Below, one piece after another: positions 1 to 53,388 of a stretch of DNA of 53,388 nt. A program made the translations under genes and the position numbers. A model generated the notes under the pieces. That model was not told where the DNA came from. It saw only the letters and a list, made by a program, of their open reading frames with translations, and searched no databases. Origin of the DNA: Phragmitibacter sp. (GTDB lineage: Bacteria > Verrucomicrobiota > Verrucomicrobiia > Verrucomicrobiales > Verrucomicrobiaceae); contig JANYJH010000242.1 in assembly GCA_025361865.1 (NCBI GenBank), forward strand, positions 1 to 53,388, given 5' to 3'. How positions within the stretch are numbered: the first letter of the stretch is position 1; each line of letters starts with the position of its first letter.

Positions 1-235
1 GATGCCATGCTTCCGGCACACGGCGCGGACAGCGGCATTTTGCAGAATGGTCAGCGGCAGGCCATTGTGAATGCCGTCCACGATGGAGAAGGCGCAAGCT
101 AACTCAGGAGCTTATCTCTGGATTCCACCGAACACGCCGCAGATCCGCGCGGTGATGGTCGGCATTCACAATGGCCTGCCGCTGACCATTCTGCAAAATG
201 CCGCTGTCCGCGCCGTGTGCCGGAAGCATGGCATC
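1..235. repeat. Exact inverted repeat at the left end (arms 1-75 and 161-235)
   Basis: Bases 1-75 are the exact reverse complement of bases 161-235, with 85 bases between the arms. The right arm lies inside the coding sequence of the first gene, where it reads sensibly as protein (VGIHNGLPL and onward). The left arm therefore duplicates coding DNA backwards. A perfect 75-base fold-back that starts at base 1 is typical of a chimeric or hairpin contig end, so the left arm is probably not genuine upstream sequence. No transposon or phage feature accompanies it. Confidence 0.95.
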
Positions 236-1798
236 GCCCAGATTTTGATGACGCCGAATGGCAGCGAGATTGGCAGCGTGATGCTGAAGGGCTTGAACTA
301 TGACGTGACGGACCCTGCCAGGACGGCGGTGTATGACGCTTATCTCTCGCGACTGGCCGCCATCTCTGCGCACCCGGAATTGCTCACCGCGCCCATCGTG
401 CCGCTGGCGCACTCGGCCTACATGGATTTTCCTTTCGATGCCGCGATGCGCAAACCGGAGCAGTGCCTCGCAGCGATTCCGATCAAATCGGGGATGCCGG
501 ACAAATACAAGTTCTACGCCGCAGATGGCAAGGCGCTGAAGCCCGATGCCACGCTCTGCCTGCGCAACGTGCCGCTGCTCTTTATCTCATCGGCCAGCCA
601 GGAGACCGTAAGCTGGAGCGCCTATCCGCATGGTTATTCCGGCGCGGTTATCGGCACCTATCGGCATGATCATGATGACAATCCGGGCACCGCTTATGAG
701 CCGCGCAATGAATTGATGGGCGAGTGCTGGGACATGATGAGCGGGCACTTCGACATGCTGCCGCGCAACTACCAATTCGTCGCGGACTGGTTGGATGCCA
801 TCGCCACGGCGCGTCTGCCAGAGCAAGCCGGTGCGCCGCTGAAGACGCTCACCTTGCGCGACGGATGGCTGATGAATCCGGTCATTCCCACGACTGGAGA
901 TTTGCCCAAAGACCTCGCCGCACCCGCGCCCTATCTTGAGTTCAAAGGCGCGCGCAACAAGACGCTGTGGTTCCCGAATGAGTCGCTCGCGCGTCGGCAA
1001 TTCGAGCTGCTGCGCGATGAGCCCCGCCGCGAGATCGAGATGTTCACCTTCCTCAATCCGCAGGGCGTGCCCATCGACCTCGCGCACGGCCAAATGGCCA
1101 CGATGCCGGACACGAACCAGTTGCCCCACGACGATGGATTGTTCACGCTCATCACGCATCACTTTACCGCACCCTTCGACATCTGCACCGCCAAGCACGG
1201 CAAGGACAACACCGGCCCCCACACGCTGGCCAACGTGCTCTTCCCAACTAAAACCACCCTGCCCGTCAGCACGCTACCGCTCCATTTCGATACCAACGGT
1301 GCAGCCGTTGAATGCGTGAGCAGCGAGAGTTTCAGCGACGCGCGCGGCGTCATGGAAACACGGTTCACGCTGAAGATGCGGCGCCATCGGCTCACGCCTG
1401 ATCCCGGCTTCACCATGATCTTTCCCCGTGTCTATCACGAGGGTGACGCAGGTTTCGCCGCCGCAGGCCGCACCTGCCAAATCGCCTGGGTGCCGCAAGA
1501 CATGGGCAAAGACGTGAAGGAGCAAACCGTGGCCTTTCCTGCTATCGCCGATGCTCCCGCCAACACGCGACAGATCGAACTGAAAGCCACCAGCAGCGCT
1601 GGCTTGGCCGTGGATTATTTCGTCTGCAAAGGCCCCGGCATCATCCGGGCAGGTGCCTTCATCCCGATGGAAGTGCCCGCCCATTTGCAGCAACCAATAG
1701 AGGTCACCATCGGTGCTTATCAAGTCGGCCAGTATCGCGAAAGCGGCGGCACCAAGCCGTCTAAGACCGTGTATCAAACTTTTCACCTGCTGCCGTAA
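71..1798 (+). CDS. Alpha/beta-hydrolase-like protein, probably 5'-incomplete
   Basis: I do not recognise a named family with certainty. The first third reads like an alpha/beta-hydrolase: a beta strand AVMVGIHNG, a nucleophile-elbow-like PLAHSAYMDFP near residue 116, and a GHFDMLP stretch near residue 228 that could carry the catalytic His. The rest is a beta-rich C-terminal part. It heads a plus-strand run with ThuA, sialate esterase and glycoside-hydrolase-like genes, which suggests work on esters of plant or algal glycans. The ATG at 71 lies inside the inverted left arm (1-75), so the true N-terminus, probably with a signal peptide, is likely missing from the contig. The frame is real from about base 76 onward. 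Confidence 0.6.
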   Translation: MPSTMEKAQANSGAYLWIPPNTPQIRAVMVGIHNGLPLTILQNAAVRAVCRKHGIAQILMTPNGSEIGSVMLKGLNYDVTDPARTAVYDAYLSRLAAISAHPELLTAPIVPLAHSAYMDFPFDAAMRKPEQCLAAIPIKSGMPDKYKFYAADGKALKPDATLCLRNVPLLFISSASQETVSWSAYPHGYSGAVIGTYRHDHDDNPGTAYEPRNELMGECWDMMSGHFDMLPRNYQFVADWLDAIATARLPEQAGAPLKTLTLRDGWLMNPVIPTTGDLPKDLAAPAPYLEFKGARNKTLWFPNESLARRQFELLRDEPRREIEMFTFLNPQGVPIDLAHGQMATMPDTNQLPHDDGLFTLITHHFTAPFDICTAKHGKDNTGPHTLANVLFPTKTTLPVSTLPLHFDTNGAAVECVSSESFSDARGVMETRFTLKMRRHRLTPDPGFTMIFPRVYHEGDAGFAAAGRTCQIAWVPQDMGKDVKEQTVAFPAIADAPANTRQIELKATSSAGLAVDYFVCKGPGIIRAGAFIPMEVPAHLQQPIEVTIGAYQVGQYRESGGTKPSKTVYQTFHLLP

Positions 1799-1860
1799 TT
1801 GATCTGAGTCGCGACCCCAAACGCCAGCGCACGAGCGGCCCAAAACCCTCACTCAAACTT

Positions 1861-2751
1861 ATGAAACGCAAACTCATCACCCTGCTTATTGCCTCCTTCG
1901 CTGCCATCCACGCTGCCGATCCCATTCGCGTGCTCGTCTGGGACGAGCAGCAGCCGCAGCAAAAGGAGGCTTATGGCGAGAGGTTCCTCGGGGAAACCAT
2001 CGCTGCGCATTTGGAGAAGCAGCCGGGCCTTTCCGTGAAGACCGCGAAGCTCGATGATGCCGAGCAAGGTCTCAGTGATGCGGCGCTCGATGCTACGGAC
2101 GTGCTCGTCTTCTGGTGCCATCGCCGTGTGAAGGATCAGGACGACACGCGCATGGAGGCCGTGGTGAAGCGGGTGCTTGATGGCAAGCTCTCGCTCATCG
2201 CACTGCACTCCGCGCATTGGGCGAAGCCCTTTGTGCGGCTCATGCAGGAGCGCGCGAAGGCGGATGCCATCAAGGCTTTACCCGAAGCTGAGCGCGCGAC
2301 GGCGAAGTGGGAGTTCGTGAATGACGCGCCATATTATAAAGTCATCGGACGAGCAGCACGTATCACGCCCTATGTTGAGAAAGCCGAAAGCGGCGTGTGG
2401 AAGCTCACGCTGCCGCAGTGCGTGTTTCCGACGTATCGCGCGGACGGCGCGCCCTCGCACGTCGCCACATTGCTGCCGCAGCATCCCATCGCGGCCGGGT
2501 TGCCCGCGCAGTGGGACATCCCGCAAACGGAGATGTATGGCGAGCCCTTCCACATCCCGCCGCCGGATGAAGTTGTGTTCGAGGAGAAGTGGGACAAAGG
2601 CGAGCACTTCCGCAGTGGCTGTGTTTGGAAGATAGGCAAGGGCCGCGTGTTCTTTTTCCGCCCCGGTCACGAAACTTATCCCATCTTCAAGCAAGCCGAG
2701 CCGCTGCGCGTCATCGAAAACGCAGTGCGCTGGCTGGGAGCAGCGAATTGA
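1861..2751 (+). CDS. ThuA-domain secreted protein
   Basis: This is a 296-residue protein with a signal peptide (MKRKLITLLIASFAAIHA, cleavage near residue 19) followed by a ThuA (trehalose-utilisation-like) class I glutamine-amidotransferase fold. Visible ThuA features are RVLVWDE at the start of the domain, DVLVFWCHR, LIALHSAHW, a HIPPPDEVVFEEKWDKGE segment, and a closing KIGKGRVFFFRPGHETYP motif. ThuA proteins are frequent in planctomycete and verrucomicrobial sugar-degradation clusters; their exact substrate is usually unknown. The gene lies 62 bases after the first gene and 59 before the sialate esterase, on the same strand, so co-transcription is likely. Confidence 0.85.
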   Translation: MKRKLITLLIASFAAIHAADPIRVLVWDEQQPQQKEAYGERFLGETIAAHLEKQPGLSVKTAKLDDAEQGLSDAALDATDVLVFWCHRRVKDQDDTRMEAVVKRVLDGKLSLIALHSAHWAKPFVRLMQERAKADAIKALPEAERATAKWEFVNDAPYYKVIGRAARITPYVEKAESGVWKLTLPQCVFPTYRADGAPSHVATLLPQHPIAAGLPAQWDIPQTEMYGEPFHIPPPDEVVFEEKWDKGEHFRSGCVWKIGKGRVFFFRPGHETYPIFKQAEPLRVIENAVRWLGAAN

Positions 2752-2810
2752 AAGCGCCTTTATTCAATACTGCCTGACATGAAGGCCCAAAATTTACTCA
2801 CCCTCAACTT

Positions 2811-4343
2811 ATGAACTACCTCCCTTCCATCTTCTGCCTGAGTTTACTCACGCTCACTGCCCACGCCGATGTCAAGCTGCACGGTCTCTTCGCCGATCAC
2901 ATGGTCTTGCAGCGCGATCAAAGCGTCCCTGTTTGGGGAACCGCCGATGCTGGTGAAGCGGTGACCCTTTCCTTCGCTGGACAAACGAAAACGGCGACCG
3001 CAAATGCCAAGGGCCAGTGGCTCATCAAGCTTGATCCGATGCCCGCCAGCGCTGAGCCGCGCACGCTGGGCATCTCCTCAAACAACCCGAAATCTAAAGT
3101 CCAAAACCCGATATTGTCAGACGTGCTCGTCGGTGATGTCTGGCTCTGCTCCGGCCAATCCAACATGGCTTCGCAGGTCAACTCCGTTGAGAACGCTGAA
3201 GTCGAAATGGCGGCGGCGAATCATCCGCTGATCCGCCACATCCGCGTGAAGCTGAAATCATCGGAGACACCGCTGACTAACATTCAAGGCCAATGGACAG
3301 TCTGCTCACCGGACACGGTGAAGGATTACTCCGCCGTGAGCTACTTCTTTGCCCGCGACATCAGCACCGATCTTCAGGTGCCCATTGGACTCATCAACAG
3401 CACTTGGGGAGGCACCAGCGCGACGGCTTGGATGAGCACAGAAGCATTGGCCACTGATCCCATGATCGCGGTGCAATGGGCGAAGCAGGTGAAGGAATTC
3501 CCCGCTGCTAAAGTGAAGTATGAAGCCGCGCTCGCCGTCTGGGAAAAAGGTGCCGCAGAGGCGAAAGCAACTGGCCAGACCTATACGCAAAAGAAGCCGC
3601 TGTTTCCCACCGGCCCTGGGGATCGCAACTCGCCTGCCGCACTCTGGAATGGCATGATCGCGCCGCTCATGCCCGCTCCGTTCAAAGGCATCCTGTGGTA
3701 TCAAGGCGAGCAGGATGCCTCCAAGCACGCCAGCTATCATCTTTGGTTTCCGACCCTCATCAAGCAATGGCGACGCGACTTCGGCCAAGGCGATCTGCCC
3801 TTCCTCTATGTGCAACTCCCGAACCACAATTCCGAAGGTGCCTACAGCCTGTCTTGGGCCTTTATGCGCGGCGTGCAAACCGAGGCGTTGAACTTGCCCA
3901 ATACGGGCATGGCAGTAACCATTGATGTAGGTGAGAACGAGAACGTCCACCCGAAGAAAAAGCAGCCCGTGGGGCATCGCCTGGCACTCATCGCCAAGGC
4001 CAAAGTTTATGGCCAGCAGGTGCCCTACGAAGGCCCGATCTATGGCACCGCCAGCGCTGAAGGGAACGCTATGATCGTCCACTTTCAACGCAGCGCAGAG
4101 GGCCTCAAGATGAAAGGGGATGCCTTGCGCGAGTTCCAGCTCGCAGGCGCTGACAAGCAATTCAAGCCCGCCACCGCCGTCATCGAAGGTCAGTCCATTC
4201 GCGTGACTTCGCCCGAAGTGCCCGCCCCCATCGCGGTCCGCTATGCCTGGCGCAATGGCTCCGAAGCGAACCTCTACAATCAGAGCGATCTTCCCGCTTC
4301 CCCCTTCCGTAGTGATGACTGGACGCCCCAAGGCAGTCATTGA
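2811..4343 (+). CDS. Sialate O-acetylesterase-family SGNH esterase
   Basis: This secreted 510-residue protein has the layout of 9-O-acetylesterase family enzymes. A signal peptide (residues 1-19) is followed by the beta-sandwich opening FADHMVLQRDQSVPVWG. Next comes the SGNH block CSGQSNM with the presumed nucleophile Ser near residue 117. Later blocks are WGGTSATAW, WYQGEQDA near residue 298, and VDVGENENVHP, which provides the Asp/His region. These enzymes remove acetyl groups from sialic acids or, in environmental bacteria, often from acetylated polysaccharides. The setting with ThuA and glycoside-hydrolase-like genes suggests deacetylation of an environmental glycan. Substrate specificity is an inference. 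Confidence 0.88.
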   Translation: MNYLPSIFCLSLLTLTAHADVKLHGLFADHMVLQRDQSVPVWGTADAGEAVTLSFAGQTKTATANAKGQWLIKLDPMPASAEPRTLGISSNNPKSKVQNPILSDVLVGDVWLCSGQSNMASQVNSVENAEVEMAAANHPLIRHIRVKLKSSETPLTNIQGQWTVCSPDTVKDYSAVSYFFARDISTDLQVPIGLINSTWGGTSATAWMSTEALATDPMIAVQWAKQVKEFPAAKVKYEAALAVWEKGAAEAKATGQTYTQKKPLFPTGPGDRNSPAALWNGMIAPLMPAPFKGILWYQGEQDASKHASYHLWFPTLIKQWRRDFGQGDLPFLYVQLPNHNSEGAYSLSWAFMRGVQTEALNLPNTGMAVTIDVGENENVHPKKKQPVGHRLALIAKAKVYGQQVPYEGPIYGTASAEGNAMIVHFQRSAEGLKMKGDALREFQLAGADKQFKPATAVIEGQSIRVTSPEVPAPIAVRYAWRNGSEANLYNQSDLPASPFRSDDWTPQGSH

Positions 4344-4375
4344 TCCATTCACTCAGTTTTCAGATCGACCACGCT

Positions 4376-6046
4376 ATGCCAAACCTCTCCTTCCCAGCCC
4401 GATTGCTTTCTTTGTCGCTCATGCTTCCCGTGCTCATGGAGGGCAAGGGTGGCGGAGCTGAGCCCACGGTTCCATTGCGCCCGGCGGGCATCGTTCTCGA
4501 CATGGTGCATAACAATCCTGGTGAGGAGCCTTTCCCGACGCACTACAATGATCCGCAACTGACGAAGCAGCTTGGTTACACGGGCAAGGTATTTGAGCTG
4601 TTCCAAGCGGCGCAGTTCGGCATTGACTGGTCCTCTGTCGATCCTGACATCTTCCCCGCTGGCTCAGATGAAAGGAAGTGGCTGGACGCCAAAGCTGCGG
4701 AACTCGATCAGCTCTACACCGCGACCAAGGCGGCAGGGCTCGATCTCTACTGCCACACGGACATGGTCGTGCTGCCGAAACGCCTCGTGGATAAATACCA
4801 CCTTACGGACTTTGGTGACATGTCGAAGGCTGAGACGCAAAGGTATCTGCGGCTCGGGATCCGCGAGATGTTCCACCGCTTCCCGCAGTTGGATGGATTG
4901 GTGATCCGCATCGGGGAGACTTACCTCCAGGGCGCGCCGTATCACGTCGGTCAGATTCAGAATAACACGGACCCGCAAAAGACGATCATCCCGCTGATGA
5001 AGCTGCTGCGGGAGGAGGTCTGCGAGAAGCTGAACAAGAAGGTGATCTTTCGCTCATGGCGGAGCTTTGATACGAACTCCGCTGCCTATCAGGCGGTGAG
5101 TGATGGGGTGGAGCCGCACCCGAACTTGTGCTTCGTGGTGAAGCACTGCGAGAACGATTTTCATCGCGGTAATGCCTTCAGCCGCGTGCTGGGCATGGGG
5201 CGTCATCCGCAACTGGTGGAGGTCCAGTGCCAGCGTGAATACGAAGGCAAGGGAGCCTATCCGAACTATGTGATGCATGGCGTGATCGAGGGCTTTGAAG
5301 AGCATCACGGCGAGAGTTTGCGCAAGCTGTGGTCCAACCCGCTTGCCGTGGGCATCTCCACCTGGAGTCGTGGTGGTGGCTGGAAGGGCCCCTACCTGAC
5401 GAACGAACTTTGGTGTGATCTGAATGTCTATGTCATCGCGAAGTGGGCGCAAAATCCGAAGCATTCGGAGGAAGAGGTCTTCCATCAGTTTGCCACGGAG
5501 GTATTGAAGCTGGATGAGGATGATGCCAGTAAGTTCCGCCGTCTCGCGCTCCTCTCAGCAGATGCCGTCTATCGCGGTAAGCGCTCCACGCTCAACGACA
5601 TCACGCCGTCCTGGACGCGAGACCAGTTCATTGATCGCCCGCCGCTTCCGAAGGACTCAAAAACATGGCCTCAGTTCCTTCAGGAGAAGGATGAAGCGGT
5701 GCAAATGTGGGCAGAGATAATCAGCCTCGCGCAGGCCATTCATTTTCCCGATCCTGCCACGAAAGAGTATGCGGAAGTGTCCTCCCATTATGGGCTGGAT
5801 CTTTACCGAATTTATCGTGCGGGCTTTCATCTCGCTGCGCTGGGACTCGAGGGTGACAAGGCTAAGATGAAAGAATGGATCGCAGAATACGATGCTGCGT
5901 GGGCGGACTGTAAGAGGCTCAAGGCGGAGCATCCCTCCTGCGCCACGCTCTACGTGGATAAAGGATTCCGTTATGAACCCAGCGTGGGTGCGCTCGAAAA
6001 GGAGGGCATCGGCGGGATGGTCGATGAATTCCGGCAGAAGCAGTAA
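4376..6046 (+). CDS. Secreted glycoside-hydrolase-like TIM-barrel protein
   Basis: From ATG 4376 the protein is 556 residues with a hydrophobic N-terminus (NLSFPARLLSLSLMLPVL) that looks like a signal peptide. A longer reading from TTG 4340 would overlap the previous stop codon and hide that signal, so I prefer 4376. The body resembles alpha-glucuronidase-like (GH67/GH115-type) barrels: TKAAGLDLYCHTDMVVLP, a long MFHRFPQLDGLVIRIGETY strand with a possible catalytic Glu, then VIFRSWRSFDTN and VEVQCQREYEGKGAYPNY. The exact GH family is not established. It probably acts in the periplasm or outside the cell, together with the neighbouring esterase. Confidence 0.6.
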   Translation: MPNLSFPARLLSLSLMLPVLMEGKGGGAEPTVPLRPAGIVLDMVHNNPGEEPFPTHYNDPQLTKQLGYTGKVFELFQAAQFGIDWSSVDPDIFPAGSDERKWLDAKAAELDQLYTATKAAGLDLYCHTDMVVLPKRLVDKYHLTDFGDMSKAETQRYLRLGIREMFHRFPQLDGLVIRIGETYLQGAPYHVGQIQNNTDPQKTIIPLMKLLREEVCEKLNKKVIFRSWRSFDTNSAAYQAVSDGVEPHPNLCFVVKHCENDFHRGNAFSRVLGMGRHPQLVEVQCQREYEGKGAYPNYVMHGVIEGFEEHHGESLRKLWSNPLAVGISTWSRGGGWKGPYLTNELWCDLNVYVIAKWAQNPKHSEEEVFHQFATEVLKLDEDDASKFRRLALLSADAVYRGKRSTLNDITPSWTRDQFIDRPPLPKDSKTWPQFLQEKDEAVQMWAEIISLAQAIHFPDPATKEYAEVSSHYGLDLYRIYRAGFHLAALGLEGDKAKMKEWIAEYDAAWADCKRLKAEHPSCATLYVDKGFRYEPSVGALEKEGIGGMVDEFRQKQ

Positions 6047-6100
6047 CGGCCCGCGCCGTCCGAACCTCAATCATTGGCAAAGATAATCTCCTATTCCTTT

Positions 6101-8434
6101 ATGAAACTCAGCATCCTCTCCGCTCTCCTCGCCCTCGTGGCTTCTGTTCACGCCAACCCGACTTCCGATGCCAAAGCCAAGAAAGCCGCGAATGAAATGG
6201 CGGTGCTGACTCCCGAAGAAGAGAAGGCGACGTTCGTTTTGCAGCCCGGCTTTGTCGCTGAACTCATCGCCGCAGAGCCCCTGGTGGAAGAGCCCGTCCT
6301 CGCGGTCTGGGATGGGAACGGCGCGATGTATGTCGCGGAGATGCGCAGCTACATGCAGGACGAAAAAGGCACTGGAACGAAGACACTGCGCAATGGTCGC
6401 ATCAAGCGGCTCACTTCCTCAAAGGGCGACGGCGTCATGGACCAGGCCACCGTGTTCGTGGACAATCTCAATCTCCCGCGTGCGGTCTTGCCCCTCGCAG
6501 ATGGCATTGCCATTCAGGAGACGGACTCCACCAGCGTGTGGTTTTATCGGGACACCAAAGGCACCGGCGTGGCGGATGAAAAGAAGCTGCTCTTCAAAGG
6601 CAAGGACGGCGATGGCACGAAGTCCGTGGAGCACCAGGACAGCGGTCTCGATTGGAACCTCGACAACTGGATTTACAACAGCTACGGGCGGGAGCGGTAT
6701 CGGTTCACCGATGGCACCTGGAAGGCTCAGCCGACGCGCGGTTTGTGGTCGCAGTGGGGCATGACGCATGATGATGAGGGCCGTGAGTTCTTCTCCGAAA
6801 ACAGCGTGCCAGCGATGGGCTTCAACATGCCGCGCTCGTATTGGAGCCTGCTGGACAAGATCACGGATAACGGCGCGAAGGGAGATGAACCCATCATGCT
6901 CGGAAAATCTTGGGACTCAGCGTTCCTGCTAGCGAAGAATATTTGTGCGCGGGATGATCGCGGCGGCGCAGCTCCAGACCGCAAAGTGCTCACCTCCCTT
7001 TGCGGTCAAAGCGTTTTCCGGGGCACCGCGCTGCCGGCGGACACGCGCGGTGATTACTTCTTCTGCGACCCGACGATCCACGTCATCCGCCGCTCGAAGA
7101 TCGAGAACAAAAATGGCCGTCTCATGTTCAGCAATCCTTATGGTGATGGCGAGTTCCTGAATTCCACGGACATACTTTTCCGCCCCGTGAACACGGCCAC
7201 TGCGCCGGACGGTTCTTTGACCATTGTGGACATGTATCGCGGTATCATTCAGGATGCACCGTGGCTCAGTGAAGGACCACGCAAATTCATCAAGGACTCT
7301 GGCCTTGCTGCGGTGAACCAACATGGGCGCATCTGGCGTGTGCGGCATCAGGATCAAGCGCTGACGCCTGCGCCCCAGATGCTCAAAGAATCCACCGTGG
7401 AGCTGCTCCGCCATCTGGAAAACCCGAACGGATGGTGGCGAGACACCGCCCAGAAACTCATCATTCTGCGTGCGGATCGCGAGAGCATCACTCCTCAGCT
7501 CGCGGAGATGGCGCGCTCCCATGCGAACACCATCGCGAGGCTTCATGCGCTCTGGACGCTCGAAGGCCTGGGCAAAGCAGACGCTTCCTTGTTGAAAACC
7601 GCTCTGCTGGACCCTGACGCCCGCATCCGTGCTGCGGCCGTTCACATCAGCGAGCCCCTCATCGCAAAGAACGATGTCAGCATAATGGACGCGATCACGG
7701 CCCTTGCCAAAACTGAACCTGATGGAGAAGTCGCGAAGCAGATCATTCTCTCCTTCTCTGCGACCAAGGACCCCCGCGTAATTCCGGTGATGGATGCCCT
7801 GACGGAGCGCTTCGTCACCCATGAAGGCGTGTTCCTCGCGGCCTGTCTGGTCTTTTGGAAAAATCCCTCGCCATACCTTCAACGCCTTCAGAAAGGTGAG
7901 GGCTTCGATGTGATCACAGATGTCTCTGAGCGGGCCCTCATCGCCGCACGTTGGACGCAAGGTTTTGCCCAGTGGAATCGCGCTCTGAAGCTGCCGAAGG
8001 ATATGCCTAAAGAACGCCAGCAGCTCATCAGTAAAGGCGAGGACATCTTCTACCAGATCTGCGTGTCCTGCCACGGCCCTGATGGTAAAGGCGTCACCCT
8101 GCCAGGCACGGACATGGCCATCGCTCCCGCGCTCGCAGGCAGTGCTCGCGTCAAAGGCCCCGCCGCAGGCATGGTGCCCGTGCTTATCAACGGCTTGCTC
8201 GGTCCCATTGAGGGCAAGACTTATCAAGGCGCGATGATGACGCCCGCTGCTGCATTCGGCATCACCCGCGATGACCGCCTTGCTGAAATCATCAGCTTTG
8301 TCCGTTATGCCTGGGGCAATGAAGCCAGCAGCGTGACGAAGGATGAAGTGACGCAGTTTCGCAATCTTCACCAGAAACGTCCCGCGCCGTGGACGGATGA
8401 GGAACTGAAAGCGCTGGGCGTTGAGGCCAAATAA
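6101..8434 (+). CDS. PVC-type membrane-bound dehydrogenase / cytochrome c fusion
   Basis: This 777-residue protein starts at ATG 6101, where a clear signal peptide begins (MKLSILSALLALVASVHA); the upstream ATG at 6074 would bury it. Residues about 40-430 match the PVC-type putative membrane-bound dehydrogenase propeller (FVAELIAAEPLVEEP, NGAMYVAEMRSY, LDWNLDNWIYNSYG, APDGSLTIVDMYRGIIQ). HEAT-like helical repeats follow at about 450-620, then a monohaem cytochrome c domain with CVSCH at residues 654-658 and a distal Met region further on. It is probably a periplasmic sugar or alcohol dehydrogenase passing electrons to its own haem. The expansion of this architecture is characteristic of Planctomycetes and Verrucomicrobia. 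It is last in the carbohydrate-related run. Confidence 0.88.
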   Translation: MKLSILSALLALVASVHANPTSDAKAKKAANEMAVLTPEEEKATFVLQPGFVAELIAAEPLVEEPVLAVWDGNGAMYVAEMRSYMQDEKGTGTKTLRNGRIKRLTSSKGDGVMDQATVFVDNLNLPRAVLPLADGIAIQETDSTSVWFYRDTKGTGVADEKKLLFKGKDGDGTKSVEHQDSGLDWNLDNWIYNSYGRERYRFTDGTWKAQPTRGLWSQWGMTHDDEGREFFSENSVPAMGFNMPRSYWSLLDKITDNGAKGDEPIMLGKSWDSAFLLAKNICARDDRGGAAPDRKVLTSLCGQSVFRGTALPADTRGDYFFCDPTIHVIRRSKIENKNGRLMFSNPYGDGEFLNSTDILFRPVNTATAPDGSLTIVDMYRGIIQDAPWLSEGPRKFIKDSGLAAVNQHGRIWRVRHQDQALTPAPQMLKESTVELLRHLENPNGWWRDTAQKLIILRADRESITPQLAEMARSHANTIARLHALWTLEGLGKADASLLKTALLDPDARIRAAAVHISEPLIAKNDVSIMDAITALAKTEPDGEVAKQIILSFSATKDPRVIPVMDALTERFVTHEGVFLAACLVFWKNPSPYLQRLQKGEGFDVITDVSERALIAARWTQGFAQWNRALKLPKDMPKERQQLISKGEDIFYQICVSCHGPDGKGVTLPGTDMAIAPALAGSARVKGPAAGMVPVLINGLLGPIEGKTYQGAMMTPAAAFGITRDDRLAEIISFVRYAWGNEASSVTKDEVTQFRNLHQKRPAPWTDEELKALGVEAK

Positions 8435-8441
8435 ACAGTAA

Positions 8442-8765
8442 CATGGCCTGCTGGTTGAAGTGCCGGAAGAGCAATGGTGCTCGCTGGCCTTCACCTATGA
8501 CTGTCAATACCTCCGCGCATACATCACCGGCGTCATGGATGAGCGCCCACTTGATCCGGTGAAGGACAAGCGCAACGACCCCTATTTCACTCAAGGCGGG
8601 CTCGGTGGGAAAGACCGGGGCATGAACCCGTATTACCACGGACGTGGCATCTTTGGCTATGATCCAGCGCTTCATTCCAAGACCAAGCCCGGCGGCGGAG
8701 CGGACTTCACCGTGGGTGCGAGATACGCTTGCGTCACTGCTTACGCGGGCAATCAACAGGAATAG
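8442..8765 (+). pseudogene. Remnant of a LamG-type secreted protein
   Basis: The open frame runs from just after a TAA at 8439-8441 to TAG 8763-8765, with only a GTG (8460) as a possible start. It encodes an internal piece of a concanavalin/LamG-like domain: [15 protein letters not shown] followed by [15 protein letters not shown], the usual W-x-L-x-x-T-Y-D / L-x-x-Y-x-x-G pattern. Before it there is no signal peptide, start codon or room for the N-terminal part, because the cytochrome gene ends at 8434. After VGARYA it stops abruptly, where family members normally continue with an LDDV-like strand. It looks like a fragment left by a deletion that removed both ends. Confidence 0.6.
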
Positions 8766-8848
8766 ATCCGCTGGCCAGTAGTTCCCGGAACGACGAGTCA
8801 TGTAGTGGGCCAATAGGTCTGCGATGATGACTCGCTCTATGAACCATT

Positions 8849-9499
8849 TCAATACAATCTCACCACACCAGTTCGCGCATTGATGATCACTGTTCGGTAG
8901 TCGGGCGGCAGTGTAGAGCCATTGTATTTTGCCAGGCTGCGCTCGGTGATCAAGGTCAGGCACCACGGAGAATCTTTGGCCAGGTCATTGGAGTCCTTGC
9001 CCAAGTCTGTGGAGCCGTCGGGTTTCATGGCGTAGCCGCTGAAGGTGCCAGTAAGTGTCCGGTGCTTGATGACGGTGGACAGGGTCGGGTCGCTGGAAAT
9101 GATGATGCCTTTGTCCAGCGTTTGCAGCTCCTGCAAGGGGATGGGCAGGCCCGTGGTGGCGCTGGTGGGTATGCGGCCAGTCGTTGGATCGATGGCAAAG
9201 ACCTGATAGCCGCGGATGAGTGATTTATCCTTGGTGAACTCTCCCTTGGCCGTGATGAAGTGGACTTCCAGCGTCCGGTTTTCTTTCACTGCCTGAAGGG
9301 CGGCGGCGGAAAGGTCATTGGCCAGACGAATGGCGGAGCCTGAGAGGTGTTGTGATTCCAGTGAACCCTGAAACGCGAGGCTGCCTGTGCTCAGCAGGAT
9401 GGCGATAATGACGATCACGACCAGCATCTCGATCAAGGTGAACGCGGCAGGCGGCTGATCGCGACGGTCTGGAAACGGATGTTCGGTGCGCATGATCAT
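8849..9499 (-). CDS. vccD: Verru_Chthon cassette protein D (GspH-like pseudopilin)
   Basis: This 216-residue protein has a prepilin-type N-terminus: a polar leader to PPAA, then FTLIEMLVVIVIIAILLSTG, with Glu at +5 and Ala instead of Gly at -1. A globular beta-rich domain follows. Length, order and neighbours match the four-gene Verru_Chthon cassette known from Verrucomicrobium and Chthoniobacter genomes. The start codon overlaps the stop of the upstream gene (ATGA at 9496-9499), so translation is probably coupled. By analogy it would be a GspH-like minor pseudopilin. Its function is unknown, and no secretin, ATPase or prepilin peptidase is encoded nearby. Confidence 0.85.
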   Translation of the reverse strand: MIMRTEHPFPDRRDQPPAAFTLIEMLVVIVIIAILLSTGSLAFQGSLESQHLSGSAIRLANDLSAAALQAVKENRTLEVHFITAKGEFTKDKSLIRGYQVFAIDPTTGRIPTSATTGLPIPLQELQTLDKGIIISSDPTLSTVIKHRTLTGTFSGYAMKPDGSTDLGKDSNDLAKDSPWCLTLITERSLAKYNGSTLPPDYRTVIINARTGVVRLY

Positions 9500-10683
9500 T
9501 TCTCAATGGCGCTGATCCATTTCGCGGCGCGGATGGCGATGGTGGTGGTGAAGACGCGGTATTGAATGGGCTTCTTCAAGGCATCGTTTCCTCTGCTCAT
9601 GAGTGCCTCTTCCAGCTTGAGGAGATCGTCTGAGAAGAGTGTGGGTTTTTGATCTGTCGGTGGGATTTGAAAGAGCTTGGTATTGATGAGGGTCTGGAGC
9701 TGGAGAGCGGTGGCATCCGCCTCTGCTGTGGTCAGGCGCGCCCATGAACTTTCATCGAGAGCGATGAGGGTGAGCGTGAGTCTGGGCGGCAGTTGGTGAC
9801 GTGATTTAGATGCTCGCGGAGTGAGCGCGAGCTGGTGAGCCCGTGTGTCGTAGATGTAATCCGTGGGAGTGGCTTGGGCGGCAGTGGCTGAGGTGTCCGG
9901 CGGGAGAACGGGCTGAATAAAAACCGCAAGGATGTTATCAGCGAGCGGCTGATAGTCCAGTATGGCAGAGCCTGTGGTGGTGGTAGCGGATACAGTAACG
10001 GAAGGGCGGAACCAGGAGTAGAGGTCAGCCGTCGTCGTGGCTTTGGATAAGGCTGGAGCTGGCAGTGTGCCCGCTGGGGCTGAGGTCTCGGGTTTGAAGA
10101 TCTGAAGTTTCTCGCTCGGTAGTTTGAACTCCATGAGGCGGAATCTTTTTCGTGGTGGGTTCAGCGGTGCCTTCATAAAGGCGGCTTTCTGTGCGGTATC
10201 CGTGTCATATTTCACAAAGAAGCCGGAAGCATTCAGAAGACTTTCTAAGCCATACGCGGGATCTGTGGTGGCCACGGTGGAAAAGCCGGTGGGGGCCTGA
10301 AAAAAAACGGCGTGCCCTGACAAGTTGAGGTTCTTGGCGATGAGCGTTTCTGAAGGGCCGCAGACGAAGTGAAGCTCCGATTGTCTGGCATAATAAGTGG
10401 GGTTCGCCTTGGCCGTATCCGAAGCCGCGTAGCCGTAATCCCAGTAACTATTCAGAGTGGTCTGAGAGAGTTCTCTGGACATGCTCTCAAAGGCGGCCCG
10501 CGCTTCCTTGAAGGATTCCGCCTGCGCTTTGGTTCGCGTCCAGACCTTCTGGGTGCTGGAGATGGACTGCACAAGCAGGAGAACTAAGACCAGAGTGATG
10601 GTCATGGAAATAAGCAGCTCGACCAAGGTAAAGCCCCGGGCGAACGGGCCACGCCCTACTCTCGCTGCTATCCGAGTCTCCAT
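9496..10683 (-). CDS. vccC: Verru_Chthon cassette protein C (GspJ-like pseudopilin)
   Basis: This is a 395-residue prepilin-like protein. The leader ends ARG, then FTLVELLISMTITLVLVLLL, with Glu at +5 and Gly at -1, a canonical prepilin peptidase site. The helix continues as VQSISSTQKVWTRTKAQAESFKEARAAFESMSRELSQTTLNSYWDY, which resembles GspJ proteins, where a conserved Arg-rich amphipathic helix is followed by a large beta domain. The stop overlaps the start of vccD, and the start lies 2 bases after the stop of vccB, so the cassette is almost certainly one transcript. The size matches the Verru_Chthon C family (about 390 residues). Confidence 0.85.
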   Translation of the reverse strand: METRIAARVGRGPFARGFTLVELLISMTITLVLVLLLVQSISSTQKVWTRTKAQAESFKEARAAFESMSRELSQTTLNSYWDYGYAASDTAKANPTYYARQSELHFVCGPSETLIAKNLNLSGHAVFFQAPTGFSTVATTDPAYGLESLLNASGFFVKYDTDTAQKAAFMKAPLNPPRKRFRLMEFKLPSEKLQIFKPETSAPAGTLPAPALSKATTTADLYSWFRPSVTVSATTTTGSAILDYQPLADNILAVFIQPVLPPDTSATAAQATPTDYIYDTRAHQLALTPRASKSRHQLPPRLTLTLIALDESSWARLTTAEADATALQLQTLINTKLFQIPPTDQKPTLFSDDLLKLEEALMSRGNDALKKPIQYRVFTTTIAIRAAKWISAIEK

Positions 10684-10685
10684 GA

Positions 10686-11204
10686 TCAGGGTGTGTTGTC
10701 CATTTGGGCCAATGCCATCCGGTAAAAACGCACCGGATTCTTCTTATCCTTGTTATCAAAGACCTTGAGGTCGGTGCCTGAGACCACTTTGATGACCACT
10801 TGTTTGAGACGCGTATTCGGCTTCGTGGAGCCGGGCATCAGGGGGCTGTCTTTGTCCAACGTCACTTGGGCTCTGGCGATGAAGGAGGTGTCTTTCGGAG
10901 CGCTGGTTTGAACAGGATAGGTGGTCAAATCCATGCCCTGATAGTCGAAGTAGAAGTCGGCGTTACGGGCACCAGTTTGTTGATTGAGCACCTCACTCCA
11001 ATCCTTCATCTGGTAGCTCGCAATGATGGCTTGAACGATCCTCGCGTCCGCAGAAATAAGCGCTGACTGATGCATCGTATCCAATCCAAAAGGCAGCAGA
11101 CCGACGATGGAAACGATGACCATGGCGGCAATGCCCACCGAGATGGCGGCTTCTGCCAGGGTGAATCCAGCGCAGCGCAGACGATGATTTTTCAGACAAC
11201 GCAT
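10686..11204 (-). CDS. vccB: Verru_Chthon cassette protein B (GspI-like pseudopilin)
   Basis: The preferred start is ATG 11204, which gives a 172-residue protein with a short basic leader (MRCLKNHRLRCAG) and FTLAEAAISVGIAAMVIVSI, with Glu at +5 and a Gly at -1. Starting at 11261 would overlap vccA by 53 bases and lengthen the leader to 32 residues. The gene begins 4 bases after the vccA stop. The small globular domain fits a GspI-like minor pseudopilin and the Verru_Chthon B family. It is sandwiched between A and C as in other cassettes. Confidence 0.85.
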   Translation of the reverse strand: MRCLKNHRLRCAGFTLAEAAISVGIAAMVIVSIVGLLPFGLDTMHQSALISADARIVQAIIASYQMKDWSEVLNQQTGARNADFYFDYQGMDLTTYPVQTSAPKDTSFIARAQVTLDKDSPLMPGSTKPNTRLKQVVIKVVSGTDLKVFDNKDKKNPVRFYRMALAQMDNTP

Positions 11205-11208
11205 GGTT

Positions 11209-14200
11209 TCAAGGTGTGAACTGCTTTTTGCTGATGATGCGGAAGCGGTAGTAATCATCAAGCGCCTTGGAGGAGTTGGCTCCAGCGGGGGTGGTCACGA
11301 AATTCGGCAAGGCCGGATCATTCGGGTCCACATAGCGCTCCAACAAGACCGAGCCCCGGTGGTCAGCGAGGAGGGTATCTTTTTTCTCATTCCACACTGT
11401 CGCACTGGTGGAGCGCGCTTTTTTCAACACTTGCACACGGTAGTGAACCTGATAGGTGTTCGAGCGGGTGGTGAGACGCGGGTAGAGCTGGTTGTAGGGA
11501 GATTCTCGGGTGTTATCTCCAGTGAGTTTAAAGCCGTCATCAGGGTCTGCAGCGAGTCCGTTCCACCAATCCGTCATGTCCTCATATTTCGGTTTTTGAC
11601 TGGTCTTCGGCAGGGATTTGCCAGTGCGGGCGTTCGTCTTGATGTAACGGGCCGAGCCATCAGGGAGGTCTGGCAAGGGCTTGGGGGCCAGAAAAATCTC
11701 ACAGATTTCTGAAGCGGAGCGGAACACATCTCCTTTGCTGAAGCGTGCCTGAAATCCCTTCAAGGTTTCATCCACGTTGACGAGGTAATTGACATCGTAT
11801 TTGAGATTATCGGCGGTATCGAGCGCTGCTTTGTAGGATTCCACTTTCTGTGCGGAGCTGGCACCGCTGGCTGTGGCGTTGCCCGGCCAAGCCAAGGCCG
11901 AGGGTAGTGCGGTCACTCGGACGCTTCTTAGAACCGCAGCAAGTCCGGTGGCCCGCTGGAGATAGGCGAAGGGCATGATCTGATGGTTCATGTTGATTTT
12001 ACCTGCTGTGGAAAAGGGCTCGCTAATGGCGTAGGGCTCGACGATTGGCATCCAAAAGAAGTCCAACAGCAAATGGTCTTTCGGGCTCTTGAACCCGAAG
12101 TGATCCGCCGCAGTTGGCTCAGCCGTAGAGACTGTGGTGCGGGAGGGCGGATTAGGACAGAAAAGAAGCGTCTGCCAGGGCCGGGGAGTGCTCTCTCCTG
12201 GCGAGGCGTAAACCCCGGTCGGAAGGGAACCAAAAGCAACGGCAGAACAAATTTGGCGGTTGGGCGAATAGTTCTTCCCCACTTCACTGGTGTAGCCGGC
12301 CCGCCCGTAATAGCCGCCTGCGCCTATGTCCTGGCCACCGGCATCGGGCTTGTTGATGTAAGGACCGTCCTCGATGCGCCCCGTTCCGCTATCCCAGTCG
12401 CCGGGTCGCCCGTCCTTATTCATGGCTCCGTCCAGTTTATAACTGACGACCGCCATGCAGTCCTGCCAATATGGCGTGTCTTTCACCAAGCCGTAAGCCT
12501 TGGTCACTTTATTGCTCACGATGTCGTAACCCGCACTCAGCCAAATGGACTGTCTGCCATTCACTGCCTGACCGAGTGCAGGGTAGGTATGGCCGAGCTG
12601 ACCAGTGTAGGTGGCTGGCGCATAACGTAAGGTCTGCGCTTCATCACGATACTTGGACGGCGAACCTGTATCGTTCGCAGGCGTGTTGTAATCTGGATGC
12701 GAAATGAAGTAGTTGCTTGGCACAAAGGGAAGCGTGGAGATGTGGCGATAGTCTCCTTTCGATGGACCCGACGTATCGACTATCACTGACCGAACCGTGT
12801 CTCCGTAGCTGATCAGTGAGTCCTGCATGGCGTTGCTGATGCGGGCGGAGAAATCCATGTATTTGAGACCATTGACCCAGTTGTCGGTATTTTTATAGAC
12901 CTTGGGGACACGAATAGTGGTCTTCGGAAAACTCATTTGCAGGGTTTGCACCGGCTTCGAGGCGGAGGTTAAAGCAGCGCCGAAACCGGAATGAATCTCC
13001 AAGGTGATGACGCCACCGCTGAAATTAAAAATAGGATTCTTTGGGTCAAGACCACTCACATCCACTTCGAGGCCACAGAATGCATAGTTCTTGTTCTCAT
13101 CGAACGTCGCACCTACTGGCGGCGTCTTGGGAGTCGTATAGCTTCCATTCATGAACTGACCTATCATCCCCGTAAAGGCCGTGGCATGTGCGTTCTCCGC
13201 CGCTGAACTCCCGCCTCGCGTCCAAGTGCGATTGATGGGCTCCTTCAGTCCCGGATCAAAGAGTGGCTTTGCGTTCGCGGTCCATGTCTCCAGACCTTTG
13301 ATTCGGTAGCGCACATTGCTTGAATAAGGTGGCATACCGATAATCGGACAAAAGGATTGCAGGATGAGATAGGCCCGCATCTTGTTGGTTTTATCAGCGT
13401 ATAAATCAGGTGTTTTGACCCCAGTCAGATTGTTGACTTCATCAACGGGAAGCCCGTTTGCCTGGACCACGTTGGATGCCATGAAGACGATAGCGACTTC
13501 AACGACAGTTGGGTATCTACCAAACGCTTTCAGGGACTTGGTCGTTGAGGCTGGAACTCCGCTGGGCAGGTCCGGCAGCGGATCGTTATTGGGAAGAGAG
13601 GTGGCTGTCGTAGGAACTGCTGTGGCTTCACCGATGTAATTTCCATTGTTGGCACCCGGTAATTCCTGACGCGGTGGAGTGTAGTAGTAAGTCGGTGCTG
13701 TGCTGTTCCAGGAATTCACCCCGGTGCGGTCCAAATCAAAGGTCTCCAGAAGGATATGGTTCCGGTTATCTTTCCCGTATTTATCCACGAAGCTTTGGTG
13801 GGCAGAATTGCTGAAGGCGGGGACATTTAGACTGGTGAGATTTTGTAGGTAGCTGAGGAGACGCTGGTTGTGCTGAAGCAAATAATCTGAGGTGCCGTCC
13901 TGTGATGATCCGGGTGTGGCCTCGCTGATCCAAGAGCTGGCTCTTTGAAAATTGCTTTCACCTTCTTCGGAAGTGCCGGGCGCTACCCGTGAGCAAAAAG
14001 CGAGGAGCTTGTCCTTCGCATTGCGCTTGGTCAGATCGCTTTGCAGTGGCCAAAGCGAAATCCTCGGACGGTTGTAGAGGTTGGTCTCAGGTGCCCGACT
14101 GCTGGTCGTCAGAAAGAATTTCGACATCTGAATTTTTTGATTCGTGAGATTTAGTGCGGGCGTCAAAGTGCTACCCACGACTCCGCGATCAGGCGTGTAA

Positions 14201-15423
14201 AAATATTCATCCACCGAGGCTAATAGCCGTTCCCGTTTGAGGGGGAGTCCTGTCGTTGTCGTGGAAACCTGCGTTCCTCCCTGGGACCCTTCACCAGTGT
14301 TACCCGTATTGGTTCGCGGCAGGGTGGAGTAGATATTGCTCAGGTAGGTGGTGAAGCTTCCTGAGGTGGGTCCAGCATCCGTATTCACATTGGAGGTATC
14401 CACCGTGCCAGTGTTCGTGGTGATGGGGCCGCGCCAGAGATAGTTCGTATTAAGCGCACCCAGAATGGGGCTTAAACAAGTCATCGCCGGATGACCGGGG
14501 AAGCGTTGGAATTCATTCTGTGCAGGGATGAACGAGGCATAATTACGATCCGTCCAGCCTGTGGTGCGGGGCACATCCCAAGTCGTGCCCTCGCTTGCGG
14601 TGTTGAGATTGACTTTGCAGGTTTCATCATCGGTCCAGAAGGCAATGCGGCCCGTGATGGGATTGCTGGTTGTCGGTGTTCTCGCAGGATCGGTTGTGCT
14701 GAAGATAGCCTCGCCGTTCGCTTCACCGGATGGCACAATCATCTGCCCATCGCGCAGGAGATAAATCCAGCGCACTGGCATTGGCAGGGGGTGGCTATCG
14801 CTCTCGCCGGGCAAGGCCGCCGTCAGGGCCGTGCCTTCGATGATACCCTTTTGCTGACTGACGCGTCCGGTAAGCTTGGGATCGAACACCGAAACATCCA
14901 CGATGGGGAAGGTGCGTTTGATCTTCGTCTTGTTCGTAGGATCGGGATAGGCAACGGGCTCATTCAGGTCTATGTAGCTGGCAGGCTGATTCATCCACGA
15001 CATGAGTGCCGTCGATTCTGCGCTGGTATCGCTTTTGAATGAGCCCTCATCCGTGGAAACCATCTTATCAGAGGAGTAGAGGCGATAAGCTTTCAACAAG
15101 GCAGCGCGGCCAGTCGCGGGCGAACTGGCACTGGTGCCAAAACGTCGTATCATTCCCGGTTGTGAAGCCCAGGTTTCCGTGAGTCCCAATCCCGAAGTCG
15201 CTTCCCGAATCTGCGCCATCACCAGCGTGGCGGGTAGTTCGCTAAGACCGCGAACCTCCGTGATTTGGCTGAATGACGTAGCAGCCTGATGCTCTGTGCG
15301 GCCCATCGCCAGGATACCAAGAAGCAAGACCATCAAAAGCACCGTGGCTCCGAGCACAAAAATCAAGGCCATCCCGCGTGGCTTCCGTAAGGGGAGCGGA
15401 TCATGTTTCCCTGATGCTATCAT
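11209..15423 (-). CDS. vccA: Verru_Chthon cassette protein A (very large GspK-like protein)
   Basis: The chosen start at 15423 gives about 1404 residues beginning MIASGKHDPLPLRKPRG, then MALIFVLGATVLLMVLLLGIL; ATGs at 15489 and 15519 are possible but give unlikely leaders. The leader-helix layout with a hydrophobic residue instead of Glu at +5 is what GspK/PilX proteins show. The remaining extracellular part is huge and Ser/Thr/Asn-rich, with few repeats visible by eye. In the family this is the first and largest gene of the A-B-C-D cassette. By analogy it would cap a pseudopilus tip complex. Its upstream region is shared with a divergent cytochrome gene. No function has been shown for the cassette as far as I know. 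Confidence 0.85.
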   Translation of the reverse strand: MIASGKHDPLPLRKPRGMALIFVLGATVLLMVLLLGILAMGRTEHQAATSFSQITEVRGLSELPATLVMAQIREATSGLGLTETWASQPGMIRRFGTSASSPATGRAALLKAYRLYSSDKMVSTDEGSFKSDTSAESTALMSWMNQPASYIDLNEPVAYPDPTNKTKIKRTFPIVDVSVFDPKLTGRVSQQKGIIEGTALTAALPGESDSHPLPMPVRWIYLLRDGQMIVPSGEANGEAIFSTTDPARTPTTSNPITGRIAFWTDDETCKVNLNTASEGTTWDVPRTTGWTDRNYASFIPAQNEFQRFPGHPAMTCLSPILGALNTNYLWRGPITTNTGTVDTSNVNTDAGPTSGSFTTYLSNIYSTLPRTNTGNTGEGSQGGTQVSTTTTGLPLKRERLLASVDEYFYTPDRGVVGSTLTPALNLTNQKIQMSKFFLTTSSRAPETNLYNRPRISLWPLQSDLTKRNAKDKLLAFCSRVAPGTSEEGESNFQRASSWISEATPGSSQDGTSDYLLQHNQRLLSYLQNLTSLNVPAFSNSAHQSFVDKYGKDNRNHILLETFDLDRTGVNSWNSTAPTYYYTPPRQELPGANNGNYIGEATAVPTTATSLPNNDPLPDLPSGVPASTTKSLKAFGRYPTVVEVAIVFMASNVVQANGLPVDEVNNLTGVKTPDLYADKTNKMRAYLILQSFCPIIGMPPYSSNVRYRIKGLETWTANAKPLFDPGLKEPINRTWTRGGSSAAENAHATAFTGMIGQFMNGSYTTPKTPPVGATFDENKNYAFCGLEVDVSGLDPKNPIFNFSGGVITLEIHSGFGAALTSASKPVQTLQMSFPKTTIRVPKVYKNTDNWVNGLKYMDFSARISNAMQDSLISYGDTVRSVIVDTSGPSKGDYRHISTLPFVPSNYFISHPDYNTPANDTGSPSKYRDEAQTLRYAPATYTGQLGHTYPALGQAVNGRQSIWLSAGYDIVSNKVTKAYGLVKDTPYWQDCMAVVSYKLDGAMNKDGRPGDWDSGTGRIEDGPYINKPDAGGQDIGAGGYYGRAGYTSEVGKNYSPNRQICSAVAFGSLPTGVYASPGESTPRPWQTLLFCPNPPSRTTVSTAEPTAADHFGFKSPKDHLLLDFFWMPIVEPYAISEPFSTAGKINMNHQIMPFAYLQRATGLAAVLRSVRVTALPSALAWPGNATASGASSAQKVESYKAALDTADNLKYDVNYLVNVDETLKGFQARFSKGDVFRSASEICEIFLAPKPLPDLPDGSARYIKTNARTGKSLPKTSQKPKYEDMTDWWNGLAADPDDGFKLTGDNTRESPYNQLYPRLTTRSNTYQVHYRVQVLKKARSTSATVWNEKKDTLLADHRGSVLLERYVDPNDPALPNFVTTPAGANSSKALDDYYRFRIISKKQFTP

Positions 15424-15591
15424 TGGTTTGATCTTCAAAAAGATTGCCCATCGTATTTTGATCAAGGCTGATTTGACAAGATAAATCATGAACTCACCAA
15501 TAATCACGCCCCTTCTCATTTCTGGACTCCGCCAATTTTTCGCCTTAAGAACAGCCTAAAATCAAACTTCGTTTCGACTTCCAAGCAATTG

Positions 15592-17925
15592 ATGGGCACC
15601 AAGAAACACCGCAGCAAAGGCGATCAGCCGTTACCGAATCAGCGGCTCTCGAAGCAGCTTCTTGCGGCGGCCCTCTTGTTGGTGCTCGTGCTTGGCATCC
15701 TCTACTGGGTCACAAAGAAAAATAATTCGGTTGTTGTAAACCCTCCGGCAGTCACCTTGGCAGCTCCTCTTCCTCAAGCCGAGAAGCTCGTATTTCAGGA
15801 ATACGCGGGCTCGCAGAGCTGCCGGGAGTGTCACGCGGCGTTGTTTGAGCAATGGTCAAAGTCCAATCACGGACTCGCTGAGCGGCCTTTGCGCGATGAC
15901 CTGGACAAGGCGGCCTTTGAGCCGGAACGCACCATCCAACACGGCACGCAGACCACCGAAGTGCGCGTGAAGGACGGCAGGCATGAGGTCGTTTCCTTGG
16001 GCTTTGAGAACCAGCAGCAGCCTTATGAAGTGGAGCGTGTCATCGGAAACGATCCCCTGCGGCAGTATTTGGTAAAGGCGTTCGGCGGGCGCTTGCAGAC
16101 GTTGGAAGCCTCGTATGACCCGCATAAGAACGAGTGGTTCAACGTCTATGGAAATGAGGATCGCAAGCCAGGTGAGTGGGGCCATTGGACAGGACGCGGC
16201 ATGACTTGGAACACGATGTGTGCGAGTTGCCACAACACCCGGCTTCGCAAGAATTACGACGAAGCCACCGATTCTTTCCACACTTCGATGGCGGAGATGA
16301 CGGTGAGTTGTGAGGCCTGTCATGGGCCGCTGAAGGCGCATGTGGGTTGGCGGAAGCAGTATCCGAACAGCAAAGAGACCGATCCCACGATCAAGAAACC
16401 CACGCGGAATCAAACGCTGGATTCCTGCGGGGCCTGCCATGCGCGACGCTCTGAACTGACCGGCGATTTCAAACCGGGCGACAACTTCTTTGACCATCAC
16501 GCGCTGGCCATCGTGGATGAGGGTAATCTCTTCCACGCCGACGGCCAAGTGCGCGATGAGGACTATGAATTGTCCTCCTTCCTCAGCAGCAAGATGCACA
16601 CGGCGGGCGTCTCCTGCACCGACTGTCACAATCCACACACGGGCAAAACGATCCTGCCCGGAAACGATCTGTGCATGAGATGCCACGCGGCAGCGACACC
16701 TGCGTTTCCCAAAGCCCCCATCATTAACCTCGCCGCGCATTCTTTCCATCAGCCGCAAAGCACGGGCTCGCAATGCATCAACTGCCACATGCCGCAGACC
16801 GTTTATATGCAGCGTCACTCCCGGCATGACCACGGCTTCACCATCCCTGATCCTTTGTTGACGAAGCAGATCGGCGTGCCGAACGCATGCAATCGCTGCC
16901 ACACAGACAAGGATGCGGACTGGTCGCTCACGGCCACCGAGAAGTGGTATGGAGCCAAGATGGAACGCCCGACGCGATACCGAGCGCTGACCATTGCTGC
17001 GGCTCGAACTGGCAATCCCAGCGCGCGTGAGGGCTTGATGAAGCTCCTTCAAAGCGAGACGGAGAGCGGCTATTGGAAGGCTTCAGCGGTTCGTTTGCTG
17101 GACCCCTTTATGACAGATCGTTCGGTTTTTCCGAGTGTCATCGGCCTTGCTTCTCATGCTGATCCGCTGGTGCGCGCCAGCGTAGCGCGCTCCATGGAAC
17201 CGCTGCTCGTCGTGAACAGTCCATCGGCACGAGCAACGGTGAATCAACTCCTCAGCGATCCCATCCGCAGTGTGAGGCTGGCCGCTGCCTGGTCATTGCG
17301 GAGCACTTTGGATGAAGCCTCGCCAGTGGGTAAGGAGCTGCAACAGATGCTCGCGCTGAATGCGGATCAGCCCAGCGGTCAGCTTCAACAGGGAGCTTAT
17401 TACTTTGCGCGCAATGATGGGCCGAATGCGCTTCTTCACTACCAGAAGGCCGCGCAATGGGACCCGAATTCAGCGCCCATCCGGCATGAACTGGCGGTCG
17501 CTTACAGCACCGTCGGAAAGCCGCAAGAGGCTTTGCATGAGTTGCAGGAAGCGGTCCGCTTGGAGCCGAACACGGCTGAGTATCACTTCAAGCTCTCGCT
17601 CGCCTGTAACGAAGTCGGCGACGTGGAAGGAACGATTCGCTCACTGGAGCAAACCGTGAAACTAGAACCGCAATACGCCCGCGCTTGGTATAACCTTGGC
17701 TTAGCGCGTAATGGCAAGGGAGATGCCGCAGGAGCTGTGAGTGCTCTTAGACAAGGCGAACAGGCGAACCCTAACGATGCCAGTATCCCCTATGCTCGGG
17801 CCACGATTCATGCGCGGCTCAAGCAAATGGATGAGGCCAGAGAGGCGGCTACGAAGGCCGTGCAAATCCAGCCTGAGAACCAAGACGCGCTGCAACTGCT
17901 GAGGTCATTGCAGCCGCGTCAGTGA
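15592..17925 (+). CDS. Octahaem cytochrome c with HEAT and TPR repeats
   Basis: This 777-residue protein has a single N-terminal membrane anchor (residues about 23-44, LLAAALLLVLVLGILYWV) and then eight CxxCH haem motifs: CRECH, CASCH, CEACH, CGACH, CTDCH, CMRCH, CINCH and CNRCH, between residues about 78 and 440. HEAT-like repeats follow (about 460-590), and the C-terminal 190 residues are TPRs (GKPQEALHELQEAVRLEPN, YARAWYNLGLARNGKGDA). It resembles NrfA/Hao-like multihaem scaffolds. Cytochrome-TPR fusions occur in Planctomycetes and Verrucomicrobia, but the redox partner is unknown. It is divergent from vccA across about 170 bases that must hold both promoters. The TTG just before the ATG is not needed as a start. 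Confidence 0.85.
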   Translation: MGTKKHRSKGDQPLPNQRLSKQLLAAALLLVLVLGILYWVTKKNNSVVVNPPAVTLAAPLPQAEKLVFQEYAGSQSCRECHAALFEQWSKSNHGLAERPLRDDLDKAAFEPERTIQHGTQTTEVRVKDGRHEVVSLGFENQQQPYEVERVIGNDPLRQYLVKAFGGRLQTLEASYDPHKNEWFNVYGNEDRKPGEWGHWTGRGMTWNTMCASCHNTRLRKNYDEATDSFHTSMAEMTVSCEACHGPLKAHVGWRKQYPNSKETDPTIKKPTRNQTLDSCGACHARRSELTGDFKPGDNFFDHHALAIVDEGNLFHADGQVRDEDYELSSFLSSKMHTAGVSCTDCHNPHTGKTILPGNDLCMRCHAAATPAFPKAPIINLAAHSFHQPQSTGSQCINCHMPQTVYMQRHSRHDHGFTIPDPLLTKQIGVPNACNRCHTDKDADWSLTATEKWYGAKMERPTRYRALTIAAARTGNPSAREGLMKLLQSETESGYWKASAVRLLDPFMTDRSVFPSVIGLASHADPLVRASVARSMEPLLVVNSPSARATVNQLLSDPIRSVRLAAAWSLRSTLDEASPVGKELQQMLALNADQPSGQLQQGAYYFARNDGPNALLHYQKAAQWDPNSAPIRHELAVAYSTVGKPQEALHELQEAVRLEPNTAEYHFKLSLACNEVGDVEGTIRSLEQTVKLEPQYARAWYNLGLARNGKGDAAGAVSALRQGEQANPNDASIPYARATIHARLKQMDEAREAATKAVQIQPENQDALQLLRSLQPRQ

Positions 17926-17954
17926 TGCGGGCTAAAGCTCCGCGCTCCCTTCTA

Positions 17955-19343
17955 TCAAACATGGATCGCATGACCAGCGGCCACTTCCGCAGCTTCCTTG
18001 ACCATCTCGGAGAGGGTGGGATGCGCATGGATGGTGGCTTCGAGTTCTTCAATCGTGGCTTCCATAGAGATGGCCAGACTTAGTTCAGCGAGCAGTTCCG
18101 TGGCATCCGCACCGATGATGTGGGCACCGAGGATTTCACCGTGAGGTTCACCGATGATGAGCTTTACAAAGCCTTCGCTTTCACCCACGGCACGAGCTTT
18201 GCCGCTCGCTGCGTAAGGGAATTTACCGACCTTGTATTTAAGTCCTTTTTCCTTGGCGGCTTGCTCGGTGAGGCCCGTGCTCGCGACTTGCGGATGGCAA
18301 TAAGTGCAGCCGGGGAAGACGCCGACTTTCTTCGGCTTATGACCTGGAACAAACATGCCTTCAACGGCCTGCACCGCTTCAAAGCTCGCGACGTGTGCGA
18401 GCCACGGCGGCCCAATGATGTCGCCAGCGCCATAGACGCCCTTGATGCTGGTTTCGTAGTTGGCATCCGTTTGCAACCAACCACGATCGGTGAGCTTCGG
18501 TGTTTCCGCACCGCCGGGCAGCAGGGGCAGCACTCCAATGGCGACGAGGCAGACTTCGGCTTCGAGCACTTTCTCTTCGCCCTTGGGGTCGGCCACGGTG
18601 ATCTTCACCCCTTTGTCACTGGCTTCGGTCTTGACGGTTTTGTGACCCGTCAGAAGGGTCATGCCTTGCTTGGTGAGTGACTTTTCCAGAGCGGCGGAGA
18701 TCTCGCTGTCTTCCACTGGCAGGATGGCGGGAAGCATTTCTACGACGGTCACTTGAGTGCCGAAAGCGTTAAAGAAATAGGCGAACTCAATGCCGATGGC
18801 ACCTGCGCCGATGATAACGATGCTCTTCGGCTGAGTTTGCAGGGCCAGCGCATCTTTAGAGCCGATTACGGTCTTGCCATTGAAGGGGAAACCGGGCATC
18901 GGGCGGGTCACGCAGCCGGTGGCGACGAGAATCTTCGCTGCGGTATGAGTCTCCTCTTTCCCATCAGCGAGCTTCACGGTCACGCTGCCGACCTTATCAA
19001 TGCGAGCTTCACCGCGAATGGAGTCGATCTTGTTTTTCTTGAAGAGGAATTCCACACCCGCCGCGCCTTTGTCGGAGACGGTGCGGGAGCGTTTTATGAT
19101 CTTGGTCCAGTCATAGGAAAGACCTTCGATCTTAAAGCCCGAGTCAGCGGCTTGATGCGTCATCGTATGATAAAGCTCCGCATCATGGAGCAGGGCTTTC
19201 GTGGGAATACAGCCCCAGTTGTTGCAGGTGCCGCCGCCGCGCTCTTTTTCAACACAGGCGACTTTCTTGCCGAGTTGAGCTGCGCGAATGGCTCCAACAT
19301 AGCCCGCAGGGCCGCCGCCGATGACGATGAGATCGTAGGTCAT
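17955..19343 (-). CDS. lpdA: Dihydrolipoyl dehydrogenase
   Basis: This is the E3 flavoprotein of 2-oxoacid dehydrogenase complexes, reoxidising dihydrolipoamide with NAD+. The 462-residue protein from ATG 19343 has the FAD-binding IGGGPAGYVGAIRAAQLG. The redox disulfide motif GGTCNNWGCIPTK has the two Cys four residues apart. The NAD-binding IGAGAIGIEFAYFF and the FAD motif VYGAGDI are also present. The C-terminal catalytic HAHPTLSE (His-x-His-Pro-x-x-x-E) completes the set. Length is standard. A start 9 bases upstream (19352) is possible. It is convergent with the cytochrome gene, with only 29 bases between the stops. No E1 or E2 genes are in the window. Confidence 0.96.
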   Translation of the reverse strand: MTYDLIVIGGGPAGYVGAIRAAQLGKKVACVEKERGGGTCNNWGCIPTKALLHDAELYHTMTHQAADSGFKIEGLSYDWTKIIKRSRTVSDKGAAGVEFLFKKNKIDSIRGEARIDKVGSVTVKLADGKEETHTAAKILVATGCVTRPMPGFPFNGKTVIGSKDALALQTQPKSIVIIGAGAIGIEFAYFFNAFGTQVTVVEMLPAILPVEDSEISAALEKSLTKQGMTLLTGHKTVKTEASDKGVKITVADPKGEEKVLEAEVCLVAIGVLPLLPGGAETPKLTDRGWLQTDANYETSIKGVYGAGDIIGPPWLAHVASFEAVQAVEGMFVPGHKPKKVGVFPGCTYCHPQVASTGLTEQAAKEKGLKYKVGKFPYAASGKARAVGESEGFVKLIIGEPHGEILGAHIIGADATELLAELSLAISMEATIEELEATIHAHPTLSEMVKEAAEVAAGHAIHV

Positions 19344-19482
19344 TAGTTTCAATATTCAGGGTCAGTAATCAATGCGTCTGCCAAGGCAGAATGGACGCCC
19401 GTCGAGTTAGCGCAAGGGGCCGGGGAAAGCAAGGCGGCGTGAATAGGGACTGCAAAGTTCGTGCCTGTGACCCGTAGGTTGT

Positions 19483-20238
19483 CTAGCTTCGCGCATCCCC
19501 GTGCCTGCTCAGAGGCGCATTGATTGGCGCGGGCAGCGGGCCCATGCCCGAGTCGCCCTGAGAGGCTTGCTCACGAATGGCGGCGGCGATGGCCCGGGCG
19601 AGCTTGGCGCGGTAACTGGCGTCGGAGATGTTCTTCGCTTCGCTGGGACTGGTGAGGTAGCCGCATTCCACGAGGATGCAGGGGATCGAAGGATTTCGCG
19701 TCAGTCTGAGACGCCGCCGCACCATGCCACGGCAGTTGTGGAAGTCGGTTACGGCCATGAGATTCCGCTGCACACGCTTGGCCAACGAGTAGCTGTCCAC
19801 CCGCCAATAATACGTCTCCGGGCCAGCAATACGAGAGCCGCTGGCATTGAAGTGAAGACTGACGAGGACGCCGTTACCATAGCGATTCGCTTCCCTCACA
19901 CGTTCATCCAAGTCCACGAAGGTATCGGAATCACGAGTCATCACCACGCGGAAGCTGCCGCTGAGTTCGCTCTTCAAACGGCGCGCCATATCCAGCGCGA
20001 GCGTCTTTTCCACGAGCCCAGTGCGGCGCGCATTCTCGCCGGAGTCCTTACCGCCGTGACCTGCATCTACGATAACGGTTGAGAAACCCACAGGCCCTGG
20101 CCGATGGCCCAAAGCATCCGCCCCCCGGCTGGCGGGGCCCATGAAACCAGATGGGGTCTCACAACTGGCGAGGATCAAGGCGAGCATGGGCAATGAGAAG
20201 AGGCGCCATGATGGAAGATGTATGAGGAAGGAAGTCAT
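19483..20238 (-). CDS. N-acetylmuramoyl-L-alanine amidase (Amidase_3), lipoprotein
   Basis: This enzyme cuts the amide bond between MurNAc and the stem peptide. From ATG 20238 the N-terminus is a lipoprotein signal (SLPMLALILASC, lipid-bearing Cys at residue 26); starts at 20283 or 20265 only lengthen it. The Amidase_3 domain has the zinc ligands in VDAGHGGKDSG, a Glu in the following TGLVEKTLALD helix, the His in SLHFNASGS, and the catalytic Glu in CILVECGYLTSPSEA. It is about the usual size for a single-domain AmiC/LytC-type enzyme without a separate binding domain. It follows the ynbE-ydbL fusion on the same strand, an envelope-related neighbourhood. Confidence 0.9.
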   Translation of the reverse strand: MTSFLIHLPSWRLFSLPMLALILASCETPSGFMGPASRGADALGHRPGPVGFSTVIVDAGHGGKDSGENARRTGLVEKTLALDMARRLKSELSGSFRVVMTRDSDTFVDLDERVREANRYGNGVLVSLHFNASGSRIAGPETYYWRVDSYSLAKRVQRNLMAVTDFHNCRGMVRRRLRLTRNPSIPCILVECGYLTSPSEAKNISDASYRAKLARAIAAAIREQASQGDSGMGPLPAPINAPLSRHGDARS

Positions 20239-20322
20239 GCGTTGGGAAAGGTTCAAGAGCCTCATTAAGCAGGTTTCGCGCATTTGAACCTGGGAGTTTC
20301 CTTGAGTCGTGAACTTTGATTT

Positions 20323-20913
20323 CTAAGGCTTCTTCGGTTCAAGCGCAGCCTCAGCGGGCTTAGTTTCCGGCGTGGCTTCTTTAACAGCCGTCTTGGAAAC
20401 GGGGCCTGTGGCTTGCGTCCACTTGAAGGTGTCCGGTTTGTCGCCTGTGGTTTCGATCCATTCGCCTTTGAAGGCTTTTTCAGAGCGCAGTTTCCATTGC
20501 TCATCCTGCACTTCATGCAGTGCGCGATTGCTGTCCTTCGCGGCGCGGCGCATCAGAATCATGCGGTCTTCGTTCTCTTCTTTGACGGTCCTTTCAACGT
20601 AGGTTCCCCATTCGCCAGCGGGCTTCGTGCGGAGATGCAGAAGACTCCGGTGATCTTCGCCCACCAAGCGATTGTCCTTCAGTTGCTGCACTTCAGACAT
20701 GCGGTTGCGTTGACGTTCTACGGCTTCTTCGTAGCCCTTCTCCTCAGCGTTCGGCGCGGTGGGTTCCTCGCCCTTGTATTGATAGACATTGAGCCGCACA
20801 TTCACGTCCACCTTGATGGGTTCCGGCGTGCCGAGATTCACCACCGGCAGTTTGCAGGAGCAAAGCGCGAGGCCCAAGACGAGTGCGGGTATTTTCATCA
20901 GATATTCTTTCAT
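20323..20913 (-). CDS. YnbE-YdbL fusion lipoprotein
   Basis: From ATG 20913 this is a 196-residue lipoprotein (ALVLGLALCSC, lipid Cys at about 20); starts further upstream would overlap the ydbH-like gene. Residues about 22-45 hold PEPIKVDVNVRLNVYQY, the hallmark of the tiny outer-membrane lipoprotein YnbE (P-x-x-P-I-x-I-x-x-N-V-x-I). Residues about 80-170 look like YdbL/DUF1318: NRLVGEDHRSLLHLR, then a helix with RMILMRRAAKDSNRALHEV, then FKGEWIETTGDK like the YdbL PGEYVQ-G-W ending. The gene starts 13 bases after the ydbH-like stop. In Escherichia coli these are two separate genes after ydbH; here they appear as one chain. A Pro/Ala/Lys-rich tail ends the protein. Confidence 0.72.
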   Translation of the reverse strand: MKEYLMKIPALVLGLALCSCKLPVVNLGTPEPIKVDVNVRLNVYQYKGEEPTAPNAEEKGYEEAVERQRNRMSEVQQLKDNRLVGEDHRSLLHLRTKPAGEWGTYVERTVKEENEDRMILMRRAAKDSNRALHEVQDEQWKLRSEKAFKGEWIETTGDKPDTFKWTQATGPVSKTAVKEATPETKPAEAALEPKKP

Positions 20914-20926
20914 CGCGAGGGTTTCT

Positions 20927-23900
20927 TCAAGGCGTGGCGTCTGACCGACGAGCCGGTTTGCCTTCATGCTCATCATTCTTCCAGCGGTGGTCATAGACGT
21001 TGACATCGAAATTCCGTGAGCCCGTGGGGCCTTCAAACATGAGCTTTCCAGTGCCTTCGCGACCATACAGCCGGAAGGAGCCGAGCGTCTTGTCATAGTC
21101 GAAGTCGCGCATGGTTTCCAGCCCGATGGTCGTGATTTGTTTGCTCAATGAAGCAATGCTCGCAGGGAGACTGGCGAGGAGTTGATTGAGAGATTGCACG
21201 GAGAACTTGCCGGGGGTGTGGTTCAGAAATTTACCATCCGCCTGGAAGACTTCGTTCATGTCCCCCTGCGCCAGCACGGTGCATTCCACCTGCCCATCCA
21301 TCAGGAAATAACCGGGCAGGAGCTTTTGCGTGATCTCATGCATCTGCACCTTCTTCCCGCCGATCCAGCCGTCCCAAGTAAAACTGTCATCGAGATAGAC
21401 ATTGAATTGGCCGTTCACATAGCCGTCGTAGGCCGCGCCACCGAACTTCCCATAGATGCCAGCCGCATCGTAAGTGACCGTGAGGAAGGCTTTCTCGATG
21501 TGCATTTCCTTCCATCGGATGCGCTCGATTTCAAAGGTTTCCGTGAGGTTGTTATCCTGACCTTTGACGGGAAGATTGAACTTCACCTGGCCCTTCATGC
21601 CCTCGAATCGGAGCTTGAGTTGCTCGTAAGTATAAGTGTCCGGTGGAATCTCAAAGTCGGCCTCAATGATGCCGCGATTCAGCTCACTCGTGAAGCTGAA
21701 CGGAAACGGCGTGCGAAAACCAGGCAGCGGTTTTCCCTTCGGGGCGAGGATCAATTTACCACTGTGAACCTGCAAGGTCTTCACGCTCCAGGCGGCCTGG
21801 CTGGTGGCGGGTTCGTGAGCCATGACGGTCTCCGCCACGGTGATTTCCAGCGCCTTGTCATTCGCTGCTAAAGCCACCGCTTTATTGGAAGGCGTGGGTT
21901 CGTTCGCCGCGTAATTACGATAGAAATCCACATACCAGAACAGGTCCTCGCCGACATAGAGCGTGGGGCTCACGATCTCGATCTTGTCGATCTCTTTCCG
22001 CATTAGACCTTCGAGTGAGAAATCCACGAAGATGCTGTCCAGATCAGCCACCGAGCGCAAAGGTTCGTAAGGCGAAGGGATCTTGATATTGGCTAACTCG
22101 ACACGCTGGGGCGCGACGTTCTTCGCGAATTCTTCAGCCGTGAGCGGTGCGTTCTCGACCTCAAATGAAACGCCGAATCGTAAGTTTGGTATGCCTGGCA
22201 CGACCCGTTCCAACGTGACAAAACTGTCCGCAACACTCATGTCTCCGCATGACCAGAGCTTCTCATCTTTAGGCTTCGGCGCTTCCTTCACCACAGGAGC
22301 CTCGGCGGTGGGCTTCGTCTCCTTCGGCGACTCGAAGTAACTCATCAGCGCTTGTCCTGCTTCTACGCTAGCTCCGGTCAAATGGAGCTCCTGAATGTAG
22401 CGTTGCTTCCACATTTCCGGCAGCTCCACCGCCGCTTCAAACGAAGCCGCCCGCGCCACGGGAAAGGGCGTTTTTGAAAGCGTGGGAAGCCGCGCCTCCA
22501 AATCCTGCACGATGATACGATGCAGATTTCCATCCGTGATCTGCTCCGTTTGAATGCTGATGTTCGTGTGCAAATCCAGCGGCTTATCGGACTCGGTGAG
22601 CAGATCGACATACCCTTTTTCAATGATCAATTGTTCAAAGTTCAACTGCTCCCACAGCGGCGTCTCAGTCGCAGGAGCTTCCGCGCTGGCCTGAGCCGTG
22701 GAAGGTTTCATCCAAGGCGTATTTCCCTCGCGAATCCTTACCACAGGCTGCATGAGCGCGAGCCGTTCAATGCGGTGATCCTTCGCCCAAGTGTCCGGTT
22801 TACAGACCAGCTCACCCTGCGGTAACTCGAAGAAGGGCTTCAACCCTGGATAAAGTAAAACACTGTCCTTTAGCTGCACGGCCTGACTCCGCGTGGAGTG
22901 CCATCCCTCAGGGTCAAAGCGGACATCAGCGAGCTGCACCGCGCCTTTCGTTTGCAGCTCTATTGGCATCAAACGAGGATCAGCGAGATGGATGTTCGCA
23001 TCCTTCAGATGCGCCTCTTTGACATAGAGCGAAGGGCTAGCGACTGGCTTTACGGACGGGTCATTCGCGGGCGGCATCAGCCATTGACTGAGTTCAGCCG
23101 TCCAATTCACATCCAGGTCATCCGCATCGAAAAGCCGCACGATCCAAGGCTTATCCGTTCCCATCGCAGCGAGCGAGAGACTGGCATCACGGCACTTGAT
23201 ATGACCCTCACCAACAGGCGGATGGAGGTCTAGCTTCTCAACGCGGAGGCGTTGGGAAGCAGCGGCTGGGTCACCTGCAAAAGTCCAGTCCACGCTCCCC
23301 GCTTCATAGCTGATCATGCCGGAAATATCAGGCAGCACTAAGCCGGACACGTTGCCTTTAACGAAGCCACTGGAGTCGAGGCTCATCTCATTCAGCTCCA
23401 CTTTGCCGATGCGCATTCCGCGCAGCAGAGGCTCTGCATTGCTGGTCTCCGTGCGGGGCGGTGAACCTGAAAACATGGCGAGCCATTCCGGCTTCAAGTG
23501 CAACTGCGGCTGATCGCAAGTCAGGTGATCCAACTCTAGGTAGCCCTCATGCATTCGACCCTTCACATGCAGACGTTTCAGGGTCAGCGGCGACTCGCCT
23601 TGCGCTCCATTCTTCAGAGCGCCCTGCTCAATCAACAACTCCTGATCGCCCGTTCCCACCTGTCCAGTCTTGGCCACGCTGATGTCAGCGGCATGGTAAG
23701 TCAGGCCGACTTCAGCGACCGCTCCATTGCTTTGCGTGAAGCGCACGCGGGCGTTCTCGATGGCAAATAGACCAAGGCTCAAACCGAAGGGTAACGTGCT
23801 GCTCGCCACTGGCTTGGACGGGTCTGGTCTCAGCAGATTCGCCAAGGTCTTTTCATCCAGATTGATCTCGGGGTTAGCGATGGTCACGGCCTTCACCGCG

Positions 23901-24229
23901 CCTGATGTGAGCTTCTGCCAATCCACGTTCGCCGTGACTTTAGGCAGTCGCAGAACGTTCGTTCCGGTCTCAGGGTCGGTGAGCATCAGATCATGCAGTT
24001 CGATGTTTCCCTCGCGATCAAATTCCACGTTGGTAAGCTTCCCTTTCAGCGGTCCGACTTCGATTAGCGTCCGGTTCACCAAATCAACGCGGTGATCATA
24101 GACCCACTTCAATGCTAGCGCGATGCTTCCAAGCAGCACCAGCATGAACGTAGACGCATACGCCAATAGCCTGCGCCGCCAAGAACGGCGGGGCTTGGGC
24201 TTAGTGGTCTGATCAGGTGGCGCGGACAT
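20927..24229 (-). CDS. YdbH-like AsmA-family intermembrane bridge protein
   Basis: This 1100-residue protein has an N-terminal basic stretch and one membrane helix (LLAYASTFMLVLLGSIALAL, about 25-44), then a very long beta-rich repetitive chain typical of AsmA-like proteins: GPLKGKLTNVEFDREGNIELHDLMLTD, then many short amphipathic strand repeats, with conserved-looking ends EFEIERIRWKEMHIEKAFLTV and MHEITQKLLPGYFLMDGQVECT. In E. coli YdbH spans the periplasm, with YnbE at the outer membrane, and moves phospholipids. The next gene downstream encodes YnbE- and YdbL-like parts, which is the strongest support for this assignment. ruvA lies 82 bases upstream on the same strand. Confidence 0.75.
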   Translation of the reverse strand: MSAPPDQTTKPKPRRSWRRRLLAYASTFMLVLLGSIALALKWVYDHRVDLVNRTLIEVGPLKGKLTNVEFDREGNIELHDLMLTDPETGTNVLRLPKVTANVDWQKLTSGAVKAVTIANPEINLDEKTLANLLRPDPSKPVASSTLPFGLSLGLFAIENARVRFTQSNGAVAEVGLTYHAADISVAKTGQVGTGDQELLIEQGALKNGAQGESPLTLKRLHVKGRMHEGYLELDHLTCDQPQLHLKPEWLAMFSGSPPRTETSNAEPLLRGMRIGKVELNEMSLDSSGFVKGNVSGLVLPDISGMISYEAGSVDWTFAGDPAAASQRLRVEKLDLHPPVGEGHIKCRDASLSLAAMGTDKPWIVRLFDADDLDVNWTAELSQWLMPPANDPSVKPVASPSLYVKEAHLKDANIHLADPRLMPIELQTKGAVQLADVRFDPEGWHSTRSQAVQLKDSVLLYPGLKPFFELPQGELVCKPDTWAKDHRIERLALMQPVVRIREGNTPWMKPSTAQASAEAPATETPLWEQLNFEQLIIEKGYVDLLTESDKPLDLHTNISIQTEQITDGNLHRIIVQDLEARLPTLSKTPFPVARAASFEAAVELPEMWKQRYIQELHLTGASVEAGQALMSYFESPKETKPTAEAPVVKEAPKPKDEKLWSCGDMSVADSFVTLERVVPGIPNLRFGVSFEVENAPLTAEEFAKNVAPQRVELANIKIPSPYEPLRSVADLDSIFVDFSLEGLMRKEIDKIEIVSPTLYVGEDLFWYVDFYRNYAANEPTPSNKAVALAANDKALEITVAETVMAHEPATSQAAWSVKTLQVHSGKLILAPKGKPLPGFRTPFPFSFTSELNRGIIEADFEIPPDTYTYEQLKLRFEGMKGQVKFNLPVKGQDNNLTETFEIERIRWKEMHIEKAFLTVTYDAAGIYGKFGGAAYDGYVNGQFNVYLDDSFTWDGWIGGKKVQMHEITQKLLPGYFLMDGQVECTVLAQGDMNEVFQADGKFLNHTPGKFSVQSLNQLLASLPASIASLSKQITTIGLETMRDFDYDKTLGSFRLYGREGTGKLMFEGPTGSRNFDVNVYDHRWKNDEHEGKPARRSDATP

Positions 24230-24311
24230 GGGGCTTGTCCTCAGAGTTTATTCTGAATGGCGAAAGTGACCCCATTGTGACACGCAATGAGCGCTGTGCT
24301 GCTCAAACTAT

Positions 24312-24929
24312 TTACAAAGTGCGCAGGGCATCGCGGATCAGCGCGTTGGAGGTTACTTTTGTAGCGTCCGCACCTGCTTTTTTGATCAGGTCTTGCACGG
24401 CCTTCTGGGCTTCCACTTGCTTGAAGCCGAGCGAAATCAAGGCGAGCACGGCGTCGGTTTGAGCCAGTTGATCGGGATCGGGCGCGAGGCCGTTGTTGGT
24501 CTGCGCGGCTTGCCAAGTGGTGGTGATACCCACCTTATCCTTGAGTTCGAGGACGATCCGCTCGGCGGTCTTCTTGCCCACTCCGCTGATCTTGGACAGC
24601 GCGGCGACATCGCCATTGACGACGTTGTTTTTGAAATCGTTCACGCTCGATCCACTGAGCACGGCGAGCGCCAGTTTCGGGCCGATGCCACTCACGCGAT
24701 CCATGAGGAGGCGGAACAAATCACGCTCTTCCTTGGTGGCAAACCCGAACAGCGAATGGTCGCGATCCGTGATGTGGAGATGCGTCAGCAGCCGCACTTC
24801 CCCAGTGTTGCCGGCGAGTTTGTCGTAAGTCGAAAGCGGAACGAGGCAGTGATAGCCGACGCCGTGAACGTCCACGATAATGTAATTGGGCAGGGCTTCA
24901 ACGATGGTGCCACGAACGAAAGCGATCAT
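24312..24929 (-). CDS. ruvA: Holliday junction branch migration protein RuvA
   Basis: RuvA binds the four-way junction and loads RuvB helicase during recombination. The 205-residue protein shows the OB-fold domain I (MIAFVRGTIVEALPNYIIVDVHGVGY), HITDRDHSLFGFATKEERDLFRLL, and the two helix-hairpin-helix motifs of domain II (VSGIGPKLALAVLSG and ISGVGKKTAERIVLELKDK). A linker and the C-terminal domain III that contacts RuvB (DAVLALISLGFKQVEAQKAVQ) follow. Length is normal. ruvB and ruvC are not adjacent. It is divergent from the gene at 25079, with a perfect palindrome between. Confidence 0.97.
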   Translation of the reverse strand: MIAFVRGTIVEALPNYIIVDVHGVGYHCLVPLSTYDKLAGNTGEVRLLTHLHITDRDHSLFGFATKEERDLFRLLMDRVSGIGPKLALAVLSGSSVNDFKNNVVNGDVAALSKISGVGKKTAERIVLELKDKVGITTTWQAAQTNNGLAPDPDQLAQTDAVLALISLGFKQVEAQKAVQDLIKKAGADATKVTSNALIRDALRTL

Positions 24930-25003
24930 GCCAGAGGGGAGCGTGGGATGTGGGCTGGCGCAATGGGAATGATGACGAGTTCAGCATCCTAAAATTCCCT
25001 GTT

Positions 25004-25069
25004 TCACGCAAAGCCGCCAAGTCGCAAAGAATCAGAATCATATCTTTGCGACTTGGCGGCTTTGCGTGA
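25004..25069. repeat. Perfect intergenic palindrome, family copy 1
   Basis: Arms 25004-25030 and 25043-25069 are perfectly complementary over 27 bases, with a 12-base loop. The left arm begins TCACGCAAAGCCGCCAAG and the right arm ends GGCTTTGCGTGA. The element ends 9 bases before the ATG at 25079 and lies upstream of both divergent neighbours, so it is not a terminator for either. Related copies are at 27650-27712 and 38855-38930. It is probably a small dispersed (REP-like) repeat. Confidence 0.9.
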
Positions 25070-25078
25070 GAGTCCTTC

Positions 25079-25699
25079 ATGCGTTTCCTCGTTCTCGCCA
25101 CGCTTTCCCTTGTCACCCTTTCGTCTCTCATGGCGGTTGATCCAGCGCCAAAGAAGCCGGAGCTTTTTCTGATGATGCCAGAGCCGCGCGCCCTGCGTTC
25201 CTCCATCTCCAAAGAGTTTGCTGGAGCCAAGCGCACCGTGCTTACGCCAGCCAAGCAGTCAGCAGAGTCGCAGGGCGTCCAAGTCTATACGGCGGGTGAA
25301 TTTGCGAAACTCGGGGTGAGCGTGGAGAGGTTCATGGAGAGGGCGCAGGCAGCCGCAGAGAAGCGTCTGGCCAGTGTTCAGCCGGAGTTGAAGAAGGACG
25401 AAAGCGGTAAAATTATCTACGCGGTCTATCGCGCTGATGAGCCGACCATCGCCTGTTTGTTAGTCGCGCCTTCATTGGCGAAGATCTTTGGGAACATCTT
25501 CGGGAATGAAGTCTGGGCGGTGGTGCCGGACCGTCGGACTCTCTTCATTTTCCCGCCGCATCTGGAGGCGCTCAATGACTTCGCGGATGATCTGAAGGAG
25601 CGTTTTGAGAACAATGCCTATTCTGCAAGCGATGAGATCTTCGATCTGAAAAGCGATGGAACAGAACCACGAGTCATCGGCACTTTCACGAATCCGTGA
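25079..25699 (+). CDS. Secreted protein of unknown function
   Basis: I do not recognise this 206-residue protein. It has a signal peptide (RFLVLATLSLVTLSSLMA, cleavage near residue 19), a proline-rich start (PAPKKPELFLMMPEPRALRS) and a compact mixed alpha/beta body with a central KIIYAVYRADEPTIACLLVAP and VWAVVPDRRTLFIFPPHLEAL. It probably resides in the periplasm. The start codon follows the palindrome by 9 bases, so the hairpin arm is very near the ribosome binding site; I see only a weak GAGAG there. No neighbour points to a role. Confidence 0.75.
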   Translation: MRFLVLATLSLVTLSSLMAVDPAPKKPELFLMMPEPRALRSSISKEFAGAKRTVLTPAKQSAESQGVQVYTAGEFAKLGVSVERFMERAQAAAEKRLASVQPELKKDESGKIIYAVYRADEPTIACLLVAPSLAKIFGNIFGNEVWAVVPDRRTLFIFPPHLEALNDFADDLKERFENNAYSASDEIFDLKSDGTEPRVIGTFTNP

Positions 25700-25812
25700 T
25701 CGGATAACCGCCGCGACCCGCATTCTGTCAAGCGCGAGTCACTCGTAAAATGTTTCTCTTTGAAGCACAAATGAGTCGCCTCAGGCCCCTCGATGTGTTA
25801 GATTCTGGGTCT

Positions 25813-26145
25813 ATGGCTACCGTAAGAAAAACACGTTTTTCGCGTAGGGTTCCTGACCATGTAACAGATGAGTTGGTGAACGTGCTCACACAGGGCAAGA
25901 CATTGGAGTTCAACGCTTTATTTGGATTAGTCTATGACAATCTGAAGTTGAAGAACGCGGTGAGCGGAGGCGAGGAAATGTTGCGATTGCGATCTTACGA
26001 GAAGCTGCAGAACTTGGTCGGACGCGGTCTTTGTCAAAAGGTCGGAAAGACCTATCGCGGGCTCAAAGGGTTGGAGCAGGCGTCCAGCGTGCATCAGCTC
26101 GCGCGTGCGGATGCTGCGGCAGCGGCGGCCACTGCTGCCCGTTGA
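25813..26145 (+). CDS. Small basic protein of unknown function
   Basis: The preferred start is ATG 25813 (MATVRKTRFSRRVPDHV), giving 110 residues; starts at 25750 or 25771 would add up to 21 residues without visible benefit. The body is helical and charged, with a middle segment LRLRSYEKLQNLVGRGLCQKVGKTYRGLKGLEQ and an Ala-rich tail. The middle reads somewhat like a winged-helix dimer or wing (AVSGGEEMLRLRSYEKL / LVGRGLCQKVGKTYRGL), but I cannot assign a family. A strong terminator follows at 26173, so it ends its transcript. Confidence 0.65.
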   Translation: MATVRKTRFSRRVPDHVTDELVNVLTQGKTLEFNALFGLVYDNLKLKNAVSGGEEMLRLRSYEKLQNLVGRGLCQKVGKTYRGLKGLEQASSVHQLARADAAAAAATAAR

Positions 26146-26172
26146 TTCATCCTCACTTTCATTTCAACCAAG

Positions 26173-26201
26173 GCCGCTTCGATGAGTCGAAGCGGCATTT
26201 T
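26173..26201 (+). terminator. Rho-independent terminator
   Basis: A ten-base-pair stem GCCGCTTCGA / TCGAAGCGGC (26173-26182 with 26187-26196), closed by a TGAG loop, is followed by ATTTTTGTTT. It lies 27 bases after the stop of the small basic gene and before nuoA, so the two are separate transcripts. The T-rich tail is on the plus strand only. Confidence 0.9.
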
Positions 26202-26287
26202 TGTTTCAGCGGGGCAGGACAGGGCTCGCAGTATCATCATTTGACGGCTTCGCCCATCGCGCTAGTTTTGAGGATTCCCAGCCCGCC

Positions 26288-26662
26288 ATGATTGAAAGCT
26301 ATCTTCCCATTCTTATCCAGGCGCTCATCGCTTCCGGTTTTGCTGGAGTGACCCTGCTGCTCAGTGTCATGCTCGGTAAGTCCTCTAAGCGCAACGCGAT
26401 GAAGGACTCCGCTTATGAGTGCGGGATGCTCCCGCTTGGGGAAGCTCAACCACGGTTCAGCGTGAAGTTCTACATCGTGGCGATGTTGTTCGTGCTCTTC
26501 GACATCGAAGTCGTCTTCATGTATCCTTGGGCGATCATTTTTAAGGACTACGTCAACACCATCGGGCATGACATTTTCTGGAGCATGATGGGTTTTGTGA
26601 GCATCCTCCTAGTGGCCTTCATTTACGCTTGGAAGAAGGGCGCCCTGCGTTGGGATAACTAG
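26288..26662 (+). CDS. nuoA: NADH-quinone oxidoreductase subunit A
   Basis: This is a small membrane subunit of respiratory complex I, 124 residues from ATG 26288, with three predicted helices (about 5-30, 58-80 and 90-110). Family hallmarks are present: KDSAYECGMLPLGEAQPRFSVKFY, with the conserved loop Cys, and FDIEVVFMYPWA. The GTG-like frame upstream of 26288 is not needed. Normally nuoA is followed by nuoB, but here the next gene is a Dabb-like protein, so this copy is detached from the rest of the complex I genes or is a second copy. Confidence 0.93.
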   Translation: MIESYLPILIQALIASGFAGVTLLLSVMLGKSSKRNAMKDSAYECGMLPLGEAQPRFSVKFYIVAMLFVLFDIEVVFMYPWAIIFKDYVNTIGHDIFWSMMGFVSILLVAFIYAWKKGALRWDN

Positions 26663-26697
26663 CCGTCAGTTACCTGTAACGGCCCACTCTTTAGCGC

Positions 26698-27015
26698 ATG
26701 ATCTATCAGGTTTCCCTCTACACTCTCAAGCGTGAAGTCACGCCTGAGCGGCTGGAAGAGATGATGTGGATCACGCGCACCACACTGCTGCGCATCCGTG
26801 AAGTGCTCCATTTGAACGTGGGCAAACGCATCAATCCTGAAGACCCGTGGGAGTGGTTCGTTAGCATCGAAGCTGAAAGTCTGGACAAGCTGGCCATCCT
26901 TCAGGATGATCCGCATTACTTCAAATTTGATCAGGAAGTGATCAGAAACAGTGTGGAAACAAAGCAGGTGCTCACTTTCGAGATGGAGCCCCGGAAGGAC
27001 GTGAAATACTCCTGA
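26698..27015 (+). CDS. Dabb-like (stress-responsive alpha/beta barrel) protein
   Basis: This 105-residue protein has the dimeric ferredoxin-like alpha/beta-barrel pattern: strand IYQVSLYTLK, helix PERLEEMMWITRTTLLRI, strand LHLNVGKRI, strand WEWFVSIEAES and helix LDKLAILQDDPHYFKFDQEVI. The last helix carries the H-x-x-F spacing common to Dabb proteins. It is cytoplasmic, without a signal peptide. It starts 35 bases after nuoA and may share its transcript. The substrate, if any, is unknown. Confidence 0.6.
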   Translation: MIYQVSLYTLKREVTPERLEEMMWITRTTLLRIREVLHLNVGKRINPEDPWEWFVSIEAESLDKLAILQDDPHYFKFDQEVIRNSVETKQVLTFEMEPRKDVKYS

Positions 27016-27116
27016 AATCAGGGCTGAAAAATTTCGTCTTTTTCCCTGAAAGAATCGTCCTTGACGGAACGCGGCATTTCTTGGCACAATGAACGTGTCA
27101 TCCAAACCATGCCGCT

Positions 27117-27638
27117 ATGAAAACGAAAATACTGTCAGTGATCATTGGGTCCGTGCTCTGTTTGATCGTCCCCGCCCTTCGGGCTTCTGATGATCTTTAT
27201 CTCATGTATGAAGAAGGCAAAGCTCTCTTCAATGCGGGTCAGTTCGCGGAGGCACGGGAAAAACTAGCCGTGGTCGCTTCGAAGAATCCATCGCACGTTC
27301 CCACCCGGGCGATGCTGAGCCAGATCGAGCAGAAACTGGGCGTGGATAATACCATGCTGCGCCGCAGTTATCAGGCAGTCATCATTGAGAAGATCGAATT
27401 CGCGGACGCTCAACTGGAGGAGGCCATTCAGGCCGTGCGCATTCTTTCCAAGAAGGCCACGAACGAAAAAATCATTCCGAATATCATCATCAAAGACCCT
27501 GCGTTGAACTCCAAGATCGTATCCTTGAGCCTCAACAACGTCCCGCTGACAGAAGTGCTGAATTATTTAGCGAAGCTCACTGGTGCGCGCCTGAGCTATG
27601 AGAAGAACGCGGTGATGTTTTCCAATCCGGCTGGTTGA
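27117..27638 (+). CDS. Secreted TPR protein with secretin-like STN domain
   Basis: This 173-residue protein has a signal peptide (residues 1-24, ending PALRAS). A TPR-like pair of helices follows (YLMYEEGKALFNAGQFAEAREKLAVVA). It ends with an STN-type short domain, IVSLSLNNVPLTEVLNYLAKLTGARLSYEKN. STN domains are the N-terminal signalling or docking parts of secretins and TonB receptors, but no secretin barrel follows; the chain ends at residue 173. It could be a pilotin- or GspC-like accessory protein, or a piece of a longer ancestral protein. The frame looks intact. Confidence 0.6.
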   Translation: MKTKILSVIIGSVLCLIVPALRASDDLYLMYEEGKALFNAGQFAEAREKLAVVASKNPSHVPTRAMLSQIEQKLGVDNTMLRRSYQAVIIEKIEFADAQLEEAIQAVRILSKKATNEKIIPNIIIKDPALNSKIVSLSLNNVPLTEVLNYLAKLTGARLSYEKNAVMFSNPAG

Positions 27639-27649
27639 TCGCGCGGGTG

Positions 27650-27712
27650 GCAAAGGCGCTAGGCTGCTAAGTTTTCCAGCTCAATTTTTGCGGCTTTGCG
27701 GCTTTGCGTGAG
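27650..27712. repeat. Degenerate intergenic palindrome, family copy 2
   Basis: The left arm (CAAAGGCGCTAGGCTGCTAAG, from 27651) and the right arm (TTTGCGGCTTTGCGGCTTTGCGTGAG, 27687-27712) are imperfect complements of each other. They match the perfect palindrome at 25004-25069 in sequence. The right arm carries GGCTTTGC twice. The element ends 12 bases before the ATG of the next gene. It follows the stop at 27638 closely, so it may be a weak terminator for that gene, but it has no T-tract. Confidence 0.7.
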
Positions 27713-27724
27713 TATCAGTAGCGG

Positions 27725-29595
<1,871 letters not shown>

Positions 29596-29609
29596 CTTTA
29601 TTTACACAT

Positions 29610-29939
29610 ATGAGCACGCCCACGATTTTCGCTCAAGCAGCAGGCGCAGGCGGTGCGGGCGGCTTCATGGGTAATCCGCTCATCTTCATGGGCCTGATGA
29701 TGGTCATGATGTATTTCCTCCTGATCCGTCCACAACGTCAAAAGCAGAAAGAGGCTGAGAACACGCAAAAAGCCCTGCAAGCAGGAGACGAAGTCGTGAC
29801 CATCGGCGGTGCGCACGGCGTAGTGACCTCACTTAAGGAGAAGACCGTCATCGTCCGTTTCGTGGAAGGCAAGGCCGAGTTCGACCGTTCTGCCATCGCC
29901 CTGCGCAAGCCCAAGGATGAAGAGCTCAGCGCTAAATAA
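29610..29939 (+). CDS. yajC: Preprotein translocase subunit YajC
   Basis: This is an accessory subunit of the SecDF-YajC complex. From ATG 29610 it has 109 residues; the GCG/Gly-rich segment AGAGGAGGFMGNPL is followed by one membrane helix (LIFMGLMMVMMYFLLIRPQRQKQKE) that ends in the signature RPQRQKQKE. A soluble segment with LQAGDEVVTIGGAHGVV closes it. A second ATG at 29592 lies right at the tgt stop and would couple translation, so the start is uncertain by six codons. Confidence 0.93.
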   Translation: MSTPTIFAQAAGAGGAGGFMGNPLIFMGLMMVMMYFLLIRPQRQKQKEAENTQKALQAGDEVVTIGGAHGVVTSLKEKTVIVRFVEGKAEFDRSAIALRKPKDEELSAK

Positions 29940-29992
29940 TTCCCTTCGCCAATGGCGCCCCTTCAATCGTTTTCCAACCCCAAACTCAACTC

Positions 29993-32335
29993 ATGTCACC
30001 CGTAGCCACCTTCTTCGCAGGCGTCGTCCTGCTCTTCGTTTTCTTTGCCTATCTCGGCACCGTCGGCCACGACAAGAAAAAGCTGTTTGGCACTTTGTTG
30101 ACCGTTTTGATGAGTGCGTTCTGTGCCTGGGCCATCTGGGGCAACGGCATCAAACCCGGCATTGACATCGGCGGCGGTAGTTCCTTTACCGTTCAACTGC
30201 AAAAGGCCAAAGACGACTCTGGCAAAGAGCGCGACATCACTTCTGACTCCATTCAGCAGGCCATCGGCATCTTGGAGAAGCGTTTGAATCCTGATGGTGG
30301 CAAGGATCTCATCATGGCTCCTCAGGGCAAGGACCGTATCACCCTGAACATGCCCGGTGTGAGTCAGGACGAACTTGCCGCCGTGCGTGAGAAAATCCAA
30401 CAGGTAGCTCATCTGGAGTTCCGTATCGTGCGGGAAAATCTCCGCTCCGGCACTGGCCCCGTGATTGGTGCCGTTGAGCTTCCCTTCAAGGAAAACGCCG
30501 ACAAGAAGGACCGCCCCCAGACCATCTACGTCAGTCAACGTGCTGACATGGAAGGCAAGTATGTGAAGCGCGCCTACGCCTACCAAGACCCGATCAAAGG
30601 CTGGGCCATCAGCTTGGAGTTCGATAGCGCTGGTGCTGATCTCTTCGACAAGATCGCTGAAGCCGCTGTGGGCAAGCAGTTGGCCGTAATTGTAGATGGT
30701 GTGGTCATCTCTGCTCCTACGCTGCAAACGGCTCACTTCGGTGGTCGCGCTGAAATCTCTGGCCAGTTCAAGGAAGTCGAAGCCCGCCAGCTTGCCACCG
30801 CCTTGGAGAATCCTTTGGAGAACCCGATGGTGATCATTGAGGAAAGCAGCGTCTCAGCAGCCTTCGGTGCTGAAACCGTGCGTCAGGGTGAATACACGGG
30901 CATCGTGAGCACCATTCTCATCGCGGTCTTCATGATCATCTACTACCGCCTTGCCGGTGTGGTTGCCTTGTTCGGTGTGATCGTGAACATCCTGATGATC
31001 TTCGGAGCGATGGCGCTCTTCAATATCACGCTGACCATGCCCGGCATCGCGGGTATCGCTTTGACCGTCGGCATGGGCGTTGACGCCAACGTCCTTATTT
31101 ATGAACGTCTCCGTGAGGAAATGAAGGCTGGCAAATCCCTCGGGGCCGGTCTCGCCACCGCCTTTGAAAAAGCCTTCGCTGCGATCTTCGACGTTCACGT
31201 TACGACGTTCATCACCTCCATGATTCTCTTCTACCTCGCCAGCGGCTTGGTGAAGGGCTTCGCGATCACTTTGACCATCGGTATCTTCGGAACGCTGTTC
31301 GGTTCGTTGATCGTAACCCGCGTGGTTTTCGGCTGGTTCATTGACAATCACAAGCTGGACAAAGTGACCTTCGCGAGCTTCCTCCCTGAAGGCACTTACA
31401 ACATGCTCAGCTACGCGAAGCCGTTCATCATCGGCTCGTTCTGCTTGATGCTCTTCTCCTTGCTCGGCTTCGTCATTCGCGACAACCACGGCATCGGCAT
31501 TGACTTCCGTGGGGGCGCCAAGACCCGCTTCTCCGTGACGCCGAATGAAGTCGTCAAGACCGCTGACGTTGAGAAGGCGCTGACCGAAGCTGGCATCAAG
31601 AGTGTGTATGTGGAAGAGAACACAGCGGCGACGGGCCTGCATCTGATCTCCGTGCGTTCTGAAGAAAAGGATGCTTCAGCCGTGGAGAGCACGTTGGAGA
31701 AAGCCTTCGTCGGTAAGCTCACCGGCGGTAGCACTGACACCGTGGGTGCAGTAGTAGGCAGCGAACTCGCCCAGCGTTCCCTTCTGGCCTACGTCGTCGC
31801 CATGATCGCCATCTTGATCTACCTCTCGATGTTCTATGAGTTCTCGTTCGCTATTGGCGCGATCATCGCCCTGGCTCATGACTGCGTCATCGTCGTCGGT
31901 CTTTCCGTGCTTCTTGGACAGGAGCTTTCGATCATTCACATCGGCGCTGTTTTGACCGTCGCTGGCTACTCTATCAATGACACCATCATCGTCTTCGACC
32001 GTATCCGTGAAATGATCCGCGCGAAGGCTGAGGGCGGTGGCAATCTGGAAGCCATCATGAACGAGGCCATCTCCGTGACGTTAAGCCGAACCTTACTCAC
32101 CAGCCTGACGGCTTTGGTGCCGATGGTCGTTCTCTACTTCTTCGGTGGCCCAAGCATGAAGGAATTCTCTCTGCCCATCCTGATCGGTATCGTGGTCGGC
32201 ACCTACTCCTCCATCTATATCGCTTCACCCCTAGTCCTCTGGTGGGCTAAGAAGACAGGTAAGAGCCTTCACAAGCAAGTCCTCGACACCCACGCCCGCA
32301 AGCAGGTCGAGGCCAAGCCAATCGCGACGACCTAA
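29993..32335 (+). CDS. secDF: Fused protein translocase SecDF
   Basis: This 780-residue protein joins SecD (about 1-460) and SecF (about 465-780), which use the proton gradient to help complete protein export. SecD parts: an N-terminal helix pair (about 5-47), GIDIGGGSSFTVQL, SVSAAFGAETVRQG, and GMGVDANVLIYERLREEM. SecF parts: GIGIDFRGGAKTRFSV, GAVVGSELAQRS and SINDTIIVFDRIREM. Twelve membrane helices are expected. An extra helix in front of SecD is usual in fused forms. A terminator follows at 32360. The tgt-yajC-secDF order indicates one operon. Confidence 0.96.
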   Translation: MSPVATFFAGVVLLFVFFAYLGTVGHDKKKLFGTLLTVLMSAFCAWAIWGNGIKPGIDIGGGSSFTVQLQKAKDDSGKERDITSDSIQQAIGILEKRLNPDGGKDLIMAPQGKDRITLNMPGVSQDELAAVREKIQQVAHLEFRIVRENLRSGTGPVIGAVELPFKENADKKDRPQTIYVSQRADMEGKYVKRAYAYQDPIKGWAISLEFDSAGADLFDKIAEAAVGKQLAVIVDGVVISAPTLQTAHFGGRAEISGQFKEVEARQLATALENPLENPMVIIEESSVSAAFGAETVRQGEYTGIVSTILIAVFMIIYYRLAGVVALFGVIVNILMIFGAMALFNITLTMPGIAGIALTVGMGVDANVLIYERLREEMKAGKSLGAGLATAFEKAFAAIFDVHVTTFITSMILFYLASGLVKGFAITLTIGIFGTLFGSLIVTRVVFGWFIDNHKLDKVTFASFLPEGTYNMLSYAKPFIIGSFCLMLFSLLGFVIRDNHGIGIDFRGGAKTRFSVTPNEVVKTADVEKALTEAGIKSVYVEENTAATGLHLISVRSEEKDASAVESTLEKAFVGKLTGGSTDTVGAVVGSELAQRSLLAYVVAMIAILIYLSMFYEFSFAIGAIIALAHDCVIVVGLSVLLGQELSIIHIGAVLTVAGYSINDTIIVFDRIREMIRAKAEGGGNLEAIMNEAISVTLSRTLLTSLTALVPMVVLYFFGGPSMKEFSLPILIGIVVGTYSSIYIASPLVLWWAKKTGKSLHKQVLDTHARKQVEAKPIATT

Positions 32336-32359
32336 GCAGCGTTCCGTGGTGATTTGCGA

Positions 32360-32391
32360 AGGAGGTTGAGCGCAGGCTCAGCCTCCTTTTT
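32360..32391 (+). terminator. Rho-independent terminator after secDF
   Basis: A stem AGGAGGTTGAG / CTCAGCCTCCT (32360-32370 with 32377-32387, one G-T wobble) and a six-base loop CGCAGG are followed by TTTTTG. It lies 24 bases after the secDF stop and is in the right orientation for the tgt-yajC-secDF transcript. Confidence 0.88.
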
Positions 32392-32425
32392 GTTACTGAG
32401 CAGGAGCGGTGCGGGTTGGAGATAT

Positions 32426-33100
32426 TTACGGTGCCTTCTTAGGTATGCCCTTACTCTTGGGTGCTACTGGAGGCGCTTTAAAATCAGGGTTTTTGGTTGC
32501 CTCCCAAATTTTCAAGTTCCGAAAATCAACGCTCTTGCCCGCGACGACCAGACCGATGCTTGCTTTCTCAGTCGAGAAGAGAGCAGATGTTCCCGAGGCG
32601 CTCAAATCATCCACCTGGCCGAGAAGAGTATCGCCCACCATTTCCATGCGAACCTTGTGCCAAGTGCCGGATTTGAACTCAGCGGGCAAGGTCGCGAAGA
32701 TCACTGCTTTATCAGGTCCGTCGTGATCGTGGTCATCACGCTTCACGGTCACGCTGGTCGGTGTGACAATAATGCGGGCGACGTGCTCTTTGGCATCGTT
32801 GATCGAGAGGGCGCACTGCTTGCCGCCTTCCAATTTACACTCAAATTCGATGATGAAGTCCTTGAGCTTGATAGGTATCCGGGTGACTGCCGCGTGCTTG
32901 TCATCAGGCTTTTCAGTGCCCCGTAACGCACCGTCCAAAGATTCCCATTGGCCTTTCGCAGCTCGCCATTTGGCATCTGGCGGGGAAACGAAGGCATTTT
33001 CGTAAATGAGTTTGCCGGGCAGCCCTAGCGATTTATCATCCGCCCAAAGTGAAGCGGTGGCCAAACAAAAAACGGTAGGCAGAAGGAGCGATGTTTTCAT
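32426..33100 (-). CDS. Secreted DUF1080/LamG-like protein
   Basis: This 224-residue protein has a signal peptide (residues 1-20, ending LWA) and a jelly-roll of the DUF1080 (3-keto-disaccharide hydrolase) / concanavalin type. Seen are LIYENAF, WRAAKGQWESLDGALRG, DFIIEFECKLEGG, the His-rich KRDDHDHDGP loop and GTWHKVRMEMVGDTLLGQVDD followed by DFRNLKIWEA. DUF1080 proteins are expanded in Verrucomicrobia and Planctomycetes; the ligand here is unknown. The C-terminus is a Pro/Lys tail. It is convergent with secDF and shares the strand of the upstream SRP RNA. Confidence 0.75.
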   Translation of the reverse strand: MKTSLLLPTVFCLATASLWADDKSLGLPGKLIYENAFVSPPDAKWRAAKGQWESLDGALRGTEKPDDKHAAVTRIPIKLKDFIIEFECKLEGGKQCALSINDAKEHVARIIVTPTSVTVKRDDHDHDGPDKAVIFATLPAEFKSGTWHKVRMEMVGDTLLGQVDDLSASGTSALFSTEKASIGLVVAGKSVDFRNLKIWEATKNPDFKAPPVAPKSKGIPKKAP

Positions 33101-33164
33101 GGGCCTCGAAAACGAGAACCCCAGCGCGATGTTTCAGGTTAATTCGCTAGTTCGGTGGAATGCC

Positions 33165-33248
33165 AGGGAACTGCGGCAAAGAAAGACTAACGACCGTTGC
33201 TGCCTTCCGGCCCTGGCGGGATTGATCAGCTCGCCATCCGCAGCCCCT
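33165..33248 (-). ncRNA. ffs: Signal recognition particle RNA, small bacterial type
   Basis: On the minus strand the sequence contains the universally conserved apical part GGCCGGAAGGCAGCAAC (GGAA tetraloop and the adjoining asymmetric internal loop bound by Ffh). The ends pair: GGGGCTGCGG at the 5' end with CCGCAGTTCCC at the 3' end. The fold is therefore a single long hairpin of about 84 bases, as in the E. coli 4.5S RNA, without an Alu domain. Ends are approximate to a few bases. It lies just upstream of and on the same strand as the DUF1080-like gene. Confidence 0.9.
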
Positions 33249-33440
33249 GACATTTTTGAGTTCGCATGAAAGCTGGTGTGAATCAAATGAGAATGCAGAA
33301 AAGGCTTGCCATAAGTCCGATTATTTTAAAAACTCTATGGCTACTCTTGCTCAGCACATTTATGTTGTGCTCCCCCATCAAATCCGATACAAGAATTAAA
33401 CGCTCATTAACAAATCTTAGTTTCCAACCCAAATCGTTCT
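33249..33440. other. Intergenic region between SRP RNA and coiled-coil gene
   Basis: This stretch lies between the divergent SRP RNA (minus) and the coiled-coil operon (plus), so it should hold both promoters. It is richer in A+T than its surroundings (for example TCCGATTATTTTAAAAACTC). No strong promoter can be placed by eye, and I see no other gene or RNA in it. Confidence 0.4.
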
Positions 33441-34544
33441 ATGCTGTGGAAAATTTTATCGGGAGTGTCAGCCGTTTGCCTCGCAGTAGGTCTGTGGTTT
33501 AGCTGGCAAAACCAAGGTGCTCTTAAGGAAGAGGTTACACGCCTGAAGCGTTCTGAAGAAAACATAAAATCAGCCGCCGAAAGATTAAAAAAGGGGGCTG
33601 AAGCAAAAATAAACAAAGCCAAAGAACTGGAAGACTTGGTCAAGCAAGGTGAAGACACAAAAGTTCTGGTCACCAAGGCTAACGCTGACATCACTGAGAA
33701 GCAGACGGAAGTAGAGACTCTGAAAAAGAGCCTCGAAGATTTCACGAAACAGGTGGCCACTTTGGAAGATCAAATTTCCAAGGCAGGTGACATCAAGAAA
33801 CTGATGACCACCGTCGATTCACTGACACAGCAGGTGAAGGATTCAGAAGCGGCCATCGCGAATCAAATGCAGCAAAAAACGATTTCTGAAGAAAAGCTGG
33901 TCGCTGTTCAGGGTGAAATTCAAAAACTTCAGGAGATCGAACGTCGTCAGAAGGCTGGCATTGTAGAACCAGGTTTCACAGCTCGTATTGCTCAGTCTTT
34001 TCCTGAATACGGTTTCGTCGTCTTGAACAAGGGAAACCTTGGCGGAATGTTCGCTCGGGCTTCCTTGGAAGTGAAGCGTGGGAACACCATCGTGGCCAAG
34101 CTGTTGGTGCGTGACGTTGAGCAGGGAGTTTCAGTTGCTGATCTCGTCCCAGGGTCACTGGCTGCCGGTGAAAGCGTTCGTAGCGGTGATTTGGTCGTCG
34201 CTGGATCTAAGCAACCGAATGCTCCAGAACCCGTCATTCCTTCGGCTCCGAGTGCTCCAGCAACTGCCCTTGGTGGCGCACCTGCCGCAGCACCGATGGC
34301 TGCACCATCGATGGGTGGCGCTGATCCTTTTGGTGCTGCACCCGCCATGGCTCCTGCTCCAGCCGCTCCCGCAGCCGCAGCCGATCCTTTTGGCGCTCCT
34401 ATGGCTCCTGCTCCAGCCGCCGCCGCACCTGCGGCCACGGGCGCTGGAACTCCTGCAAGCCCCAGCACCGCTGATCCCTTTGCACCTGCCGCTGGCGGAA
34501 CCATGCAACCCGAGGCCAAAACGACAGATCCATTCGCCAAATAA
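33441..34544 (+). CDS. Membrane-anchored coiled-coil protein with DPFG-rich tail
   Basis: This 367-residue protein, family not known to me, has an N-terminal helix (ILSGVSAVCLAVGLWFSW, about 5-22), which is an anchor or uncleaved signal. A long coiled coil follows (about 28-175, rich in K, E, A, Q). A small beta domain comes next (TARIAQSFPEYGFVVLNKGNLGGMFARA, then LLVRDVEQGVSVADLVPGS). The last 110 residues are an Ala/Pro/Met tail with ADPFG repeated several times. The coiled coil and the beta domain have the same order in the next gene, so the two are probably sister genes. It is cytoplasmic-membrane bound and faces the periplasm by prediction. Confidence 0.8.
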   Translation: MLWKILSGVSAVCLAVGLWFSWQNQGALKEEVTRLKRSEENIKSAAERLKKGAEAKINKAKELEDLVKQGEDTKVLVTKANADITEKQTEVETLKKSLEDFTKQVATLEDQISKAGDIKKLMTTVDSLTQQVKDSEAAIANQMQQKTISEEKLVAVQGEIQKLQEIERRQKAGIVEPGFTARIAQSFPEYGFVVLNKGNLGGMFARASLEVKRGNTIVAKLLVRDVEQGVSVADLVPGSLAAGESVRSGDLVVAGSKQPNAPEPVIPSAPSAPATALGGAPAAAPMAAPSMGGADPFGAAPAMAPAPAAPAAAADPFGAPMAPAPAAAAPAATGAGTPASPSTADPFAPAAGGTMQPEAKTTDPFAK

Positions 34545-34595
34545 TCATTGGCCTACCATCTGTCTCCTCCCTCATTAACGTAACACTTCATTTCC

Positions 34596-35381
34596 ATGAC
34601 CAAAGTCCTCTTTCTCCTCAGCGCCGTTGTATTGGTGGTAGCTGGTTTTTTCAGCTATCAGAACCGCGAAGCCTTCGTGGAAACTCGGTCCAAGCTTCGT
34701 GATAATCATGCAGCGATTGGCAAGGAACTGGTTAAGATCGAAGCGCTCAACAAGGAGGTGGGTGCTATCATTCTTAACAAGCAAAAGGCTGACGATGATC
34801 TCAAGAATGAGCAGGAGCGTTTGGCTCAATCCAAGATTAAGCTCAAGAATGCGGAGAACGAGGCTGAACGAACAACTCAGGACATCGCGGCAAAGCAGGC
34901 TCGGTTGGATGAGGTCAAAAAGGACATGGTTAATCTTCCTCCTGGAGTCACCATGGATAACTTGAGCGAGCACATCAATCAGATTAAAACAACCATCGCA
35001 GCCAATGAGACTCAGGCTGCTGATGCTGAAAAAGCTACCAAGGCGAAGCAGGAAGAAGTCAAGAAGGCCAAGGACCAGCTTGAGGATGTGGTGAAGCGTA
35101 TTGAGGATCGTAAGAAGTCTTTTGATCGTAATTCCATGAGCGCTACCATCGTCGCGGTCAACAACGACTGGGGTTTCGTGGTAATCGACGGTGGTCAAAA
35201 TAAGGGCATCACCACCGACACGAAATTGCTGATCACCCGTGGCACGGAAACTGTGGGTAAGCTCAATATCGTTGCCGTCGAGAGTAACAAAACTGTCGCC
35301 AATATCGTTCAGAAATCTTTGCGTGGTGGCCTCAGCGTTGCTCCTGGTGATAAGGTGATTCTTGAGTCACTTTACCAATAA
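34596..35381 (+). CDS. Membrane-anchored coiled-coil protein, sister of the upstream gene
   Basis: This 261-residue protein has the same plan as its upstream neighbour: an N-terminal helix (KVLFLLSAVVLVVAGFFSYQN), a long coiled coil (about 28-175) and a small beta domain at the end (ATIVAVNNDWGFVVIDGGQNKG, then KLNIVAVESNKTVANIVQKS). The matching G-F-V-V and K-L-x-I/V-x-x-V-E motifs point to a duplication. It lacks the DPFG tail. The pair is probably one operon with the lipoprotein that follows. The beta domain reads like a small periplasmic module; its partner is unknown. Confidence 0.8.
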   Translation: MTKVLFLLSAVVLVVAGFFSYQNREAFVETRSKLRDNHAAIGKELVKIEALNKEVGAIILNKQKADDDLKNEQERLAQSKIKLKNAENEAERTTQDIAAKQARLDEVKKDMVNLPPGVTMDNLSEHINQIKTTIAANETQAADAEKATKAKQEEVKKAKDQLEDVVKRIEDRKKSFDRNSMSATIVAVNNDWGFVVIDGGQNKGITTDTKLLITRGTETVGKLNIVAVESNKTVANIVQKSLRGGLSVAPGDKVILESLYQ

Positions 35382-35409
35382 GTCGCAAATACCCTACAAT
35401 CACATTCAA

Positions 35410-35610
35410 ATGAAGACGTGCTTCCGATTTGTCTTTAAGTCCTTTCTCGCGATTGCTCTCGTTTCTATCGTCTCCTGCGAATCTGAGCCGCCCAAGAAGA
35501 AGAAAGTCAGTGCCTCCTCAGGGGATGATATGAGTTCCTTACCTTGGAACCGCCCACGATCTTTTGAGGGCAATGCAGGGCTTGGTCATGCAATGCCCCA
35601 GAGTCGCTAA
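35410..35610 (+). CDS. Small lipoprotein
   Basis: From ATG 35410 this is a 66-residue lipoprotein with a lipobox (LAIALVSIVSC, lipid Cys near residue 23) and a short lysine-rich tail (PPKKKKVSASSG). A longer reading from 35362 would hide the signal. It is 28 bases after the coiled-coil gene and probably shares its transcript. Function unknown; it could be the outer-membrane partner of the two coiled-coil proteins. Confidence 0.7.
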   Translation: MKTCFRFVFKSFLAIALVSIVSCESEPPKKKKVSASSGDDMSSLPWNRPRSFEGNAGLGHAMPQSR

Positions 35611-35629
35611 GGCGGCTTTCATGACTTTT

Positions 35630-35657
35630 TGCAACACTGGTGATAGCCAGCGTTGCA
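35630..35657. other. Hairpin between convergent genes
   Basis: TGCAACACTGG and CCAGCGTTGCA form an 11-base-pair stem (one mismatch) around a six-base loop. It separates the lipoprotein gene (plus) from cysN (minus). On the plus strand a run of T precedes rather than follows it, and on the minus strand A follows, so it does not have the usual terminator tail. It may still block read-through. Confidence 0.45.
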
Positions 35658-35674
35658 CATGGAGAGACTGTTGA

Positions 35675-37018
<1,344 letters not shown>

Positions 37019-37067
37019 GTTGAAAGGGAATAGAGAGATTGAATGAGGCGGGGTGCGAGAGGAAGTA

Positions 37068-37976
<909 letters not shown>

Positions 37977-37998
37977 AAGAGAAAGGGTTAAGTAATAA

Positions 37999-38066
37999 GT
38001 GAAAAGTAAGAAGAGAGGGAATCAGCAAAGAGTGATGAGGACTGACCCTTATCACTTTTCACTTAC
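37999..38066. repeat. Intergenic inverted repeat between cysH and cysD
   Basis: AAGTGAAAAGT (37999-38009) is matched by ACTTTTCACTT (38056-38066), with imperfect extension of similar TAAGTRATAAG-like sequence on both sides. It lies inside the operon gap between cysH and cysD. Short TAAGTGAAAAGTGATAAG-like palindromes are common dispersed intergenic elements in bacteria, so it could be one of those or an mRNA-processing site. Confidence 0.75.
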
Positions 38067-38072
38067 ACCTTT

Positions 38073-38726
38073 TTACTTTTCGGTAGTGAGCTTCGCGTGC
38101 AGACCACACTCGTGCTTCTCATCACCCTTCGCGGGATCATAGTAAGTGCGCTCGTTTGGCAGGGAGAACTCAGCGAGGTAGGCGTCCATTTCGACCGGTG
38201 TCCAATCGAGAATCGGATTCACTTTGAGGCACTGGAAGGTATCGTCCCACATGACCGTCTGGAGGCTGGCGGCGCGTTGGGGATTCTGTTCACGACGCAA
38301 AGCGGTGATCCAGACCTTCGGGGCCATCGTCTTCATGCCCCGCTGGAACGGTTCCAGTTTCATGATGCGGCTGAAGGATTCCACGCGCTCGACTTCGTCT
38401 GGCATCGGCACATTGCCGCCGTTGAGCGCCAGCCAATGCGCTGCGGTCATCTTCGGGACGAACGCGCTGATGTTGAGTTGGAGTTGCTCGCGGCATTTCT
38501 CAGCGAAAACGTAAGTCTCAGGGAGATTGGTGCCATGATCCACCCAGAGGATGGGGATGTCCTTCTGCACTTGGCTGGCCAGATGAAGAATGACGGATTC
38601 GTAGGGACGGAAGTTCGTGGTCACGATGGCCTGACCTGCGCCTTGAGCAATGGCCCAACGGGTGATTTCCTGCGGGGATTGACCGCAAAGGGTTTCGTTC
38701 AGGGAGGTGATGGCTTCGGGAGACAT
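38073..38726 (-). CDS. cysH: Phosphoadenosine phosphosulfate (PAPS) reductase
   Basis: CysH reduces PAPS to sulfite with thioredoxin. The 217 residues show FRPYESVILHL (a PP-loop variant), VDHGTNLPETYVFA, WITALRREQNPQRA, VNPILDWTPVEMDAYL and the closing KHECGLHAK with the catalytic Cys. It lacks the pair of Cys-Cys motifs that hold a 4Fe-4S cluster in APS reductases, so it should use PAPS. That would require an APS kinase, which is not encoded in this cluster. First gene of cysH-cysD-cysN. Confidence 0.92.
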   Translation of the reverse strand: MSPEAITSLNETLCGQSPQEITRWAIAQGAGQAIVTTNFRPYESVILHLASQVQKDIPILWVDHGTNLPETYVFAEKCREQLQLNISAFVPKMTAAHWLALNGGNVPMPDEVERVESFSRIMKLEPFQRGMKTMAPKVWITALRREQNPQRAASLQTVMWDDTFQCLKVNPILDWTPVEMDAYLAEFSLPNERTYYDPAKGDEKHECGLHAKLTTEK

Positions 38727-38854
38727 GGGCCGTGAGGATAATTCCTAGTTCCCCATGTGGCAAGTAGGAAATATGTTTCCACTTGTCTTGAACGTCCAGA
38801 ATACTGCTGATTACTAACTGACGCTTGCAGATATTTGCCCGTGGCAGGAATCGT

Positions 38855-38930
38855 CTGACGCAAAGGCGCTAAGCTGGTAAGGTTTGAATACAGCAGCTTT
38901 TCCTTTGCGACTTAGCGGCTTTGCGTGAGG
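38855..38930. repeat. Intergenic palindrome, family copy 3
   Basis: The left arm CTGACGCAAAGGCGCTAAG (38855-38873) and the right arm CTTTGCGACTTAGCGGCTTTGCGTGAG (38903-38929) are imperfect complements, and the same family as the elements at 25004 and 27650. It lies in the divergent gap between cysH (minus) and clpS (plus), ending 40 bases before the clpS ATG. Confidence 0.8.
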
Positions 38931-38970
38931 TAACTTTTGCCCCAAGGACATCTTTGCACTATCATCACTC

Positions 38971-39255
38971 ATGCCCTCCATTGCCACCCCTGAGCGCCAG
39001 ACTGACACCGATGTCAGCCTCGATCAGCCGTGGAATGTCATCATTCATAACGACCCGGTGAATCTCATGAGCTATGTGACTTTCGTCATCCGCAAGGTTT
39101 TCGGCTATGATGAGAAGAAGGCGAAAGTCCACATGATGCAGGTTCATAAACAAGGCCGCAGCCTGGTGTGGTCAGGCGCGAGAGAACGTGCGGAGCATTA
39201 TGTGCGGGAGCTGCAAGCCCACCAACTGCTCTCGACCATGGAAAAAGTGGATTGA
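38971..39255 (+). CDS. clpS: ATP-dependent Clp protease adaptor ClpS
   Basis: ClpS delivers N-degron substrates to ClpA/ClpC. The 94-residue protein has the standard core: WNVIIHNDPVNLMSYVTFVIRKVFGYDEKKAKVHMMQVHKQGRS with the substrate-binding Asn-Asp-Pro pocket (HNDPVNLM) and the MMQVH helix, plus GARERAEHYVRELQAHQL. It is followed after one base by a DUF2017-like gene. No ClpA/C gene is in the window. Confidence 0.95.
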   Translation: MPSIATPERQTDTDVSLDQPWNVIIHNDPVNLMSYVTFVIRKVFGYDEKKAKVHMMQVHKQGRSLVWSGARERAEHYVRELQAHQLLSTMEKVD

Positions 39256-39256
39256 T

Positions 39257-39808
39257 ATGCGTTTAAGCCTTCAGAAAAAGAGCGGAACTTGGTCGCTGAG
39301 TGAAGTGGATAAGCTTCACCTCGAACTTCTGCGCCAAGCTGCCGAAGATGCGAATACGACAGAGTTTCCGCAAGGTCGCGAGCGGCTTTTGCCCCCGCCT
39401 TTGCAGGAAATGGACGCGATTCAGGAGGCGGAGTTCCTCGAAGACTGGAAGGAGTTCGTCGCGGATGAAATCGAAACGCAATTCACCAGTGATGTAGGCA
39501 CCTTGCTGGCGGACCTGGAGGATGTGGAGAGCTATACCACGGACGAGAGCGGTGAAACGACTCTCTATCAACTCACCCTGCCGACCGAGCATGGTGAGCG
39601 GTGGTTCAGCGCGCTCAATCAGGCGCGAATCCTCCTCGATCTGAAATACAAGTTTCATGATGAGAACGACGAGTTCGTCGCAGATCTCCCACCGGAAGGG
39701 AATGAAAGCCTCGATCTCGAAGAAAGGCTAGCTGCCTATCTCCGCTATGATTTCTTCTGCAACATCCAGGAATGGCTGGTGCGGAACGTCTTGAGCTTCG
39801 GAGCCTAG
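39257..39808 (+). CDS. DUF2017-like ClpS-linked protein
   Basis: From ATG 39257 this is a 183-residue acidic cytoplasmic protein. A start at 39188 would overlap clpS by 68 bases in another frame. It has a mostly helical body (LSEVDKLHLELLRQAAEDAN, MDAIQEAEFLEDWKEFVADEI, a beta hairpin YQLTLPTEHGERWFSALNQARILLDLK). It is similar in size and position to DUF2017 proteins found beside clpS in Actinobacteria, but I cannot confirm homology without a search. The tight coupling to clpS suggests a role in the same proteolysis pathway. Its stop overlaps the convergent HAD gene by 4 bases. Confidence 0.6.
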   Translation: MRLSLQKKSGTWSLSEVDKLHLELLRQAAEDANTTEFPQGRERLLPPPLQEMDAIQEAEFLEDWKEFVADEIETQFTSDVGTLLADLEDVESYTTDESGETTLYQLTLPTEHGERWFSALNQARILLDLKYKFHDENDEFVADLPPEGNESLDLEERLAAYLRYDFFCNIQEWLVRNVLSFGA

Positions 39809-40590
39809 CGCTTCATGAAGAAGTGTTCCAGCGCTTCCATCATGCCTTCGCTGGCGGGCTTGCTCGCGATGTAGCCTCCCTGCCTTTCCAAGTGCTCTTT
39901 CACTTCAGGAACGGCATTGCTAGGACAGGCGATGTTCGCCGCGACGCGCTGATCCAGCATCGTGAGATCGTTATGATTATCACCGCCAGCGAAGATGCGC
40001 TCACGAGGGATTTTCAACAAACGGGCCAGCTCGCGCAAGGCCGAGCCTTTGCTGTAATTCGCATGGGAGAAGCGCAGGTAGATGCCATTGCGATGATAAC
40101 CGATCTCTGGGTGGGCTTTGGCCCTAGCGTGAATGACGGCGCAGATCCCGTCCATTTCTTCGCTGGAAGTGGCCACCACGCCGACTTCCCCAAGTGATCC
40201 CGTGAGGAATTCGGCCTTGGATTCACGCTCGACGAAGAGCCGCATCTCTTCCAGAAAGGCCGCGTGTCTGCGCATGAACTGATCATGCGCTTTCCGGGCC
40301 TGCCGGTTCCATGAGCCATAGTCCGTCCATTGCTTGAAGAAGCCGGGCCGGAAGATTTCGCATTCACGGGCCACCACATAATCCGGCGTCAGAAAGATGT
40401 TATGCTGCGCAATGCCTTCCATCGTCTGATGAAGCCCACGGCCTGTATTGATGACCCAAGCCGCGCCAATTCGCTTGAAGTGCCGCAGCATATCGCCCAT
40501 CGCAGGATGGAAGGGCAGCTCGCCTCCGTTATCCACGAGCGTGCCGTCGAAATCAAAACAAAGCAAAAGACTGGGCGGTGGTTTAGCCAT
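39805..40590 (-). CDS. HAD-superfamily phosphatase (Cof / sucrose-phosphatase type)
   Basis: This 261-residue hydrolase shows the four HAD motifs: LCFDFDGTLVDNGG (nucleophile Asp), AWVINTGRGL (Thr), a Lys in ANYSKGSALRELARLL, and FAGGDNHNDLTMLD (metal-binding Asp pair). The cap lies between motifs II and III, as in the Cof/sucrose-phosphatase (C2) type. The substrate is probably a sugar or nucleotide phosphate and cannot be told from sequence. It is 19 bases downstream of the membrane protein gene at 40610, on the same strand. Confidence 0.9.
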   Translation of the reverse strand: MAKPPPSLLLCFDFDGTLVDNGGELPFHPAMGDMLRHFKRIGAAWVINTGRGLHQTMEGIAQHNIFLTPDYVVARECEIFRPGFFKQWTDYGSWNRQARKAHDQFMRRHAAFLEEMRLFVERESKAEFLTGSLGEVGVVATSSEEMDGICAVIHARAKAHPEIGYHRNGIYLRFSHANYSKGSALRELARLLKIPRERIFAGGDNHNDLTMLDQRVAANIACPSNAVPEVKEHLERQGGYIASKPASEGMMEALEHFFMKR

Positions 40591-40609
40591 GAATGAAAAA
40601 ATAGGTAGA

Positions 40610-42238
40610 TCAGGTATTCTGGAAATAGGGGAACCTTACAATCTCGATGATGCGCCAGCAAATGGCCGCGCTCAGTAACCATTGGGAGAGCAGATAACCG
40701 CGCATGATCCAGGGATGGCTTTGTCGCCTGCGCAGCCGCCGGATGATCGTCTCCGCGCCCCAGATGAAGCTGAACACGAGCGGCAGATAGAGCGAGAGCA
40801 TGAAGCGCTCGGCATTGCCCGGTGAGATGGATGAATACCAGCCATAGACCGCCGTGTAAGCGACCGCCGCCATGATCACAAAACAAATCACCATCACCGT
40901 GCCATGACGGAAAACCACATGGCCAACGTGCTCCGCCTGAGGCGCAGCGGACAGCAGCAGAATGAGCAGCGCTATCAGCGTGAACAGCAACCAACCCAGA
41001 TAAAGACCGCGCCATTCCAGCAGGCCCTGCCACGGCGCTTGCGGTGCGCCATTGCTGGCGCAGGGAGTTTGCGAGGGCCACAGGAATTCGGTCGCGAGAC
41101 TGGCCGAACCATTGCGCAAGCGTTCCCAAATCTCATCGCCGCTATGGGTTCGCCAGTAGTTCATCATGGAGGGGCGATCCACTGCGAGACGCTGATGCAC
41201 ATCTCCCGCTGTCTCACGCAAGGCTTCGTCCGCTGTGTAGCCGAGCCCTTTACGCAAGGCGCTCAGTTGCTCCCGCGTGCGGTGTTGATCCATCCAGTCC
41301 TGACTCTGTTTCGGGCTGTCCATCCACATCCAATATGCAGGATAAGAATGAAACATGTTCCCAAACTTTTCATAAGCCTCTGTCATACGAGGCCCAATGG
41401 TCATGAAATGAGCCGCCATCAGCATGACCAAACCGACGAAGTGATTCCGCCAATGCCAGAGATTGCCGCCTCCAATCCGATACCCCCGGCGTCGCGCTGA
41501 AATGAACTCCCAAACACAGCGCAGCGAACTGACGATGATGAACACGGCGAGCAGTAGATGCACAGACGCATCTGTCATGTAAGCCAGTCCACTGAGGGCT
41601 CCGATCAAACCGTAGATCCACAGCGAGTTATGACCGAGAGCCGAGACACACGCCACCCAGGTGAGGAAGAAGAACAGGTAGTAAAGCGGGTCCGCTTGGA
41701 AGAAGACCGCTCGCGGAAGCAGCGCTCCCATCCCGCCCAGCAGCAACAGATTGAGCGCCGCAGGCAGGCTGAAAATCCGCGCCGCAGCGATGCCCAGCAT
41801 GAGCATAAATCCACAGGTCAGAAACACCAGGCAGTAGCGGCCTTGGTTGAAGAGCTTGCGGTCATCATCAGAGATCTGCCCAGCCTCTGAGACCTGATGA
41901 TGGCCATCCACCAACCACGCAGCCATCCACGGCCAGAGCGGTTGCAGCACGCCGTCCGTGCGATGCGGAAACATGTTGTGCAATGGTGTGGTGAACCCTT
42001 TGCGGAAGTCCGGTTTCAAGTCCTCCTGCGTCTGCACCGCCAGCGCGATAAAGCGGCTCTGATCGCCACTCAACAAATCACGATCCGTCTGATTCGTCTG
42101 CGAGATCAGCATCCCGCCGAGCTTCACATAGGCCATGAAAAATAGCCCCAGTAACTGCGCAAATATGAGCCAACGAAAAGCGGCGGACTTCCAGAGTTCC
42201 CGTCGCTGGTGCTGCTCCGTCGCCTTGCGCTCCTCCAT
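40610..42238 (-). CDS. Polytopic membrane protein (GT-C-like)
   Basis: This 542-residue integral membrane protein has about ten hydrophobic helices (from WLIFAQLLGLFFMAYVKLGG to LLSQWLLSAAICWRIIEIV) and a soluble loop with SFKP-free charged segments such as DSPKQSQDWMDQHRTREQLSALRKG. An early periplasmic-loop pattern HRTDGVLQPLWPWMAAW carries one Asp that could be the catalytic residue of a GT-C-type glycosyltransferase, but no classical motif is conclusive. I do not recognise a named family. It is expressed with the HAD gene downstream and lies next to the OmpA-family gene. Confidence 0.55.
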   Translation of the reverse strand: MEERKATEQHQRRELWKSAAFRWLIFAQLLGLFFMAYVKLGGMLISQTNQTDRDLLSGDQSRFIALAVQTQEDLKPDFRKGFTTPLHNMFPHRTDGVLQPLWPWMAAWLVDGHHQVSEAGQISDDDRKLFNQGRYCLVFLTCGFMLMLGIAAARIFSLPAALNLLLLGGMGALLPRAVFFQADPLYYLFFFLTWVACVSALGHNSLWIYGLIGALSGLAYMTDASVHLLLAVFIIVSSLRCVWEFISARRRGYRIGGGNLWHWRNHFVGLVMLMAAHFMTIGPRMTEAYEKFGNMFHSYPAYWMWMDSPKQSQDWMDQHRTREQLSALRKGLGYTADEALRETAGDVHQRLAVDRPSMMNYWRTHSGDEIWERLRNGSASLATEFLWPSQTPCASNGAPQAPWQGLLEWRGLYLGWLLFTLIALLILLLSAAPQAEHVGHVVFRHGTVMVICFVIMAAVAYTAVYGWYSSISPGNAERFMLSLYLPLVFSFIWGAETIIRRLRRRQSHPWIMRGYLLSQWLLSAAICWRIIEIVRFPYFQNT

Positions 42239-42259
42239 GCCGTGCGTCCTTTGCGTAGC

Positions 42260-43315
42260 TTAGCGCAGTGGCCTTACTTTGATTTCCACCCGGCGATTCG
42301 GTGCCTGCTCTTCCACCGTTCCATCAGGCACGATGAGTCGTGATTTGCCCATGCCCACGGCCTCAATGCGGTTCGAACTCAGTTGCAGCGAACGCGTCAG
42401 GAACTGCACCACGGCGTTGGCCCGACGTTGACCGAGATCAATATTGAAAGCCTCGTTGCCGAAGGTGTCCGTGTGGCCTTCGATGACGAAACGGCTGTTC
42501 GGATTCTTCTGAATGAGAAAGCCGAGCTTCATCATGCTGAGGCGGGCCGTCTCCGCGAGCTGATCGCTGCCATAATCAAATAGCAAATCCGTGGGGATGG
42601 CGATGGCCGTTCCCGCCGTCACCTTGCTGCCGCGATTCACGAGATCATCCAGGTTGCTGTAACCAGGGAGCGTCTTCCCGCCGTTGCCCGCCGTGGCTTG
42701 GCTCAGCTTATCCAGCAGCTTTCCATCGAGCCCCGCGATCTCCTTGTCCGTCGTCTTGGAGGTGGGGATGGTCATCTGATTCTGGGAGACCGCTTTGTTC
42801 AAAACAGAACTCTTCAGCGCGGACATGGAACTGGCCAAATCAGGGCCGGGCATGGTGTCCGCAATCGAAGCCAGCGAGGGTGCCTGGGCGGGGTTAGTCG
42901 CATTCGGATTGTTCTGCGGCGTCGCGAAGTTCGTCACCTTGTTCACCTGCGGCGTGAGGTCTATTTCCTTATCAGCGGGGAGCATGTCCACGATGTCCTG
43001 AAAGTCCGCTTTCACCTGTGGTTCAGGCGGCACATTGTTCGCGCCGATGATGTCTGGAATCTGCTTGATCGCCTCCTGTCTCTTCAGCGCCTCGGGATTG
43101 ATCGCGATGCGATCCGGCCTAGATTTTTCCTTCTGCACCTGCGGCAGAAACTTGCGACCGAGCTCCAGATTGTTGAACAAAAAATAGAGCCAGACATGCA
43201 GCGCCACCGCCAACAGAATGGCCACGAACATCCACCAAGTATGGCTCCAAGACCAGCGCTCTAGTTTGAACGCCGAGCGCTTCTCATTCGCCCACTGGTA
43301 GGTTTGACCGGACAT
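42260..43315 (-). CDS. OmpA-family peptidoglycan-associated protein
   Basis: This 351-residue protein has an inner-membrane helix (WWMFVAILLAVALHVWLYFLF, about 27-47), a long charged linker, and a C-terminal OmpA domain (about 235-351): IPTDLLFDYGSDQLAETARLSMM, FVIEGHTDTFGNEAFNIDLGQRRANAVVQFL, and GKSRLIVPDGTVEEQAPNRRVEIKVRPLR. The domain binds peptidoglycan; the layout with an N-terminal inner-membrane helix is more like MotB or TolR-type anchors than an outer-membrane porin. The gene starts 22 bases upstream of the membrane protein gene (40610-42238), on the same strand. Confidence 0.9.
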   Translation of the reverse strand: MSGQTYQWANEKRSAFKLERWSWSHTWWMFVAILLAVALHVWLYFLFNNLELGRKFLPQVQKEKSRPDRIAINPEALKRQEAIKQIPDIIGANNVPPEPQVKADFQDIVDMLPADKEIDLTPQVNKVTNFATPQNNPNATNPAQAPSLASIADTMPGPDLASSMSALKSSVLNKAVSQNQMTIPTSKTTDKEIAGLDGKLLDKLSQATAGNGGKTLPGYSNLDDLVNRGSKVTAGTAIAIPTDLLFDYGSDQLAETARLSMMKLGFLIQKNPNSRFVIEGHTDTFGNEAFNIDLGQRRANAVVQFLTRSLQLSSNRIEAVGMGKSRLIVPDGTVEEQAPNRRVEIKVRPLR

Positions 43316-43341
43316 GGCTTAGAGCCTAGCATAGCCTAGGC

Positions 43342-43434
43342 AATTATGAATGATGAATTTTAAATTATGAATGGGGAAACGGCCTCAGTGCATTTTTCTG
43401 TAATTATTAATTCATAATTCATCATTCATAATTA
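43342..43434. repeat. Intergenic inverted repeat upstream of rnpB
   Basis: AATTATGAATGATGAATT (43342-43359) pairs exactly with AATTCATCATTCATAATT (43417-43434) across 57 bases. Additional AT-rich arms of the same motif (TAAATTATGAAT, TTAATTCATAATTC) lie inside. This resembles a common class of dispersed intergenic AT palindromes. The right arm ends 10 bases before the RNase P RNA and may also contain its promoter. Confidence 0.85.
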
Positions 43435-43443
43435 AGGTGCGCT

Positions 43444-43874
43444 TGGGTTGGCCGGGGGCTGTCGCTGTCATGTGTCGCAAGGCGTTTGATAGAGGAAAGT
43501 CCGGACACCGCAGGGCAGCGTGCCGCTCGCAAGGGTGGGGGCTGGGGACGTAAGGCCCCGGTCACGGAAAGTGTCGCAGAGAATATACCGCCGGATCGCA
43601 AGGCCCGGTAAGGGTGAAAAGGCGAGGTAAGAGCTCACCGCTCCGACTGTAAGGAAGGAGGCAGGACAAACCCCACGCGGTGCAAGACAGAACAGAGGAA
43701 ACGGCCCGCCCTGGCCGCAACCGCACCGCAAGGTGTGGGGATAACCTCGGGTATTAGTCGCACTGCTGCGCAAGCAGGGCGCGTGTCTCGCAAGAGGCGC
43801 GTGAGAGAAATGACCGCCACTGGTGCTGGAAACAGCGCCAGCACAAAATCCGGCTTACACCGGCTGACCCGCTT
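43444..43874 (+). ncRNA. rnpB: RNase P RNA, bacterial type A
   Basis: The RNA that processes tRNA 5' ends. The terminal helix P1 is visible: GGGTTGGCCGG (43447-43457) pairs with CCGGCTGACCC (43860-43870). The conserved core segments are present: GAGGAAAGTCCGGACACC (P3/P4 region), GGTAAGAGCTCACCG, ACAGAACAGAGGAAAC-like J-segments, AGAAATGACCGCC and AAAATCCGGCTTA at the 3' side. Ends are accurate to a few bases. It is followed by a 102-base gap and the FAD oxidoreductase gene. Confidence 0.93.
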
Positions 43875-43976
43875 TCTATTTTTAGTGGCTGCGCTCGTCA
43901 GAGCGTGGGAAGGATTTCATAGATTGCAGGATGATCAAAGCTACCCACCTTCTTACGAAAGGCAGCGCCGAGCATT

Positions 43977-45032
43977 TTGAAATCCGCCACCACACAAGCC
44001 CCCATCCTCATCGTCGGCCAAGGGCTGGCGGGCACGGCGGTGGCTTGGCGGCTGTGGGAACGGGGCGTCCCGTTTTTGATGGTTGATCCGAATGAAGCGC
44101 AGACTTGTTCCAAGGTGGCGGCGGGGCTGGTGACGCCGATCACGGGGAAACGGCTGAACCTGAGCTGGAGGATCTCCGAGTTGCTGCCGGATGCGTTGCG
44201 GTTTTATCGGCGGATCGAGAAGCTACTAGGTGCGCGGTTCTACCATCGGGTGCCGAGCGTGAAGCTGTTCAAAGACGCACGCGAGGCGGAGATCTGGGAG
44301 ACGCGGCGGCTTGATCCTGAACTAACCCGTTGGATCAATCATGCGGCCTCGCCAGCGATGGTGGATGCTACGATTTTTCAGCACGCGCTCGGCGGTTTCC
44401 AGCAGCGGCATTCCGGCTGGCTGGACACTCCGGCTTATTTGGAAGCGAGTCGAGCGTTCTTCGCTGCGCAGGGTTGCTGGCAGCAGGGCTTGGTGAAGGA
44501 GGAGGAGCTGATGGTCACGAGCGAGGAAGTGACTTGGGCGGGCCATTCCTTCAGCCACGCGATCCTTTGTAAAGGCTGGCAGCAGCAGGGCGGGCGATAC
44601 TTTCCGTGGCTGAGATTTCACTCGGCACGCGGCGTCATTCTGACCATCAAGGCGGACCTGCCGGACCAGCGTATCCTGAATCATCGCTGCTGGCTGCAAC
44701 CGCGCGGCGATGGCGAATGGCGCGTGGGCTCGACGTATGACTTTGATTTTGACTCGCCCTTGGACTACTGGATTGAGAAGCTGCGGGGTATCCTCACGGA
44801 GTTTGTGCAAGCGCCGTTTTCCGTGACCAACATCCAATGGGGCATCCGTCCGGTGGTTCATGGTCAACAGATTACGCTCGGCTCCCATCCCGCGCATCCA
44901 AGGATCGCCGTGCTCGCGGGGCTTGGTTCCAAGGGCGTTCTACGGGCCCCATTCTTTGCTAAAATACTCCTAGATCATTTGTTACATGCGCTGCCTTTAG
45001 ATGCGGAAGTGGATGTTGCAGCGAACCACTGA
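43977..45032 (+). CDS. FAD-dependent oxidoreductase, MnmC(o)-like (DAO family)
   Basis: This 351-residue flavoprotein has the N-terminal dinucleotide motif ILIVGQGLAGTAVAWRLWERG (Gly-x-Gly-x-x-Gly) and a KVAAGLVTPITGKRL motif comparable with the GNRQGALYPLL segment of MnmC. A closing FAD motif IAVLAGLGSKGVLRAPFFAKIL is also seen. TTG 43977 is the only plausible in-frame start; ATG 43931 is in another frame. The next gene, 7 bases on, is MnmM, which methylates nm5U in tRNA. The pair therefore probably replaces bifunctional MnmC: this protein would convert cmnm5U to nm5U. Functional assignment is an inference. Confidence 0.65.
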   Translation: MKSATTQAPILIVGQGLAGTAVAWRLWERGVPFLMVDPNEAQTCSKVAAGLVTPITGKRLNLSWRISELLPDALRFYRRIEKLLGARFYHRVPSVKLFKDAREAEIWETRRLDPELTRWINHAASPAMVDATIFQHALGGFQQRHSGWLDTPAYLEASRAFFAAQGCWQQGLVKEEELMVTSEEVTWAGHSFSHAILCKGWQQQGGRYFPWLRFHSARGVILTIKADLPDQRILNHRCWLQPRGDGEWRVGSTYDFDFDSPLDYWIEKLRGILTEFVQAPFSVTNIQWGIRPVVHGQQITLGSHPAHPRIAVLAGLGSKGVLRAPFFAKILLDHLLHALPLDAEVDVAANH

Positions 45033-45039
45033 AGCCGCG

Positions 45040-45684
45040 ATGACTCCACCTGTGAATGATTCTCAGGCACCTCTCCCCACCGCTGTGCGTTGGTCTCATG
45101 CCGTGCTTTCGCCTCGGCTGCAAAAGGGAGACATCGTGGTGGATGCGACAGCGGGGAATGGCCATGATACGCTGTTCCTCGCGCAGCAAGTTTTGCCAGG
45201 AGGCCAAGTCTTCGCCTTCGATGTGCAAGCCCCCGCCGTGGAGTCCACGCGGAAGCGTCTAGCAGGCCATCCGTTCAGCGCTGAAGAGATCACGCTGATT
45301 CACTCCAGCCACGAACATTTGGGTGTGCGCTTGCCTCCTGAATTACGCGGCCATGTCCGCGCTTTCATGTTTAATCTCGGCTTCCTCCCTGGTGGTGATA
45401 AGAAGCTCATCACGCAGACGCAAGGCACGATGTCCGCCTTGTCCCAGGCACTGGACTGGCTCGCAGAAGGTGGCCTGCTCAGCGTCGTCGCTTATCCTGG
45501 CCATGAGGGTGGACGCGATGAGGCGGAAGCCATTGAGCATTGGCTGATGACGCTTTCATCAGATGCGTTTGAGGCCCAAAAAATAGGCTTCCTCAATTTC
45601 CGGCCTACCACGCCATTCTGCATGGTGGTGAGGAAGCGCACGTCACAACCACCAGCGCGTGATCAAACTTTCTCTGGTGAGTAA
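45040..45684 (+). CDS. mnmM: tRNA 5-aminomethyl-uridine methyltransferase MnmM (YtqB)
   Basis: From ATG 45040 (MTPPVNDSQAP) this is a 214-residue class I SAM methyltransferase; the start at 45001 would overlap the previous gene. SAM motif I is VVDATAGNGHDTLFLAQQV, and the family signature is FNLGFLPGGDKKLITQ (NLG-x-LPGGDK), known from Bacillus subtilis YtqB/MnmM. YtqB methylates the nm5(s2)U34 of tRNAs to mnm5(s2)U. Closely linked to the FAD oxidoreductase. The 3' end overlaps the convergent gene at 45663 by 22 bases. Confidence 0.85.
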   Translation: MTPPVNDSQAPLPTAVRWSHAVLSPRLQKGDIVVDATAGNGHDTLFLAQQVLPGGQVFAFDVQAPAVESTRKRLAGHPFSAEEITLIHSSHEHLGVRLPPELRGHVRAFMFNLGFLPGGDKKLITQTQGTMSALSQALDWLAEGGLLSVVAYPGHEGGRDEAEAIEHWLMTLSSDAFEAQKIGFLNFRPTTPFCMVVRKRTSQPPARDQTFSGE

Positions 45685-46112
45685 TTGAAGGCCGCGGCGA
45701 GCGCGTTGCTGAGGTCTTCAACTGAGGCGCGTTCGAGCACTGGATGAACGTGCGCCTCATGCATGAGTTTATCCACTTGGGCTTCTTTTAAGCGGGATAG
45801 GGGAAAATTCACCATATTCATTGGGGGGTCCGTGAGCATTTTCTCGGAGCCCTCGATCACTGTGAGAGAAACAGCACCCCGCTCTTCAGGCAGGCCAGAG
45901 GTCTCTTCAGTCTTCGCACGCAGCAATTCGCAGCGCAAATGAGTCAGCGATTCCATCTCAAGTTCCAGGGCCTCAAGGAGTTGCTTCCGCGTGCGAGTCA
46001 GAGAAGCTTCCACCTTCGCGACCTGATCCAGCAGGCGTGCATAGGAGTCACTCCTGATCGCGGAACGCTTGGTCGAGGAACTTCTCTGGAGAGAGGCGAG
46101 TTGCAAAGTCAT
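45663..46112 (-). CDS. Protein of unknown function
   Basis: From ATG 46112 (MTLQLASLQRSS) this is a 149-residue protein; the start at 46151 adds 13 hydrophobic residues (MVLITTLSMIIIL) that could be a weak signal or anchor. The body is a coiled-coil-like helix (DQVAKVEASLTRTRKQLLEALELEMESLTHLRCEL) and a C-terminal small domain (LKEAQVDKLMHEAHVHPVLERASVEDLSNAL). I do not recognise it. It overlaps the end of mnmM by 22 bases on the opposite strand, and an AT-rich 140-base gap precedes it. Confidence 0.6.
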   Translation of the reverse strand: MTLQLASLQRSSSTKRSAIRSDSYARLLDQVAKVEASLTRTRKQLLEALELEMESLTHLRCELLRAKTEETSGLPEERGAVSLTVIEGSEKMLTDPPMNMVNFPLSRLKEAQVDKLMHEAHVHPVLERASVEDLSNALAAAFNYSPEKV

Positions 46113-46247
46113 AAGAATAATTATCATAGAAAGCGTAGTTATCAATACCAAGATTTATTAATTATAAAAATGAACAATTGAACGAACAGGCAAAACCGCG
46201 CTTAACACATTTTGAATTCTATGATTCAATCTTCATAAAATTTCGTG

Positions 46248-47669
46248 ATGCAATACCACCCGTATCAAAATCTGCCTGCGCTCGCCGGCATCTCCTCTTT
46301 CAGCGAAGCTAGCAAGCCCGGCCTCAGCGTTGAGGACTGTGTGGCTAGGCTGAAGCGCTATCATTTCGCCTTGAAACGGCTCATGCAAATCTTCCAGGCG
46401 CGCCTCACCGCAGAGCCTGTATATGAACTGAAGATGGCCTTCAGTCTTCACAGCCACTATTGCGCAGAGCACTGCACCGCTCTGCGTGAACGGGTTGCGG
46501 AGATGCGCACGCCGCCGCTCGGACTGGACAAGGTTCCCGATGAGAGCCTCGCCTTGTTCTTCGAGGAGGTGCAAAACGCGCCCACCACGGAAGAGCTGAT
46601 CCTCGGGATCTATCAGTTTGCCTTGCCCGCCGTTGAACGCGGAATGCAGCGCCACCTGGAGGTGACCCATCCCATTGCTGATCATCCGACCCTGCGGATC
46701 TTACGCTTTGCCTTGCTTGAAATCGCGGAGATGAATCGCTATGGGATTGAAGCGGTCAAATGTCTCATCAGCAAGGAGCAACAAGAGCAGTATGCCGCTT
46801 ACAAAAATGTGCTAGAGGCACAACTTAAAGCCGCTGGTGACTTGGATGGCACACAACCCGTGATAGCCACCACCTTGCCTCCTGTTTACAGCGGTAAACC
46901 ACTCAGCTACAAAAAAATACCGCAACGGGACGCCCGTTTCACCGACCCCTACAACATGGGAGTTCATGCTGAGGAGTTCCTTTACGACCCCCAATTCCGC
47001 GCTCGGGACAAGACCCTGATGATGTATTACAAGCGTCTCAGAGAGATAGACGTGCCAGAGATGATGGCGACGATCTTGACCGAAACACCGGGCAAACCGT
47101 GGGCCTATTATCGCGATATGACCCGCCAGCTCTGGGATGAAGCGCGGCACGCCATGATGGGCGAGATCGGCTTCGTCACCAACGGCATTGACTGGCCCCG
47201 CCTTGTCATGGTGAACTACACTTGGGCCCACGGTTTGAACACACAGCTTCAACCTTGGGAGCGTCACGCTGTCCTCTACTTCATCGAACAGGGCCTCATG
47301 ACCAAAACGGGCAAGCGCTTTGAATGGGAAGTCGGTGTCGAGTCCGGTGATCCCCTCGCCCAACTCTTTCAAGACTACGACTGGGCCGATGAAGTGCTCC
47401 ACGCCTCCATCGGAAAGCAATGGTATGTCAGCGCCTTTGGAGACCAGAAAGGAGCCATCGAATTCGGTAGCCAGTGCTGGAGCAAAGTCCTCATCGGTTG
47501 GCGTGAATGGAAAGACCAAGGGCTCACGCAACATCAAAACTGGTGGACTGGACTTTATCGTGAGTTCTGTGAAATCCATGGCCTCACGCCAGACTCCGCA
47601 GCCCTAGACTTTGACACCAGTTATGAGACCAGCCGTGCTGATCTGGAAAAGCTCGCGGTGAGTGCTTAA
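46248..47669 (+). CDS. Ferritin-like (DUF455-type) protein
   Basis: From ATG 46248 (the GTG one codon upstream is not needed) this is a 473-residue helical protein. Four helices have carboxylate-histidine patterns expected of a diiron ferritin-like fold: VYELKMAFSLHSHYCAEHCTALRERV, RFALLEIAEMNRYGIEAV, LWDEARHAMMGEIGF and YDWADEVLHASIGKQW. E-x-x-H in the last two is the usual second set of metal ligands. It is much longer than ferritins and resembles DUF455/ferritin-like oxidases. Its substrate is unknown. It is the last intact host gene before the interrupted tRNA-Arg. Confidence 0.6.
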   Translation: MQYHPYQNLPALAGISSFSEASKPGLSVEDCVARLKRYHFALKRLMQIFQARLTAEPVYELKMAFSLHSHYCAEHCTALRERVAEMRTPPLGLDKVPDESLALFFEEVQNAPTTEELILGIYQFALPAVERGMQRHLEVTHPIADHPTLRILRFALLEIAEMNRYGIEAVKCLISKEQQEQYAAYKNVLEAQLKAAGDLDGTQPVIATTLPPVYSGKPLSYKKIPQRDARFTDPYNMGVHAEEFLYDPQFRARDKTLMMYYKRLREIDVPEMMATILTETPGKPWAYYRDMTRQLWDEARHAMMGEIGFVTNGIDWPRLVMVNYTWAHGLNTQLQPWERHAVLYFIEQGLMTKTGKRFEWEVGVESGDPLAQLFQDYDWADEVLHASIGKQWYVSAFGDQKGAIEFGSQCWSKVLIGWREWKDQGLTQHQNWWTGLYREFCEIHGLTPDSAALDFDTSYETSRADLEKLAVSA

Positions 47670-47719
47670 CGGGAAAGCCATTTGCCGAGCGAAGACTTCA
47701 GGCTATACTCTAAGGCTTC

Positions 47720-47758
47720 GCGCCCGTAGCTCAGTGGATAGAGCAGCGGATTTCTAAT
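47720..47758 (+). tRNA. tRNA-Arg(UCU), 5' half only
   Basis: Bases 47720-47758 give a perfect tRNA 5' half: acceptor GCGCCCG, TA, D stem GCTC / GAGC with D loop AGTGGATA, then the anticodon stem GCGGA and loop TTTCTAA with anticodon TCT, i.e. Arg. The 3' strand of the anticodon stem should continue TCCGC but reads TTGGA. No T-arm, variable loop or acceptor 3' strand follows within at least 200 bases. The gene is therefore interrupted after position 39 by other DNA, and the 3' half is outside the window or lost. Confidence 0.85.
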
Positions 47759-47932
47759 TGGAAAATGGCGTTTTGCGCAGCTTTGCATGGTTTTTCAAAC
47801 ACGCTGGAAGCCTTGTAAAATAAGGGCTGGGAGTGCAAAGGGCTTTGCATGGCTTTGCACTGATTTACCCCGAAATTCTCACAGACCGTGAACGCGACCG
47901 TGAACGGATAGAGCACCGGAACAGGTATCCGG
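47759..47932. other. Probable attachment-site region of an integrated element
   Basis: This 174-base stretch has no gene on either strand that I believe. It holds arm-site-like repeats: CTTTGCATGG at 47781-47790 and 47843-47852, CTTTGCAC at 47853-47860 with inverted GTGCAAAG at 47833-47840, and tandem GACCGTGAACG at 47884-47894 and 47896-47906. Bases 47906-47932 repeat tRNA sequence: GGATAGAGCA as in the interrupted tRNA-Arg, then a five-pair stem CCGGA/TCCGG around a seven-base loop. Such an arrangement is usual at the att end of integrative elements. Confidence 0.6.
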
Positions 47933-48292
47933 TTATCCTAGATACCCGGCTTTTTTGAGCCAGTCGGTTAACGCCTCGTTCACGATGTCTTGAACCGCAG
48001 CTCGTGATCTGCGCTGAATTTTCCTCTCTACGGAAGCGCGGAGAAGCGCGGCGCTTATGGCGGGTTCAACGCGTGTGTTGAGTCCCACCATCCCGAATTG
48101 CATCGGTGGTGGTGCGACACCTTCAATTGAAGGTGGAGGCACAAATTCTTGCTTTAATGCAGGTTGGTTCATGGGCTTTTTCTCCTTCTGCGTTTTGGGT
48201 TCACTCTTTGCCTTTTCGGGTTTGGGGGTGCCGTTGAGAAATGCCTCTTCATCCGGCGTCAGCCCCTCACCTAGAGTTCTGCGTTTAGCCAC
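47933..48292 (-). CDS. Ribbon-helix-helix-like partition partner
   Basis: This 119-residue protein has a charged, Pro/Lys-rich N-terminal half (PEKAKSEPKTQKEKK) and a C-terminal helical part GLNTRVEPAISAALLRASVERKIQRRSRAAVQDIVNEALTDWL that reads like a ribbon-helix-helix DNA-binding domain. Its start overlaps the end of the parA gene by 8 bases, the arrangement of ParA with a small centromere-binding protein on plasmids. The stop lies at the edge of the attachment region. Confidence 0.7.
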   Translation of the reverse strand: MAKRRTLGEGLTPDEEAFLNGTPKPEKAKSEPKTQKEKKPMNQPALKQEFVPPPSIEGVAPPPMQFGMVGLNTRVEPAISAALLRASVERKIQRRSRAAVQDIVNEALTDWLKKAGYLG

Positions 48293-48908
48293 GGGTCATC
48301 TCCTTCATGAGTTGCTGCATCTCATGTGAAGCGAGCAAGGATGTTGCGCCCATTCCCCAAACAACTTTCGCCTGACCTGCGGCGTCCGCGAAGCTTTGTC
48401 GTTGTGAGAGGCCGGACAACAATGGAATTCCAAGCTTGTTGGCAGCGCCAAGCATTTCGCGGCTCAAGCGCCCGCGTTTTTGAAGTTTATTCGGGATCAA
48501 TGCGCCCTTTGGAAGTCCTTTGCGGGACTTCTGCGCCTCGCGCAACAGGGCGACGGCTTTTGAAGCTGCACGGAGATCGAGAATGGACGGACCGCATGGA
48601 AGAAACACTTTGTCAGCACGAAGCATGATGGCCCGTGTGGTGGTTGAGAGTCCAGCGGGGCCGTCAATGACAATGTCATTCGCATCAGCCGCAAGTTTTG
48701 CGACTCGATGAATTATCTTCTCCGGGTCGGAAATCTCTTCGAGTGCGATTGGAAGATTGAGTTCGCGAATCCACTGCGAGGCGGATGATTGCGGATCGGC
48801 ATCAATGAAAATGACCGTGCGCTTTTTCTTGGTGAGCCATGCCGCCAGATGCACTGCAATCGTGGTCTTGCCGACACCGCCTTTGGAATTTGTGAGTCCG
48901 TAAATCAT
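48285..48908 (-). CDS. parA: ParA-family partition ATPase
   Basis: The start ATG 48908 (MIYGLTNSKGGVGKTT) gives 207 residues; a longer reading from 49076 lacks homology. The deviant Walker A is NSKGGVGKTTIAVHLAAWL, followed by FIDADPQSSASQWI and IVIDGPAGLSTTTRAI. Small ParA proteins of this size segregate plasmids and integrated elements together with an RHH partner, encoded here directly downstream. It points away from the replication origin at 49206-49482. No second chromosome-type parB is present in the window. Confidence 0.92.
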   Translation of the reverse strand: MIYGLTNSKGGVGKTTIAVHLAAWLTKKKRTVIFIDADPQSSASQWIRELNLPIALEEISDPEKIIHRVAKLAADANDIVIDGPAGLSTTTRAIMLRADKVFLPCGPSILDLRAASKAVALLREAQKSRKGLPKGALIPNKLQKRGRLSREMLGAANKLGIPLLSGLSQRQSFADAAGQAKVVWGMGATSLLASHEMQQLMKEMTRG

Positions 48909-49205
48909 CCCGGACAGAATAGAGCGGCAGAAATTTGAGTGACAGCAGGCGAAGCCTTTGCTAGACAAAACCCTGCGCTTTCTGCCTGGCCGTTGCAACA
49001 TTGCAACAACGCAATCTCGCTTGCGAGGTTCCTCGCAGGTCTGCAAAGGCAGTGCGTGTGATGTTCTCCTTCCCAAGCCGTGGCAGGCGAGCCTTTTCCT
49101 ATGGCTCGCTGCCTGCCAGCGGCGTTTAAGTGTTTATATACTTAAAGTTTAAGTAAGTTTCCGGAGCCGGAAAGGCACGGCCACCAAGGCTTTGAACGGG
49201 GTTCG
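48909..49205. promoter_or_regulatory. Region between parA and the iterons: operator, hairpin and AT-rich palindrome
   Basis: No gene is supported here. Upstream of parA, GTTGCAACATTGCAAC at 48992-49007 repeats TTGCAAC and could be a partition operator. A stem TGGCAGGCGAGCC (49081-49093) pairs with GGCTCGC-TG-CCTGCCA (49103-49118) with a two-base bulge. TACTTAAAGTTTAAGTA at 49139-49155 is a palindrome around a central G, and a third TTTAAGT lies at 49125-49131. That AT-rich block next to the iterons may be a DNA-unwinding or centromere site. Confidence 0.5.
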
Positions 49206-49482
49206 GGTCGCTGGCCCCACGATAATGAGTCGCTGACACCACGATATGGAAGTCGCTGGTCCCCCGATAGTTGGTCGTTGCCCCCCCGATATGGTCGTTG
49301 CGCCCACGATATTCAAAGGTCGCTGGAACGACGATAGCAAAAATATCACAGCAAAAGGGGGCAAAAGGTCGCTGGCCCCCCGAAGCGGAGGGGCAACACC
49401 CGCGATATTCAAGGGTTCTCGGAATGAGAACAGTAAATGTAGCACGGGAAACGGTGTCGAAGGTCGCTAGCCCCACGATATT
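49206..49482. repeat. Iteron array, plasmid-type replication origin
   Basis: Eight copies of a repeat near GGTCGCTGGCCCCACGATA occur in the same direction. The GTCG core starts at 49207, 49229, 49252, 49274, 49294, 49319, 49368 and 49463. The first six are spaced about 22 bases (20-25), roughly two helical turns. The most regular are copies 1, 2 and 8; copies 6 and 7 are degenerate. The array lies directly upstream of the replication initiator gene at 49516, the usual position for iterons bound by Rep. Confidence 0.88.
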
Positions 49483-49501
49483 GTTTTATTCGAATGGATA
49501 T

Positions 49502-49520
49502 GCTATGCCTTCGGCATGGC
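49502..49520 (+). promoter_or_regulatory. Hairpin covering the rep start codon
   Basis: GCTATGCC pairs with GGCATGGC through eight base pairs (one T-G) around a TTC loop. The rep ATG (49516-49518) is in the 3' arm. An unprocessed mRNA would fold the start codon into this stem, so translation of rep may be limited, a known way to control plasmid copy number. No Shine-Dalgarno stretch stands out upstream. Confidence 0.5.
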
Positions 49521-50691
49521 CAGAACAATCGAGGGCGGAATCAAAGAACATCAAGACATTGTGCGGTTTACCGCCTCCCCTGTTGATGTCGCGGCCAAAG
49601 ATCAAATCGACCTGATGTCGCGCAACTGGTTCAGCTTAACACCCGGCAGGAACGAGCCGATTGAACACGAATATCTGGATGCTAAAAGCGGCCTCAAAGA
49701 GACCGTCAGAATTACCGGCAGCTCTGAGCATGGGATTGCAACGATCTATGACCAAGACCTCTTGATTTTCGCAATATCACAATGGGTTGAGGCGAAACGA
49801 CTCGGGCTGGACCCGTCCCGCAGAGTCCATTTTACCCCCTATCAGTTTTTCGGCTGGCTCAATATCGCGCCGCACGGCACTGCCTATGCGAGGCTCAAAG
49901 ATGCACTGCACCGCCTGAAAATGACCAGTATTGAGACAACGATCCGTTCGGAGAAGGACAATCGCCGCAAGCACCGGATCAAGCAATTCTCCTGGATTTC
50001 AGAATGGGAAATCACCGAGGAGGAAGGCGAAGTTCGTGGTGTGGAGGTCGTTCTCGCCGAATGGCTCTTTGACAGCATCCGCGACTTTCATGTGCTGACG
50101 CTCGACAAGCGGTATTTTGAAATCCCCGGCACCGTGGAGCGATGGCTATATCTTTACGCCCGGAAGGCGACTGGCGGAGCCAACGGGGTGTGGCGCGAGA
50201 CGTTCAAGAACCTCTACAAGAAGTCGGCGTCTCAGCAGGAATACAAGCATTTCGCCAGCACGCTTCGTAAGTTGGTGCAGAAGGACAACCTGCCCGGCCT
50301 GAAGCTGGAAAAGGTGAGTTCAAGCCTTGGCAAGGACATGCTTCGGATGGAGCGCACGGAAAAGCGTCAAATCACCGACAGAAAGCCTGCCGTCGAAAAA
50401 GAAGCGCAAATCGCGTTGATTGAAAAGACCCCGCTTGAGGAAGCCTGGGAAAACGTGCTTGAAATCATGTCCAAGCACTTGAGCGAAGCCACAGCGAATT
50501 CTTGGCTCAAAGTGCTGCATCTGGTCGGCCAAGACGGCGACACCCTGACCTATCGCGCTCCGACGAAGTTCATTGCGGATCACGTTCAAAGTCATTTTGC
50601 GAGCAAGCTACGAACCGTTTGGCAGTCATTGGGTCATGACGTGAAGACGATCCGATTCGAGGCGAAAAACGCAAAGAAGACTGCGGCTTAG
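49516..50691 (+). CDS. Plasmid replication initiator RepA with C-terminal DnaA-N domain
   Basis: This 391-residue protein has a RepA-type (replication initiator protein A) body at residues about 30-280: VRFTASPVDVAAKDQIDLMSRNWFSL, YDQDLLIFAISQW, FTPYQFFGWLNIAPHGTAYARLKDALHRLKMTSIETTI (winged-helix), LTLDKRYFEIPGTVERWLYLYARK. Residues about 305-375 look like the DnaA N-terminal domain: LEEAWENVLEIMSKHLSEATANSWL, YRAPTKFIADHVQSHFASKL. DnaA-N contacts DnaB helicase. Its iterons lie just upstream. It is convergent with the toxin gene at 50688, overlapping by 4 bases. Confidence 0.85.
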   Translation: MARTIEGGIKEHQDIVRFTASPVDVAAKDQIDLMSRNWFSLTPGRNEPIEHEYLDAKSGLKETVRITGSSEHGIATIYDQDLLIFAISQWVEAKRLGLDPSRRVHFTPYQFFGWLNIAPHGTAYARLKDALHRLKMTSIETTIRSEKDNRRKHRIKQFSWISEWEITEEEGEVRGVEVVLAEWLFDSIRDFHVLTLDKRYFEIPGTVERWLYLYARKATGGANGVWRETFKNLYKKSASQQEYKHFASTLRKLVQKDNLPGLKLEKVSSSLGKDMLRMERTEKRQITDRKPAVEKEAQIALIEKTPLEEAWENVLEIMSKHLSEATANSWLKVLHLVGQDGDTLTYRAPTKFIADHVQSHFASKLRTVWQSLGHDVKTIRFEAKNAKKTAA

Positions 50692-51059
50692 GGTCTGAGA
50701 AAAATCACCCGGTTTGTCCAGTTCTTGGCATTTTCAAGTTTGAACAACTCTGCGAGCGCTCTTGCCAGTTTGCCAAAATCGTCCTGCGCAATAGTTTTTT
50801 CATCCACGAACACAACGCCCGCATGGGCACGTTCATCTTCCGCCCACTGGCGCAAGAGCGCCGGGATGGTGCGTAGATCGTAGGTGACAAGGGTCATCCC
50901 GGCATTCGTGGCCGCAGTTAAAACGTCATGGTCATCCACCGCCCGGTAAATTCCGTCCTGCCATGTGGTGACGGCCTCAATCACCATTTCAGGAACAAGC
51001 TTCAGGGCAGCAATGACAACCTTTGGCGAAAGCTGCTCGTCGAGAAGAAATTTAAGCAC
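50688..51059 (-). CDS. DUF5615 PIN-like toxin
   Basis: This 123-residue protein begins FLLDEQLSPKVVIAALK, with the conserved Asp-Glu pair of PIN-like DUF5615 nucleases, and continues VDDHDVLTAATNAGMTLVTYDLRTI, with further acidic residues. DUF5615 proteins are paired with DUF433 antitoxins, here encoded immediately upstream with an 8-base overlap. It probably is an RNase toxin for element maintenance. Confidence 0.85.
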   Translation of the reverse strand: MLKFLLDEQLSPKVVIAALKLVPEMVIEAVTTWQDGIYRAVDDHDVLTAATNAGMTLVTYDLRTIPALLRQWAEDERAHAGVVFVDEKTIAQDDFGKLARALAELFKLENAKNWTNRVIFLRP

Positions 51060-51498
51060 CCTTATTGCCCTTCCCCTGCGCGGCTAAATCGTAAAGCTCA
51101 ATGCCCGGCAAGAGACGTTTCAAGCCTTCAAAATCCATCGAATCACTGTCGGCAATGGCGAGGTCAATTTCCTCCTTGTGGGCCTGTGCATAATTGAGTG
51201 CTGCCTGGATGATGGGAAACGGCCTTTCGAGATGATTCGCCACTTCTGCGGCACCGCCGTTAAAACGACGTGCCAGTTGCTCGACCTGCCAGACGGCAAG
51301 CCTGCTTCCCTTCACATAAGCCTGGCGGCCAACGGAAGAGTCGCGGAATTCGATGTGCGGAAATTCACCGCATTCGAGCGCTTCATGGATGATGGTTGCG
51401 GCAACATCGCTTTCCGTGCGTCCAGAACGGCGGGCAAGCTTGTTGAGACGGAATTTATCTGATTCGGGAATGCGTGCGCTGACAACGGCAGTAGCCAT
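51052..51498 (-). CDS. DUF433-type antitoxin with N-terminal RHH part
   Basis: From ATG 51498 (MATAVVSARIPESDKFRLNKLARR) this is a 148-residue protein. The N-terminal 40 residues read like a ribbon-helix-helix, and the centre (VKGSRLAVWQVEQLARRFNGGAAEVANHL, then PFPIIQAALNYAQAHKEEID) matches DUF433. It lies just before and overlaps the DUF5615 toxin gene. ATG 51510 (MEVF) is an alternative start. The region 51511-51540 could bear an operator, but I see no clear palindrome. Confidence 0.8.
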   Translation of the reverse strand: MATAVVSARIPESDKFRLNKLARRSGRTESDVAATIIHEALECGEFPHIEFRDSSVGRQAYVKGSRLAVWQVEQLARRFNGGAAEVANHLERPFPIIQAALNYAQAHKEEIDLAIADSDSMDFEGLKRLLPGIELYDLAAQGKGNKGA

Positions 51499-51682
51499 AA
51501 AAACCTCCATGTATTTACGTTGTTTACATTGTAACAGATCTTGACAGCCAAGTCAAGGGTCTTCACTACAGGCAGCGCTTTAGGTTAAACGCCGTTCAAG
51601 CTCTTGAAATATATAGCCAAACAGGCTGCATCCTCAGCGCGAGAGAAGCTTTTTGAGGTTGGCGGCATCTTCATCGAATTCA

Positions 51683-51898
51683 TCAAAGACGAATATCAAG
51701 AAACGCACCGTGATCGTGAAGGAATTGCTCGGTTTCATTGAACTCCATGTCCAGCATTTCACTCACAAGCCCGCGTGAAAGTTCCCCTGCGCGGTAGCCT
51801 GCGAGCGCGAACATTTCCAAAGCGCGGCGTCCTGCTTGATCAGCATCAAGACGCAAACGTCGGGCGATGCGGTCGGGAATTTCCACTGTAAGGAACAT
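51683..51898 (-). CDS. UPF0175-like small protein (possible antitoxin)
   Basis: This 71-residue protein reads like UPF0175: TVEIPDRIARRLRLDADQAGRRALEMFALAGYRAGELSRGLVSEMLDM, then a helix and a short FLDIRL end. UPF0175 proteins are often antitoxins of PIN toxins. No PIN gene follows. Between its stop (51683) and the antitoxin gene (start 51498) lie about 185 bases with only a very short frame (about 29 residues near 51570-51665), so a toxin partner may have been lost. Confidence 0.65.
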   Translation of the reverse strand: MFLTVEIPDRIARRLRLDADQAGRRALEMFALAGYRAGELSRGLVSEMLDMEFNETEQFLHDHGAFLDIRL

Positions 51899-51944
51899 GA
51901 GGAAATCTTACTGGAAAACATCAACAGAAGCAAGGGCGGTGGAA

Positions 51945-52826
51945 TTACTCCCCACCTCTAGCACGGAAAAACTCCACTGCATCGTTCAATTCCGCCGTCT
52001 TCCGGTTGTTCTCATCGGAACCGTCGTTCGGGTCCGGGTGGCAGTTCTTGACCAGGGTGCGGTAGTTCTGCTCTGCTTGTTCCAGGGAAAACGGCGGCTC
52101 CATCTCAAGCAGAGCGGCGAAGCGCCGCTCCTGCAATTCCTCGGTGGCGCTCATGGTCCCGGCCCGCTGCTGTTTGACGTTCTGTTTGCGGGCGGCTTTG
52201 GGAGCCTCAACATCCGGGTTGTTCGCGGGAGCGTTGATCTGTTCCTCGGCTTCCTTGATCGCCTCAGTGCCGCGCTTCTTCTGTCGAATCCTGAACCAGT
52301 AGTTCAGGCATTCCTTGAAACAGAAGCATGGAGCGACCACGAACAGCCATGTCGAAAGATGCCGCTCCCGGAAAAGCAGCCGCAACGCGGCGGCGGCAAG
52401 CAGAACCAAACCCGGCTCAACCCAGATATGCCAGTTCATCTCAAGGCGGGCCGAGGGGAAGCTGCCTGCCAGCTGCATCAAGCGGATGGGGTAGGATGTG
52501 CCGGAATAGTATTCACGTTCCCCCTTCTCGTAGAGTTCACAGAAAAAGGCCCAGACAAAATTGACCAGGTAAAGCAGCACGGCCCCCATACCGTAGAGAC
52601 ACACGAGGCGATATTTCGGCCATACTCCCGGCTCGTTCCATGCGTAGATGAAGAATAGCACGAAAGCCCATGAGAACACGAAAAACACGCTCTTGGGGCG
52701 AAGATAGGTAAACCCAAAACTGTAGCGCAGAAAGACGATGGCGGTCATGGCGATGCAGTGAAGCACCGCGCTCAAGAACGGAATCCTCGCCAGTGGCGTG
52801 CTGGGCTGGGGCTGCCGGTCAATCAT
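51945..52826 (-). CDS. Membrane protein with a C-terminal J-like domain
   Basis: This 293-residue protein has four or five membrane helices in residues 15-175 (for example FLSAVLHCIAMTAIVFL, SVFFVFSWAFVLFFIYAW, LVCLYGMGAVLLYLVNFVWAFF). The C-terminal 60 residues read as a J domain: FSLEQAEQNYRTLVKNCHPDPNDGSDENNRKTAELNDAV, with HPD between the two helices. DnaJ-like proteins stimulate Hsp70. Its stop lies beyond, and it overlaps the coupling-protein gene by 4 bases, so the pair is translated together. The link suggests a conjugation role, but none is shown. Confidence 0.7.
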   Translation of the reverse strand: MIDRQPQPSTPLARIPFLSAVLHCIAMTAIVFLRYSFGFTYLRPKSVFFVFSWAFVLFFIYAWNEPGVWPKYRLVCLYGMGAVLLYLVNFVWAFFCELYEKGEREYYSGTSYPIRLMQLAGSFPSARLEMNWHIWVEPGLVLLAAAALRLLFRERHLSTWLFVVAPCFCFKECLNYWFRIRQKKRGTEAIKEAEEQINAPANNPDVEAPKAARKQNVKQQRAGTMSATEELQERRFAALLEMEPPFSLEQAEQNYRTLVKNCHPDPNDGSDENNRKTAELNDAVEFFRARGGE

Positions 52827-53388
52827 TTGGCAGCGTCCTTCTTATAAACCTGCTGGAAGACGTGCCGCATGAAGTTCTGCGGTGTCTTCTTGTCCTTGCC
52901 GGGCACAAGCCAGCGGCGTCCGCCCTGAAAAATCACCGAATCCACCTGCAAGTCGCATTCGGCCCCGCCGCTGCGCAGCATGGTGAACTCCTGCGGTTGC
53001 ACGGTGTATTCATAGGTCATGGTGCCGCCCGCGCTCTGGTTCATGCTTCCGGCCCCGCCGCGCGGCCCCTGGCCTTCGGAAAGTCCGGCGTTGGCTTGAA
53101 CCTGCCGGATGCGCCCGATGGATTCCGCCGCCCAATTGTTCGTGGTCGGATCACCGTTGGCATGAAAAATTTTGGTTTGCAGGTTACCTAAAAACACATC
53201 GGCTTCGGCGCGGGAGTTGGCCCCGCTGAACGTGGCATGGTAACTCGGCAGATTTTGCGTGAGGTAAACGGTGCAGGCGCGCGAACTGCGGGCCGTGCTC
53301 TGGAAGAGAGCATCGTAGGAATTGACGAAAAACTGTGATTCGTCCGCCCACAGGAAAACCGGGCGCACTGTGGCCTCGGCGTGTTCAC
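52823..53388 (-). CDS. Type IV coupling protein (VirD4/TraD-like), C-terminal part, truncated by window end
   Basis: The reading frame is open to base 53388; the N-terminal part with Walker A is outside. The visible C-terminus has a Walker B RPVFLWADESQFFV and downstream VYLTQNLPSYHATFSGA, matching motifs of VirD4/TraG coupling ATPases that pull DNA to the type IV secretion channel. After this come FLGNLQTKIFHANGD and a Gly/Ser-rich loop. The stop is at 52823, overlapping the J-domain gene. It is the best evidence that the right part is a conjugative element. Confidence 0.82.
   Translation of the reverse strand, partial: EHAEATVRPVFLWADESQFFVNSYDALFQSTARSSRACTVYLTQNLPSYHATFSGANSRAEADVFLGNLQTKIFHANGDPTTNNWAAESIGRIRQVQANAGLSEGQGPRGGAGSMNQSAGGTMTYEYTVQPQEFTMLRSGGAECDLQVDSVIFQGGRRWLVPGKDKKTPQNFMRHVFQQVYKKDAAK

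Follow-up and report, generated by a model that had tools for sequence, protein, structure and literature searches.

A lipoprotein joining YnbE-like and YdbL segments adjoins a bridge-like gene in Verrucomicrobiota

Introduction

How phospholipids are delivered to the outer membrane has long been an unanswered question. Three routes are known in Escherichia coli, and YdbL is the component of one of them about which least is understood. According to a 2024 PNAS study in E. coli, YnbE reportedly extends YdbH by strand augmentation, with YdbL said to limit the formation of YnbE multimers. YdbH binds the lipoprotein YnbE (PMC12977461), and ydbH and ynbE are translationally coupled (PMC10666635). 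Here we describe a locus of Phragmitibacter sp. in which YnbE-like and YdbL segments are found in one lipoprotein chain. The locus lies in a stretch of 53,388 nucleotides (contig JANYJH010000242.1 of assembly GCA_025361865.1), which is referred to as a whole as the window.

Results

Architecture of the locus

The locus consists of 2 genes on the (−) strand, with 13 nt between the end of the 1100-aa open reading frame (ORF) and the lipoprotein gene. The features are as follows:

20927..24229, (−) strand: YdbH-like/AsmA-type bridge protein, 1100 aa (ORF, hhalign, AlphaFold2, Foldseek)
20323..20913, (−) strand: YnbE-YdbL fusion lipoprotein (ORF; start at 20913 or 20898)
20857..20913, (−) strand: signal peptide with lipobox (LCS/C), read from the sequence
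20779..20856, (−) strand: YnbE-like segment with the lipid Cys, TPEP and the predicted bridge-extending strand PIKVDVNVRLNVYQ (hhalign)
20446..20706, (−) strand: YdbL/DUF1318 domain (PF07027, AlphaFold2, Foldseek)

The likely start codon of the lipoprotein is the ATG at either 20913 (MKEYLMK...) or 20898 (MKIPAL...), and the codon of the lipid-bearing Cys is at 20854-20856 on the (−) strand. The signal peptide and LCS/C are followed by KLPVVNLGTPEPIKVDVNVRLNVYQY, a linker, the DUF1318 domain and a low-complexity tail, the linker of approximately 30 residues separating the YnbE-like strand segment from a complete YdbL (DUF1318) domain. YdbL is here the C-terminal domain of a lipoprotein, not a soluble protein of the periplasm that has a signal peptide of its own, and we class it as a YdbL domain rather than as free YdbL. 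An uninterrupted joined frame occurs in 47 genomes; therefore, the fusion is not a sequencing artefact. A larger conserved operon, with ruvA before and an amidase after these genes, was also considered and rejected, being not conserved in the relatives examined.

The YdbL half

The YdbL half of the fusion is firmly identified. The window protein scores 29.5-31 bits with PF07027 (DUF1318), against a Pfam cut-off of 27, and the same model matches all of the 42 aligned fusions (E ≤ 0.1). The domain is modelled by AlphaFold2 with a pLDDT of approximately 97, and its sole meaningful PDB match in Foldseek is 28oj, E. coli YdbL, deposited as "probable chaperone-like protein YdbL" (TM-score by target 0.87, rmsd 1.7, prob 1.00, E 6e-3). 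The same entry is retrieved by the sequence profile of the fusions (E 1.8e-13); a PDB sequence search with a single fusion protein returned chance matches only.

The YnbE-like segment

After the lipid Cys, the segment reads C-KLPVVNLGTPEPIKVDVNVRLNVY. The Pfam/NCBIfam search of the window protein gave no match to PF13617 (YnbE), a model of 34 positions that matches 3 of the 42 fusions weakly (best E 0.015). Thus, of the profile matches by which the sequence-only reading was to be judged, DUF1318 exceeds its Pfam cut-off and PF13617 is absent, so that by Pfam only one of the two segments matches, an outcome that the same reading had named as speaking against a fusion. However, the absence of a PF13617 match says little, because separate YnbE proteins of the same phylum fare similarly: of 3 examined, 2 were missed and the third scored 22.7 against a cut-off of 25.8. 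Pfam is hence a weak test of this point in Verrucomicrobia. A hidden Markov model (HMM) of the separate YnbE proteins gave only E 0.75 with the window protein.

Profile comparison was more informative. When a profile of the 35 window-type fusions was compared with E. coli YnbE, the two were in register from the lipid Cys onward (hhalign score 26.6, Prob 87, E 3.9e-6, the E-value being, as for all these YnbE alignments, that of a single comparison), and none of 300 shuffles of E. coli YnbE reached this score, the best attaining 20.3. With Spartobacteria and Omnitrophota sequences added, the score against E. coli YnbE was 29.1 (Prob 92, E 8e-7), whereas the best of 200 column shuffles, one anomalous shuffle aside, scored 16.7. 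Such anomalies, one shuffle in 200 with an impossible score of approximately 130, arose in 4 of 6 comparisons; the 2 that were inspected had 11-12 aligned columns and were taken as a numerical fault of the program, and the next-highest shuffles scored 16.7 and 18.1, below the 29.1 and 21.9 of the real alignments. In the fusion, the lipid Cys thus precedes a strand of the form P-[IV]-x-[IV]-x-[IV]-x that is homologous to E. coli YnbE (hhalign Prob 87-92). Fusions from Omnitrophota read C-ATVKVQAPKEPIKVDVTMRLDVYQH, midway between C-TPRIEVAAPKEPITINMNVKIEHE of E. coli and the window protein. Conservation is far higher in the segment than in the linker after it. Taken alone, it is unstructured and of low confidence in AlphaFold2, and in a model of the fusion alone the strand is not docked on the YdbL domain. 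With the hhalign alignment to E. coli YnbE and PF07027 above its cut-off, the earlier observation of a YnbE-like segment followed by a YdbL-like one in a single lipoprotein chain, adjoining a bridge-like gene, is confirmed.

The 1100-aa partner

The adjoining gene had been described as YdbH-like, which held in part: its product is bridge-like and has a C-terminus related to YdbH, but no protein in the window genome, the 1100-aa protein included, matches PF11739 (YdbH). The score of the 1100-aa protein with DUF748 is 44.7 bits, under the cut-off of 50, and it gave no direct alignment with E. coli YdbH. Its C-terminal approximately 200 residues align with Verrucomicrobia YdbH (hhalign E 7e-9, 207 columns), the two having in common an E-[TA]-[LM]-[RK]-D-F-x-Y block. 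In the AlphaFold2 model (mean pLDDT 77.7), a membrane helix at residues 18-45 is followed by almost continuous strands, the last of which spans residues 1070-1078. In Foldseek, this model is best matched by the bridge-like lipid-transfer complex of LPD-3 (E 8e-17, prob 1.00); TamB of TamAB is also matched (prob 0.99), and the low TM-scores reflect the length and curvature of the models. A PDB search found no solved YdbH structure. The predicted N-terminal membrane anchor and long β-groove, together with the LPD-3 and TamB matches, identify the neighbour as a divergent bridge protein outside PF11739. The window genome also carries one TamB, so any knock-out phenotype may be masked.

Fused and split forms in the phylum

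Of 241 Verrucomicrobiota genomes sampled, 91 carry DUF1318. We read approximately 118 loci, the window included; those with a fused or separate YnbE were picked out by the lipobox and strand pattern and not by the tail described below. The survey for split and fused forms suggested by the sequence-only reading recovered both: YnbE and YdbL are fused at 51 loci (47 genomes) and YnbE is a separate gene upstream of YdbL at 47, with approximately 20 further loci in which YnbE was not found by the pattern (lipobox and strand). The fusions are of 2 sequence types, 35 being window-like and 16 having the KPI-H-IT-DVN-KVD wording of separate YnbEs; the latter match the separate-YnbE HMM at E 1e-8 to 1e-17.

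Automatic counting, which overlooks some neighbours that are shorter or fragmented, places a large ORF immediately upstream in 42 of 50 fused loci. Where tested, the neighbours of the separate YnbE/YdbL loci and of the second-type fusions are true YdbH by PF11739 (52-110 bits). Of 38 relatives, 25 have both the window-type bridge protein (E ≤ 1e-5) and a DUF1318 score exceeding the cut-off and 12 have neither, so that the two concur in 37; the remaining one has a partial bridge match only. Since related species are not independent, this co-occurrence is supporting evidence only. Relatives of the fusion lipoprotein come from Verrucomicrobiaceae and Prosthecobacter genomes, in keeping with the phylum previously assigned to the window protein, and more distant ones from Terrimicrobiaceae, bins labelled Spartobacteria/Chthoniobacter and Candidatus Omnitrophota. 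In the family of the window genome, all members having the system carry the fused form.

Repeated change of fusion state

In the YdbH tree, fused loci of the f18 family group with f18 separate loci, and those of f23/f34 with f23/f34 separate loci; constraining all fused rows together was rejected (68 log units, p-AU 1e-8). The two fused sets with a true YdbH neighbour are not one clade, and the fusion state has therefore changed repeatedly, with the caveat of long branches and quick-tree support. The window-type fusions form a starred group of their own (34 rows in the DUF1318 tree), beside a different, divergent bridge protein. The DUF1318 tree alone gives 4 changes for the fused label, of which the starred branches force only one. 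The number of origins could not be settled with so short a tree, and the YdbH tree was therefore used for it. Three fusions are the simplest reading because the E. coli genes are split, the trees themselves being compatible with gain as well as loss of the fused state. Because the fusion recurs in the phylum, the Rosetta-stone argument that had been made from a single locus is stronger than first claimed, and recurrent joining is strong evidence that YnbE and YdbL work as a pair.

A YnbE tail missing from the fusions

An FF-G-D-L-D-like tail (e.g., DDFFGDLD) ends 42 of the 47 separate Verrucomicrobia YnbE proteins and none of the 51 fusions, by a pattern written after inspection of the separate proteins; of the 5 remaining separate proteins, 4 have a different common tail and one is a near miss. 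In both f18 and f23/f34, the tail is found in the nearest separate relatives but not in the fused proteins, although 2 f23 fusions keep a truncated remnant (L-D-x-Y-F-D). The tail is either the part of YnbE recognised by free YdbL or was simply lost at the join.

Discussion

We consider it probable that the locus encodes an intermembrane phospholipid bridge of the YdbH/YnbE/YdbL type, in which the outer-membrane strand and its anti-aggregation partner are made as one lipoprotein. This reading starts from what the analysis demonstrates, namely, the architecture of the fusion, the YdbL fold, the membrane helix and predicted β-rich fold of the partner, the adjacency and co-occurrence of the genes and the recurrent switching between fused and split states; strand augmentation, capping, sorting to the outer membrane and phospholipid transport we infer from the E. 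coli work. The 1100-aa protein would be anchored in the inner membrane and would span the periplasm with its long β-groove, to the end of which the lipid-anchored PIKVDVNVRLNVY segment may add an edge strand, tying the groove to the outer membrane. The YdbL domain, tethered to the strand in a constant 1:1 ratio, would cap this presumably sticky element, so that the strand is incorporated into the bridge and does not stack on further copies of itself. The fusion would thereby supply one cap per strand, placed at the outer membrane, and the translational coupling of ydbH and ynbE in E. coli would be consistent with matched amounts. The sequence-only reading had proposed that fusion keeps the regulator tethered in place at the outer membrane, which is a reasonable inference.

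Other readings differ in which of these elements they dispense with. The segment after the Cys could be a generic lipoprotein spacer that resembles YnbE, leaving a membrane-anchored YdbL without YnbE. The lack of a PF13617 match and the weak HMM score of the window protein would fit such a spacer, which we nevertheless consider highly improbable: the segment is far more conserved than the following linker, its in-register alignment with E. coli YnbE was equalled by none of the 300 shuffles, the second fusion type, whose homology to YnbE is clear, has a segment of matching position and strand pattern, and the Omnitrophota homologues (APKEPIKVDVTMRLDVYQH) bridge to E. coli (APKEPITINMNVKIEHE). 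It is also improbable, though slightly less so, that the pair works with an AsmA-type protein in something other than phospholipid transport, such as outer-membrane protein assembly or the transfer of another lipid. The partner is indeed DUF748-like rather than a Pfam YdbH, and TamB-type relatives also act in protein assembly (PMC11014939), but its C-terminus is homologous to that of YdbH, its fold resembles the lipid-transfer protein LPD-3, and YnbE and YdbL are the accompanying partners.

A further reading accepts the bridge and takes the fusion as neutral, adjacent translationally coupled genes having been joined with the working of the partners unchanged. The genes are adjacent and identically ordered in E. 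coli and split Verrucomicrobia, and lineages with both forms persist, as this account would expect; we judge it unlikely nonetheless, given that the fusion state changed repeatedly, that the fused form is found in all system-bearing members of the family of the window genome and that the YnbE tail is missing from every fusion. These three observations point to an altered interaction of the YnbE and YdbL halves. As a more specific and tentative possibility, at least 3 fusions may have arisen in Verrucomicrobiota, each losing the acidic-aromatic tail of YnbE, the tail being a docking site that recruits free YdbL and becomes redundant once YdbL is tethered; YdbL would then be a stoichiometric cap at the outer membrane rather than a passing chaperone.

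The recurrent natural fusion suggests YnbE as the partner of YdbL and a single copy per strand as sufficient. It also offers a single-chain protein for structural work, and the tail that the fusions lack is a concrete candidate for the contact between YnbE and YdbL. In the searchable papers available without subscription we found no mention of a YnbE-YdbL fusion, and within this literature the fusion appears to be an unreported variant of the E. coli-type bridge.

Comparison with known systems

With TamB/YhdP and the eukaryotic LPD-3, the window bridge shares a long repeating β-groove, as indicated by the structural matches to LPD-3 and TamB; at the sequence level, the 1100-aa protein matches neither TamB nor YhdP of E. 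coli significantly. To our knowledge, no YnbE or YdbL partner is known for TamB, YhdP or LPD-3. The split ydbH-ynbE-ydbL loci of Verrucomicrobiota have the same genes in the same order and a homologous YdbH C-terminus, but their YnbE is a short separate lipoprotein, usually with the FF-G-D-L-D-like tail, and their YdbL has its own secretion signal. The E. coli YdbH-YnbE-YdbL system differs in that YnbE and YdbL are one chain in the window, where the YnbE tail is missing and the bridge is divergent, falling outside PF11739. The two nevertheless resemble each other in gene order, in the lipid-anchored strand protein, in the domain and fold of YdbL and in an inner-membrane-anchored β-rich bridge, predicted here by AlphaFold2.

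Distribution of the fusion in Verrucomicrobiota

Neither the fused YnbE-YdbL lipoprotein gene nor the adjoining gene for the YdbH-like bridge protein was found in the near-complete genomes G007, G015, G020, G023, and G024 of genus g8, which belongs to the same family as the window; the g8 genomes reflect either loss of the whole system or its absence. At 3 loci of family f38 (L103, L107, and L123), fused YnbE-YdbL genes were observed without a recognised adjoining YdbH, and in these genomes matches to the Pfam YdbH model (PF11739) fall on contigs other than those with the fusions.

Two fused YnbE-YdbL genes per genome are present in 4 genomes of family f8 (L131/L132, L165/L166, L167/L168, and L169/L170), all of which are small (about 2.2–2.5 Mb); a search for a large open reading frame directly upstream of the second set of these fused genes revealed none. 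Members of family f17 (L091, L172, L137, and L174) encode multiple YdbL-type proteins per genome, with no YnbE found near some of the corresponding genes.

Other genes in the window

19483–20283, minus strand: N-acetylmuramoyl-L-alanine amidase (PF01520)
15589–17925, plus strand: 778-aa protein with multihaem cytochrome c motifs, HEAT repeats, and TPR repeats

A gap of 39 nt separates the fusion from the amidase gene, which follows it downstream in the same orientation; this adjacency was not conserved in the fetched relatives. The N-terminus of the amidase resembles a lipobox. The 778-aa protein joins its 3 types of motifs and repeats in a single chain.
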